Source of the DNA: Gammaproteobacteria bacterium
Lineage (GTDB): Bacteria > Pseudomonadota > Gammaproteobacteria > JAADGQ01
Direction of reading: 5' to 3'
Length of the DNA stretch: 43,731 nucleotides
Assembly (NCBI GenBank): GCA_021648145.1
Contig: JAKITI010000020.1
Location: 1 to 43,731, forward strand
In this document: one piece after another, positions 1 to 43,731 of the stretch
Layout: each line of letters begins with the position of its first letter
Position numbering within the stretch: the first letter of the stretch is position 1
Program-made: the position numbers and the translations under genes
Notes under the pieces: generated by a model
What the model saw: the letters and a program-made list of their open reading frames with translations, nothing else
Told to the model about the DNA's origin: nothing
Databases searched by the model: none

Positions 1-68
1 AAAGCGCTGTAGATAGTACAATTTCAAATGATTTTAAAGTTTGTCTAAACATATTTTTGAAGGAGTCA

Positions 69-500
69 ATGTTGGAATTAGAATGGCAGTATTCATTAAA
101 GCATATTTGCTGGAAAGAACTTTCCGAACTGTATAAAGTGACGCTTGGAAATAAGAAGCCGACAGATTTAGAAACAGCGTTTACAAATAGTATGTTTAGA
201 TGTTTTGTTTTTGAACAACGCAAGTTGATAGGTGTCGGCCGAGCTTTGGCAGATGGAATAGATTGTTCATATATCTGTGATGTTGCAGTTCATCCAGAGT
301 TTCAGGGTCTCGGTGTTGGTAAAAAAATTATTTCTAAGCTTGTGGAGTTATCAGCAGGCCACAAAAAAATTATTTTGTATGCATGTCCAGGCAAAGAGCC
401 ATTTTATAAAAAACTTGGTTTCAAACGTATGAGCACCGCTATGGCTATCTTCGAAAATCAAAGTCACGCAGTTGAGAGCGGTTTTGTTAATGAAACATAA
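69..500 (+). CDS. GNAT family N-acetyltransferase
   Basis: Predicted acetyl-CoA-dependent N-acetyltransferase of the GNAT superfamily; the substrate cannot be inferred. The acetyl-CoA loop is visible in the middle of the protein (VHPEFQGLGVGKKI, matching the Q/R-x-x-G-x-G signature), followed by the usual late FYKKLGF segment. At about 143 residues it has the length of a single-domain GNAT. The frame is open from a TTG at 57, but an AAGGAG lies inside that extension at 60-65, so the start is ATG 69 (short spacing) or TTG 72. The gene is AT-rich, unlike the GC-richer minus-strand block that begins at 815, so it may be cargo of the neighbouring mobile element or belong to the flank. The fold assignment is secure; the biological role is unknown. 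Confidence 0.85.
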   Translation: MLELEWQYSLKHICWKELSELYKVTLGNKKPTDLETAFTNSMFRCFVFEQRKLIGVGRALADGIDCSYICDVAVHPEFQGLGVGKKIISKLVELSAGHKKIILYACPGKEPFYKKLGFKRMSTAMAIFENQSHAVESGFVNET

Positions 501-571
501 TCGTAATTATGTCGCTGGGTGCATGAAAAATACACATAACAAAATGCTCCAGTGGACGTGCCAAAGCGTCG

Positions 572-748
572 TTATATTGCTGCAAAGTCCGGAGTGTCAA
601 ACAAACTTGCTTGCCGAGGTCTGTCTATAACTTCAATCATCTTTTCAGGCCAATATTTGCCCCACACTTTTGAATAATTTATAAGAGGCTGTCTGGCTAA
701 AATAGTATGGGCTGTAAATGTCCCCAAACGGCTCATTTTGCCGATCAT
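572..748 (-). CDS. small unrecognised ORF in the 501-814 gap
   Basis: A 58-codon frame from ATG 748 to TAA 572. It reads like protein, rich in Trp, Lys and Arg (for example SKVWGKYWPEKMIEVIDRP). I do not recognise it. It lies in the same frame as the STY4528-type gene and is separated from it only by that gene's TGA at 815-817; the frame is open without a stop from 814 down to 575. It could be a small gene with a poor ribosome binding site, a decayed 3' extension of its neighbour, or chance. The remaining 501-571 part of the 314-base gap holds only a weak imperfect hairpin. Confidence 0.3.
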   Translation of the reverse strand: MIGKMSRLGTFTAHTILARQPLINYSKVWGKYWPEKMIEVIDRPRQASLFDTPDFAAI

Positions 749-814
749 TTCCGTTAAAATAGGTTTGCTATTTGCCTCAAATGACCGAAAAAATGGTCTC
801 GTTTTGGGCCATTT

Positions 815-1594
815 TCACTCAATCTGGCATAGACCCATTTTTTTAATTTTTTTATCATCAATCGAGTCATAATCTGGCTGTTTTTCAGAGTTATTAACCG
901 CATCTGGATTACGGATACGGTTATTTGACTCTTTTTCATGATTAATAACCGTCTCTGGATAACGGGTACGGTTATTTCTTGTTTTATATTGATAACCGTT
1001 CAGACTGCGACTCACGGGGCCCGGGCTGATCGAGACATCTTCTGTGGCTATTTGATGGCGGAGCTGGTTTGAGACTTCTTTCGCTGTTTGTGCAATACGA
1101 GAAGTAGTGCTTTTCATTTGTTGATTCACATGCTGCATGTAGGATTCATCGAGAAACAGAGTGTCAGCCAGCGGTATGGGTTCATCATGGATGGCGTAGA
1201 TCGGACGATACCATGTGCCGCTGTCTGATCGTCCCACTTGAGCGCATAGCGTAATCCAGCGATAGAGCCTTAACACCTGTATTCGTTCACTGACAACTGA
1301 TGATGCTTTGCTGATCTGTTTTGCAATCTGTTGATGGCTCGGTAGCAGTGAGGGATGACCTGGGCGGGGGAGTGATTCGCGCAGCAGTGCCCAGATGATT
1401 TTTTCGTCCGACTCCAGCCGCTCGTTTGTCAGCAACTGGTGCGGGATGGCAATATGAGGGTTGCCGAGGTAGATGAAAGCCCCGGCATCCTTTGGGTCTG
1501 GATCATTGCCGAGTAAATCAACGGCCTGACCAATGTAGCTTTGTAGTGCCTGAATCTCTTTTGACGGAGTATTTTCTTTATTTGTCTGCATCAC
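815..1594 (-). CDS. STY4528-type ICE replication-associated protein
   Basis: A 259-residue protein resembling the STY4528 family of replication-region proteins of SPI-7/PFGI-1 islands, from its position and its central winged-helix-like part (HQQIAKQISKASSVVSERIQ, then LYRWITLC). The family is thought to act in element replication or maintenance; its biochemical role is not established. The second half is low in complexity and carries a 17-residue repeat (NNRxRxPxxVxNxEK) encoded by 51-bp DNA repeats. The C-terminal region I expect for the family is missing: the protein stops at TGA 815-817 and the frame then stays open for 80 more codons. Its start overlaps the end of the DUF2857-type gene by 17 nt, implying translational coupling. 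Family call moderately secure, integrity doubtful. Confidence 0.65.
   Translation of the reverse strand: MMQTNKENTPSKEIQALQSYIGQAVDLLGNDPDPKDAGAFIYLGNPHIAIPHQLLTNERLESDEKIIWALLRESLPRPGHPSLLPSHQQIAKQISKASSVVSERIQVLRLYRWITLCAQVGRSDSGTWYRPIYAIHDEPIPLADTLFLDESYMQHVNQQMKSTTSRIAQTAKEVSNQLRHQIATEDVSISPGPVSRSLNGYQYKTRNNRTRYPETVINHEKESNNRIRNPDAVNNSEKQPDYDSIDDKKIKKMGLCQIE
891..992. repeat. two direct 51-bp repeats with internal AACCG/CGGTT symmetry
   Basis: Units 891-941 and 942-992 are adjacent and match at about 38 of 51 positions by eye. The start of a third copy (ATAACCGTTC) follows at 992. Each unit holds AACCG and CGGTT as an inverted pair around a TCTGGAT core. The repeats encode the 17-residue repeat of the STY4528-type protein, so they may be coding repeats only, or iteron-like sites within a replication gene. 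Confidence 0.75.
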
Positions 1595-2162
1595 TCTTGC
1601 CCCCCCATGGATTACAATATTTGGAGGGGTTGTTTGGCTTGAGAAAATACCAGACCGGGGTCAGAGATATGCCAGTGCTTTCTCCAAGTGTCAGCCAGCC
1701 GACCAGAGGATCCGGGGTGGTGATTTGTTGCAGTGTATCGAGCACTTTCAGCGTTTCACTTTTTGACAGATTTCGAGGCTTGCCAGAGCCGCTGGCAACA
1801 CCTAGTATTTTACGTCTGCACTGAAATTCAGCGCGATCAACTGTTGCAATATCATAAAGCAATGGCTGCGGTGCGCCCATCTGTATCATCTTATTGACCT
1901 GTTCGTCGCGCAGACTTTTTTGCTCCATGTGTTTGATCATCAATACCAGTCGATTGTTGTCCGATGTAAAGTTGATAATGGATCCGCGAAAATTAATCAG
2001 GTCCATGTAGCTGCTGGTGCGCATTCTGGCCAGCAGCGCAGCGATTTCGACAGGAATACCCAGTTGTTTCAGCTCTTCGTGCTGGCCTTCCCGCCAGACT
2101 CTGACAATCAGGTCAATCGTGGCGCGATTGAGGTCAAAATAAAGATTATTGCGCTGTGTCAT
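1578..2162 (-). CDS. DUF2857-type ICE protein
   Basis: A 194-residue soluble protein placed between parB and the STY4528-type gene, where PFGI-1-type ICEs carry a DUF2857 protein. The call rests on that position, the size and the opening region (LNRATIDLIVRVWREGQ, then PVEIAALLARM). Function is unknown. A short C-terminal segment with LGWLTLGESTGISL-like character suggests a small helical DNA-binding or regulatory domain, which is inference. The start ATG lies inside the last codons of parB (17-nt overlap) and the stop inside the STY4528-type gene, so the four genes appear translated as one coupled unit from the parA promoter. Confidence 0.6.
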   Translation of the reverse strand: MTQRNNLYFDLNRATIDLIVRVWREGQHEELKQLGIPVEIAALLARMRTSSYMDLINFRGSIINFTSDNNRLVLMIKHMEQKSLRDEQVNKMIQMGAPQPLLYDIATVDRAEFQCRRKILGVASGSGKPRNLSKSETLKVLDTLQQITTPDPLVGWLTLGESTGISLTPVWYFLKPNNPSKYCNPWGGKSDADK

Positions 2163-3744
2163 TATTTTTCCTCCGCATCTCTTTTTCTTTTATTGCAATG
2201 GCAATAACGAGATCTTCGAGCTCTCGGAATCCTGTGCGTAACTCCGTTAGCGTGGCGATCAGTTTGTCATCGTGATGCTGGTGCAGTACCAGAATTTCCT
2301 GGGTGCATATAATATCCGCAAAGGACGCAAAAAATGGATTTTCAAAAGCCAGTTTCAGTATTAATTCAGGTTGCATAATCTTGGTGGTATCGCCCGACGC
2401 GAACAAGCCACAGGCTGCCATGCGGTAAAGGTGCATGAATACGCCGCCCTGGGGGTCTTGATCTTCGAGAAAAAAATTGGGGGCGGTGACCAGAAATCCG
2501 CTGCCAAAATCGACAGGTTCGATCAGATGGCCAATATCCCAGGCCTCTGCAAGTTGCTGGGCGAGCTGGCAGGTACGATCACGCAGTGAGGCAAGCACAG
2601 CTGCAGCCAGCGCCGCTGCATCTTCAGCGGCGAGCGGGGGCGGGGAGGCCGAGAGCGTTGATTCAGATTGAGAGACCCGTTGCCGGAGTTGTTCCAGCTT
2701 GTCCTGTGGTCTGAGGATTGGGCCAGGCATCGGTTTTTCTGAGACTGGATCAGTCGCCGGGCGTGAGACCAGAGGGCTCGCCTCCAGAGCGCCTATGCCA
2801 CTATGAATAGCGCTTGGTGCATGGGTGGTGTCTATTTTGCTGTCTAAGCTCGTCAGCGGCTTGCCTGAGGCTATGGCATCACATTCAATAGCTACCGTCT
2901 GGTAATGGATCTGTAATTGTTTGCCGATTTCAATATCCAGTGTTTTTTGAATGGCCGCGAGATCCAGTGATTCAGTATCGTGATCCTTCAGCGCTTCATG
3001 CCAGAGCAGCTCAAAACCAGAGTCTCCCAGCTCCTGACCTCGTTCATGATCCAGCCAGTATTTGCGATAGGTCGTGTCGAGTTTGCGCAGCCTGGTTATC
3101 ACTGGCCGTCCGGCACCGGCCCAGAGGGCGACCGGAATGAATGGCAGCAGCGTATTGGCGGCATATTCGTAGCGGGTCAGGTTTTGTGATCCGAGCGTCC
3201 AGCCGCTCATCGTAATTTTTTTTGCCAGCTCGCGCCCGGAAAGTGTGCCAGGCTCTTCTGCTTCAAATAGCTGACGCATCTTGATTGCCGCACTGGCTTT
3301 TTCGATGAAGAGCAGATCACCGCGCTGTTCGTTTTCGGCCATGTGGCCGGCCATTGTGTCAATTTCATTGATCCAGGGCTCGAACTGACACTCAATGCGG
3401 TAGAAGCGTTCGTCGTCTGTCTCTTCGTACAGTTCGCGCAGAATTTCCAGGCGGGTGTTACCGCCCGACTTGATCATGAAATTTTTGTCACTTGCATGGC
3501 GGCGGGTGATTTTGGGTGGTTGATCCAGTCCCCGATTGCGAATGGACTCCTTGATTTCATCGAACTTTGGATTGCGCGACTGGCGCGGGTTATTGTTGTA
3601 CGGCACTAGCTGATCCAGTGTCACCGCAAATTGAGTTTTACCCAGCGGATCACTGCCATGATCATGATCACTGTTTTTTGTCTGGAATGTTTCAGGGTTC
3701 AGTAGTTGTACAACATCTTTATTGGTCAGTGATTTCTTGCTCAT
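2146..3744 (-). CDS. ParB family partition protein of the ICE
   Basis: A 532-residue ParB-family protein that would bind centromere-like sites and work with the adjacent ParA to hold the excised element in dividing cells. The N-terminal ParB/Srx-type region is visible: LVPYNNNPRQSRNP, then IRNRGLDQPPKI, SGGNTRLEILREL, and AENEQRGDLLFIEKA, corresponding to the ENxxR segment of ParB boxes. A long helical centre and an alanine-rich linker follow. It is much longer than chromosomal ParB (about 290 residues) but normal for ICE-type ParB. Its ATG overlaps the parA stop in an ATGA arrangement, with GGAG just upstream. Confidence 0.85.
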   Translation of the reverse strand: MSKKSLTNKDVVQLLNPETFQTKNSDHDHGSDPLGKTQFAVTLDQLVPYNNNPRQSRNPKFDEIKESIRNRGLDQPPKITRRHASDKNFMIKSGGNTRLEILRELYEETDDERFYRIECQFEPWINEIDTMAGHMAENEQRGDLLFIEKASAAIKMRQLFEAEEPGTLSGRELAKKITMSGWTLGSQNLTRYEYAANTLLPFIPVALWAGAGRPVITRLRKLDTTYRKYWLDHERGQELGDSGFELLWHEALKDHDTESLDLAAIQKTLDIEIGKQLQIHYQTVAIECDAIASGKPLTSLDSKIDTTHAPSAIHSGIGALEASPLVSRPATDPVSEKPMPGPILRPQDKLEQLRQRVSQSESTLSASPPPLAAEDAAALAAAVLASLRDRTCQLAQQLAEAWDIGHLIEPVDFGSGFLVTAPNFFLEDQDPQGGVFMHLYRMAACGLFASGDTTKIMQPELILKLAFENPFFASFADIICTQEILVLHQHHDDKLIATLTELRTGFRELEDLVIAIAIKEKEMRRKNNDTAQ

Positions 3745-4628
3745 GATTGATCTCCTTCTGGCTTGAGTTTTGGATCATGGGGGCTCCACTGCGGGGTGAT
3801 ATCTGACAGATGCGGCAACAGTTCATGCACTAGCTCAAGCATGGTGTCATGCGCCGATGCGGCAGGATTTTTATATTGTTTGTTATATCGTTTGACCTCA
3901 TAGCGATGCACCGGTATCTGGCGACCTGTCGCCTGATTGTATGCCGCCATACTGGGCACGACTGTCTCCAGTATTGAAATTTTGCCGCGAGACTCCATAT
4001 AAAATGCCTTGCGCAACTCCTGCGCCGCAAGATCCGTATCGCTGGTGCGATCCAGGCCATAGATGAGGCCGAACATGGGCGGGATGGACGGCAGCCCTGT
4101 CTGGATCCCCGGAGGGGGCTCCAGGCGGTGCAGCATTCCGACTGTGTTGCGAATGAACTCCTTGGCTGCAATCCATTCTGGTGCGATGGGCGATAGCAGC
4201 ACATCGCTGGCCCGGATAGCCATCTCTTGCAGCTCACCGGTGCCATCGGCTCCTTTTGTGTCGATGATGATGTAATCATACTGATCATCGAGTTTCAGCA
4301 GGGCGGCATGAAGATACTGAAAGTGACTGGATGACTGACGAATCCATGTATTAATGGTTTTTTCCGGGTCATCGGACAAGATGATATCGAGATTGGGTAT
4401 TTCTGTACGACTGATACAGTCTTCGGCACTGGCTGATGTTACTAGCTGATGCAGCCCGCCGGGCGCTTTGTGAGACAGCTTAAAATAGGATGACAGGGAT
4501 TGCTGGTGATCTGCATCTATCACCAGTGTTTTTTGTCCCATATCAGCTAAAATACCGCCGAGATTAGCGGTCAGCGTTGTTTTGCCGACCCCGCCTTTGG
4601 TTGATACAAGTGCATATTTTTTTGCCAC
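3741..4628 (-). CDS. ParA/Soj family partition ATPase of the ICE
   Basis: A 295-residue Walker-type partition ATPase. The deviant P-loop KGGVGKTT starts at residue 11, the switch region IDADHQQSLSSYF follows near residue 38, and the Walker B-like DYIIIDTKGADG lies near residue 117. In PFGI-1-type elements this Soj-like protein promotes maintenance of the excised circular form. Translation begins at GTG 4628, preceded by GGAGAAGG at good distance; there is no ATG alternative. It is the first gene of the four-gene minus-strand unit and lies about 110 nt from the tRNA-Thr-like boundary. The upstream region holds no promoter I would defend. Confidence 0.88.
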   Translation of the reverse strand: MAKKYALVSTKGGVGKTTLTANLGGILADMGQKTLVIDADHQQSLSSYFKLSHKAPGGLHQLVTSASAEDCISRTEIPNLDIILSDDPEKTINTWIRQSSSHFQYLHAALLKLDDQYDYIIIDTKGADGTGELQEMAIRASDVLLSPIAPEWIAAKEFIRNTVGMLHRLEPPPGIQTGLPSIPPMFGLIYGLDRTSDTDLAAQELRKAFYMESRGKISILETVVPSMAAYNQATGRQIPVHRYEVKRYNKQYKNPAASAHDTMLELVHELLPHLSDITPQWSPHDPKLKPEGDQS

Positions 4629-4737
4629 AAACCTTCTCCGTTATAATAAAAATCACGGAGTACAACTGAAATATTTTAATACGTGCTATCCATGTCTTCC
4701 TGAAGTCTCTTTACAAAAAATATTACAATGCTACAAT

Positions 4738-4805
4738 GTTGCCGAAGCTGAACTTATTGATTTGTAATCAGCCGGTCGTAAGTTCGATTCTTATCGCCAG
4801 CTCCA
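4738..4805 (+). pseudogene. tRNA-Thr(UGU) 3' part, likely att copy, D-arm missing
   Basis: From about 4758 the sequence is a normal 3' tRNA part: anticodon loop TTTGTAA (anticodon TGT) closed by TCAGC, a T-arm with GTTCGATTC, acceptor strand CGCCAGC, discriminator T and encoded CCA ending at 4805. Upstream it departs from a tRNA, yet GTTGCCG at 4738-4744 could pair with the acceptor strand (five Watson-Crick pairs, one wobble, one mismatch). Eight or nine bases including the D-arm are missing, giving 68 nt in total. The simplest reading is an att site left by ICE integration into the 3' end of a tRNA-Thr gene whose intact copy lies outside the window. A decayed tRNA is the alternative. Confidence 0.65.
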
Positions 4806-4821
4806 TTTTTCAAATAATGAT

Positions 4822-4908
4822 GCCGAGGTGGCGGAATTGGTAGACGCGCCGGATTCAAAATCCGGTTCCCACGCGGGAGTGAGAGTTCGATTCTCTCTCT
4901 CGGCACCA
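4822..4908 (+). tRNA. tRNA-Leu(CAA)
   Basis: An 87-nt class II tRNA. The acceptor GCCGAGG pairs with TCTCGGC (last pair wobble). It has the D-arm GGCGGAATTGGTAGACGCG, anticodon stem CCGGA/TCCGG around TTCAAAA with anticodon CAA, a long variable arm (CCCACGCGGG), T-arm GAGAG-TTCGATT-CTCTC and encoded CCA. It decodes UUG. It sits 16 nt after the tRNA-Thr copy, so the two were probably neighbours in one tRNA cluster before the element inserted. Confidence 0.95.
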
Positions 4909-4972
4909 GATGTCTCTAAAACAGTTTTTTCTGTTATATTTCTATCGCAAATAATTTAACTGCATTTAATAC

Positions 4973-5002
4973 TTGACTGTTTTAGTATGAAATTTATATA
5001 CT
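4973..5002 (+). promoter_or_regulatory. sigma70-type promoter of the peroxiredoxin gene
   Basis: TTGACT at 4973-4978 and TATACT at 4997-5002 are separated by 18 nt and lie about 60 nt before the peroxiredoxin start. There is one mismatch from consensus in each box. No operator-like dyad is obvious next to it. Confidence 0.7.
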
Positions 5003-5064
5003 CTGACAAGTTTTATTGGAACGAATATTTGCTTTAAACAACATAGAAATTTGAGGAATAAATA

Positions 5065-5664
5065 ATGAGTGTTTTAGTCACTAAGCAAGCCCCTGATTTT
5101 ACTGCAACCGCAGTGATGCCTGATAATAGTTTTAAAGAAGACTTTAAATTATCTGATTATAAAGGAAAGTATGTTGTTCTTTTCTTTTATCCTTTAGATT
5201 TTACTTTTGTTTGCCCTTCAGAAATTATTGCTTTTGATCATCGTCTAAAAGAGTTTGAAGGGCGTGGTGTTCAAGTTATAGGTTGCTCTGTGGATTCTCA
5301 TTTTTCTCACTTGGCATGGAAAAATACTGCAATTAATAAGGGTGGAATCGGTAATGTTCAATATCCAATGGTTGCAGATTTAAGTAAAAGTATTGCGCGT
5401 GACTATGATGTTCTTTTTGGTGAAGAAGTTGCATTGCGTGGTTCTTTCTTGATTGATACCGAGGGTTTGGTACGTCACCAGGTTGTGAACGATCTACCTC
5501 TGGGGCGTAATATTGATGAGATGTTACGTATGATTGATGCGTTACAGTTTACTGAAAAGCATGGCGAGGTTTGCCCCGCAGGCTGGAAAACTGGAGATAA
5601 AGCGATGACTCCAACAGCCGAAGGTGTTGCTTCATATCTGGAGTCTGAGTCTAAAGGACTATAA
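5065..5664 (+). CDS. 2-Cys peroxiredoxin (AhpC/Prx1 type)
   Basis: A thiol peroxidase that reduces hydrogen peroxide and organic hydroperoxides in the cytoplasm. The peroxidatic cysteine is C50 in [13 protein letters not shown] and the resolving cysteine is C170 in EVCPAGW, so it is a typical 2-Cys enzyme. At 199 residues it has the full family length. GAGGA lies seven bases before the ATG. The gene has its own promoter (4973-5002) and terminator (5672-5708), so it is probably monocistronic. No ahpF or reductase gene is adjacent; the electron donor may be thioredoxin, which is inference. Confidence 0.95.
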
Positions 5665-5671
5665 TATTTTA

Positions 5672-5708
5672 TTAAGGGAGCGGTTATTTGCCGCTCCTTA
5701 AAGTTTTT
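5672..5708 (+). terminator. intrinsic terminator after the peroxiredoxin gene
   Basis: TTAAGGGAGCGG and CCGCTCCTTAA form a stem with one bulged G around a TTATTTG loop, followed by AGTTTTT. It separates the peroxiredoxin gene from purD. Confidence 0.85.
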
Positions 5709-5724
5709 GAGTAAGTGCCTCTGT

Positions 5725-7017
5725 ATGAATATTCTTATTGTTGGTGGTGGTGGGCGTGAGCATGCATTAGCCTGGAAGGCTGCTCAGTCATCTAAAGTAA
5801 GTCAGGTTTTTGTTGCGCCTGGTAATGCAGGTACAGCACTTGAAAACAGAGTGAAAAATGTTGATATTGCTGCAGATGATATTGCTGCACTGATTAGTTT
5901 TTCACAAAAAGAGAGTATTGATCTCACTATTGTTGGGCCAGAAGTTCCATTAGTGCTCGGTATTGTTGATGCATTTTCTGAGGCAGGGTTACGCTGCTTT
6001 GGGCCAACAGCTGATGCGGCTCAATTGGAAGGTTCAAAAGTATTCACGAAAGATTTTCTTGTGCGTCATCATATACCAACAGCAGCTTACGGAGCATTTA
6101 CTGAGATTAAACCCGCTGTTGACTTTATTCGTCAACAAGGTGCGCCTATTGTTGTAAAAGCTGATGGGTTAGCGGCGGGAAAAGGTGTCATTCTTGCTCA
6201 AACAGAAGGCGAAGCAATTACCGCTGTTGAAGATATGTTATCTGGTAATGGTTTTGGCGAAGCGGGTCACCGTGTGGTGATTGAAGAATTTTTGTTGGGC
6301 GAAGAAGCCAGCTTTATTGTGATGGTGGATGGTAAAAATATTTTACCATTGGCAACCTCGCAAGATCACAAGGCGCGTGATGAACAAGATAAAGGGCCGA
6401 ACACAGGTGGAATGGGAGCATACTCACCTGCTCCTGTTGTAACGAACGCTATATTTGATCGCATCATGAAGGAAGTGATTGAGCCAACAGTGAAAGGTCT
6501 TGCAGATGAAGCGATGCCTTATACAGGATTTTTGTATGCGGGAGTGATGATTGATGAGTCGGGTGTTCCCAAAGTACTTGAGTACAATTGCCGTTTTGGA
6601 GATCCTGAAACACAGCCAATTTTAATGCGCTTGAAGTCAGATATTATTGAGCTGTGTGAAGCCGCTTTGAATAAGAGGTTGGATCAAATTGTAGTTGAGT
6701 GGGACTCTCGTTCGGCATTGGGTGTTGTATTAGCTGCGGGTGGTTATCCCAATGAGTATGACAAAGGCGATATTATTTATGGTCTCAATAAAGAGGCTAT
6801 GGATGATGCAAAAATATTCCATGCAGGAACAGCAAGCCAGAGTGGTGATGTTGTGACTGCGGGAGGGCGCGTGTTATGTGCGTGTGCTCTGGGTGATTCG
6901 GTTGGACAAGCACAGCAGCGTGCTTATCAGCTTGTTGATCAAATAAGCTGGAATGGAATGTTTTACCGTAAGGATATTGGTTACCGTGCTATTGAGCGTG
7001 AAAATCAAGAGCAATAA
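5725..7017 (+). CDS. purD: phosphoribosylamine-glycine ligase (GAR synthetase)
   Basis: Second enzyme of de novo purine synthesis: it joins glycine to 5-phosphoribosylamine using ATP. The N-terminal MNILIVGGGGREHALAWKA is diagnostic, and the ATP-grasp part shows PIVVKADGLAAGKGVI, a Gly-rich GPNTGGMGAYSPAP segment and VLEYNCRFGDPETQP. The frame opens at TTG 5707, but the family begins directly with MNILIVGG, so ATG 5725 is chosen; that gives 430 residues, the usual length. No strong ribosome binding site is visible. purH, often its partner, is not in the window; purF lies about 10 kb away. Confidence 0.95.
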   Translation: MNILIVGGGGREHALAWKAAQSSKVSQVFVAPGNAGTALENRVKNVDIAADDIAALISFSQKESIDLTIVGPEVPLVLGIVDAFSEAGLRCFGPTADAAQLEGSKVFTKDFLVRHHIPTAAYGAFTEIKPAVDFIRQQGAPIVVKADGLAAGKGVILAQTEGEAITAVEDMLSGNGFGEAGHRVVIEEFLLGEEASFIVMVDGKNILPLATSQDHKARDEQDKGPNTGGMGAYSPAPVVTNAIFDRIMKEVIEPTVKGLADEAMPYTGFLYAGVMIDESGVPKVLEYNCRFGDPETQPILMRLKSDIIELCEAALNKRLDQIVVEWDSRSALGVVLAAGGYPNEYDKGDIIYGLNKEAMDDAKIFHAGTASQSGDVVTAGGRVLCACALGDSVGQAQQRAYQLVDQISWNGMFYRKDIGYRAIERENQEQ

Positions 7018-7035
7018 CACTATGAAGCAACTTAA

Positions 7036-7602
7036 TTGAGCGGTTGGAAATTAAGGCAGGCTACTAAAATCATTCGAAAGGGTGGGGTGATTGCTTACCC
7101 CACCGAAGCAGTTTATGGTTTAGGCTGTAACCCTTGGAGTGAAGAAGCAGTTTTATCACTACTGGCCTTAAAACGTCGCTCTATTGACAAAGGGTTGATT
7201 TTGATTGCATCAAACCTTCAACAGTTAGCTCCTTTTGTGGGCGATCTCGACTCTTCAATCAAACGGCGTATTTTACCCACGTGGCCAGGGCCTGTCACTT
7301 GGTTGATTCCTCCTGTTTCATGTTGTCCTTCATTTCTGTATGGTCAGCACAATACGCTTGCTGTACGAGTGACAAATCACCCTGTAGTGATTGCTTTATG
7401 TAACCAGCTTGGTTCTGCTTTAGTTTCTACAAGTGCAAATATTCAAGGTCAGATGGCTGCACGTACTTCACTTCGAGTTCGAAAAATATTTGGTGATCAG
7501 CTGGACTTTATTTTATCAGGCGAAACAAGCGGGCAATTATTTCCGAGCAAAATTTTTCATGCACAAACGGGGGCTATTGTGCGCGATGCTATTCAGCGTT
7601 AG
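7036..7602 (+). CDS. tsaC: threonylcarbamoyl-AMP synthase (TsaC/Sua5-YciO-YrdC family)
   Basis: Makes threonylcarbamoyl-AMP from threonine, bicarbonate and ATP for the t6A37 modification of ANN-decoding tRNAs. Family signatures: GGVIAYPTEAVYGLGC at the N-terminus, KRRSIDKGLILIA, WPGPVTWLIP, LAVRVTNHP and LVSTSAN. At 188 residues it is the short TsaC form without the Sua5 C-terminal domain. A stop codon precedes the TTG at 7036 directly and no ATG follows in the conserved N-terminal region, so TTG is the likely start, 18 nt after purD. Its last 14 bases overlap the convergent GGDEF gene. Confidence 0.92.
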   Translation: MSGWKLRQATKIIRKGGVIAYPTEAVYGLGCNPWSEEAVLSLLALKRRSIDKGLILIASNLQQLAPFVGDLDSSIKRRILPTWPGPVTWLIPPVSCCPSFLYGQHNTLAVRVTNHPVVIALCNQLGSALVSTSANIQGQMAARTSLRVRKIFGDQLDFILSGETSGQLFPSKIFHAQTGAIVRDAIQR

Positions 7603-8575
7603 AAAAAAACTCAAAATCATTGCGTTGTGCTTTCGCGTTGTACATTGCTCTGTCTGATTTTTTTAATAAATCATTCATATTCTTGCCATCGTCTGGATAC
7701 TCGGTAATACCAATGCTGGCCGATATGTGAAGCTTTTGATTGTCAATAATATAAGGGGTTGAGAGGGCTTTTAGTATTTTTTCTGCAATACTCTTCGTAT
7801 GATGTGGGGAGGTGATGTTTGTCAGGATTATTGCAAATTCATCACCCCCCATGCGAGCGACGGTATCATTTTCTCGTGTGCAGGCCATAAGTCTTTGAGC
7901 CACTTGTTTTAAAATATAATCTCCCGCAGCATGCCCATGGGTGTCGTTGATTATTTTGAAATGATCGAGGTCAATAAACATCAAGTAGAATTTTTCTTGG
8001 TTACGCCGTGCGTTGGCTATGGCGTATTGCATGCGATCTCCGAATAAATTTCGGTTTGGAAGGTTTGTTAATGGATCATTGTGTGCAAGTTTTTTCAGGG
8101 TTTTTTCTGCCTGCTTTCGCTCAGTAATATCCCGAATATTGGCAATGTATTTTATACCACTGCTCAAGTGAGTTTTACCTATAGAGAGTTCAATAGGGAA
8201 AATTTTTCCATTTTTTCGTCGGCCATAAATTTCTGCATCGTTTCCTGATATTGCAGCAAAATGCCAGTTGTTAATGCGTTGTCTGGAGGTATCTGTGCTT
8301 TCAAAAGGCAAAATAGCATCAGAAGGGAGTGTTTCCGGAAATAACAGGCTTAAGTGGCAATTGCGGATCTCTTTGTGTGAGTAACCAAAGAGATCTTGTG
8401 CGGCTGGATTAAAATGTTCGATGGTTCCTTGTTCATTGAATGTAATCAGGCCGTCTTTCATGAGAGTCATGATCGTATTGGCAGATAACTCTTCCGAACA
8501 GGGTTCGTTGTTTGGTGTTGTGTTATCGGTAACGCTTGCTGGCGCGTGCATATTATTTGGATTAACAGAAAACAT
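7589..8575 (-). CDS. PAS-GGDEF diguanylate cyclase
   Basis: Predicted cytoplasmic enzyme making cyclic di-GMP. A PAS domain covers about residues 33-155 (IMTLMKDGLITFNEQG, FNPAAQDLFGY, closing with YIANIRDITERKQAE), and a GGDEF domain about 165-325. The active-site GGDEF is intact at 243-247, with the inhibitory-site RxxD (R234, D237) five residues before it, so feedback inhibition is likely. No transmembrane segment or EAL domain is present. The PAS ligand is unknown. The gene stands alone, convergent with tsaC. Its output could bear on the exopolysaccharide locus at 30442 onward, but nothing in the sequence links them. Confidence 0.92.
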   Translation of the reverse strand: MFSVNPNNMHAPASVTDNTTPNNEPCSEELSANTIMTLMKDGLITFNEQGTIEHFNPAAQDLFGYSHKEIRNCHLSLLFPETLPSDAILPFESTDTSRQRINNWHFAAISGNDAEIYGRRKNGKIFPIELSIGKTHLSSGIKYIANIRDITERKQAEKTLKKLAHNDPLTNLPNRNLFGDRMQYAIANARRNQEKFYLMFIDLDHFKIINDTHGHAAGDYILKQVAQRLMACTRENDTVARMGGDEFAIILTNITSPHHTKSIAEKILKALSTPYIIDNQKLHISASIGITEYPDDGKNMNDLLKKSDRAMYNAKAQRNDFEFFSNAE

Positions 8576-8832
8576 ACTTCTTGTTTGCCTTTTAATGTGT
8601 CACCTGAATTGATATAACTCTAGCTATTCAATCTGGACACTTATTATTATTCTAAATTTTGATAAAAATATGACAATATTTTTATTTAGGTGAATATTAT
8701 GTGTTATTGATTTTTCTTCACCTATTCCACTATATCGGCCATTATCATAAAAGTTTTATTTTTAATTGAACTTGCTACCCATATGCTGGATTATACTTTC
8801 AGATGTATTATGAAATAATAGGGTGAATATCT

Positions 8833-9033
8833 GTGGAAATAACGGTTAATGGCGAATTACATAAAGTACCTGAGGGTTCTAATATAGTGCAATTACTAGA
8901 GGCAATGGATCAGGTGGGTCAGCGTCTAGCCGTTGAAGTCAACCTTGAAATTATACCACGAAGCCTGCATGAACAGTATGTGCTTAAAGAAAATGATCGT
9001 GTTGAAATCGTTCATGCCATTGGTGGCGGCTGA
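8833..9033 (+). CDS. thiS: sulfur carrier protein ThiS
   Basis: A small ubiquitin-like carrier of 66 residues that delivers sulfur as a C-terminal thiocarboxylate for thiazole synthesis in the thiamine pathway. The C-terminal Gly-Gly is present (EIVHAIGGG-stop) and the N-terminal part MEITVNGELHKVPEGSNI fits the family. The start is GTG 8833, with AGGGTG about seven bases upstream. It is followed after 85 nt by thiG, its partner. The 257-nt gap between the divergent GGDEF gene and thiS is AT-rich; a TPP riboswitch is not evident there by eye. Confidence 0.93.
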   Translation: MEITVNGELHKVPEGSNIVQLLEAMDQVGQRLAVEVNLEIIPRSLHEQYVLKENDRVEIVHAIGGG

Positions 9034-9118
9034 ATTTGGATTTAAGAATAAGTGTGTAGAATATTTTGTGAACGCTTATTAACCCAGTTTTACTTACAAA
9101 TTATGATCAGGAAATAAC

Positions 9119-9928
9119 ATGCTTCAAAATAAAATTGAAAACGAGTCTAAAAAAGATGTTTTAACTATTGCTGGGGTCGACTATAGCTCACGTTTATTGG
9201 TTGGAACGGGTAAATATCGTGATTTAGAAGAGACTCGCGCAGCCGTTGAAATGAGTGGTGCAGAAATTATTACGGTTGCAATTCGTCGTACTAATATTGG
9301 GCAAAATGCCAATGAACCTAATTTACTGGATGTGATTTCATTAGATAAATATACCTTGTTACCTAATACAGCAGGTTGTTTTACAGAAGAAGACGCTGTA
9401 CGTACTTGTTTGCTTGCCCGTGAATTGCTTGACGGACATGACTTGATTAAGTTGGAAGTGCTAGGGGATCAAAAAACACTCTTTCCAGATATTCCAGCCA
9501 CTTTAAAAGCCGCTGAGCGCCTGCTTAAAGAAAACTTTAAAATTATGGTTTATACCAATGATGACCCGATCATGGCTAAGCGTTTTGAAGAGATGGGGTG
9601 TGTTGCGGTCATGCCGCTTGCTGCACCAATCGGTTCCGGCCTAGGGATTCGAAACCCCTACAATATTTTAACGATTGTTGAAAATGCTAATGTTCCTATC
9701 ATTGTGGATGCAGGTGTAGGAACTGCTTCAGATGCAGCCATTGCAATGGAGCTAGGGTGCGATGGAGTACTTATGAATACCGCCATTGCGGCTGCAAAAG
9801 ATCCAGTATTGATGGCATCAGCGATGAAAAAAAGCATAGAAGCAGGGCGTGAAGCCTATCGTGCAGGGCGTATGCCACGTAAGCGCTTTGCAAGCGCATC
9901 CTCACCACTTGATGGTACAATTTTCTAA
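9119..9928 (+). CDS. thiG: thiazole synthase ThiG
   Basis: Forms the thiazole phosphate ring of thiamine from deoxyxylulose phosphate, dehydroglycine/iminoglycine and ThiS thiocarboxylate, in a TIM-barrel fold. Visible hallmarks are [14 protein letters not shown], the Schiff-base lysine K111 in [24 protein letters not shown] and the phosphate-binding [20 protein letters not shown]. Its 269 residues match the family length. It follows thiS and is only 2-17 nt from trmB depending on the trmB start, an arrangement common in gammaproteobacteria. Confidence 0.96.
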
Positions 9929-9945
9929 TTGTGATCATAAAAGAA

Positions 9946-10635
9946 ATGGATAACGATGTAGTTTATCCGCGCCGTATAAAAAGTTATGTGTTACGTGAAG
10001 GTCGGATGACTGATGGACAGCGTCGAGCAATGAAATCTCGACTGGAAAGGTATGGAGTCCCTGCCGGTTCGGATAAGATTGATCTAGGTCAGTTATTTGG
10101 CCGAGAAGCACCGCGTATTATTGAAATCGGGTTTGGAATGGGTACGTCATTAATCGAGATGGCGAAGGCATCACCTGAAAATGATTATTTAGGTATTGAA
10201 GTTCATCGCCCTGGTGTCGGTACACTGCTGCGCCAAGTGGATGAACTTGGGTTAAGTAATATACGTGTGGCATGCATAGATGCCGTGGAGTTATTAGATC
10301 ATCGTATCCCTGAAACTTCCCTCAAAGCGATTCATCTTTTTTTCCCTGACCCTTGGCACAAGAAGCGGCACAACAAACGTCGTATTGTTCAGCCTAATTT
10401 TATCGCATCAGTGAGTCGCCTGTTGTGCCCTAAAGGTCAATTTCATATGGCCACTGATTGGGAGAATTATGCGCATCAAATGATGCGTGTGATGAGTGCA
10501 TCGCCCAACTATAGAAACTGTGCAGGTGACCTGAAATTCTCAGAACGCCCCGACTATCGTCCACTGACCAAATTTGAGCTCAGAGGGCAACGTTTGGGAC
10601 ATGGTGTTTGGGATCTTATTTTTGAGCGGATGTAA
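9946..10635 (+). CDS. trmB: tRNA (guanine-N7-)-methyltransferase
   Basis: Methylates guanine 46 in the variable loop of tRNAs using S-adenosylmethionine. The SAM-binding motif IIEIGFGMGTSLIEMA and the family signature FPDPWHKKRHNKRRIVQ are both present, with the C-terminal GHGVWDLIFE. An in-frame GTG at 9931 lies five codons upstream; I chose ATG 9946 because it gives the usual short basic N-terminus before YVLREGR, but neither start has a clear ribosome binding site. It ends 3 nt before dnaQ, so thiS-thiG-trmB-dnaQ probably form one transcription unit. Confidence 0.93.
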   Translation: MDNDVVYPRRIKSYVLREGRMTDGQRRAMKSRLERYGVPAGSDKIDLGQLFGREAPRIIEIGFGMGTSLIEMAKASPENDYLGIEVHRPGVGTLLRQVDELGLSNIRVACIDAVELLDHRIPETSLKAIHLFFPDPWHKKRHNKRRIVQPNFIASVSRLLCPKGQFHMATDWENYAHQMMRVMSASPNYRNCAGDLKFSERPDYRPLTKFELRGQRLGHGVWDLIFERM

Positions 10636-10638
10636 TTT

Positions 10639-11376
10639 ATGAGACAAATTGTACTGGATACTGAAACGACAGGCCTGGAACCTAAGCAAGGGCATCGTAT
10701 TATCGAGATTGGTTGTGTGGAAATAGTTGAACGCCGTTTAACGGGTCGGCATTACCATCAATATTTACAGCCTGATCGAAAAATTGATCCAGGTGCGATG
10801 GAAGTGCATGGCATCACAAATGAATCTTTAGTCGATAAACCACGCTTTGAAGCCATTGTTGACGAATTTATGAGTTTTATAGAGGGTGCTGAGCTCATTA
10901 TTCATAACGCTCCATTTGATGTTGGCTTTATTAATCATGAGCTTGCAAAGTTAAACGGGGTTACGTGGTCGAAAGTGCAAAATCATTGCGATGTGATTGA
11001 TACACTCAAGATGGCGCGTCAAAAATATCCTGGTCAACGTAATAATCTGGATGCGCTGTGTCGACGGCTGGGTATTGATAACTCTAAACGTGATTTGCAT
11101 GGCGCGCTACTTGATTCCGAGATTCTTGCTGAAGTCTATCTGACCATGACTGGAGGGCAGGTGAGTTTGCTGCTCGGTGATGAAGGTCGAAAAGGTGGAG
11201 ACGAAAATATGGGTAGACAAAATATCCCGAAAGAGATTCATCGTCTGCCTGAAGCTCGTTCAAAGTTAAAAGTGATTCAACCGACAAAAAAAGAACTGGC
11301 TGCGCATATGCAGCGCCTTGATGCGATCACTAAAGAGGCTGGTGGCGAATGCTTGTGGGAGAAAACGTCAAATTAA
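10639..11376 (+). CDS. dnaQ: DNA polymerase III epsilon subunit (3'-5' proofreading exonuclease)
   Basis: Proofreading subunit of the replicative polymerase. The DEDDh active site is complete: D7 and E9 in LDTETTG, D94 in HNAPFD, and H154 and D159 in HGALLD. A C-terminal tail of about 75 residues would carry the alpha-subunit binding segment. Length 245 is typical. It starts 3 nt after trmB and is followed by a 117-nt gap containing the ilv promoter. rnhA, a common dnaQ neighbour, is not present. Confidence 0.93.
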   Translation: MRQIVLDTETTGLEPKQGHRIIEIGCVEIVERRLTGRHYHQYLQPDRKIDPGAMEVHGITNESLVDKPRFEAIVDEFMSFIEGAELIIHNAPFDVGFINHELAKLNGVTWSKVQNHCDVIDTLKMARQKYPGQRNNLDALCRRLGIDNSKRDLHGALLDSEILAEVYLTMTGGQVSLLLGDEGRKGGDENMGRQNIPKEIHRLPEARSKLKVIQPTKKELAAHMQRLDAITKEAGGECLWEKTSN

Positions 11377-11422
11377 TTTAGTCATGCAATATTCGGCGTG
11401 GTGCTTTTTTTGTGACAAAAAA

Positions 11423-11451
11423 TTGCTATTTTCTCAGCACCTTTCTACAAT
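11423..11451 (+). promoter_or_regulatory. sigma70-type promoter of the ilvBHC operon
   Basis: TTGCTA at 11423-11428 and TACAAT at 11446-11451 are 17 nt apart, 43 nt before the GTG start of ilvB. The leader after it is too short for a branched-chain amino acid attenuator peptide, so classical ilv attenuation is not supported here. Confidence 0.6.
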
Positions 11452-11493
11452 TGCGCGTTTGTTTGTTGATAGTTCTATTTGAGGAGTGTTGTC

Positions 11494-13188
11494 GTGGAGT
11501 TGAGCGGCGCTGAAATATTTATTCGTTGTTTAAAGGAAGAGAAGGTTGAGTATCTTTTTGGTTATCCAGGAGGAGCTGTATTAAACCTTTATGATGCACT
11601 TGATCAGCAGAATGATGTAAAGCATATATTGGTAAGGCACGAGCAAGCAGCAACACATGCTGCGGATGGGTATGCGCGCGCGACAGGCAGGCCTGGAGTC
11701 GTACTGGTAACTTCTGGGCCAGGTGCGACTAATGCCGTGACGGGTATAGCAACGGCTTATATGGATTCGATTCCTATGGTTGTTTTTACAGGGCAGGTTT
11801 TTACAAGCTTGATCGGTAATGATGCATTTCAGGAAGTGGATTCGATAGGAATTACACGCCCGTGTGTTAAACATAACTTTATGGTTAAAGACGTTAAAGA
11901 CCTTGCGGAAATTATCAAAAAGGCATTTTATATTGCGACGACAGGGCGACCGGGGCCCGTGGTAATTGATATTCCAAAAGATATTACCGCCGATAAAGCA
12001 CTTTTTGACTACCCTGAAAGCGTCAGTATTCGTTCTTATAATCCTGTATTAAAGGGACATGGCAGGCAAATAAAACGTGCCGTGGAAATGATATTGAATG
12101 CACGCCGTCCGATTGTTTATAGTGGCGGCGGTGTTGTTCTTGATGGCGCATCATCTGAACTGACTGAATTTGTTCAAATGCTCAATTTTCCTATCACAAG
12201 TACTTTGATGGGGCTTGGGGCGTACCCAGCCACGGATAAGCAGTTCTTAGGTATGCTGGGAATGCATGGTACTTATGAAGCCAATATGACTATGCATGAA
12301 TGCGATGTATTGATCGCAATTGGTGCACGTTTTGATGATCGTGTGACTGGTAAAATTGAAAAGTTTTGCCCGACAGCAAAAATTATTCATATCGATATCG
12401 ACCCTGCATCCATTTCAAAAAATGTCAAAGTAGATGTGCCTATTGTAGGGGCGGTTAGTAATGTATTAAAAGAGATGTTCAAGCTGCTAAGAGCGACTGA
12501 ACGAAATCCTGATGAGCAAGCATTGAATGACTGGTGGGGCAAAATTAAGGCATGGCGTAAAATTGAATGCTTGAAGTTTGATACCAATGGCGAAAAAATC
12601 AAACCTCAAGCTGTGGTTCAAACACTCTATGATGTGACTCAAGGCAATGCTTATGTGACGACTGATGTGGGTCAGCACCAGATGTGGGCGGCACAGTTTT
12701 ACAAATTTGATAAACCACACAGGTGGATTACTTCTGGTGGGCTTGGCACGATGGGTTTTGGTCTGCCCGCCGCGATGGGTGTGCAACTTGCGCACCCTGA
12801 TGCAACGGTTGCTGTTGTGACGGGCGAAGGCAGTATCCAGATGTGTATTCAAGAGCTTTCAACCTGCTTGCAATACGGTTTACCCATTAAAATTGTGAAC
12901 TTGAATAATGGTGTGTTGGGAATGGTACGCCAATGGCAGGAGTTTTTTTATGGAAAGCGCTATGCTATGTCCTATATGGAGTCATTGCCTGATTTTGTTA
13001 AATTAGCTGAAAGTTATGGTCACGTCGGGATTCGTATTGATAAACCTGAGGATGTGAGACCTGCAATGGAAGAAGCGATGAAGCTGAAAGGTCGTTTGGT
13101 CTTTTTGGATTACTATACTGATCCGGCTGAAAACGTTTATCCGATGATTCCTGCTGGTGCGGGATTAAATGAAATGTTGTTGGTGTAA
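11494..13188 (+). CDS. ilvB: acetolactate synthase large subunit
   Basis: Catalytic subunit of acetohydroxyacid synthase, the first common step of valine, leucine and isoleucine synthesis; it needs thiamine diphosphate, Mg and FAD. Signatures: GYPGGAVLNLYDAL, the ThDP glutamate region LVRHEQAATHAADGYARA, and the late GEGSIQMCIQEL...NLNNGVLGMVRQWQ cofactor segment. The GDG start of the ThDP motif is GEG here, a conservative change. The open frame begins at TTG 11479, but GAGGAG at 11481-11486 points to GTG 11494, giving 564 residues. It resembles the IlvI class; ilvH follows directly. Confidence 0.95.
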   Translation: MELSGAEIFIRCLKEEKVEYLFGYPGGAVLNLYDALDQQNDVKHILVRHEQAATHAADGYARATGRPGVVLVTSGPGATNAVTGIATAYMDSIPMVVFTGQVFTSLIGNDAFQEVDSIGITRPCVKHNFMVKDVKDLAEIIKKAFYIATTGRPGPVVIDIPKDITADKALFDYPESVSIRSYNPVLKGHGRQIKRAVEMILNARRPIVYSGGGVVLDGASSELTEFVQMLNFPITSTLMGLGAYPATDKQFLGMLGMHGTYEANMTMHECDVLIAIGARFDDRVTGKIEKFCPTAKIIHIDIDPASISKNVKVDVPIVGAVSNVLKEMFKLLRATERNPDEQALNDWWGKIKAWRKIECLKFDTNGEKIKPQAVVQTLYDVTQGNAYVTTDVGQHQMWAAQFYKFDKPHRWITSGGLGTMGFGLPAAMGVQLAHPDATVAVVTGEGSIQMCIQELSTCLQYGLPIKIVNLNNGVLGMVRQWQEFFYGKRYAMSYMESLPDFVKLAESYGHVGIRIDKPEDVRPAMEEAMKLKGRLVFLDYYTDPAENVYPMIPAGAGLNEMLLV

Positions 13189-13191
13189 GTG

Positions 13192-14737
<1,546 letters not shown>

Positions 14738-14745
14738 CCAAGGAC

Positions 14746-14783
14746 AAAAAAGGCAGTAATATTAAGTTACAACTGCCTTTTTA
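14746..14783 (+). terminator. intrinsic terminator after ilvC
   Basis: AAAAAAGGCAGT and ACTGCCTTTTT pair around a 14-nt loop and end in a T-run. It closes the ilvBHC operon just before the psd-family gene, so that gene may depend on readthrough or its own promoter. Confidence 0.85.
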
Positions 14784-14791
14784 TTTGAATT

Positions 14792-15424
14792 ATGGTTGAT
14801 CATAATCGCCCGGTTATTTCTCGTGAGGGCTTTGTATATATTGCTGTTTCACTTGTTTTTGTTGTGGTGTTACAGCATGAATATGGGTTCTTGATTGCGC
14901 TACCTGCCTGGCTGTTTGTTGCCTTTCTACTATTTTTTTTTCGTGATCCAAAGCGTAAGGTTCCTTCGGCACCGCTCGGTGTTATCTGTCCCGTTGATGG
15001 CGTGGTAGAAGCCATTGGTAAACGGACGGATGTTTATCTTGAGCGGCCTGCCATTCGAATTGTTATGCGAATGCGTTTTTTTGGATGTCATCTTGTTCGT
15101 AGTCCTATTGAGGGTCGAATTGCAGCATTGTGGACACACTCAGCTCTAAAAAAAATGGGTAGCGGTCATTACAAACCACGCTATGCGTTGCATATTCAAA
15201 CAGATGAAAAAGATGATGTTATGATGATTAATTGTTCATCGGCCACGCTGGGGTTGAGTTGTTTTTATCAGGCTGGCGAACGTATGGGGCAGGGGCGACG
15301 AAGTGGTTTTAATCTCTTTCCAGCAAGAGTTGTTCTTTATTTGCCTGAAAACTCTAAAATACATGTCAGTGTGGGTAGTAAAGTAATGGCTGGGACTGAT
15401 ATTATCGCAACCATGATTCACTGA
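14792..15424 (+). CDS. phosphatidylserine decarboxylase-like protein, cleavage site lost
   Basis: A 210-residue protein of the short (archaeal-type) phosphatidylserine decarboxylase family by the N-terminal membrane segments (about 14-50), FFRDPKRKVPSAPLGVICPVDGVV and the C-terminal VLYLP segment. Active enzymes cut themselves between Gly and Ser in an FGSRV-type motif to make a pyruvoyl group. Here the aligned site reads LFPAR (P177, A178), so neither residue is present, and the DVHVNR region is GCHLVR. Classical Psd activity is therefore unlikely. Position after ilvC matches a known ilvC-psd neighbourhood, but pssA is absent. It could have a structural or lipid-binding role; the function is unknown. 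Confidence 0.75.
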   Translation: MVDHNRPVISREGFVYIAVSLVFVVVLQHEYGFLIALPAWLFVAFLLFFFRDPKRKVPSAPLGVICPVDGVVEAIGKRTDVYLERPAIRIVMRMRFFGCHLVRSPIEGRIAALWTHSALKKMGSGHYKPRYALHIQTDEKDDVMMINCSSATLGLSCFYQAGERMGQGRRSGFNLFPARVVLYLPENSKIHVSVGSKVMAGTDIIATMIH

Positions 15425-15442
15425 TTATTTTTGTAGATTGTT

Positions 15443-16054
15443 GTGTCAAAAAAACTAAAACAACGAACTGTTGGTTTACTTGTGCTGGGTGCGCTAACCG
15501 CTATTGTCGTTCCGATTTTGCTTGATATATCACAAAGTAATCAATCGGGCACGATTGTGAGCCCAATTCCTGAAAAACCTGATGGCTTTATTATAAAGCG
15601 GCTGTCACTGGATGAACCTCAACAATCGGTGATCCTTGATGATGACACCTCAAAACTCATTAAAGCACCTGATATTTCTAATCCCACTCAAGTCGTTGAA
15701 AGCCAAAAACAGCTTGATTCCTTGCCTGTTGAGTTTCAACCAGAAACTTCCAAGGCTGTTAAGGAAGTCAAAAAATCAGTAAAAAAACCTAATGCATGGG
15801 TTGTACAGCTTGCGAGTTTTTCCAGTAAAAAAAATGCGTTAGCGTTACGTAATAAATTGCAGAAATCGGGTTATCGTGCATTTATAGAACGGATCGATAC
15901 GACGACAGGTAAAAGATTCAGAGTAAAAGTCGGGCCTGAACTATCCAAAAAGACTTCTAATAATTTGCAGGTTAATTTAATGGATGAGTTTCGAATGAAA
16001 GGTGTGGTCGTTAAACATCGTGCAGGTACAAGTGTGGTAACAACTGGAGAGTAA
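15443..16054 (+). CDS. dedD: SPOR-domain membrane protein (DedD-like)
   Basis: A single-pass inner membrane protein: short basic N-terminus (MSKKLKQR), one membrane helix (about residues 9-28), a periplasmic linker and a C-terminal SPOR domain from about residue 115 (WVVQLASFSSKKNALALRNKLQKSG). SPOR domains bind denuded septal peptidoglycan, and DedD takes part in cell constriction. The gene sits directly before cvpA and purF, as in E. coli. Start is GTG 15443, 18 nt after the psd-like gene. The symbol rests on context plus architecture, since SPOR proteins are poorly conserved. Confidence 0.8.
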   Translation: MSKKLKQRTVGLLVLGALTAIVVPILLDISQSNQSGTIVSPIPEKPDGFIIKRLSLDEPQQSVILDDDTSKLIKAPDISNPTQVVESQKQLDSLPVEFQPETSKAVKEVKKSVKKPNAWVVQLASFSSKKNALALRNKLQKSGYRAFIERIDTTTGKRFRVKVGPELSKKTSNNLQVNLMDEFRMKGVVVKHRAGTSVVTTGE

Positions 16055-16058
16055 TGCG

Positions 16059-16565
16059 ATGAGTTGGCCGGATTATATCATTATCGGAATTATCGTTATT
16101 TCTGCAATCATAAGTATCATTCGTGGTTTTGTGCGTGAAGGCATGTCACTTGCGGGGTGGATTGTTGCGGTATGGGTCTCTTTAGAGTTCGCAGATAAAG
16201 CCTCTGTGGTATTTGAAGGTGCGATTGACACGCCCTCATTACGAGTTGGAGTGACTTTCTTTCTTCTTTTTATTAGTGTTTTAATTATATCGACATTGGT
16301 TAATCACCAGATTGGAAAGTTTATCCACTCTGCAGGGTTGAGTGGACTGGATCGTTTGATCGGTGTTTTATTCGGTACGATACGAGGCATGCTGATCGTG
16401 ACCGTGCTTGTGATTTTGCTGGGAATGACTGCTATGCCTGAAACATCCTGGTGGGTCGAGTCTGAGTTATTACAGTATTTTAAGCCGTTAGCATCAGCTA
16501 TGGTTGATTATGCATCAGTTGAAATTCCTGATGATTATTTTGAACAGTTAAAACAGAAGTTTTAA
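16059..16565 (+). CDS. cvpA: CvpA family membrane protein
   Basis: A 168-residue inner membrane protein with about four predicted helices. The N-terminal DYIIIGIIVISAIISIIRGFVREGMSL segment is typical of CvpA, known for colicin V production and later tied to envelope homeostasis; its molecular function is not settled. It starts 4 nt after the SPOR gene and ends 52 nt before purF, the standard dedD-cvpA-purF order. Confidence 0.9.
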   Translation: MSWPDYIIIGIIVISAIISIIRGFVREGMSLAGWIVAVWVSLEFADKASVVFEGAIDTPSLRVGVTFFLLFISVLIISTLVNHQIGKFIHSAGLSGLDRLIGVLFGTIRGMLIVTVLVILLGMTAMPETSWWVESELLQYFKPLASAMVDYASVEIPDDYFEQLKQKF

Positions 16566-16617
16566 TCCAAACTCATGAAGTATCTGGGTTAATTTTTATA
16601 AAATTGGAGAAATTTTG

Positions 16618-18135
16618 ATGTGTGGCATCATTGGCATAGTGGGTAGTAATGGTAATGTCAATCAGGCGATTTATGATGCCTTAACAGTGATTCAGCATCG
16701 AGGACAAGATGCTGCGGGTATAGTCACCTGTGATAAGGGCAAGTTTCATTTGCGTAAAGCAAACGGTCTGGTGCGTGATGTATTTAAAACACGACACATG
16801 AGAGGATTAACCGGAAAAATGGGAGTTGGACATGTGCGTTACCCAACAGCCGGATGCTCATCAACGGCTGAAGCTCAGCCCTTTTATGTCAACTCTCCTT
16901 ATGGGATTGCATTGGCTCATAATGGGAACTTAACTAATGCAGAGCATTTGAAAGACGAGCTGTTTCGTGAAGACTTACGGCATATTAATACGGAGTCTGA
17001 TTCAGAAGTGCTATTAAATGTCTTTGCACATGAATTACATAAAGCAAGAAAGTTACGCATTGATGAGCATGATATTTTTGAGGCTATTGCAGGAGTACAT
17101 CGGCGTTGCCGTGGGGGATATGCTGCAGTTGCTATGATTACGGGTTATGGCATGGTTGCGTTTCGTGATCCTTATGGTATTCGCCCAGTTGTGTTTGGAA
17201 AGCGTGAAACAGAGTCTGGCCCAGAATATATGGTCTCCTCTGAAAGTGTCGCTCTGGATGCTTTGGGGTTTGAGCTGATACGTGATATAGCACCCGGTGA
17301 GGCTATTTTTATTCGCTCTGATGGTGAGCTTTTTACGCATCAATGTATTGATGCGCCTACTTATTCCCCTTGTATTTTTGAGTTTGTTTATCTGGCACGT
17401 CCGGACTCTATTATTGATGATATTTCAGTTTATAAAGCACGTTTACGTATGGGCGAGCAGTTGGCTGAAAAAATTCTTCGTGAATATCCAGAGCATGATA
17501 TTGATGTGGTCATTCCCATTCCTGATACCAGTCGAACTTCAGCGCTGCCTCTTGCTTACAATCTCGGTGTCAAATATCGAGAAGGCTTTATAAAAAACCG
17601 CTACATTGGCCGTACGTTTATCATGCCTGGGCAGCAAGAGCGTAAAAAATCTGTAAGACAAAAGCTGAATGCGATTGATCTGGAATTTAATGGTAAAAAT
17701 GTACTGCTTGTTGATGACTCTATTGTTCGAGGAACCACATCCAGCCAGATTATAAAAATGGCTCGGGAGGCAGGGGCTAAAAAAGTTTATTTTGCTTCCG
17801 CAGCTCCAGCAGTTCGCTATCCCAATGTTTATGGCATTGATATGCCGGCGGTTGAAGAGTTGATTGCTTATAATCGTACCGATGAGGAAGTTGCGACTGA
17901 AATTGGTGCTGATTGGGTTGTCTATCAGGATCTTGATGGTTTGGTGCAATCAGTTTTACGTGAAACAACTGCAGTGAAAGGCTTTGATACCTCTTGTTTT
18001 ACAGGTGAGTATGTGACTGGAGATATTACGCCAGAATACCTGGAAAATTTAGAGCTGCGTCGGAATGATTTTACAAAAAATTGTATTGATTCTGAAGAGT
18101 CAAGTGAAATAGGGTTGTATAACGATAATACGTAA
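16618..18135 (+). CDS. purF: amidophosphoribosyltransferase
   Basis: First committed enzyme of purine synthesis: transfers the glutamine amide to PRPP. It is an N-terminal nucleophile glutaminase, so the mature protein must begin with Cys; MCGIIGIVG from ATG 16618 provides this, and the upstream TTG 16615 is rejected. HRGQDAAGI and the PRPP-binding [18 protein letters not shown] are clear. Length 505 is normal. GGAGA lies about nine bases upstream. It is the last gene of the group and is followed by a strong terminator. PurR-type regulation is possible, but I saw no operator I would defend. Confidence 0.96.
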
Positions 18136-18163
18136 GAAAATAACTTACCTATAAGTTGTTGTG

Positions 18164-18198
18164 AAAAGGTAGTAAATATTAGTATTTACTGCCTTTTA
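18164..18198 (+). terminator. intrinsic terminator after purF
   Basis: AAAAGGTAGTAAATA and TATTTACTGCCTTTT form a 15-bp stem with one G-T wobble and a TTAG loop. The A-tract and T-tract make it potentially bidirectional. Confidence 0.88.
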
Positions 18199-18243
18199 AG
18201 TAACAGCTATATTATTTTTTTAGTTACTAACGCTAATTTATTA

Positions 18244-19755
18244 ATGTCATCAATCATCCTTTCCACACTTAATGCACGTTATATCCATTCAGCGCTAGGA
18301 TTGCGCTACCTGAAAGCGAATTTGGGTGAATTGCAATCAGAAGCTCACATTGTTGAGTTTATTGTAACAGCTCGTTCTATTGATATAGTTGAGCAGCTTT
18401 TAATGCATCAGCCGCGTATTATCGGGCTGGGTGTGTATATCTGGAATGTTGAGCAGACGACTCAGGTTGTCGCATTATTAAAAGAAGTGCGCCCTGATAT
18501 TACTATTGTGCTCGGTGGCCCTGAAGTCAGCTATGAATGGGATTCACAGCCCATAGTCAACTTGGTTGACTATGTTGTGCGTGGTGCGGGGGAGGTGAGT
18601 TTTAGGCAGTTATGTCAGCAACTTATGAAGGAGGATTTTCCACCGACAAAGGTGATTCCACCCAATAGAGTTCCCCTTTCCGAGATTGTGATGCCCTATG
18701 ACTTGTACACGGATGAAGATATTGAGCATCGCATCCTTTACGTTGAGGCCTCTCGGGGATGCCCTTTTAAGTGTGAATTTTGCCTGTCTGCACTCGATAA
18801 AACGGCATGGCCATTTGAAATTGACCCATTTCAAATGGCCATGAGTAGGCTATATGAGCGAGGTGCACGACGTTTTAAATTTGTTGATCGGACGTTTAAC
18901 CTGAAAATTGACAGCAGTATAAAAATTCTGGAGTTCTTTCTTGAGCGATTAGATGATGATCTGTTTTTACACTTTGAAGTTATTCCTGATCATTTACCTG
19001 AAAAATTGAATGCGGTGATTCAAAAATTCCCAGAAGGGTCATTACAGTTTGAAATTGGTATTCAAACATTTAATACTGAAATACAAAGCTTAATTAGTCG
19101 CAGGCAAGATACTGAAAAAAGCAAGGCAAATATTCGTTGGTTACGCAATGAAACTCAAGCACATTTACACACAGATTTGATTCTGGGTTTGCCGGGTGAA
19201 AATATTGAAAGTATTGCGCTTGGTTTTAATCAGTTAGTTGCTTGCAAGCCACATGAAATTCAGGTTGGAATCTTAAAACGACTGCGTGGAACGCCACTGG
19301 TTCGGCATACTGATATGTATGAAATGAAATATGCACCTTATCCACCGTATCAGATATTAAGTACAAGTCTAATTGATTTTTTTACGATGCAACGATTAGT
19401 GCGTTTTGCGCGCTACTGGGATTTAATTGCAAATAGTGGGCGCTTCAAGAATGCCTTACCGCTTATATTAGAAGATCAACCCTTTGAGCGTTTTATGCTG
19501 CTCAGTGACTGGTTGTTCGAAACAACTGGGCAGACACATAAGCTTGCATTGCCTCGTTTGTTTAAACTGTTATACGAAGGGTTAATTGAGTGTTATTCGT
19601 TAAATAAACAGGTTGTTTCAGATGTGTTATTGCGTGATTTTAGCGAGAGCGCTCTAAAAGGAACGCCTGCTTTTATTGATAAGAGTAGCAGAAAAAAAGT
19701 GTCTAAAAAAAGTTCAAGAACTGTTTTTAGACAAAAACGACATATTAGCTCATAG
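18244..19755 (+). CDS. B12-binding domain radical SAM protein with DUF4080-like C-terminus
   Basis: A 503-residue protein. The N-terminal 125 residues are a cobalamin-binding-like domain (IIGLGVYIWN, VLGGPEVSYEW). The radical SAM core starts around residue 165 with the [4Fe-4S] motif C173-x3-C177-x2-C180 in EASRGCPFKCEFC, and a C-terminal DUF4080-type region and a basic Lys/Ser-rich tail follow. The canonical cobalamin-ligating DxHxxG is not evident, so B12 may be bound base-off without His or not at all. Such proteins are often annotated as methyltransferases, but the substrate is unknown. It lies alone between the purF terminator and the convergent cupin gene. Confidence 0.88.
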   Translation: MSSIILSTLNARYIHSALGLRYLKANLGELQSEAHIVEFIVTARSIDIVEQLLMHQPRIIGLGVYIWNVEQTTQVVALLKEVRPDITIVLGGPEVSYEWDSQPIVNLVDYVVRGAGEVSFRQLCQQLMKEDFPPTKVIPPNRVPLSEIVMPYDLYTDEDIEHRILYVEASRGCPFKCEFCLSALDKTAWPFEIDPFQMAMSRLYERGARRFKFVDRTFNLKIDSSIKILEFFLERLDDDLFLHFEVIPDHLPEKLNAVIQKFPEGSLQFEIGIQTFNTEIQSLISRRQDTEKSKANIRWLRNETQAHLHTDLILGLPGENIESIALGFNQLVACKPHEIQVGILKRLRGTPLVRHTDMYEMKYAPYPPYQILSTSLIDFFTMQRLVRFARYWDLIANSGRFKNALPLILEDQPFERFMLLSDWLFETTGQTHKLALPRLFKLLYEGLIECYSLNKQVVSDVLLRDFSESALKGTPAFIDKSSRKKVSKKSSRTVFRQKRHISS

Positions 19756-19778
19756 GGCACAGAACAGTCATGATTTGT

Positions 19779-20150
19779 TCAAATGAGTAACTCTGTATCT
19801 TCATGAGAGTAGCTAGGGGTGCAACAGCACAATAGTACGAGAGGTTCATCGCCAATATTTTCTATGCAATGTGCTGTTTCAGGGCTGATGCAGATGGTAT
19901 CATTTGGAACCACAGTGAATTTTTTACTGCCAAGTGTCATACGGCCTGTTCCCGTTTTTATATAGTAAATTTCTTCTGTTTTTTGATGTTGGTGAAGCAA
20001 TGTTTTGTTTCCAGTTAGAATCGTCGCTTCCGCAATGCTTTGATATTCACTTGCATGATGATCAGGATGCATCAGCTCTCTGATAATAGAGCCGTCCTTA
20101 GTTATAAAGGGTTCAATTTCAAAGGTATGGGTGATGTGGGTTTTGATCAT
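19779..20150 (-). CDS. cupin domain protein
   Basis: A single-domain cupin of 123 residues. Cupin motif 1 is seen as LLHQHQKTEEIYYIKTGTGRM, with His and Glu metal ligands, and motif 2 as DTICISPETAHCIENIGDEPL. It resembles small cupins related to mannose-6-phosphate isomerase, but no catalytic role can be assigned. ATG 20150 shares its A with the TGA of the upstream lipoprotein gene, so the two are translationally coupled. It converges with the radical SAM gene, leaving a 23-nt gap. Confidence 0.85.
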   Translation of the reverse strand: MIKTHITHTFEIEPFITKDGSIIRELMHPDHHASEYQSIAEATILTGNKTLLHQHQKTEEIYYIKTGTGRMTLGSKKFTVVPNDTICISPETAHCIENIGDEPLVLLCCCTPSYSHEDTELLI

Positions 20151-20803
20151 CAATCTTCCATTTTATTGATGAACGTATCCGCTTCTTTAATTGATGCTTC
20201 CATCTCTTTTATAAGTTTGGAAACGTCGCTTTTGATGCTTCCTAATTCAGAATGAAGCGAAGCGATCGCCTTAGCATTCAGATTATGCTTGAGAAATAAC
20301 ACCTGGTCGCGCAGTGCTGATAATACTGGAGTAATTTTTGACTCGGCTTTTTTCATTGCGCTGATCAGTTTTTTGTACTGACGCTGAGTCTGTTTCAATT
20401 TCTGCTCACTGGATTGGCGCAACTTATTACTTTGATACTCTTCTATTTCCGTTTTCCACTCTTTAAAAAGTGCTTCAGCGACATCTTCAACGCTTTCAAT
20501 GCGCTCGCTGACATCTTCCGCACGGTCAGCACTTCGCTCGTACTCTTTGTTGAGCTGATTATATTTATCTTCCAGTTCACCGCCATCAAAGCTCAATACA
20601 GAGGTAAATTGTTCTAATGCCGATTCAAATTGTTCTTTTGACTCTGTTTGAGCATCACGCGCCTCTTCAACCCGATCCACTAAAATATCACGCTTATGGA
20701 TGCCAACACTCTCCATCGTTTTGTAGTAAGCCGTGGCGCAACCAGTAAGTAAAATGCTGAAGCAAACTATAAACAGCAAGGGAAGGGGCGTAGATGGTTT
20801 CAT
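20150..20803 (-). CDS. DUF2959 family lipoprotein
   Basis: A 217-residue predicted lipoprotein: hydrophobic signal followed by the lipobox LLTGCATAYY, with Cys as the lipidation site at about residue 22. The mature part is almost wholly charged helix and likely coiled coil (RVEEARDAQTESKEQFESAL, then several heptad-rich stretches). This matches the DUF2959 family, whose function is not known. AGGACA lies before the ATG. It is the first of two coupled minus-strand genes (lipoprotein, cupin); the DUF937 gene lies 64 nt upstream on the same strand. Confidence 0.85.
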   Translation of the reverse strand: MKPSTPLPLLFIVCFSILLTGCATAYYKTMESVGIHKRDILVDRVEEARDAQTESKEQFESALEQFTSVLSFDGGELEDKYNQLNKEYERSADRAEDVSERIESVEDVAEALFKEWKTEIEEYQSNKLRQSSEQKLKQTQRQYKKLISAMKKAESKITPVLSALRDQVLFLKHNLNAKAIASLHSELGSIKSDVSKLIKEMEASIKEADTFINKMED

Positions 20804-20867
20804 AGAGTTGTCCTGAACAATGCAGTATAGAGCCTGAAAAAAATCAGGCCTATACTATTTTTTAAAT

Positions 20868-21290
20868 TTAGAATAATTTTTTAGCAATATTTAATGCGCC
20901 GCTCAAACCGCCAATACTATCCAGCAGTGATCCGCCACTACTGGACTGATCAATCACATCTGGAATGGTATCTTTTAGACCGTTCAATGCTGTGCTGGGA
21001 TCTACGCCGAGTTTGGATGCAAATTCAGAGATCTTTGATTCACCAAGCATATTGGTTACTTGGTCTGTAGAGATACTATCATTACTACCATCACCAAGCC
21101 ATGAAGAGACCATTGATGACATATCGCCTGATTGAAGCTTGGAAACCAGCCCCATGATATCGAGATCACCAGCACCACCACTGTTATTTCCGCCTAAAAG
21201 GCCAGTCAAAGCAGAGGCTATATTCCCCGAATCACCAGACCCCCCTATTTTTTTCATAAATATTTCAGCTGCCAGATTAGCAATACTCAT
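20868..21290 (-). CDS. DUF937/YidB-like protein
   Basis: A 140-residue protein of the DUF937/YidB type: MSIANLAAEIFMKK, then a Gly/Ser/Asn-rich linker, SSWLGDGSNDSISTDQV and LASKLG-like helices. The function is unknown. The frame is open further upstream to 21422, but AGGAG seven bases before ATG 21290 and the family N-terminus fix the start there. A hairpin lies just downstream at 20826-20854 (GCCTGA/TCAGGC with flanking TATAG/CTATA), in the gap before the DUF2959 gene. Confidence 0.85.
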   Translation of the reverse strand: MSIANLAAEIFMKKIGGSGDSGNIASALTGLLGGNNSGGAGDLDIMGLVSKLQSGDMSSMVSSWLGDGSNDSISTDQVTNMLGESKISEFASKLGVDPSTALNGLKDTIPDVIDQSSSGGSLLDSIGGLSGALNIAKKLF

Positions 21291-21452
21291 TGTTGTTCTC
21301 CTACGTTTATTTATGATTGTTAATGTACGTTGAAAAAAGTCAAGACAGATAGATTCTATACATCTTGTAATGGAATAATAACTCGGGATGATTTTTATTA
21401 CCATTGGTAATGAAGCGTACATTAAAATTAAGAAAATTTTTTCATAAAGAAC

Positions 21453-21575
21453 ATGGAAGTAGGTGTAAATACTTACTTTGTGTGGTTTGGCGATTTTGAG
21501 CTTGACACGTTGATTGCAATGGGTGGAGAATGGTCGCCCGACAAGGAAATTTGTGAAATATTAAAAAATACATAA
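21453..21575 (+). CDS. possible 40-residue ORF
   Basis: In the 338-nt gap between the divergent DUF937 and OmpA-type genes, an ATG frame encodes 40 residues with protein-like character (TYFVWFGDFELDTLIAMGG, then EWSPDKEICEIL). The upstream AAAGAA is a weak binding site. I do not recognise it; it may be a small gene, a remnant or chance. The rest of the gap is AT-rich with nothing else supported. Confidence 0.3.
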   Translation: MEVGVNTYFVWFGDFELDTLIAMGGEWSPDKEICEILKNT

Positions 21576-21628
21576 CTACATCAAGAACTACCAAGGATGA
21601 TGGTGAGGTGTGAATTTATGAGGGTGCC

Positions 21629-22693
21629 ATGCCAAGAAAAATGATTATTATCTTGAGCCTTTTGGCTATTCTTTTATTGGCTTATTTTTGTATCAAGACG
21701 AAATCTCCTGTTATCGAAGATGATTTGGAGGCACGCTCTGGTGCAGATTTGGTTTCTGAAGGGATGGGATGGGCGAATGTCTCTGCTGATGGTCGCGAGT
21801 TACTTTTGACGGGCAGTGCGCCGACAGAAGCGTTGCGTTCACAAGCGGGCGATATTGTTAAAAATATTTGGGGTGTTAGAGCTATAGATAATCAACTGAC
21901 TGTTGAATCTGAATCAATCGCCGTCGCTGAACCGAAAAATTATGATTTGGTTGTTACTTATGATGGTGTTAACGTTTTACTGGAAGGTTATGTACCTGAT
22001 GAGGCAACACGCAGCGATATTGTTGAAGCCACAAAATTACGTATGGGTGCATCGAATGTCATTGACAAGATGACAATTGAAGCTGGCGCACCAGCGGGTT
22101 GGGGTGATTCGATTAAACGAGCGGCTATTGATCACTTGAGTGACTATACTAATATGACCGCACACTTTCATAATACAGACCTCTCTATTACCGGCTATGT
22201 AGCTTCTGAGAGTATGCGTGACCAATTAGAGCAGCGTTCATCTCAATCACTAACGAATCAATATACCTTGATTGATTTCAACGTGAAACTTGAAGACGTT
22301 GAACCTGTCGTTGTTCATGTTGCTGCAATTGATTGCCAAAATCTATTTAATAATCTGCTTTCAAATCAAAAAATCTATTTTGAAGTGTCCAGAGCTAGGA
22401 TCAAGAGTGAGAGTGACACCTTGCTTGAGAAGTTAGCTGAAGTTGCTTTGAAATGTCCGGATACCAGAATAGAGATTGCAGGGCATACTGATTCTAGTGG
22501 CCCTCGTGCGATGAATCAAAAGTTAAGTGAGATGCGTGCGCAGGCAGTCGTAAAACGACTGGTGGAAAAAAACATTAATTCTAATCGTCTGGTGGCAATC
22601 GGATACGGTGAAATGAAGTCAATTGCCAATAACAAAACAGTCGAAGGTAGAGCTGAAAATCGTCGTATTGAATTTAATATTCTTGGAGATTAA
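21629..22693 (+). CDS. OmpA-family protein with BON-like repeats
   Basis: A 354-residue envelope protein. An N-terminal hydrophobic helix (about 5-22) acts as signal or anchor. Two BON-like segments follow (WANVSADGRELLLTGSAPT and LVVTYDGVNVLLEGYVPDE), then a C-terminal OmpA/MotB domain from about residue 235 with IEIAGHTDSSGP, the conserved peptidoglycan-binding Asp and Arg region, and ENRRIEF. OmpA domains bind diaminopimelate in peptidoglycan. GAGGGTG precedes the ATG. It starts a three-gene set with the DUF4332 protein (3 nt downstream) and a small protein. Function beyond wall binding is unknown. Confidence 0.85.
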   Translation: MPRKMIIILSLLAILLLAYFCIKTKSPVIEDDLEARSGADLVSEGMGWANVSADGRELLLTGSAPTEALRSQAGDIVKNIWGVRAIDNQLTVESESIAVAEPKNYDLVVTYDGVNVLLEGYVPDEATRSDIVEATKLRMGASNVIDKMTIEAGAPAGWGDSIKRAAIDHLSDYTNMTAHFHNTDLSITGYVASESMRDQLEQRSSQSLTNQYTLIDFNVKLEDVEPVVVHVAAIDCQNLFNNLLSNQKIYFEVSRARIKSESDTLLEKLAEVALKCPDTRIEIAGHTDSSGPRAMNQKLSEMRAQAVVKRLVEKNINSNRLVAIGYGEMKSIANNKTVEGRAENRRIEFNILGD

Positions 22694-22696
22694 TTT

Positions 22697-23419
22697 ATGG
22701 GTTATTTAATTTTTCAAATGCTGTTTTGTTTGTTACTTGCAGCAATTATTGGTGGGATTATCGGGTGGATACTGAAATCACTGTGTTGTAAAAAACGAGA
22801 GGATACACTGCTGGACGAAGTGGGAAGTTATAAAGCTCGTATCAGTCAGGCTGAGAGTGAAAATCAAGGCTTTAAAGCATCATTTTTGCGCTTTGAGAGT
22901 GATGCTAATGATATGAATACGCAGATAGTAAGTTTGACAAAAGAGCGTGATCAATTTAAAGAAAAATCCTATGATATTGAAGCATCTGCGTCTTCATTGA
23001 GCGTTGGTGATGCTGATGGCCCTAAAGATACTTATGATATTGAGGAGATAGAAGGAATTGGTCAAGGTTATGGCAAACGTCTGCGCAGCATAGAGATTAA
23101 AACGACAGCAGATCTGATTGCAAACAGTGGAACATCTGAAGAACGAGAGTTGATTGCCCAGACGGTTAAGGTTGAAGCATTCGTCATTGGAAAGTGGGTG
23201 AGCATGGCTGACTTGATCAGGGTTTCCGGTATTCGTGGTCAATTTGCAGAGCTTCTAGAAGCGTCGGGCATTAAGTCAGTTGAGAGTCTTGCCCAACAAA
23301 ATATTGATGCATTGACTAAAAACATGGAGGAGGTGAATGCCAAGGAACACCGCACACGGATTAATCCGACAGAAGAGATGGTTTCTGGATGGATAAAAGC
23401 GGCTAAGGAATTAGCGTGA
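22697..23419 (+). CDS. membrane-anchored DUF4332/helix-hairpin-helix protein
   Basis: A 240-residue protein with one N-terminal membrane helix (about 5-27, Gly/Ile-rich), a Cys-Cys-Lys-Lys stop-transfer, a coiled-coil linker (about 40-95) and a C-terminal DUF4332-type domain beginning with IEEIEGIGQGYGKRLR, a helix-hairpin-helix-like motif of the kind that binds nucleic acid in other proteins. A second such turn is LIRVSGIRGQFAELLEASGI. The combination of membrane anchor and HhH is seen in other DUF4332 proteins, but the role is unknown. It follows the OmpA-type gene by 3 nt. Confidence 0.75.
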   Translation: MGYLIFQMLFCLLLAAIIGGIIGWILKSLCCKKREDTLLDEVGSYKARISQAESENQGFKASFLRFESDANDMNTQIVSLTKERDQFKEKSYDIEASASSLSVGDADGPKDTYDIEEIEGIGQGYGKRLRSIEIKTTADLIANSGTSEERELIAQTVKVEAFVIGKWVSMADLIRVSGIRGQFAELLEASGIKSVESLAQQNIDALTKNMEEVNAKEHRTRINPTEEMVSGWIKAAKELA

Positions 23420-23455
23420 ATTTTGTTAAAAAACACTACGGTGGAGAAATAAATT

Positions 23456-23668
23456 ATGTTTAAAGACAGTGAAATGATATCAAAGCAGACACATGAGCTT
23501 AATTATGTACTTAAAAAGTATGAAAAAAAACAGAGTGAAGCCAATAGAGAAAAGATGATTGCTTTACTTGATGGGTTTATTAAATTCGAAGAGTACAAAC
23601 CTCATATGCGTAAAGAATTTTATCAGTATATTGAGGATAAAAACGCATTTGATGACATGGAAAAATAA
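23456..23668 (+). CDS. small charged protein, unrecognised
   Basis: A 70-residue, highly charged, probably all-helical cytoplasmic protein (KKYEKKQSEANREKMIALLD). GGAGA lies at good distance before the ATG, and it follows the DUF4332 gene by 36 nt, which makes it credible as a gene. No family is recognised and no signal or membrane segment is present. Confidence 0.6.
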   Translation: MFKDSEMISKQTHELNYVLKKYEKKQSEANREKMIALLDGFIKFEEYKPHMRKEFYQYIEDKNAFDDMEK

Positions 23669-23680
23669 ATATAATTTTGT

Positions 23681-23716
23681 ACCTCTGGTCATGAATTTTC
23701 ATTTGTGGTCAGAGGT
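23681..23716. other. hairpin between the small-protein gene and the TAXI gene
   Basis: ACCTCTG and CAGAGGT pair over a 22-nt loop. No T-run follows, so it is at best a weak terminator or an RNA-processing structure. The rest of the 151-nt gap shows nothing further. Confidence 0.4.
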
Positions 23717-23819
23717 TCATGCCTCATTATCCCCATAGCTTTTTTATTGCCAAATTATGATTTGTACCGTGCCCCACTCAACGAATCGACTTGTATCCTT
23801 CAGGTAATTTTTTGTTGTT

Positions 23820-25112
23820 ATGAGAAAGTTACTTCCTGTAATAATTGTCTCTCTTCTTGTCACTGTTATCCTATTAGGCTTATGGGCCTATTTTGACAAA
23901 ACCAAAACCCAAAAAATACGAATTGCTGCCGGTTCCCAAGGCTCCGAATCTTTTACGATTGCGCAGTCGATTGCTTTAATTGCGGAGCGCTTTAACCCCA
24001 ACCTTATTGTCGAAGTTTTGGAAACTCAGGGTTCAAATCAAAATATGGAGTTGCTTGAATCTGGAAAAGTGCAGATGGCAACCATTCAAGCAGACACAAA
24101 AACCCTGCCTGCCGCCCGTCTAGTTGCACAACTTTATCCCGATGCATTTCAGCTGGTTGTACGTTATGAGTCGGATATTCAAAGTATTTCTGACCTTAGA
24201 GGCAAGCAGATTGCTATTGCGTCTAAAAGCAGTGGGCAATACGATAGCTTTTGGTTTTTAGCCAATCATTATGGAATTTATGAAGGTGATATTGATGCGA
24301 TGTCTATGTCCACTTCCGCTGCAAATTGGGCTTTCATTTCTAATGCGGTTGATGCTGTATTCAGAGTGAGAGGGCCAGGTAACCCTTCTATTTTGGAGTT
24401 AATAGAGAAAGTCCCTTCACGCATTATTGAGACTGATCAGGCAGCCGCACTTAAGCTAAAAAATCCAACACTGGATATAGGGGTCATTCCAAAGGGTTCT
24501 TATCAGGGCGAACCTGCTCTGCCTGAAGAGGATCTTGGAACAGTTGCTGTACAACGTTTATTAATAGCCAACAAAAATGTTTCAAATGATTTGATTCATC
24601 AAGTGACGGAAATATTATTTGAACAACGCAAAGAGCTACTGACATTAGCGCCACTAGCGGGTTTTATTCGCCCGCCTGATCGAACTCAAGGAACCTTCAT
24701 GCCTGTTCATGAGGGTGCTCAAAGCTATTATGACCGAGATAAGCCCTCTTTTTTGCAAGAGCAGGCGGAGCCCATCGCCTTAATGATCACTTTAGTTGTA
24801 CTGTTGATTTCGGGATTAATGCAGTTGCAGCAACGTCGGCAAAAAATACGTATTGATCAATATACGGATCAGGTATTGGCACTTTTTGAAAATATGCACT
24901 CCATGGATGATAATCCACAGCGGATTGCAGCGGCCAGAGCAAAATTAATTCACCTATTGAAAAGTGTCACCCTGGATGTTCGTAGTGGCAAGATCAATAC
25001 TGAAGGTTTCAACTATTTTTCGGTGACTTGGCAAGCAGTGAATGATGTGATTGGTGATGAAGAGATGCAGACTGCATTCAATCAAGCGGCCCTTAAAAAA
25101 GAGCAATCCTGA
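23820..25112 (+). CDS. TAXI-type solute-binding protein with C-terminal membrane anchor
   Basis: A 430-residue TRAP-associated (TAXI family) binding protein. The N-terminal hydrophobic helix (7-24) is a signal or anchor. The binding domain starts at KIRIAAGSQGSESFTIAQSI and includes LRGKQIAIASKSSGQ. A second membrane helix lies near 318-335 (IALMITLVVLLISGLM), then about 90 residues likely in the cytoplasm. C-terminally anchored TAXI proteins occur in other proteobacteria. No TRAP permease (DctM/DctQ) is in the window, so a sensory or regulatory role is as likely as transport. The ligand is unknown; glutamate-like compounds are bound by some relatives. The gene shares one base with the next gene (TGATG). 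Confidence 0.82.
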   Translation: MRKLLPVIIVSLLVTVILLGLWAYFDKTKTQKIRIAAGSQGSESFTIAQSIALIAERFNPNLIVEVLETQGSNQNMELLESGKVQMATIQADTKTLPAARLVAQLYPDAFQLVVRYESDIQSISDLRGKQIAIASKSSGQYDSFWFLANHYGIYEGDIDAMSMSTSAANWAFISNAVDAVFRVRGPGNPSILELIEKVPSRIIETDQAAALKLKNPTLDIGVIPKGSYQGEPALPEEDLGTVAVQRLLIANKNVSNDLIHQVTEILFEQRKELLTLAPLAGFIRPPDRTQGTFMPVHEGAQSYYDRDKPSFLQEQAEPIALMITLVVLLISGLMQLQQRRQKIRIDQYTDQVLALFENMHSMDDNPQRIAAARAKLIHLLKSVTLDVRSGKINTEGFNYFSVTWQAVNDVIGDEEMQTAFNQAALKKEQS

Positions 25113-26185
25113 TGCAATTTTTATTGAAACATAAAAAACGTATCGCCCCCACTCTTTTCTGTCTGGTTTTTATTTTAACTTCAGCGGTTGTTTATCAGAA
25201 AATGTTCTCTAAAGCGGTCGAGAGCACCAAAAGTGATCTGATGCTTTTCAGGGATCTGCGGCAATCAAAGCTTGAAAGTTATTTTGATACTTTACGCGCA
25301 GAGATTACTTTCTGGAGTGGTAATGGTGAGGTTCGTTTGTTGCTGGAGGCCATGAATGAAGCCTGGGCGAAGCTTGGAGATGAGGCCACTCTGAATTTAC
25401 AAAAAAAATACATTGATAAATCATTGGATGGCTCTTCAGATGATACCGATTACGACCATTTGCATAGTGCAGCCCACACTATTTTTAGTAAGTTTCAAAA
25501 AAATCGAGGTTACTACGATGTTTTTCTGATTGATGTTAAAGGTCATGTTATTTACAGTATTGAAAAAGAGCCTGATTTTGCAACAAATTTAGTCGATGGG
25601 CGATGGAAAGATACATCGCTTGGAAAGGTTTTCAGAGCGGCTATCAACAATAAAAAACAACAAGCAGTTGAATTTTCTGATTTTTCTTCGTATGAACCCA
25701 GCCAGGGTAAGCCCGCACTTTTTGTTGCCTCGAAGATTTCTGATATTGATGGTGAATTGATGGGGGCTTTGGTGTTTCAAGTGCCCAATCAGGCTATCAA
25801 TAAGATCATGCAGGTCACAACAGGTATGGGCGAAACGGGAGAGACTTATATTGTAGGCAAAGATTTTTTAATGCGCAGTCAATCTCGTTTTTATAAAACC
25901 TCATCAGTATTGAAAATACGCGTTGAAACCGAGCCTGTAAAAAGAGCATTTAAGGGTGAAACAGGCGCACTGGAAGCATTGGATTACCGTGATATTGATG
26001 TGTTCTCTGCTTATGGGAGCTTTAAATTTGATAAAACAACATGGGCTGTATTAGCTGAAATTGATAGTGATGAGGTGTTACAACCCGTCATGCAGAGATT
26101 TTTATACTGTATTGCAGGAGTATTTTTATTGATGTTGCTGGTTTCCGTGCTGCTGTTCATTTCATTTCGTTGGGTACTACGTTGA
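25112..26185 (+). CDS. membrane Cache sensor protein with no output domain
   Basis: A 357-residue protein with a membrane helix at each end (about 11-29 and 331-352) enclosing a periplasmic domain of some 300 residues. The domain has dCache character: long N-terminal helix (DLRQSKLESYFDTLRAEI), YYDVFLIDVKGHVIYSIEKE as a PAS-like strand pair, and GMGETGETYIVGKDFLMRS as the membrane-distal/proximal junction seen in chemoreceptors. It stops five residues after the second helix with no HAMP, kinase, GGDEF or methyl-accepting part. It must signal through a partner, or act as a binding protein. Its ATG overlaps the TAXI stop and its TGA overlaps the start of the PotD-like gene. Confidence 0.8.
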   Translation: MQFLLKHKKRIAPTLFCLVFILTSAVVYQKMFSKAVESTKSDLMLFRDLRQSKLESYFDTLRAEITFWSGNGEVRLLLEAMNEAWAKLGDEATLNLQKKYIDKSLDGSSDDTDYDHLHSAAHTIFSKFQKNRGYYDVFLIDVKGHVIYSIEKEPDFATNLVDGRWKDTSLGKVFRAAINNKKQQAVEFSDFSSYEPSQGKPALFVASKISDIDGELMGALVFQVPNQAINKIMQVTTGMGETGETYIVGKDFLMRSQSRFYKTSSVLKIRVETEPVKRAFKGETGALEALDYRDIDVFSAYGSFKFDKTTWAVLAEIDSDEVLQPVMQRFLYCIAGVFLLMLLVSVLLFISFRWVLR

Positions 26186-27255
26186 ATAAGGCTCTCTCAA
26201 GGCGTAATTTTTTACAAGCAGCGGCGTTGGGGTTGGCAATGCCTCATGCATTGTTGGCAGAGCCGCGACAAGCTCATAAGCCATTGCGTTTCCTGAATTG
26301 GGACACCTACATCGGCCAAACAACATTAAGTGATTTTACGCAACGAAGTGGGGTTGAAGTTGCGATGGATGTGTTTACCAGCGAGGCTGATTTTGTTGCA
26401 AAACTATTAATGAGCAATCCGCGTTATGATGTTGCAGTGGCTTCTGATTATAGCATCATGCGTCTAATTCGTGCTGAACTGTTAACACCACTGGATCGAT
26501 CGTTGATTCCCAATATTAGCAATATCAACCCGCAGTTTATGGATGCTGAGTTTGATAAAGGTCGTCGCTATAGTTTGCCATATATGTGGGGAACACTAGG
26601 AATTGGTTATCGAAAATCAGCGGTGAAGGGACCCGTTGATAGCTGGAAACTGTTACTGGACTCAGATAAATATTCAGGGCGTATTGCAGTGCTGGATGAG
26701 CAAAGCACACTGATACAGATGGCCTTGAAATACCTAGGCTACTCCATCAATACCACTGATGCAGGCGAGATTAAAAAAGCAGGTGCTTTGCTAGTCAAGC
26801 AAAAACCACATATCAAATATTTTGCTGGAGATAACGGGCAGGATTTGCTGCGTGACGGTGAGGTGGATCTGGTCATGGAGTGGAATGGCGATATTTTACA
26901 AGTGATGGAAGAGGATGATGATATTGCTTATGTCGTACCCAAAGAGGGTTCACTCGTGTGGCAGGATAACCTTTGTATTCCAAGGCGAGCACCTCATGTA
27001 ACGGCAGCACATCAGTTTATAAATTTTATTTTTGATGCTAAAACAGGGGTTGAACTGGCTGAAGAGATTGCCTATGCGACACCTAATTTGGCAGCATTGG
27101 AATTGGCTTCTAAAAGCTATCAAAAAAACAGAGCGATATTCCCATCACAAGAGACGTTGGCACGCTGTGAATCTGCCAGATATGTGGGGAGCCGAGTGAG
27201 TCAACTTTATAACGAAGCCTGGAATCAGATATTAAATGGTGAGGTCAGTAAATAA
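26182..27255 (+). CDS. Tat-exported PotD/PotF-like solute-binding protein
   Basis: A periplasmic binding protein of the spermidine/putrescine family. The twin-arginine signal SRRNFLQAAALGLAMPHALLA is near the N-terminus, and the mature part opens with LRFLNWDTYIGQTTLSDF, close to PotD. Further family regions are SLPYMWGTLGIGYRKSAV and DLVMEWNGDILQVMEED. No ABC permease or ATPase (PotABC) is adjacent. The start is uncertain: TTG 26182, in a TTGA overlap with the preceding stop, or TTG 26170; there is no ATG. Ligand specificity cannot be fixed. It ends with a 1-nt overlap with the DUF853 ATPase gene. Confidence 0.85.
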   Translation: MNKALSRRNFLQAAALGLAMPHALLAEPRQAHKPLRFLNWDTYIGQTTLSDFTQRSGVEVAMDVFTSEADFVAKLLMSNPRYDVAVASDYSIMRLIRAELLTPLDRSLIPNISNINPQFMDAEFDKGRRYSLPYMWGTLGIGYRKSAVKGPVDSWKLLLDSDKYSGRIAVLDEQSTLIQMALKYLGYSINTTDAGEIKKAGALLVKQKPHIKYFAGDNGQDLLRDGEVDLVMEWNGDILQVMEEDDDIAYVVPKEGSLVWQDNLCIPRRAPHVTAAHQFINFIFDAKTGVELAEEIAYATPNLAALELASKSYQKNRAIFPSQETLARCESARYVGSRVSQLYNEAWNQILNGEVSK

Positions 27256-28718
27256 TGAATAATGGAATTCTATTGGGGTTGGGTGAAGAGAAGGTTTTTC
27301 TTGATCCAGCTTTTGCCAATCGACATGGCTTGATTGCAGGAGCAACCGGTACGGGAAAAACAATTACCTTACAGGTACTTGCTGAAGGTTTTTCACGCAT
27401 GGGGGTGCCGGTATTTTTATCGGATATTAAAGGGGATTTGAGTGGAATCAGCCAGCCTGGAAAGCCACATAAAAAAATTGACGAACGTATATCAAAAATA
27501 GGTATTGAAGACTTTTCTTTTGCATCAAGTCCTGTTGTATTTTGGGATCTGTTTGGCAAACAGGGGCACCCTGTTCGTACTACAATTTCAGAGATGGGGC
27601 CGACACTGCTAGCTCGTTTGATGAACCTTAATGAGACTCAAGAAGGCGTTTTGAATATCATTTTTGAATTTGCAGATGATGAAGGCATGTTATTGCTTGA
27701 TCTAAAAGATCTGCGCTCAACACTGAAATTTATAGGCGATAATGCTAAAAGCATTACCACAAGTTACGGCAATGTCAGTAAAGCATCAGTCGGTGCAATT
27801 CAACGTCGTTTACTTGTACTGGAGCAAGAAGGCGCAGACCAATTCTTTGGAGAGCCTGGTCTGGAGTTGAGTGACCTGATTAAAACCAATGATGAAGGCC
27901 TGGGTTATATTAATATTCTGGCAGCAGATAAACTGATGCACAGTCCACGCCTATACGCAACTTTTTTACTCTGGTTGTTGTCGGAGCTATTTGAAGAGTT
28001 ACCCGAAGTGGGTGACCTGGAAAAGCCACGTTTTGTCTTCTTTTTTGATGAAGCACACCTGTTATTCAAAGAAGCGCCCAAAGCATTGGTTGAGAAAGTT
28101 GAAATGGTCGTCCGGCTCATTCGCTCAAAAGGTGTAGGAATCTATTTTATTACACAGAGCCCACTGGATATTCCCGAGTCAGTGCTTGGGCAACTCGGTA
28201 ATCGTGTACAACATGCGTTACGAGCATTTACGCCACGTGATCAAAAAGCGGTACGGACGGTGGCACAAACAATGAGAGCCAATCCAAACCTGGATACACA
28301 AAAAGTAATTAGTGAGCTGGGTGTAGGAGAGGCGTTAATCTCTGTACTGCAAAAGAAGGGAGTGCCCTCTATAGTACAACAAACACTGATCGTGCCACCT
28401 ATGTCACAAATTGGTCCTATCAGTACAAGTGCCCGCCAAACAGTAATGGATAGTAGTTGGCTGGGGGGGCGTTATGATAAAACGATTGATCGCCGCTCTG
28501 CTTATGAGCATTTACAAGAGAGAACTCAAAAACAGATTGAAGCCGCAGAAGCAGCTTCAGAGCTCCAAAAAGAGATGCGGGTGCCAGCAAAAAAACAAGG
28601 CCGAAAACGCCAAAGCATAGGAGAAGCCTTTATGAAAAGTGCAGCGCGAGCCATTGGTAGTCGTTTTGGAAGACAAATTGTACGTGGAATTTTAGGCTCA
28701 ATTTTTCGTGGGCGTTAA
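27255..28718 (+). CDS. HerA-like/DUF853 (YjgR-type) ATPase
   Basis: A 487-residue P-loop ATPase of the FtsK/HerA superfamily. Walker A GATGTGKT at 29-36, Walker B FVFFFDEAHLLF around 260-271, and the downstream GVGIYFITQSPLDIPESVLGQLGNRVQHALR segment identify the DUF853/YjgR group. A basic C-terminal tail (KKQGRKRQSIGEAFMKSAARAIG) ends the protein. E. coli YjgR has no firmly known role; HerA relatives translocate DNA. There is no membrane segment. It is the last of four coupled genes, whose other three products act in or at the periplasm, an unusual partnership. AAGGGG of the next gene lies 26 nt away. Confidence 0.9.
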   Translation: MNNGILLGLGEEKVFLDPAFANRHGLIAGATGTGKTITLQVLAEGFSRMGVPVFLSDIKGDLSGISQPGKPHKKIDERISKIGIEDFSFASSPVVFWDLFGKQGHPVRTTISEMGPTLLARLMNLNETQEGVLNIIFEFADDEGMLLLDLKDLRSTLKFIGDNAKSITTSYGNVSKASVGAIQRRLLVLEQEGADQFFGEPGLELSDLIKTNDEGLGYINILAADKLMHSPRLYATFLLWLLSELFEELPEVGDLEKPRFVFFFDEAHLLFKEAPKALVEKVEMVVRLIRSKGVGIYFITQSPLDIPESVLGQLGNRVQHALRAFTPRDQKAVRTVAQTMRANPNLDTQKVISELGVGEALISVLQKKGVPSIVQQTLIVPPMSQIGPISTSARQTVMDSSWLGGRYDKTIDRRSAYEHLQERTQKQIEAAEAASELQKEMRVPAKKQGRKRQSIGEAFMKSAARAIGSRFGRQIVRGILGSIFRGR

Positions 28719-28744
28719 TAAAGATTCGTTAAAGGGGATTAAAA

Positions 28745-28972
28745 ATGACAAATAAGAGAGACCGAGACGTTGAAAAAAGCTACTCTGTTTCAGAGATTGT
28801 TTCAAAATTACGACGTTTGGCAGATTGCCTGGAGAACGATCAACCGTTCGAAATTCAGATCGCTGGTGAACGAATCTATGTTCCATCCCGAGCAGTGTTC
28901 AGTATTGAACATGAACGGGAGGGAGGCAGTGAAGAAGTGGAGTTTCAATTTAAATGGAAGCAAGCCAAGTAA
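28745..28972 (+). CDS. amphi-Trp domain protein
   Basis: A 75-residue protein resembling amphi-Trp domain proteins: a helical N-terminal half (VSEIVSKLRRLADCLENDQP), a small sheet (FEIQIAGERIYVPSRA) and an amphipathic C-terminal strand ending in VEFQFKWKQ. These small proteins are widespread but of unknown function. AAGGGG precedes the ATG by a suitable distance. It may be cotranscribed with the DUF853 gene, whose stop is 26 nt upstream. Confidence 0.75.
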   Translation: MTNKRDRDVEKSYSVSEIVSKLRRLADCLENDQPFEIQIAGERIYVPSRAVFSIEHEREGGSEEVEFQFKWKQAK

Positions 28973-29053
28973 TTATCTGAGTGCAGTTCGTGACTGTTGC
29001 TGCAGGTAATAATTTTAATTTTATAATGATGAAAAAAAATGAGGAGTTGAATT

Positions 29054-29380
29054 ATGGCTGTTTTTGAAATTAATAAAGACGATAAAGGGTTTCGCTTTGT
29101 ATTGAAAGCGGATAGTGGGCAGGTGCTTGTTAATTCCGAAATTTACACCAGTAAAGCCAGTGCACAAAATGGAATCGAATCAATCAAGACAAATGCTGTA
29201 AATCCAGAGCAGTATAAAATTTCTCAGCGTCAGGATGGCAAGTATTTCTTTTCTTTAAAAGCTAAAAACCATCAACCGGTTGCACACTCTCTGCAATATT
29301 ACAATGAAGCGGCGGCCAATGAAGGCATGGCTTTGATGCAAAAAATAGCACCTGAAGCAAGAGTGATAGATAAAGCATAA
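29054..29380 (+). CDS. yegP: YegP family (DUF1508) protein
   Basis: A 108-residue protein made of two DUF1508 repeats: GFRFVLKADSGQVLVNSEIY with YTSKASAQNGIESIK, and GKYFFSLKAKNHQPVAHS with YYNEAAANEGMALMQKI. Family members are small, often stress-related proteins without a known biochemical function. GAGGAG lies about eight bases before the ATG. A large nested hairpin follows the gene. Confidence 0.92.
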   Translation: MAVFEINKDDKGFRFVLKADSGQVLVNSEIYTSKASAQNGIESIKTNAVNPEQYKISQRQDGKYFFSLKAKNHQPVAHSLQYYNEAAANEGMALMQKIAPEARVIDKA

Positions 29381-29392
29381 TTAGTAACTGTT

Positions 29393-29463
29393 CAGCTCAT
29401 GTCAACAACCCCTGAAACCCGCCATTTCTGCGTTAAAAAATGGAAGATTTCAGGGGTGAGCTG
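29393..29463. terminator. nested three-segment hairpin between yegP and the channel gene
   Basis: Three nested pairings are visible: CAGCTCA (29393-29399) with TGAGCTG (29457-29463), CCCCTGAAA (29409-29417) with TTTCAGGGG (29448-29456), and CCATTT (29422-29427) with AAATGG (29438-29443). The structure separates two convergent genes and probably ends transcription from both sides, although no long T-run follows. A structured RNA or small inverted-repeat element is the alternative. Confidence 0.6.
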
Positions 29464-29485
29464 AATAGTGGTGCATAATTGAGAT

Positions 29486-30247
29486 TTACTCTTGATCTCT
29501 ATGACTACCAAGGTCGTTGGATGGGCGGCCTTCGGTCGTTGTTTCTTTTTGATCTTCAGCTCTTGCTGTGGCTAAAGCTGAAGCGAGTAACCCTGTTGGA
29601 ACCGCAACGATACCCAATCCGATCATCAAGAGAATAAAAGTGAAAACTTTACCCCCCACAGTTACGGGATATACATCACCATAACCTACAGTTGTTAATG
29701 TAACGATTGCCCACCAAAGGCTGTGAAGTATTGATTTAAAATGATCGGGCTGTGCAGCATGTTCAAAATACCAGATTCCAGCCGCAGCAATGTAAAGCAC
29801 AATGAGCATTAAACCACTGAATAGTACCAGTTCATCTTTCATTAGAACGAATGCATAACGGTAGCGATGTAGTGCCGCATTATAACGGAATAGTTTAAAC
29901 AGCAATAACAACCGGAGTGCTCTCAAGGCAATTAAATCACCCCCTTGCGTGAGATAAAATGGTAAAATAGCCAAAAGGTCGACAATACCAAAAAAACTAA
30001 ATATATATTTTAGCTTGTTATCTGCAGTAATAATGCGGAGCAAATATTCAGCACTGAACACAGCAACAAAAAATACCTCTAGCCATTGAAGTTTCTGTTC
30101 AGTGGATGAGGGGAGGTCGGGAAATGATGCAATGGAGAGCGTGACAAGAGAAAGAACAATAAGAACCTGTATCGCTATGTCAAAAGCTTTTCCCGAAAAT
30201 GTCGAATTTTCATCGACAATATTTTTTAATGTTTCTAGTAATGGCAT
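29486..30247 (-). CDS. voltage-gated-type potassium channel
   Basis: A 253-residue inner membrane protein with six predicted helices. The pore loop carries the K+ selectivity filter TVGYGD at 186-191 within LWWAIVTLTTVGYGDVYP, followed by the last helix (FTFILLMIGLGIVAVPTGL). The fourth helix has a reduced set of arginines (R109, R112, R121), so voltage sensing may be weak. There is no RCK/TrkA-N domain. The length fits small bacterial Kv-like channels. The gene stands alone on the minus strand; no clear binding site is seen before its ATG. Confidence 0.9.
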   Translation of the reverse strand: MPLLETLKNIVDENSTFSGKAFDIAIQVLIVLSLVTLSIASFPDLPSSTEQKLQWLEVFFVAVFSAEYLLRIITADNKLKYIFSFFGIVDLLAILPFYLTQGGDLIALRALRLLLLFKLFRYNAALHRYRYAFVLMKDELVLFSGLMLIVLYIAAAGIWYFEHAAQPDHFKSILHSLWWAIVTLTTVGYGDVYPVTVGGKVFTFILLMIGLGIVAVPTGLLASALATARAEDQKETTTEGRPSNDLGSHRDQE

Positions 30248-30441
30248 GAGTTGATATTGTTCAATATTAATTTTTAAGTTCAGGTTTGTCGATGTACTTA
30301 TTTATTGTGATACTTGAAATTGTTCTCAGTCAAGGTAGAATGCATTTTTGTAAAAAAAACTGACAACTTAAGGGTTGTTAGTAATATTATAATAAGTCAT
30401 CTGGTCTTTTAATATTAACAGGCGTTTGCGCCCGAGGTGGA

Positions 30442-32214
30442 ATGGAGTTAACTTCTTTGGAACAGAACATATTGGAGCTTGTTCTCAATTATTACCGCTC
30501 TCCTTCACACTACCCTGAGCTGGTTGATGTGGATGCGCCATTGCCTTCAGGAATCGAATTCTTGCTAGAACTGGTTGCAGGTAATATAGATCTTGAGACG
30601 GATCAATTGCAAGGTGATTTGAAAGGAACTCCTGTTAATGACCTGAAAGCAGCCTCTGGGTTTTATATCGAACGCGTTTTTTTTAATTCAAATGCGAATT
30701 TTTATCGCATACTTGGATTAAATACGGATTCAACACAAGGCCAGATTCGCCAGCATTACGATCTGTTGATTCATATTCTTTGCCTGGATCAAGAAGATAA
30801 AGCCGCTCAATGGGATGACGCATATGCAATGCAAATTAATCGGGCATATAGTGTATTGCGGATCCCTGAAAAGCGAAAAAAATATAATGAACGTCACGGC
30901 ATTGTCGTAAGCGAGTTTTCTGGAGTTGAAAAACGGAGTGAATCACGCAAGGCTCTTGATAGAGATTCAGAAGAAAACCCAGCGAGTGCAAAGAGTAGTC
31001 TAGGCACCTCTTTTGTCGCAGAAAATATTGATCTTGCTTACCTATCTAAAGAGAATGAGCTGGTTGTTGTAGAGGAAAAAATCACAGATGAAGTCCCTGT
31101 TGAGAATATAGTACCTGCTGTTGACAGGTTGGCTGCGACCAAAAAAATTGACAGCGCCAGTCCTGAAAATTTGTATGAGCCCTATGGGGATGAAACGGTC
31201 ATTAATGAAGACCCGGTCACTACCAATACAGAATCGCTTATTTTTGCTGAACAAACTGAAGCTCCAAAAACTGAAAGTGCTTTATCACAAATAGGGAAAT
31301 ATTCACTGTTTGGCGCTCTGCTTCTGGTTACAATGGGGGGCGCTGTCATCTATTTTTCAGGAAGCTTTAAACATGAAACAGATGCTTCTTACGAGACGGA
31401 TGCAATAATTTTGCCTGAAACAGAAGAGACTCAGGAGCCTGAAAAAGTAGTTGGATCACCTGAAAATAGCGCTGTTAAGGATATTGTTGATGACGATAAA
31501 GAGGGCATCCTTGATTCAGGTAAAGTGGAAAAAGTAGAACCTGAAAAAACGCCACCGAAAGTGACAGAAAAAGAAAAAATAAAAGAAAAAACCAAGGTTA
31601 ATGTCGTAGTGACTGAGCCGGCTGAAACATCCCGGGAGAAAGTGATACATTCAGAAAATATTATGAAATTACCACTTGTAAATTCAGAACCTATGACCAA
31701 AAAAGAGGTTTTTAATGAACCTAAGCTCAAGCCTGAACCCAGACCTGAGCCTGTTGTAACGACTATAGTGACTGAAGCTAAAACAGATAAAAGTGACTCG
31801 AAACCTGAGGAAGGTGTGATATATGATCCAGACACTATTAAAAAGACTAATGCAGAAAAAATCTCAGCGGTCATCCGAGATTTTGTTCATTATTATAATG
31901 TAGGTGATTTAGGTCAATTTATTGCTCTGTTTGCAAAAGATGCCAAAACAGATGATCGTGACAGCATCAGTGGAATTCGGGACGATTATGCCGATGCTTT
32001 TAACTTAACAGTCAAGCGTAAATTTTTGATTGATGATGTTCAATGGGTTATGTTAGACGAAAACAGTGGCTCAGGATCAGCAAATTTTGTTTTGTTTGTT
32101 CAGGCACTTGGGGAGAGTCGATTTACAGAATATACGGGTGAGATTACTTTTAACATGGAGATTCGTGATAACGTTCCACTCATCACGGGGTTATATTACC
32201 AATACAATGAATAA
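30442..32214 (+). CDS. membrane protein with J-like domain lacking HPD and NTF2-like C-terminus
   Basis: A 590-residue protein heading the exopolysaccharide locus. Residues about 85-150 look like a J domain (NFYRILGLNTDSTQGQIRQHY, then INRAYSVLRIPEKRKKYNE), but the HPD tripeptide needed to stimulate DnaK is replaced (HIL at 111-113). After an acidic linker comes one membrane helix (288-307), then a Pro/Glu/Lys-rich periplasmic stretch (about 320-460) and a C-terminal domain from about 467 (ISAVIRDFVHYYNVGDLGQFIALFA) resembling NTF2/SnoaL folds. The N-terminus would be cytoplasmic. A role coupling cytoplasm and periplasm in polysaccharide assembly is inference. GAGGTGGA precedes the ATG. Confidence 0.75.
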   Translation: MELTSLEQNILELVLNYYRSPSHYPELVDVDAPLPSGIEFLLELVAGNIDLETDQLQGDLKGTPVNDLKAASGFYIERVFFNSNANFYRILGLNTDSTQGQIRQHYDLLIHILCLDQEDKAAQWDDAYAMQINRAYSVLRIPEKRKKYNERHGIVVSEFSGVEKRSESRKALDRDSEENPASAKSSLGTSFVAENIDLAYLSKENELVVVEEKITDEVPVENIVPAVDRLAATKKIDSASPENLYEPYGDETVINEDPVTTNTESLIFAEQTEAPKTESALSQIGKYSLFGALLLVTMGGAVIYFSGSFKHETDASYETDAIILPETEETQEPEKVVGSPENSAVKDIVDDDKEGILDSGKVEKVEPEKTPPKVTEKEKIKEKTKVNVVVTEPAETSREKVIHSENIMKLPLVNSEPMTKKEVFNEPKLKPEPRPEPVVTTIVTEAKTDKSDSKPEEGVIYDPDTIKKTNAEKISAVIRDFVHYYNVGDLGQFIALFAKDAKTDDRDSISGIRDDYADAFNLTVKRKFLIDDVQWVMLDENSGSGSANFVLFVQALGESRFTEYTGEITFNMEIRDNVPLITGLYYQYNE

Positions 32215-32273
32215 AGACATTGGAAAGTGTCTAAAAAAATTATTATTTAGAAGGCTTGTTTAGAGGAAGCATA

Positions 32274-32966
32274 ATGAAAAATATTAACGGGCTATGGCGC
32301 AAGAAGTTTTTACTGATAGTGGTGCCTTTTGTATTTTCGGCTCAGGTTCATGCAAATAACGTAGGTGTACTTGATGAAATTCAAGGCACAGTGATGGTTG
32401 ATCGAGGGGAAGGGTATTCGATTGCTCATCGTGGCGAAGCTTTGCAAGCGGGGGATCGAATTGTCACTATGGATGCTTCTGGTGCTGTGCTCAAACACAG
32501 TGATGGATGCGTGGCTCGGTTAGCAGAAAACTCAATGGTTAAGATGGAGCAAGTGAGCGTTTGTAAAAACAATAATGGCTCTTTGAAAAAAAGTGGGCCT
32601 TTTGTTGCTGCTGCTATTGGTGTCAGACCTCCACCCACGACAGCAACAGACTATTTGGAAGAGCCTATTTTTGAAGCGGCTGAAGAGATGGCGGTTGAAG
32701 GGTCAATTCTGGATGAAGATACTAAAGATACAGACTTTGAAGATCCTGCTTTTGATAATGAAGAGACTTTGGAAACCGCTCTTGAAGAGCCTGTCGATGT
32801 GATGACAAATATTGAAGAGATTGAAGTGGTGGAAGAAGAGATTTCGCCCTATAAAGGTGCGGGAATACTTTCCAGTGTTTCAAAGGGCAGTATTATTGCG
32901 ATTGGTGCAGGAGCCGCCGCCCTTTTAGCCGCCGTGGCTGGCGGAAGCAGCGCTTCTGATCATTAA
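32274..32966 (+). CDS. FecR-domain-like exported protein
   Basis: A 230-residue exported protein. A signal sequence (MKNINGLWRKKFLLIVVPFVFSAQVHA) is followed by a FecR-like beta domain (VGVLDEIQGTVMVDRGEGY, then AHRGEALQAGDRIVTMDASGAVL), an acidic low-complexity linker and a C-terminal hydrophobic Gly/Ala helix (IIAIGAGAAALLAAVAGG). This layout occurs in proteins of surface or polysaccharide loci. The frame is open from TTG 32256, but AGAGGAAG before ATG 32274 and the signal sequence fix the start. It follows the J-like gene by 59 nt; a hairpin separates it from yjbH. Confidence 0.8.
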   Translation: MKNINGLWRKKFLLIVVPFVFSAQVHANNVGVLDEIQGTVMVDRGEGYSIAHRGEALQAGDRIVTMDASGAVLKHSDGCVARLAENSMVKMEQVSVCKNNNGSLKKSGPFVAAAIGVRPPPTTATDYLEEPIFEAAEEMAVEGSILDEDTKDTDFEDPAFDNEETLETALEEPVDVMTNIEEIEVVEEEISPYKGAGILSSVSKGSIIAIGAGAAALLAAVAGGSSASDH

Positions 32967-32974
32967 TAAATCTA

Positions 32975-33011
32975 ATGAGGCCGTTGCATATTTTTCATAC
33001 GACGACCTCAT
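32975..33011 (+). other. hairpin between the FecR-like gene and yjbH
   Basis: ATGAGG (32975-32980) pairs with CCTCAT (33006-33011), with a partial inner CGT/ACG pairing. No T-run follows, so it may be an attenuator or RNA-processing site rather than a full terminator. Confidence 0.35.
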
Positions 33012-33061
33012 AACGATTAAAAGGATTTAAGACGACTTCTTCTACTGATGGGTTGAATTTT

Positions 33062-35197
33062 ATGAAAATAAGAGTCAACCCTATGGTACGCTCAGTTTCT
33101 ATGCAGTACTTTACCTTCATCATTACTGCTATTTTTTTGCTCTACTCCACTGCCTCTATTGCCGGAGCGAGTCTGACTGGCCAAACTGGGCTTATTAGCA
33201 TGCCTGATGGCCGCATAGGGAAAGATGGCAGTTTACGTTTTGGCTTAAGCAACTCCTCTCCTTATACTGCACTGTGGGGCAGTATTTCACTCTTCCCCCG
33301 ATTTGAATTATCAGGCCGATATACTCGAATTAATGGCGTATCAGGGTTTGAAGATAATGACGATTTTGGTGATTACAAAGATAAAGCCTTTGATGCCAAA
33401 CTGATTTTATTAAAAGAAACCACTTACCGCCCTAATATTGCGGTGGGTCAACAGGACTTTTTAGGAACGAATCTGTTTGCATCTAAATACCTTGCGATCA
33501 GCAAAAAAATTTCCAATATTGATTTAACATTAGGTTATGGAAACAAACGTATTGATGGATTGTTTGGTGGTTTGCGATATACCCCGTCACGCTATCAGAA
33601 TTTCTCATTGATTGCAGAGTATGATGCATATGATTATGCCAATGACCCCAGAGCAGGTCAATCAACGGCAGGCAGTCGTAATCGTGGCGTGGGTTATGGG
33701 TTGGAGTATCGCTTTGGCTGGATTGGATCACAACTGGCTTATCAGGATGGTCAGATTCTAGCGAATCTTTTTTTATCAATTCCATTAATGAGGCGAGAGT
33801 TTGTCCCTAAAATTGAAGAGCCAGCGCCCTATACGAAAAAATCACAATATCATCATGATGTATCGACACAAGAGTCCGCGACCTATTATCAAAAGTTACT
33901 CAAAGCGCTCGAACAACAGGGTTTTAAAAATGTTCACCTGATTGTAAGTAAAAATCAGGTTGAAGTCAGCCTGACTCATACCCGAATCTCACTCATGGGC
34001 CGAGCCATTGGACGTGCCGCACGAACGATTCTGTTACTCGGCCCATCAACACTCAAAACAATAAAAGTGACTTATACCGTCAATGATTTGGCTGTATTAA
34101 CATATACGTTGAATGATTTAGTTATTCTAGACGGATATTTGACAGAAAATAAAACCTGGCAAGAGCTTGAATCAACAATTGACATTGAATATAGCCAGCC
34201 AAGTGATCTATACAAGTTTGCAGAAAAAAACCGTATAACACTTGATCAAGATGATTCAAATAACTTTGATGTCAATACAAAATTTGGGGATGAAGGGCAT
34301 GTCATCAGCTTTAAAGCTGAAAATAATTTATTATCAAAGCTGAGTTTTGTACCATTAAATATGCGCTTTTTCTTTAATGATCCCAGTGGCGCATTTCATT
34401 ACGACATTTTTGCTACCGCAAAATACAGCCAGCATTTTTGGCCTGGCTGGTTTTTGAATGCAGCGGCAAGGCTAACTATTACCGAAGATGTCAGTGATGT
34501 TACACGTCCCTCCAGCAGCTTATTGCCCCATGTGCGCTCAAATATTGCAGCCTATCAAAGAGAGGGGGATCGCCTTCGCATGGAAAGGCTGTTTATTAAC
34601 AAATATTTTCAACCAAAACAAAGAGTTTATAGCCGTATTTCTATGGGATATTACGATGAGATGTATGCAGGCCTGGGCGGACAAACGCTCTACTTACCCG
34701 AAAAAGACCATTGGGCGGTGGATTTATCCGTTGATTGGGTGAAACAACGACAACCGGGCACAAACTTTGCTTTTATAAAATATAAAACAACAACCGTGAT
34801 TGGCTCCCTTCATTATCGAATTCCACGTTATGGGGTGACGGTAACTTCACGTATAGGGCGATTTTTAGCGAAAGACAGAGGTGTACGCCTTGAACTAAAA
34901 CGTCGATTTAGAAGTGGAATTGAGGCAGGTGTATGGTATACGTATACAAATGGCAATGATATTACATCGCCTGGCACACCTGAAAGTCCATATTATGATA
35001 AGGGCATATTTTTATCGGTCCCACTGGGTTCAATGTTGACCGAAGATACACAGGCACGCTCTGATATGTCGCTTTCGGCATGGACGCGAGATGTCGGGCA
35101 AATGGTGGAGTCACCCGGTGATCTTTATCGCCTGATGGAGCGGCCTTTGATGCTTGATAGTGCAGAGCATGACTATCTAACCGATTTTGACCGATAA
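33062..35197 (+). CDS. yjbH: YjbH family outer membrane exopolysaccharide protein
   Basis: A 711-residue predicted outer membrane beta-barrel of the YjbH (DUF940) family, which works with GfcC/GfcB-type proteins in exopolysaccharide export. A signal sequence ends at SIAGA; GLISMPDGRIGKDGSLRFG and RFELSGRYTRI are typical early strands, and many alternating aromatic strands follow up to the C-terminal YLTDFDR. Two near-identical short strands (TYTVNDLAVLTYTLNDLVIL) are repeated near residue 350. Start is ATG 33062; a TTG at 33053 and ATG 33083 are alternatives, none with a strong binding site. The usual partner genes yjbF and yjbG are absent; the large SLBB protein next to it may serve instead. 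Confidence 0.85.
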   Translation: MKIRVNPMVRSVSMQYFTFIITAIFLLYSTASIAGASLTGQTGLISMPDGRIGKDGSLRFGLSNSSPYTALWGSISLFPRFELSGRYTRINGVSGFEDNDDFGDYKDKAFDAKLILLKETTYRPNIAVGQQDFLGTNLFASKYLAISKKISNIDLTLGYGNKRIDGLFGGLRYTPSRYQNFSLIAEYDAYDYANDPRAGQSTAGSRNRGVGYGLEYRFGWIGSQLAYQDGQILANLFLSIPLMRREFVPKIEEPAPYTKKSQYHHDVSTQESATYYQKLLKALEQQGFKNVHLIVSKNQVEVSLTHTRISLMGRAIGRAARTILLLGPSTLKTIKVTYTVNDLAVLTYTLNDLVILDGYLTENKTWQELESTIDIEYSQPSDLYKFAEKNRITLDQDDSNNFDVNTKFGDEGHVISFKAENNLLSKLSFVPLNMRFFFNDPSGAFHYDIFATAKYSQHFWPGWFLNAAARLTITEDVSDVTRPSSSLLPHVRSNIAAYQREGDRLRMERLFINKYFQPKQRVYSRISMGYYDEMYAGLGGQTLYLPEKDHWAVDLSVDWVKQRQPGTNFAFIKYKTTTVIGSLHYRIPRYGVTVTSRIGRFLAKDRGVRLELKRRFRSGIEAGVWYTYTNGNDITSPGTPESPYYDKGIFLSVPLGSMLTEDTQARSDMSLSAWTRDVGQMVESPGDLYRLMERPLMLDSAEHDYLTDFDR

Positions 35198-35222
35198 ACA
35201 TTTTTAATAAATCACAAAGAGA

Positions 35223-37946
35223 ATGATGAGAAATAATTACCTGAAATTACTGGCTTTATTATGGCTGTCTGTAAGTGTTGCTTTATCAAGCACTATTGCC
35301 TTTGCAGAGGTGACACAAGGGCAAATACAAAGCTTTATGAAAATGCCTCAATCACAGCAAAAAGCTATGATAGAAACCATTAAAAAGCGTAATGGCAATC
35401 GTGATATGAGTCGAATCTCCGGGAGCGAAGAGGTGTTTTCCCAGAGCTCAGGCTTGAGCACAGAGTCGGATTTAGATCCAGATTCGAAATTGCAGCCTGA
35501 AGTCAAGGTAAATAAAGAGATAAAGCCCCCTTCTGATTTAGATCCACTCGCCAGTGGAGATACCATCTTATTACGTATGACTTCAAACGATGGTGAAGAC
35601 TCACGTATTCCAGAAAGCATGATCTATACACTTGATCGAACTGGCTCAATTATACTGCCATCACTGGGCCCAATTGTAATTTCTGGTCTGACCATTAAGC
35701 AGGCCGAAGAGCTTATTTCGATTGAACCCGCACTTCAGGGATTAAATATCTCTATAAAAAGAATGCCCATAAATGGAGGGCTCGCTCCTTTTGGTTATGA
35801 TGTTTTTCTTGATTCCGGTCAATCATTTAACTCTATTACAGCACTGCCAACCCCTGAAAATTATGTCGTCGGCCCAGGTGACACTGTGATTATTCAACTG
35901 TTTGGAAAAGATAATGCAGAGTATGAACTGGATGTTAGAAGAAATGGATCACTACTATTCCCAGGAATTGGACCGATTCAAGTGGCGGGTCTCGATTTTT
36001 TTTCGCTGAAGAGTGAAATTAAGACTCGTGTAAAAAGACAATTTATTGGAACAAAAGTCTCGGTAACACTGGGTCGTTTACGTTCAATACGCATCTTTGT
36101 TCTGGGCGAAGTAATACAAGCAGGTTCATACACCGTAAGCGGCCTTTCAACACTCACAAATGCTCTATTTACAAGCGGTGGCGTGAAAAATATTGGTTCA
36201 CTCAGAAATATACAGTTAAAAAGAAATGGTAAAGTCATTTCAAATTTTGATCTGTATGATTTGCTTCTGCATGGTAATACCCAGTCGGACAAACGGTTGC
36301 TTCCTGGTGATGTCATTTTTGTTCCACCGATCGGTAAAACGGTCGGAATATCAGGTGAGATTTTACGACCTGCGATCTATGAGCTAAAGAATGAAAAGAA
36401 TATTAATGATTTAGTGAAAATGGCAGGAGGCTTTTCTCCAGAAGCATTACTCGACAATATTCAAATTAAAAGAATTAAAAAAAGTGGTGGACGTTCACTG
36501 CAAACAGTTGATTTAAAAAACGCTGGAAATGGTTTGGTGAGTCTGGTTGATGGCGATATAGTCACGGTTCTTTCGCAGCCAGATAAGCTAGAAAAATTTG
36601 TCAGACTATTGGGTTATGTTGAGTCACCAGGAGACTATTCATGGTTTGAAGGAATGCGTATTCGTGATTTGCTTCCTTCACTTAATATGTTACTTCCTGG
36701 TGCAGATAAGCATTACCTTGTGATCAAACGTCAATTTCAGGATAAAAGAGGCGTTAAATTATTAGATGTCGATCTTATGAAGGTTTTAAGCGCCGACTCT
36801 AATGAAGAAAATATTCTCTTGAACTCTAAAGATGAAGTTTATATTTTTGACTCTCGTAATGATCGAAAAACAGTGCTAGAACCTTGGCTTAATTTAATCA
36901 GCAGCCAAGCAAGCCCAGAGCAACCACTTAAAATTGTCAACATAAAAGGCTTGCTGCATCATCCCGATCGCTACCCTTTGACTGAAAACATGAAAGTCAG
37001 TGACCTGTTACGTGCCGCTGGTGGCTTAACTGATAATGCATACACATTACGAGCAGAGTTGACATCTTATGTCGTATCGGATGGTGAGCGCCGTGAACTC
37101 TTACGGAGAGATATTAATCTTGATCATGTATTGGCCGGTGACCAATCATTTGACGTTCAATTAAAACCCTATGATGAGTTGCTGGTGCGACGAATTCCCA
37201 GTTGGGACGAAGAGGGGCATATAGAACTTTTGGGCGAAGTTGAATTTCCTGGTGTTTACTCAATTGGTCGAGGTGAACGTTTGAGTGATGTCATAAAACG
37301 TGCAGGAGGATTAACAGATATGGGTTATGCAAAAGGTGCCATATTTGTACGAGAGTCCGTCCGTGAAAGAGAGAGACAACATCTAGAGCGCATGGCGATG
37401 CAACTGGAGCGTGATCTGGCCGTCGTTCAAGCTCATGGTGATGAAATTGGTATGGATAAAGGGAGAGCCATCATTGAAGGGAGAGTGCTGCTGGAGCAAA
37501 TGCGATCAGTCGAAGCAATGGGTCGCATGGTGATAAATTTACCGACTATATTAGGTGAAACGGGCTCATATGATGTGGCGCTTCAAAGTGGTGACCAGCT
37601 ATATGTTCCAAAAAGGCCTGATGAAGTGACTGTGGTGGGGGAGGTTTACCACCTGACATCTCATATTTATGAGCAAGGTATAAAGCGTGATGAATATGTA
37701 AGGCTCAGTGGGGGCATTACTGAAAGAGGTAATAAAAAATCGGTGTATGTTGTTCATGCCAATGGTTCTGTGAGTCCACCGGAAAGGTGGTATCAAAAAT
37801 CTGTAGAAATAGGGCCAGGAGATACTATTATAGTGCCGGTTAAAATTGACCGGATTAGCAAACTTAAATTGTTTACTGATGTGAGCCAGATTATTTATCA
37901 GTTAGCTGTTTCAGCAGCGAGTTTGAAGGTATTTAATCTTCTTTAG
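35223..37946 (+). CDS. large polysaccharide export protein with multiple SLBB domains
   Basis: A 907-residue exported protein; a signal sequence ends near IAFAEV. Two poly-export domains follow: GDTILLRMTSNDGEDSR with TLDRTGSIILPSLGP, and ENYVVGPGDTVIIQLFGK with VRRNGSLLFPGIGP. After these come several SLBB-type segments (IRIFVLGEVIQAGSYTVSG, VGISGEILRPAIYELKN, FVRLLGYVESPGDY, HIELLGEVEFPGVYSIG, TVVGEVYHLT). Wza, with about 380 residues, has one poly-export and two or three SLBB domains, so this is an expanded relative. It should form the periplasmic/outer-membrane conduit for polysaccharide. No lipobox is seen. ATG 35223 is followed by a second ATG at 35226. It starts 25 nt after yjbH and precedes the wzz-type gene by 15 nt. 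Confidence 0.88.
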   Translation: MMRNNYLKLLALLWLSVSVALSSTIAFAEVTQGQIQSFMKMPQSQQKAMIETIKKRNGNRDMSRISGSEEVFSQSSGLSTESDLDPDSKLQPEVKVNKEIKPPSDLDPLASGDTILLRMTSNDGEDSRIPESMIYTLDRTGSIILPSLGPIVISGLTIKQAEELISIEPALQGLNISIKRMPINGGLAPFGYDVFLDSGQSFNSITALPTPENYVVGPGDTVIIQLFGKDNAEYELDVRRNGSLLFPGIGPIQVAGLDFFSLKSEIKTRVKRQFIGTKVSVTLGRLRSIRIFVLGEVIQAGSYTVSGLSTLTNALFTSGGVKNIGSLRNIQLKRNGKVISNFDLYDLLLHGNTQSDKRLLPGDVIFVPPIGKTVGISGEILRPAIYELKNEKNINDLVKMAGGFSPEALLDNIQIKRIKKSGGRSLQTVDLKNAGNGLVSLVDGDIVTVLSQPDKLEKFVRLLGYVESPGDYSWFEGMRIRDLLPSLNMLLPGADKHYLVIKRQFQDKRGVKLLDVDLMKVLSADSNEENILLNSKDEVYIFDSRNDRKTVLEPWLNLISSQASPEQPLKIVNIKGLLHHPDRYPLTENMKVSDLLRAAGGLTDNAYTLRAELTSYVVSDGERRELLRRDINLDHVLAGDQSFDVQLKPYDELLVRRIPSWDEEGHIELLGEVEFPGVYSIGRGERLSDVIKRAGGLTDMGYAKGAIFVRESVRERERQHLERMAMQLERDLAVVQAHGDEIGMDKGRAIIEGRVLLEQMRSVEAMGRMVINLPTILGETGSYDVALQSGDQLYVPKRPDEVTVVGEVYHLTSHIYEQGIKRDEYVRLSGGITERGNKKSVYVVHANGSVSPPERWYQKSVEIGPGDTIIVPVKIDRISKLKLFTDVSQIIYQLAVSAASLKVFNLL

Positions 37947-37961
37947 GGGCTAACTTTCTAA

Positions 37962-38918
37962 ATGGATAATATGATGAATAATGAAGAAAAACAAAACTCC
38001 TCTAAAGGAACACAACAAGCTGTGCCGCCTTATGCTTATTATCCACAAACCATTAGCGTAGAGGAAGATAAAATCAATCTGGTGGACTATTGGTGGATTT
38101 TGATGGAACGTAAAAAGTTAATTGTCCTTATTACACTACTTTTTACCATCACATCAATTGTAGTCGCATTATTAATGACACCTATCTACAGAGCAGAAGT
38201 ACTCCTTGCTCCTATGGGAGGGGAGGGGAGTGGCGGAGCTGCCAGTGCTCTTGGACAGTTTGGAGGTTTGGCATCCATGGTGGGGATTGATCTTGGCAGT
38301 AACAGTACAGAGCACACCCTTGCAGTATTGACATCCAGACGTTTTCTGGAGGTTTTTTTAAAAGAAGAAAAGATATTGCCTATTCTGTTTTCCGATATAT
38401 GGGATGATTCTTCCGGTCAGTGGATTCTTGAAGAAGGTAAGGAGCCGCCTTCAATGTGGAGCGCCTATAAAGTCTTTAGTAAATCAATTTTGATGAACTC
38501 TATTAATAAGGATAGTGGTTTGGTGACTATCTCTATTGACTGGAAAGATCCTGAGTTGGCAGCAGAGTGGGCTAACAACCTGATTGTTCGTCTCAATAAA
38601 AAGTTGCGCACTCTTGCTGTAACTGAAGCAGAAAGTAGCATCAACTATTTACAAGAGCAACTTCAGCAAACTTCTGTGGTTGATATGCATCAAGTGCTTT
38701 ACCGACTGATTGAGTCAGAAACACAAAAAATCATGTTAGCCAAAGTAAGTGAGCAGTATGCTTTAAAGGTGATTGATCCTGCGGTAATGCCTGAAGAAAA
38801 GATCAAACCAAAACGTGCTGTAATTGTTATTCTTGGATTTTTATCAGGCTTTATGTTTTCAGTATTTTTAGCTTTTTTATTAACATTTATTGTTAAGCAG
38901 CGTAAGGCTGCACAATAG
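37962..38918 (+). CDS. Wzz-type chain-length determinant (polysaccharide co-polymerase)
   Basis: A 318-residue inner membrane protein with a cytoplasmic N-terminus (about 50 residues), helix one at 53-73 (IVLITLLFTITSIVVALL) followed by TPIYRAEVLLAP, a periplasmic coiled part, and helix two near 284-308 preceded by the Pro-rich VIDPAVMPEEKIKPKR, typical of Wzz. There is no C-terminal tyrosine kinase domain, and no separate kinase is seen in the window. It sets polymer length and partners with the SLBB exporter. No wzy polymerase is evident up to the window end. Confidence 0.9.
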   Translation: MDNMMNNEEKQNSSKGTQQAVPPYAYYPQTISVEEDKINLVDYWWILMERKKLIVLITLLFTITSIVVALLMTPIYRAEVLLAPMGGEGSGGAASALGQFGGLASMVGIDLGSNSTEHTLAVLTSRRFLEVFLKEEKILPILFSDIWDDSSGQWILEEGKEPPSMWSAYKVFSKSILMNSINKDSGLVTISIDWKDPELAAEWANNLIVRLNKKLRTLAVTEAESSINYLQEQLQQTSVVDMHQVLYRLIESETQKIMLAKVSEQYALKVIDPAVMPEEKIKPKRAVIVILGFLSGFMFSVFLAFLLTFIVKQRKAAQ

Positions 38919-38934
38919 TATTTTAACCTGAATA

Positions 38935-39666
38935 ATGTTTAATAATTTATTAGTTGAGGGTGATTTAACTCTGGATGTTGAGTTTGGCAACTCATATAAT
39001 TTTTTTTCTGCATCAAAAAATAACTCCCCACAAGATTATGATTACAATGAAAAACTCTCTATAAACGCGATGATACCGGCTGCAAAATTTGAAATTACAG
39101 ACTCAGTTGCGTTTAAAGGGGCACAAGGAACAAGAGATTTGTCATTTTTGGCATTAGAAAAAAATTATCTTTTTGATGCCGTTTCCAGGTTTGTAGTGTA
39201 TTCACGAAATAACAGGCCTGCTTATATTGATAATCAAAAAATAGGGCACAATAACTCAAATTTCTATTATCAGTATCATCATGCCAAACCACAGGTTCCC
39301 ATTGGCGATGATGGGTGGATCACTTTTGAAGATAACTTTTCTAATCTACCTGCTGGATTCGACAACGTATTTTACATTCGGGATGAGGCAAACACTGAAA
39401 AAGGTTATCGCTGGATTATTCATCATCGGTGCATAGCAAAAATAGAGTCAGCTAATTTAATCGTAAGAGGGTGCCACCCCAGATTCAATAAACCATTCAA
39501 ATTTCAATCACTATGGCCTAAATGGCTAAAAAGAAAATTATACCGAGTAAGAGAACGTGATTATCCTTTTTTTCCAATTCAATCTGTAGGAGAGGTGTGT
39601 ATTCCTGGAAATACAAAAATCTCTTTAAGAACAAAGATTCAAGTGATCAATGAAAGATCGAATTGA
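38935..39666 (+). CDS. unrecognised protein 1 of the polysaccharide-locus triplet
   Basis: A 243-residue protein without signal or membrane segments. It is rich in aromatic and beta-type segments (FLALEKNYLFDAVSRFVVYS, WITFEDNFSNLPAGFDNVFY, GYRWIIHHRCIAKIESANLIV) and ends with a basic stretch (WPKWLKRKLYRVRERD). A beta-sandwich is likely, reminiscent of the sheet domains of heparinase-type lyases, but I cannot assign it. There is no clear binding site before the ATG. Its end overlaps the next gene by 17 nt, suggesting coupled translation. Confidence 0.65.
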   Translation: MFNNLLVEGDLTLDVEFGNSYNFFSASKNNSPQDYDYNEKLSINAMIPAAKFEITDSVAFKGAQGTRDLSFLALEKNYLFDAVSRFVVYSRNNRPAYIDNQKIGHNNSNFYYQYHHAKPQVPIGDDGWITFEDNFSNLPAGFDNVFYIRDEANTEKGYRWIIHHRCIAKIESANLIVRGCHPRFNKPFKFQSLWPKWLKRKLYRVRERDYPFFPIQSVGEVCIPGNTKISLRTKIQVINERSN

Positions 39667-40552
39667 GTCTTACACTGAATCTGGAGAAAAACTTTTAGTG
39701 CATCTTGATGCTAAATTAAATGCCGAGTCAGGTTTTCCCGATGAGCCAAGCTGGGGCTATGCATTTATAATGCTGGCAGTTCTTCAATACAATCCCAACT
39801 TTCCTGAAAACAGGCTGGCTCAACGTGCACTCAGATTTTTATCAAATCAAAATAGCTCAACAATCAACTTTCCTTGGGAATTTATTGTTTACGCAGTTCA
39901 AAATTCTTGTTCATTAATTAGCAATAAAAAAATAGATTTACCCTTTAATAAATATAATAAAAAGGGCACACGCATGTTGAATTGGTACCTACTCAGGCAG
40001 CTCAATAAAAGCTATTTTCGTCGGTTAAATATTGTTGAAATTTTTCAACTAAGAATGGCAAAACTTTTTTATACAACAAAAGAAGGATTGATACTTGATG
40101 AGCAGCGAACAAGGTCACTGCAATACCATGCTTTTTGTCTGTTTGTTCTAGCTGAGTTGATGGATCGTTATCCAGAACATGAATTTATTCAAGAATGGTT
40201 CTGCAATGGCATAAAATACAGCCTGTCTACTATTCTTGATGATGGTACGGCTTTGTATATAGGGCGTGGTCAGGAGCAAATATTTGGTTATGGAGCCTTG
40301 ATCTATTCTTTAGAAAAATATAATAAAAACATCCAAAAAATTGACCCTTATATTCTTAATGCACTTCAAAAGCGTGTATTGGGATTTCAGAGAGACGATG
40401 GCAGCTTCCCACTGGTTTTACGTAAACGTCAGCCAGAGCAGGGAGAGGTTTCTTTCAAGAAAGATAAGCCTTTAGGGTGGTATGGATACAATACTTTATA
40501 TGACTACCAACCATTCTTGGCATACTGCCTTCTTAAAGCTGGAAGGCTATGA
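39650..40552 (+). CDS. predicted alpha/alpha-toroid protein 2 of the triplet
   Basis: A 300-residue, mostly helical, cytoplasmic protein. Repeated helix pairs (WGYAFIMLAVLQYNP, ALRFLSNQ, LQYHAFCLFVLAELMDRYP, IFGYGALIYSLEKY) and motifs such as ILDDGTALYIGRGQEQ and FQRDDGSFPLV recall alpha/alpha-toroid glycosidase, lyase or epimerase folds, including DUF2264-like proteins. No catalytic set can be proved. It overlaps gene 1 by 17 nt and gene 3 by 4 nt. The absence of a signal places any reaction in the cytoplasm, possibly on lipid-linked oligosaccharide. Confidence 0.65.
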   Translation: MKDRIESYTESGEKLLVHLDAKLNAESGFPDEPSWGYAFIMLAVLQYNPNFPENRLAQRALRFLSNQNSSTINFPWEFIVYAVQNSCSLISNKKIDLPFNKYNKKGTRMLNWYLLRQLNKSYFRRLNIVEIFQLRMAKLFYTTKEGLILDEQRTRSLQYHAFCLFVLAELMDRYPEHEFIQEWFCNGIKYSLSTILDDGTALYIGRGQEQIFGYGALIYSLEKYNKNIQKIDPYILNALQKRVLGFQRDDGSFPLVLRKRQPEQGEVSFKKDKPLGWYGYNTLYDYQPFLAYCLLKAGRL

Positions 40553-41226
40553 ATATTTTTCAGCATAAATTGGATGGAGGGGCGAGCGTTATCTGGGCAG
40601 TTCCTTTGTCTGGATATGGGCATATTGCGGATGAGCAGCCGCTGCCTTACATACATTACCAAGGAAAAGAGCTGACCCCGCGCTTTGGGGGGGAAGATGG
40701 TCAGGAAGGTTGTGGATTACATACCATAGGCCTTCCTTGGGGTATTCTAAAAAACAGATGGCCTTTAAGCCAGAAAATTTTTAATATTTTCAGAAAAAAT
40801 ATAAATATTTACTGGCGCAATATTTTTGTAAGCCGATGTAGGGCGGATAAAAATTTCTATTTTCTTGAGCAATTAGATTATATAGCCTCACCACAAGGCT
40901 TCATGGGTGAGAGCCCTTTGATTCGCTTTGAAAGAAAATTTCTTATTGAAGGTGCCTCAGTACAAGTTGAGGATACGATAGTTTTTAAAAAAACTGTTTT
41001 ATTTGAGGTTTTTTATCCTGTCAATATACCTTTACTTGATAACTCTCCTATTAAGCTTATCTCTAAAGAGTTTTTGATAAGGAGGGGTAAGCAACGCTCA
41101 TCGGCAGGAGAAGCAGTGATGCATGTTCTTGAAAAAAACAGTATAGAGTTTAAAGAAGGAGATACCTATATGTATCAGTATAAATATTACATAAATAAAG
41201 GTAATACTAAAGCTCATATGGAGTGA
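40549..41226 (+). CDS. unrecognised beta-rich protein 3 of the triplet
   Basis: A 225-residue protein with beta-rich character (ASVIWAVPLSGYGHI, FGGEDGQEGCGLHTIGLPWG, PLIRFERKFLIEGASVQVEDTIVF). The pattern resembles the beta-sandwich that follows the helical toroid in polysaccharide lyases of the heparinase type, but this is only architectural resemblance. It starts within the stop of gene 2 (ATGA) after GGAAGG. No signal or membrane helix. A 58-nt gap leads to the FkbM gene. Confidence 0.65.
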   Translation: MNIFQHKLDGGASVIWAVPLSGYGHIADEQPLPYIHYQGKELTPRFGGEDGQEGCGLHTIGLPWGILKNRWPLSQKIFNIFRKNINIYWRNIFVSRCRADKNFYFLEQLDYIASPQGFMGESPLIRFERKFLIEGASVQVEDTIVFKKTVLFEVFYPVNIPLLDNSPIKLISKEFLIRRGKQRSSAGEAVMHVLEKNSIEFKEGDTYMYQYKYYINKGNTKAHME

Positions 41227-41284
41227 CATAAGTAGTAAAAATTTTCTTGTGCTTCAAGAACTATAGTTAATAGGAGATATGGAT

Positions 41285-42097
41285 ATGATTGAAGAAAGTC
41301 CTAAAATAATCGAATTTTCGAAAAAAATTTATTTATTGCTACCACGCGGCATAAGAGAGTCACCAAAATTTTCACATTACTCTAGTGTACTTTTTTCAAA
41401 GTTAACACCTAATAAATATGCATATGTGAATGTTTTTGGATCTTTTATTTATCTTAACTTGAAACACCCAGGAGATATACAACGTATTTGGGGGGTGTGG
41501 GAGCCAGATTTAAGACGTTTTTTACAAAGAGAACTGAAGTCAGGAGAAATATTTATTGATGTCGGTGCTCATCGAGGGACATATACAACCTTAGCAAGAA
41601 AGTTAGTGGGAGAATCGGGGCGTATCATTGCTTTTGAGCCATTTCCTGAACACTATCAATCCTTAGTTAAAAGTGTTGAGAGGAATAAGTTTTGTAATGT
41701 GGAATGTATTAAGGGAGCAGCTAGTTCTGAAAAAGGTATTTCACGTTTAACAAGTTCATCACCTCATTTAGATAAGGTCGGTGATTTAGAGATTGAGAAA
41801 TATTCCATTGATGATGTAGTTGATAATGCAGATATTATTAAAATTGATACAGATGGATCAGAATATGAGGTTGTTTTAGGTGCGGAAAGATTAATTGACA
41901 GTGGCTGCCAAGTAGTTATTGAGTTTAGTGATTTTCAATATCAATCGGTAGGTGATGTTTACACAAAGATTAATAATTTTTTCAAACATAAGGGTTACAG
42001 TGCACACATAATTCAATACGATGGCAGCTCTTTAGAGATAGAGCCTGATAATTTAACGTATGTTAACAGGCATGTTGTATTTAAGAAAAAAGCATAA
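41285..42097 (+). CDS. FkbM family methyltransferase
   Basis: A 270-residue SAM-dependent O-methyltransferase of the FkbM family, probably methylating a sugar of the polymer. The SAM-binding FIDVGAHRGTYTTLARKLV, IIAFEPFPEHY and DIIKIDTDGSEYEVVLGAERL are clear. The frame begins at ATG 41279, but AGGAG at 41272-41276 is only two bases from it, so ATG 41285 with eight-base spacing is chosen. The acceptor is unknown. Confidence 0.88.
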   Translation: MIEESPKIIEFSKKIYLLLPRGIRESPKFSHYSSVLFSKLTPNKYAYVNVFGSFIYLNLKHPGDIQRIWGVWEPDLRRFLQRELKSGEIFIDVGAHRGTYTTLARKLVGESGRIIAFEPFPEHYQSLVKSVERNKFCNVECIKGAASSEKGISRLTSSSPHLDKVGDLEIEKYSIDDVVDNADIIKIDTDGSEYEVVLGAERLIDSGCQVVIEFSDFQYQSVGDVYTKINNFFKHKGYSAHIIQYDGSSLEIEPDNLTYVNRHVVFKKKA

Positions 42098-42129
42098 TTA
42101 TGGACTATATAATTGAGCTTATTTGAAAA

Positions 42130-43410
42130 ATGAATGAAGTTAAACAACGTTTTTTTTCTGCTTTTAAGTTTGGTGCAGTTGAGCAGTTAATAGCCAGAGG
42201 ATTTGACTTTCTTACGTTAATTATTGTAATGCGGGTTCTGCCAACAGACCAGATAGCACTTTTTGGTATATCCACAGGAATGTTGATATTTTTCAATGTG
42301 TTTGCAATAACTCCAGAAACAGTTGTAATTCGTGATTATGTTAAGTGGCAAAAAAATGGTAATGCAAAGTATTGCTTAGAGTCGTTTCAGTGCTTTTGGC
42401 TTCTAAAGACCTTCTTGATTGGTTCAGTTGGGCTTGTAATTAGCTTTATTGTTGAAAATGGAGAGCTAGGGCCTATTTTCTTTGCTTCATTGTATTTTTT
42501 TATTATTCAGTTTACTCAGTTGTCAGAGATATCAAGAATTGTACTACGTGTTCGTTTAGAGCAGCGCAGAATCTTTATAATAGAGGTTGCATTAAAGTTT
42601 TTATTATTTTTATTAGTTTTGCTCATAATACTGAACCCTACGCTCTTGATATATTATTCTATATTTGCTATTTGGGCGATTTTGTCAGCGTGGATTTGGT
42701 TGTTTGAATTGAAAAAACTAACTAGAGCTTTTTTTAGGTGGGATAATTCATACGTAAAATTTTGGTTGAAAACAATAAAAAACTTCTCATTATGGCAGCA
42801 TTTTGGAGCAGTAACAGCATATTTTATATACAATATAGACCCATGGATTCTTTCTTTATTTTCAGTTGAATCCCAAGAGATAGCGGAATATACATTAGCC
42901 CTTAAAGTTTCATCACTATTTTTTTTGATTCCTCTTTATATCCAGTCCATGACATCTATTTTATTAACAAATCTGGAGTGGAAACCGGGGTGGATTGCAG
43001 AGCTATCAAAGATATGGAAACTTAATTTTATTTTGTCTTTCATGCAACTGGGTATTTTTTGGATGCTGGGTAAATATATTCTCATGATATTTTCTAATGG
43101 TGATTTGGATATAGAGAAGGCATATTTAGTTGGATTATATATTAGCTTAGGGGTATTTTTTGTGAATATCATGCGCCCTCTAATTGGGTACCTGATGGTT
43201 TCGTCACCAATGCGCGATGTTTTCTTTAAAGTTTATTTTCCTACTTTTTTGTGTGCAATTGTAATTTATCCATATTTAACAAGTATTTTAGGCCCTATTG
43301 GTTGTGCAGTGGCCAGTATGGTTGTTTATGTTATTTTTTCAATTGCTATTATGAAATACATCAGAAATTCAGATCTTACTCTAAGGTCTCTCATTTATGG
43401 AAAACATTAG
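42130..43410 (+). CDS. Wzx-type oligosaccharide flippase
   Basis: A 426-residue polytopic membrane protein of the polysaccharide transport (PST/MOP) superfamily, with about twelve hydrophobic helices. The opening FKFGAVEQLIARGFDFLTLIIVMRVLP matches Wzx proteins. It would flip undecaprenyl-linked repeat units to the periplasm, supporting a Wzx/Wzy pathway together with the Wzz protein upstream. Sequence is strongly AT-rich, as is common for polysaccharide loci. The ATG follows TTTGAAAA, a weak binding site. Confidence 0.88.
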   Translation: MNEVKQRFFSAFKFGAVEQLIARGFDFLTLIIVMRVLPTDQIALFGISTGMLIFFNVFAITPETVVIRDYVKWQKNGNAKYCLESFQCFWLLKTFLIGSVGLVISFIVENGELGPIFFASLYFFIIQFTQLSEISRIVLRVRLEQRRIFIIEVALKFLLFLLVLLIILNPTLLIYYSIFAIWAILSAWIWLFELKKLTRAFFRWDNSYVKFWLKTIKNFSLWQHFGAVTAYFIYNIDPWILSLFSVESQEIAEYTLALKVSSLFFLIPLYIQSMTSILLTNLEWKPGWIAELSKIWKLNFILSFMQLGIFWMLGKYILMIFSNGDLDIEKAYLVGLYISLGVFFVNIMRPLIGYLMVSSPMRDVFFKVYFPTFLCAIVIYPYLTSILGPIGCAVASMVVYVIFSIAIMKYIRNSDLTLRSLIYGKH

Positions 43411-43451
43411 CTAACAAAGCAACTAAAATAATAGGATAAGTAAAAAACAAA

Positions 43452-43731
43452 ATGATTAGTGTAGTCATTCCGACATATAAAAGATCTGACTTGCTGGCTA
43501 GATTATTAGATTCAATTATCTTGCAAACAGTAGCACCTGAAGAGTTGGTTGTGGTTGATGATGCTTCTCCTAATCCTGAAGAATATACTTTGGTAATTAA
43601 CGAATATAAAAATAAAATAAAGAACCTGAAATATATCCGCTATGAGAAAAATAGAGGCGCACCTCATGCTAGAAATGTCGGGATTCAAGAAACAAAAAAT
43701 GATTGGATCGCACTGGTTGATGACGATGATG
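43452..43731 (+). CDS. family 2 glycosyltransferase, N-terminal part, cut by window end
   Basis: The first 93 codons of a GT-A-fold family 2 glycosyltransferase: MISVVIPTYKRSDLLARLLDS, then EELVVVDDASPNPEE, RYEKNRGAPHARNVGI and WIALVDDDD, which includes the acidic metal-binding region at the window edge. It would add a sugar to the lipid-linked repeat unit. It begins 41 nt after the flippase gene. Length and specificity cannot be seen. Confidence 0.88.
   Translation, partial: MISVVIPTYKRSDLLARLLDSIILQTVAPEELVVVDDASPNPEEYTLVINEYKNKIKNLKYIRYEKNRGAPHARNVGIQETKNDWIALVDDDD

Follow-up and report, generated by a model that had tools for sequence, protein, structure and literature searches.

In the available part of one report (PMC6037467), the heparinase II/III-like protein VV0358 is described as required for the capsule of V. 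vulnificus. The accessible portion of a second source (PMC13308652) presents DSepi1 as a C5-epimerase built of a toroid and a beta-sandwich, which uses Tyr and His as catalytic residues and acts on uronate within the glycan, and gives five or six sugars as the minimum that DSepi1 and GlcE require. The same portion describes Agl32 of Halobacterium salinarum as an all-helical C5-epimerase whose substrate is a tetrasaccharide, and the AGE enzymes as monomeric single-domain proteins.

We have analysed a stretch of 43,731 nucleotides of gammaproteobacterial DNA (hereafter the window), where three overlapping genes, designated A, B and C, lie in an exopolysaccharide (EPS) locus. Their products would share with the heparinase II/III-like proteins (PF16889 plus PF07940) a helical part at the N-terminus and a second domain after it, but they have no Pfam match, are split over two or three genes and include an extra partner, A. 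With DSepi1 and GlcE they would have in common a toroid or helical domain plus a beta-sandwich (PMC13308652, available part), whereas no Pfam match of A-B-C to such families was obtained. The resemblance to Agl32 lies in the AGE enzymes that are also among the VIA matches of B; Agl32 itself, however, is single-domain and archaeal. By eye, DUF2264 (PF10022) and B share the collinear pattern NW .. [DE]G x12 Y .. DG x5 GR x5 F .. DG .. YN, yet the DUF2264 matches are single frames of 581-705 aa, with one of 971 aa.

The A-B-C genes and their exopolysaccharide locus

Gene A (38935..39666, forward strand, 243 aa) belongs to an unnamed family, and gene B (39650..40552, forward strand, 300 aa) encodes a product predicted to be all-helical, probably an alpha/alpha-toroid. 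Gene C (40549..41226, forward strand, 225 aa) has as its counterpart the C-terminal part of a fused BC protein in another class. The overlaps reported in the first-pass annotation, 17 nt between A and B and 4 nt between B and C, proved to be exact, and the coordinates and frames were confirmed. All three genes are under purifying selection relative to a sister genome (dN/dS 0.155/1.07 for A, 0.065/0.66 for B and 0.239/1.23 for C). The absence of export signals claimed at the outset was borne out by hydropathy for A, B/BC and C: no clear transmembrane segment or signal peptide was found in this way in 29 A, 29 B/BC and 3 separate C proteins, where the highest 19-residue mean was 1.61 and the highest 12-residue mean within the first 40 residues was 1.79, in one BC protein. 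That A, B and C are real genes which form a conserved unit is well supported.

The capsule-type setting that had been proposed for these genes agrees with the Pfam matches upstream, which are of capsule/EPS type: a YjbH exopolysaccharide protein (PF06082, 33053..35197), a Wza-type Poly_export/SLBB export protein (35223..37946) and a Wzz/GNVR chain-length protein (37962..38918), all on the forward strand. The Wzz/GNVR gene or its homologue stands immediately 5' of A in all three gammaproteobacterial loci. Further upstream (window 30442-32966), the EPS export genes are preceded by the genes of two proteins, one with a DnaJ domain and one whose match to the LapA retention module is below the cut-off, and genes that look similar by eye likewise come before the export genes in the sister genome. 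Directly after C follows an FkbM-type methyltransferase (41279..42097, forward strand), a homologue of which is absent from the examined stretches of the sister locus and of the genome G105. The next gene (42130..43410, forward strand) encodes a polytopic membrane protein of about 11 transmembrane segments with no Pfam match, called flippase-like by position and hydropathy only, and the contig end cuts the start of a GT2 glycosyltransferase (43455..43730, forward strand), recognized by the Pfam match of its G105 homologue. In the sister genome (WFXF01000049.1, Gammaproteobacteria bacterium isolate S141_38) and in G105 the gene order is Wzz-A-B-C-flippase-like-GT2-GT4.

From YjbH to B the window's genes share 74-87% identity with their counterparts in the sister, and over its first two thirds C shares 81%; the value then drops to 40% in the last third of C and to 36% in the flippase-like gene (window ~41000-43410 versus 11400-12845 of the sister locus, L003), and it is again 86% over 93 aa in GT2. 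Since this segment, from the 3' end of C through the flippase-like gene, is flanked by the conserved Wza/Wzz/A/B genes on one side and by GT2 on the other, it was probably exchanged, or else it has diverged fast. The FkbM methyltransferase gene lies within the low-identity segment in the window only, not in L003.

The module in two classes

The module was detected in 37 genomes, comprising three of gammaproteobacterial type, 29 of 29 of the one-genus family f241 and five of five of the genus g432; f241 and g432 belong to the same class, which is distinct from that of the window. Genome searches used B and BC profiles. Within the sampled part of the window's class the module occurred in three of 369 genomes, either with B alone or with a 29-row B/BC profile; thirteen of the sixteen genomes listed for B alone had only partial matches (E 0.02-0.09) and were set aside as chance. 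The B of G105 is 53% identical to that of the window, and in the order of G105 one of two genomes carries the module. With a three-row B profile the other class was reached: five genomes, G000 among them, were matched in a sample of 398 from the phylum; a broad sample of that class showed the module to be rare (2/385), and in the family f243 it was present in five of 36 genomes, which are the five of g432. Neither plasmids (searched with B, BC and A) nor viral contigs (searched with B and A) yielded a relative, and we found no description of the module in the literature searched, the coverage of which was partial. In all 37 genomes with B or BC the A, B and C parts are adjacent, in keeping with the joint unit that the first-pass annotation had proposed.

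Whether homologues are fused elsewhere had been raised there as well: in each of the 34 loci from the other class B and C form one open frame, which is what a split enzyme of a toroid and a beta part would lead one to expect, and A is unfused in all of them. These BC frames span the profile from position 10 or lower to position 486 or higher out of 501, and in each locus A lies directly 5' of BC as a gene of its own, without a change of strand. Given the listed start codon, A and BC overlap by 16 nt in 25 f241 loci, compared with the 17 nt of A and B in the window. The constant fusion supports B plus C as a single unit, with A as its constant partner.

Profiles built from gammaproteobacterial sequences only match the other-class A (E 4e-13 to 0.005) and the other-class B (E 3e-19 to 2e-8) in 26 of 26 loci each, so that the homology of these two parts is independent of the joint alignment. 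For C the direct comparison of gammaproteobacterial and other-class sequences was weaker (0.004, and 0.047 against f241 alone); in hhalign the C parts are linked across the classes by a bridge, gammaproteobacterial C matching g432 C at 1.9e-5 and g432 C matching f241 C at 7.9e-10. Gammaproteobacterial and other-class proteins are only 17-25% identical. Among 33 aligned homologues the invariant residues of A are E16, F23, D81, V83, R85, H105, Y111, F142, Y147, R149, D150, W160, H163, R165, R178 and E207, and those of B, obtained from 29 sequences at first and then from 33, include N111, W112, D150, Q158, Y159, H160, G205, R206, G207, Q210, W277, Y280, N281, D285 and Y286. The dense invariant polar residues in A and B, despite such low identity, suggest a role in catalysis.

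The neighbours of the module differ between the lineages. They were named from a Pfam scan of one locus per kind, and from tblastn for the remaining loci. All 29 f241 loci have the order WecG-GT4-GT4-polytopic protein-A-BC-GT2-GT4-dehydrogenase, with the dehydrogenase on the opposite strand, and in the five g432 loci A-BC and a flippase-like gene point away from each other, with MT and GT2 coming after A-BC. The flippase of g432 matches PF01943, the flippase-like protein of f241 has no Pfam match, and no homology of the flippase-like proteins of the three lineages to one another could be detected; conservation thus extends to the module but not to the genes around it. In all 29 f241 loci the cassette has a nucleotide-sugar dehydrogenase gene at its side (the one that was scanned is closest to TviB, below the cut-off), and G105 has a Ugd-like gene, also below the cut-off and cut by the end of the examined stretch. 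Of 14 control genomes 13 contain this enzyme family, as do five of five module genomes checked, and since it is so common in the controls it argues only weakly for a uronic acid; no uronate gene was seen in the own stretches of the window and of g432. The G105 locus goes on (L020 2965-9327 and 14562-15578) with NeuC- and NeuB-type genes above the cut-off, and with a nucleotidyltransferase-like gene and another NeuB-like gene that score below it, which suggests that the polymer contains a nonulosonic acid.

In a mirror-tree comparison of 21 gene pairs from f241 the correlation of A with BC was ordinary (0.45 and 0.48 in two runs, ranking 11th of 21 in the second). The highest partial distance correlation of the 21 pairs was that of BC with the flippase-like protein (0.74 and 0.68; loci L076-L095, L100-L103 and L105-L109), exceeding that of either with A, which sits between them; this order is not statistically firm, the difference being at or below 0 in 29 of 300 bootstraps against BC-A and in about 85 of 300 against BC-GT4.

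Fold and family membership of the products

No match above the cut-off in Pfam or NCBIfam was obtained for A, B and C, nor for 10 homologues, 29 B/BC and 29 A members. The gathering score of the heparinase II/III-like families (PF16889/PF07940) was not reached by any of these proteins, nor that of DUF2264 (PF10022) by A, B, C, the 10 homologues and the 29 B/BC members, and the glucuronyl C5-epimerase domain (PF06662, C5-epim_C) was absent among the matches of any A, B/BC or C member. A few weak Pfam matches, in one member each and with a best E of 0.017, were dismissed. Sequence searches of the PDB gave no credible match, the few rows at E 0.76 or worse being taken as chance. Neither of the two protein families, A and B/BC, thus has a match in Pfam or NCBIfam, or a credible one in the PDB.

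The kinship to lyase or epimerase families that had been suspected was not recovered by profile-profile comparison either, since none of the alignments was significant. Reference profiles were built from PF16889 and PF10022 members, 29 of 30 DUF2264 loci giving a usable frame. Against heparinase II/III (9 sequences) B reached a best E of 0.03, with 0.07-0.43 in other runs, and this best alignment sets the QYHAF motif of B on the Y-H motif of the family. In the C-terminal domain of heparinase f241 C (0.051) and g432 C (0.09) aligned to one stretch, and gammaproteobacterial C (0.46) elsewhere; the A profile, too, aligns to this domain at 0.068, so that such E values for C mean little. The full B set aligned to 29 DUF2264 sequences over 134 columns in the NW-to-GR part of the register seen by eye, at an E of 0.28 that falls within its decoys (five column shuffles 0.14-0.5, reversed 0.49); other runs gave 0.025-0.32, several of them in another register (two-sequence profile 0.025, subsets 0.08-0.19); with the 29 sequences the values spanned 0.08-0.29. 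We regard the alignments to heparinase II/III and DUF2264 as hints only. In a separate locus, L059 (1-3144, forward strand), a single open frame couples a GT4 glycosyltransferase with both domains of heparinase II/III, N and C; this hints at a capacity of heparinase-like proteins to act in the cytosol beside glycosyltransferases.

As for the toroid that the first-pass annotation saw in one product, B is all-helical in a low-confidence model; no match to a toroid structure was significant. The model was computed from two sequences, those of the window and of L003, and has pLDDT 48.7, pTM 0.50 and 13 helices of at least 4 residues. Its first six Foldseek rows are the polysaccharide lyases Smlt1473 and PanPL (best E 0.069, probability 0.96), and none of the 112 rows reached 0.001. 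VIA gave rows of Z 6.9-9.1 for this model, among them GH76 (8.5-9.1), mannose isomerase (Z 8.4, rmsd 5.3), N-acylglucosamine 2-epimerase (Z 7.7, rmsd 5.9) and GH88/105, all of which we take to be toroid enzymes; for helical models a Z under about 13 may reflect a mere common arrangement. The transaldolase AprG ranked second (Z 9.0), ribosome-biogenesis or histone-chaperone chains appeared at Z 7.6, and DSepi1, GlcE and heparinase II/III structures were absent among the matches listed. A toroid fold of B is plausible and weakly supported by the model. The model of C (pLDDT 29) is unusable, and Chou-Fasman propensities, which were wrong on control domains, were set aside. The B part comes first in the single BC frame in 34 of 34 loci, which would be the order of the known toroid plus beta-sandwich enzymes if B were a toroid and C a beta domain.

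A possible role in sugar editing and its rivals

In heparinase II/III enzymes a catalytic set of Asn, Tyr, His and Arg lies in the cleft, and DSepi1 and GlcE each consist of one type of polypeptide. B has invariant N111, Y159, H160 and R206, although a model of pLDDT 49 does not fix their spatial positions. The invariant residues, the lack of an export signal and the flippase-like neighbour together fit an enzyme that acts on a lipid-linked repeat unit. Our preferred, still tentative reading, to which we give about one chance in three, is that A, B and C together make up a single soluble EPS enzyme of the cytosol, which would convert a uronate in the lipid-linked unit by C5-epimerisation or else by beta-elimination. 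B would be an alpha/alpha-toroid with the catalytic cleft, and C would pack against B as a C-terminal domain; A, separate but always present, would line the cleft or close it. The substrate would be a uronic (or aminouronic) acid in the repeat unit while this is undecaprenyl-linked and yet to be flipped; residues such as Tyr159 and His160 of B might abstract the C5 proton, and Asn111 and Arg206 might neutralise the carboxylate. The product would be a C5-epimerised sugar, a beta-eliminated one being less likely in a biosynthetic locus, since a destructive lyase makes little sense in the biosynthetic cytosol. We infer this chemistry as a whole, including the uronate, the lipid-linked substrate, the roles of the residues, the complex and the folds of A and C. 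The narrower proposal, that the module is a new multi-subunit cytosolic class which epimerises or eliminates the uronate of an undecaprenyl-linked unit and is distinguished by separated toroid and beta-sandwich domains and by a catalytically essential A without counterpart, is doubtful.

The polysaccharide lyases in the top Foldseek rows of the weak B model would also suit a quality-control enzyme of the cytosol, a lyase or glycosidase by which stray polymer or faulty lipid-linked units are trimmed or recycled, and according to the available part of PMC6037467 bacteria with related capsules can degrade periplasm-released polymer using lyases. Such degradation is periplasmic, however, as with AlgL, whereas A-B-C lack an export signal by hydropathy, and no lyase family was matched; we consider this reading unlikely. 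A lower standing is given to an AGE/GH-type toroid enzyme with non-uronate chemistry (a sugar 2-epimerase, an isomerase, or a hydrolase or transferase on the repeat unit). AGE enzymes, as described in the available part of PMC13308652, are monomeric and single-domain, which would leave the constant A and C unexplained, and the VIA rows that speak for this kind of enzyme (GH76 8.5-9.1, mannose isomerase 8.4, N-acylglucosamine 2-epimerase 7.7) are at Z values that may mean a common helical arrangement only.

With similarly slim prospects the module could be a non-catalytic assembly or adaptor factor of a flippase/polymerase complex, as might be thought from the polytopic flippase-like gene that adjoins it (one gene away in the window) and from the BC-flippase correlation at the top of the 21 f241 pairs (0.74 and 0.68). 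That correlation is not clearly above BC-A or BC-GT4 in the bootstraps, though, and A and B keep invariant polar residues, which suggests catalysis, even though the flippase-like proteins show no detectable homology between the three lineages. The odds are equally low that this genuine conserved module carries out some other chemistry, for example the formation of an acetal, acyl or lactone group; that the libraries searched hold no annotated relative for either protein family would be consistent with it, and we found nothing specific against it.

A-B-C is a fixed unit in the EPS loci of two classes. If the module modifies the lipid-linked unit, as in the preferred reading of a cytosolic epimerase or lyase, sugar editing at that step could become predictable from the genes, and the natural pair of split and fused forms would be a test case for the assembly of enzymes made of a toroid and a beta-domain. 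It could also help to explain why the heparinase-like VV0358 is needed in making, and not in breaking, the capsule.
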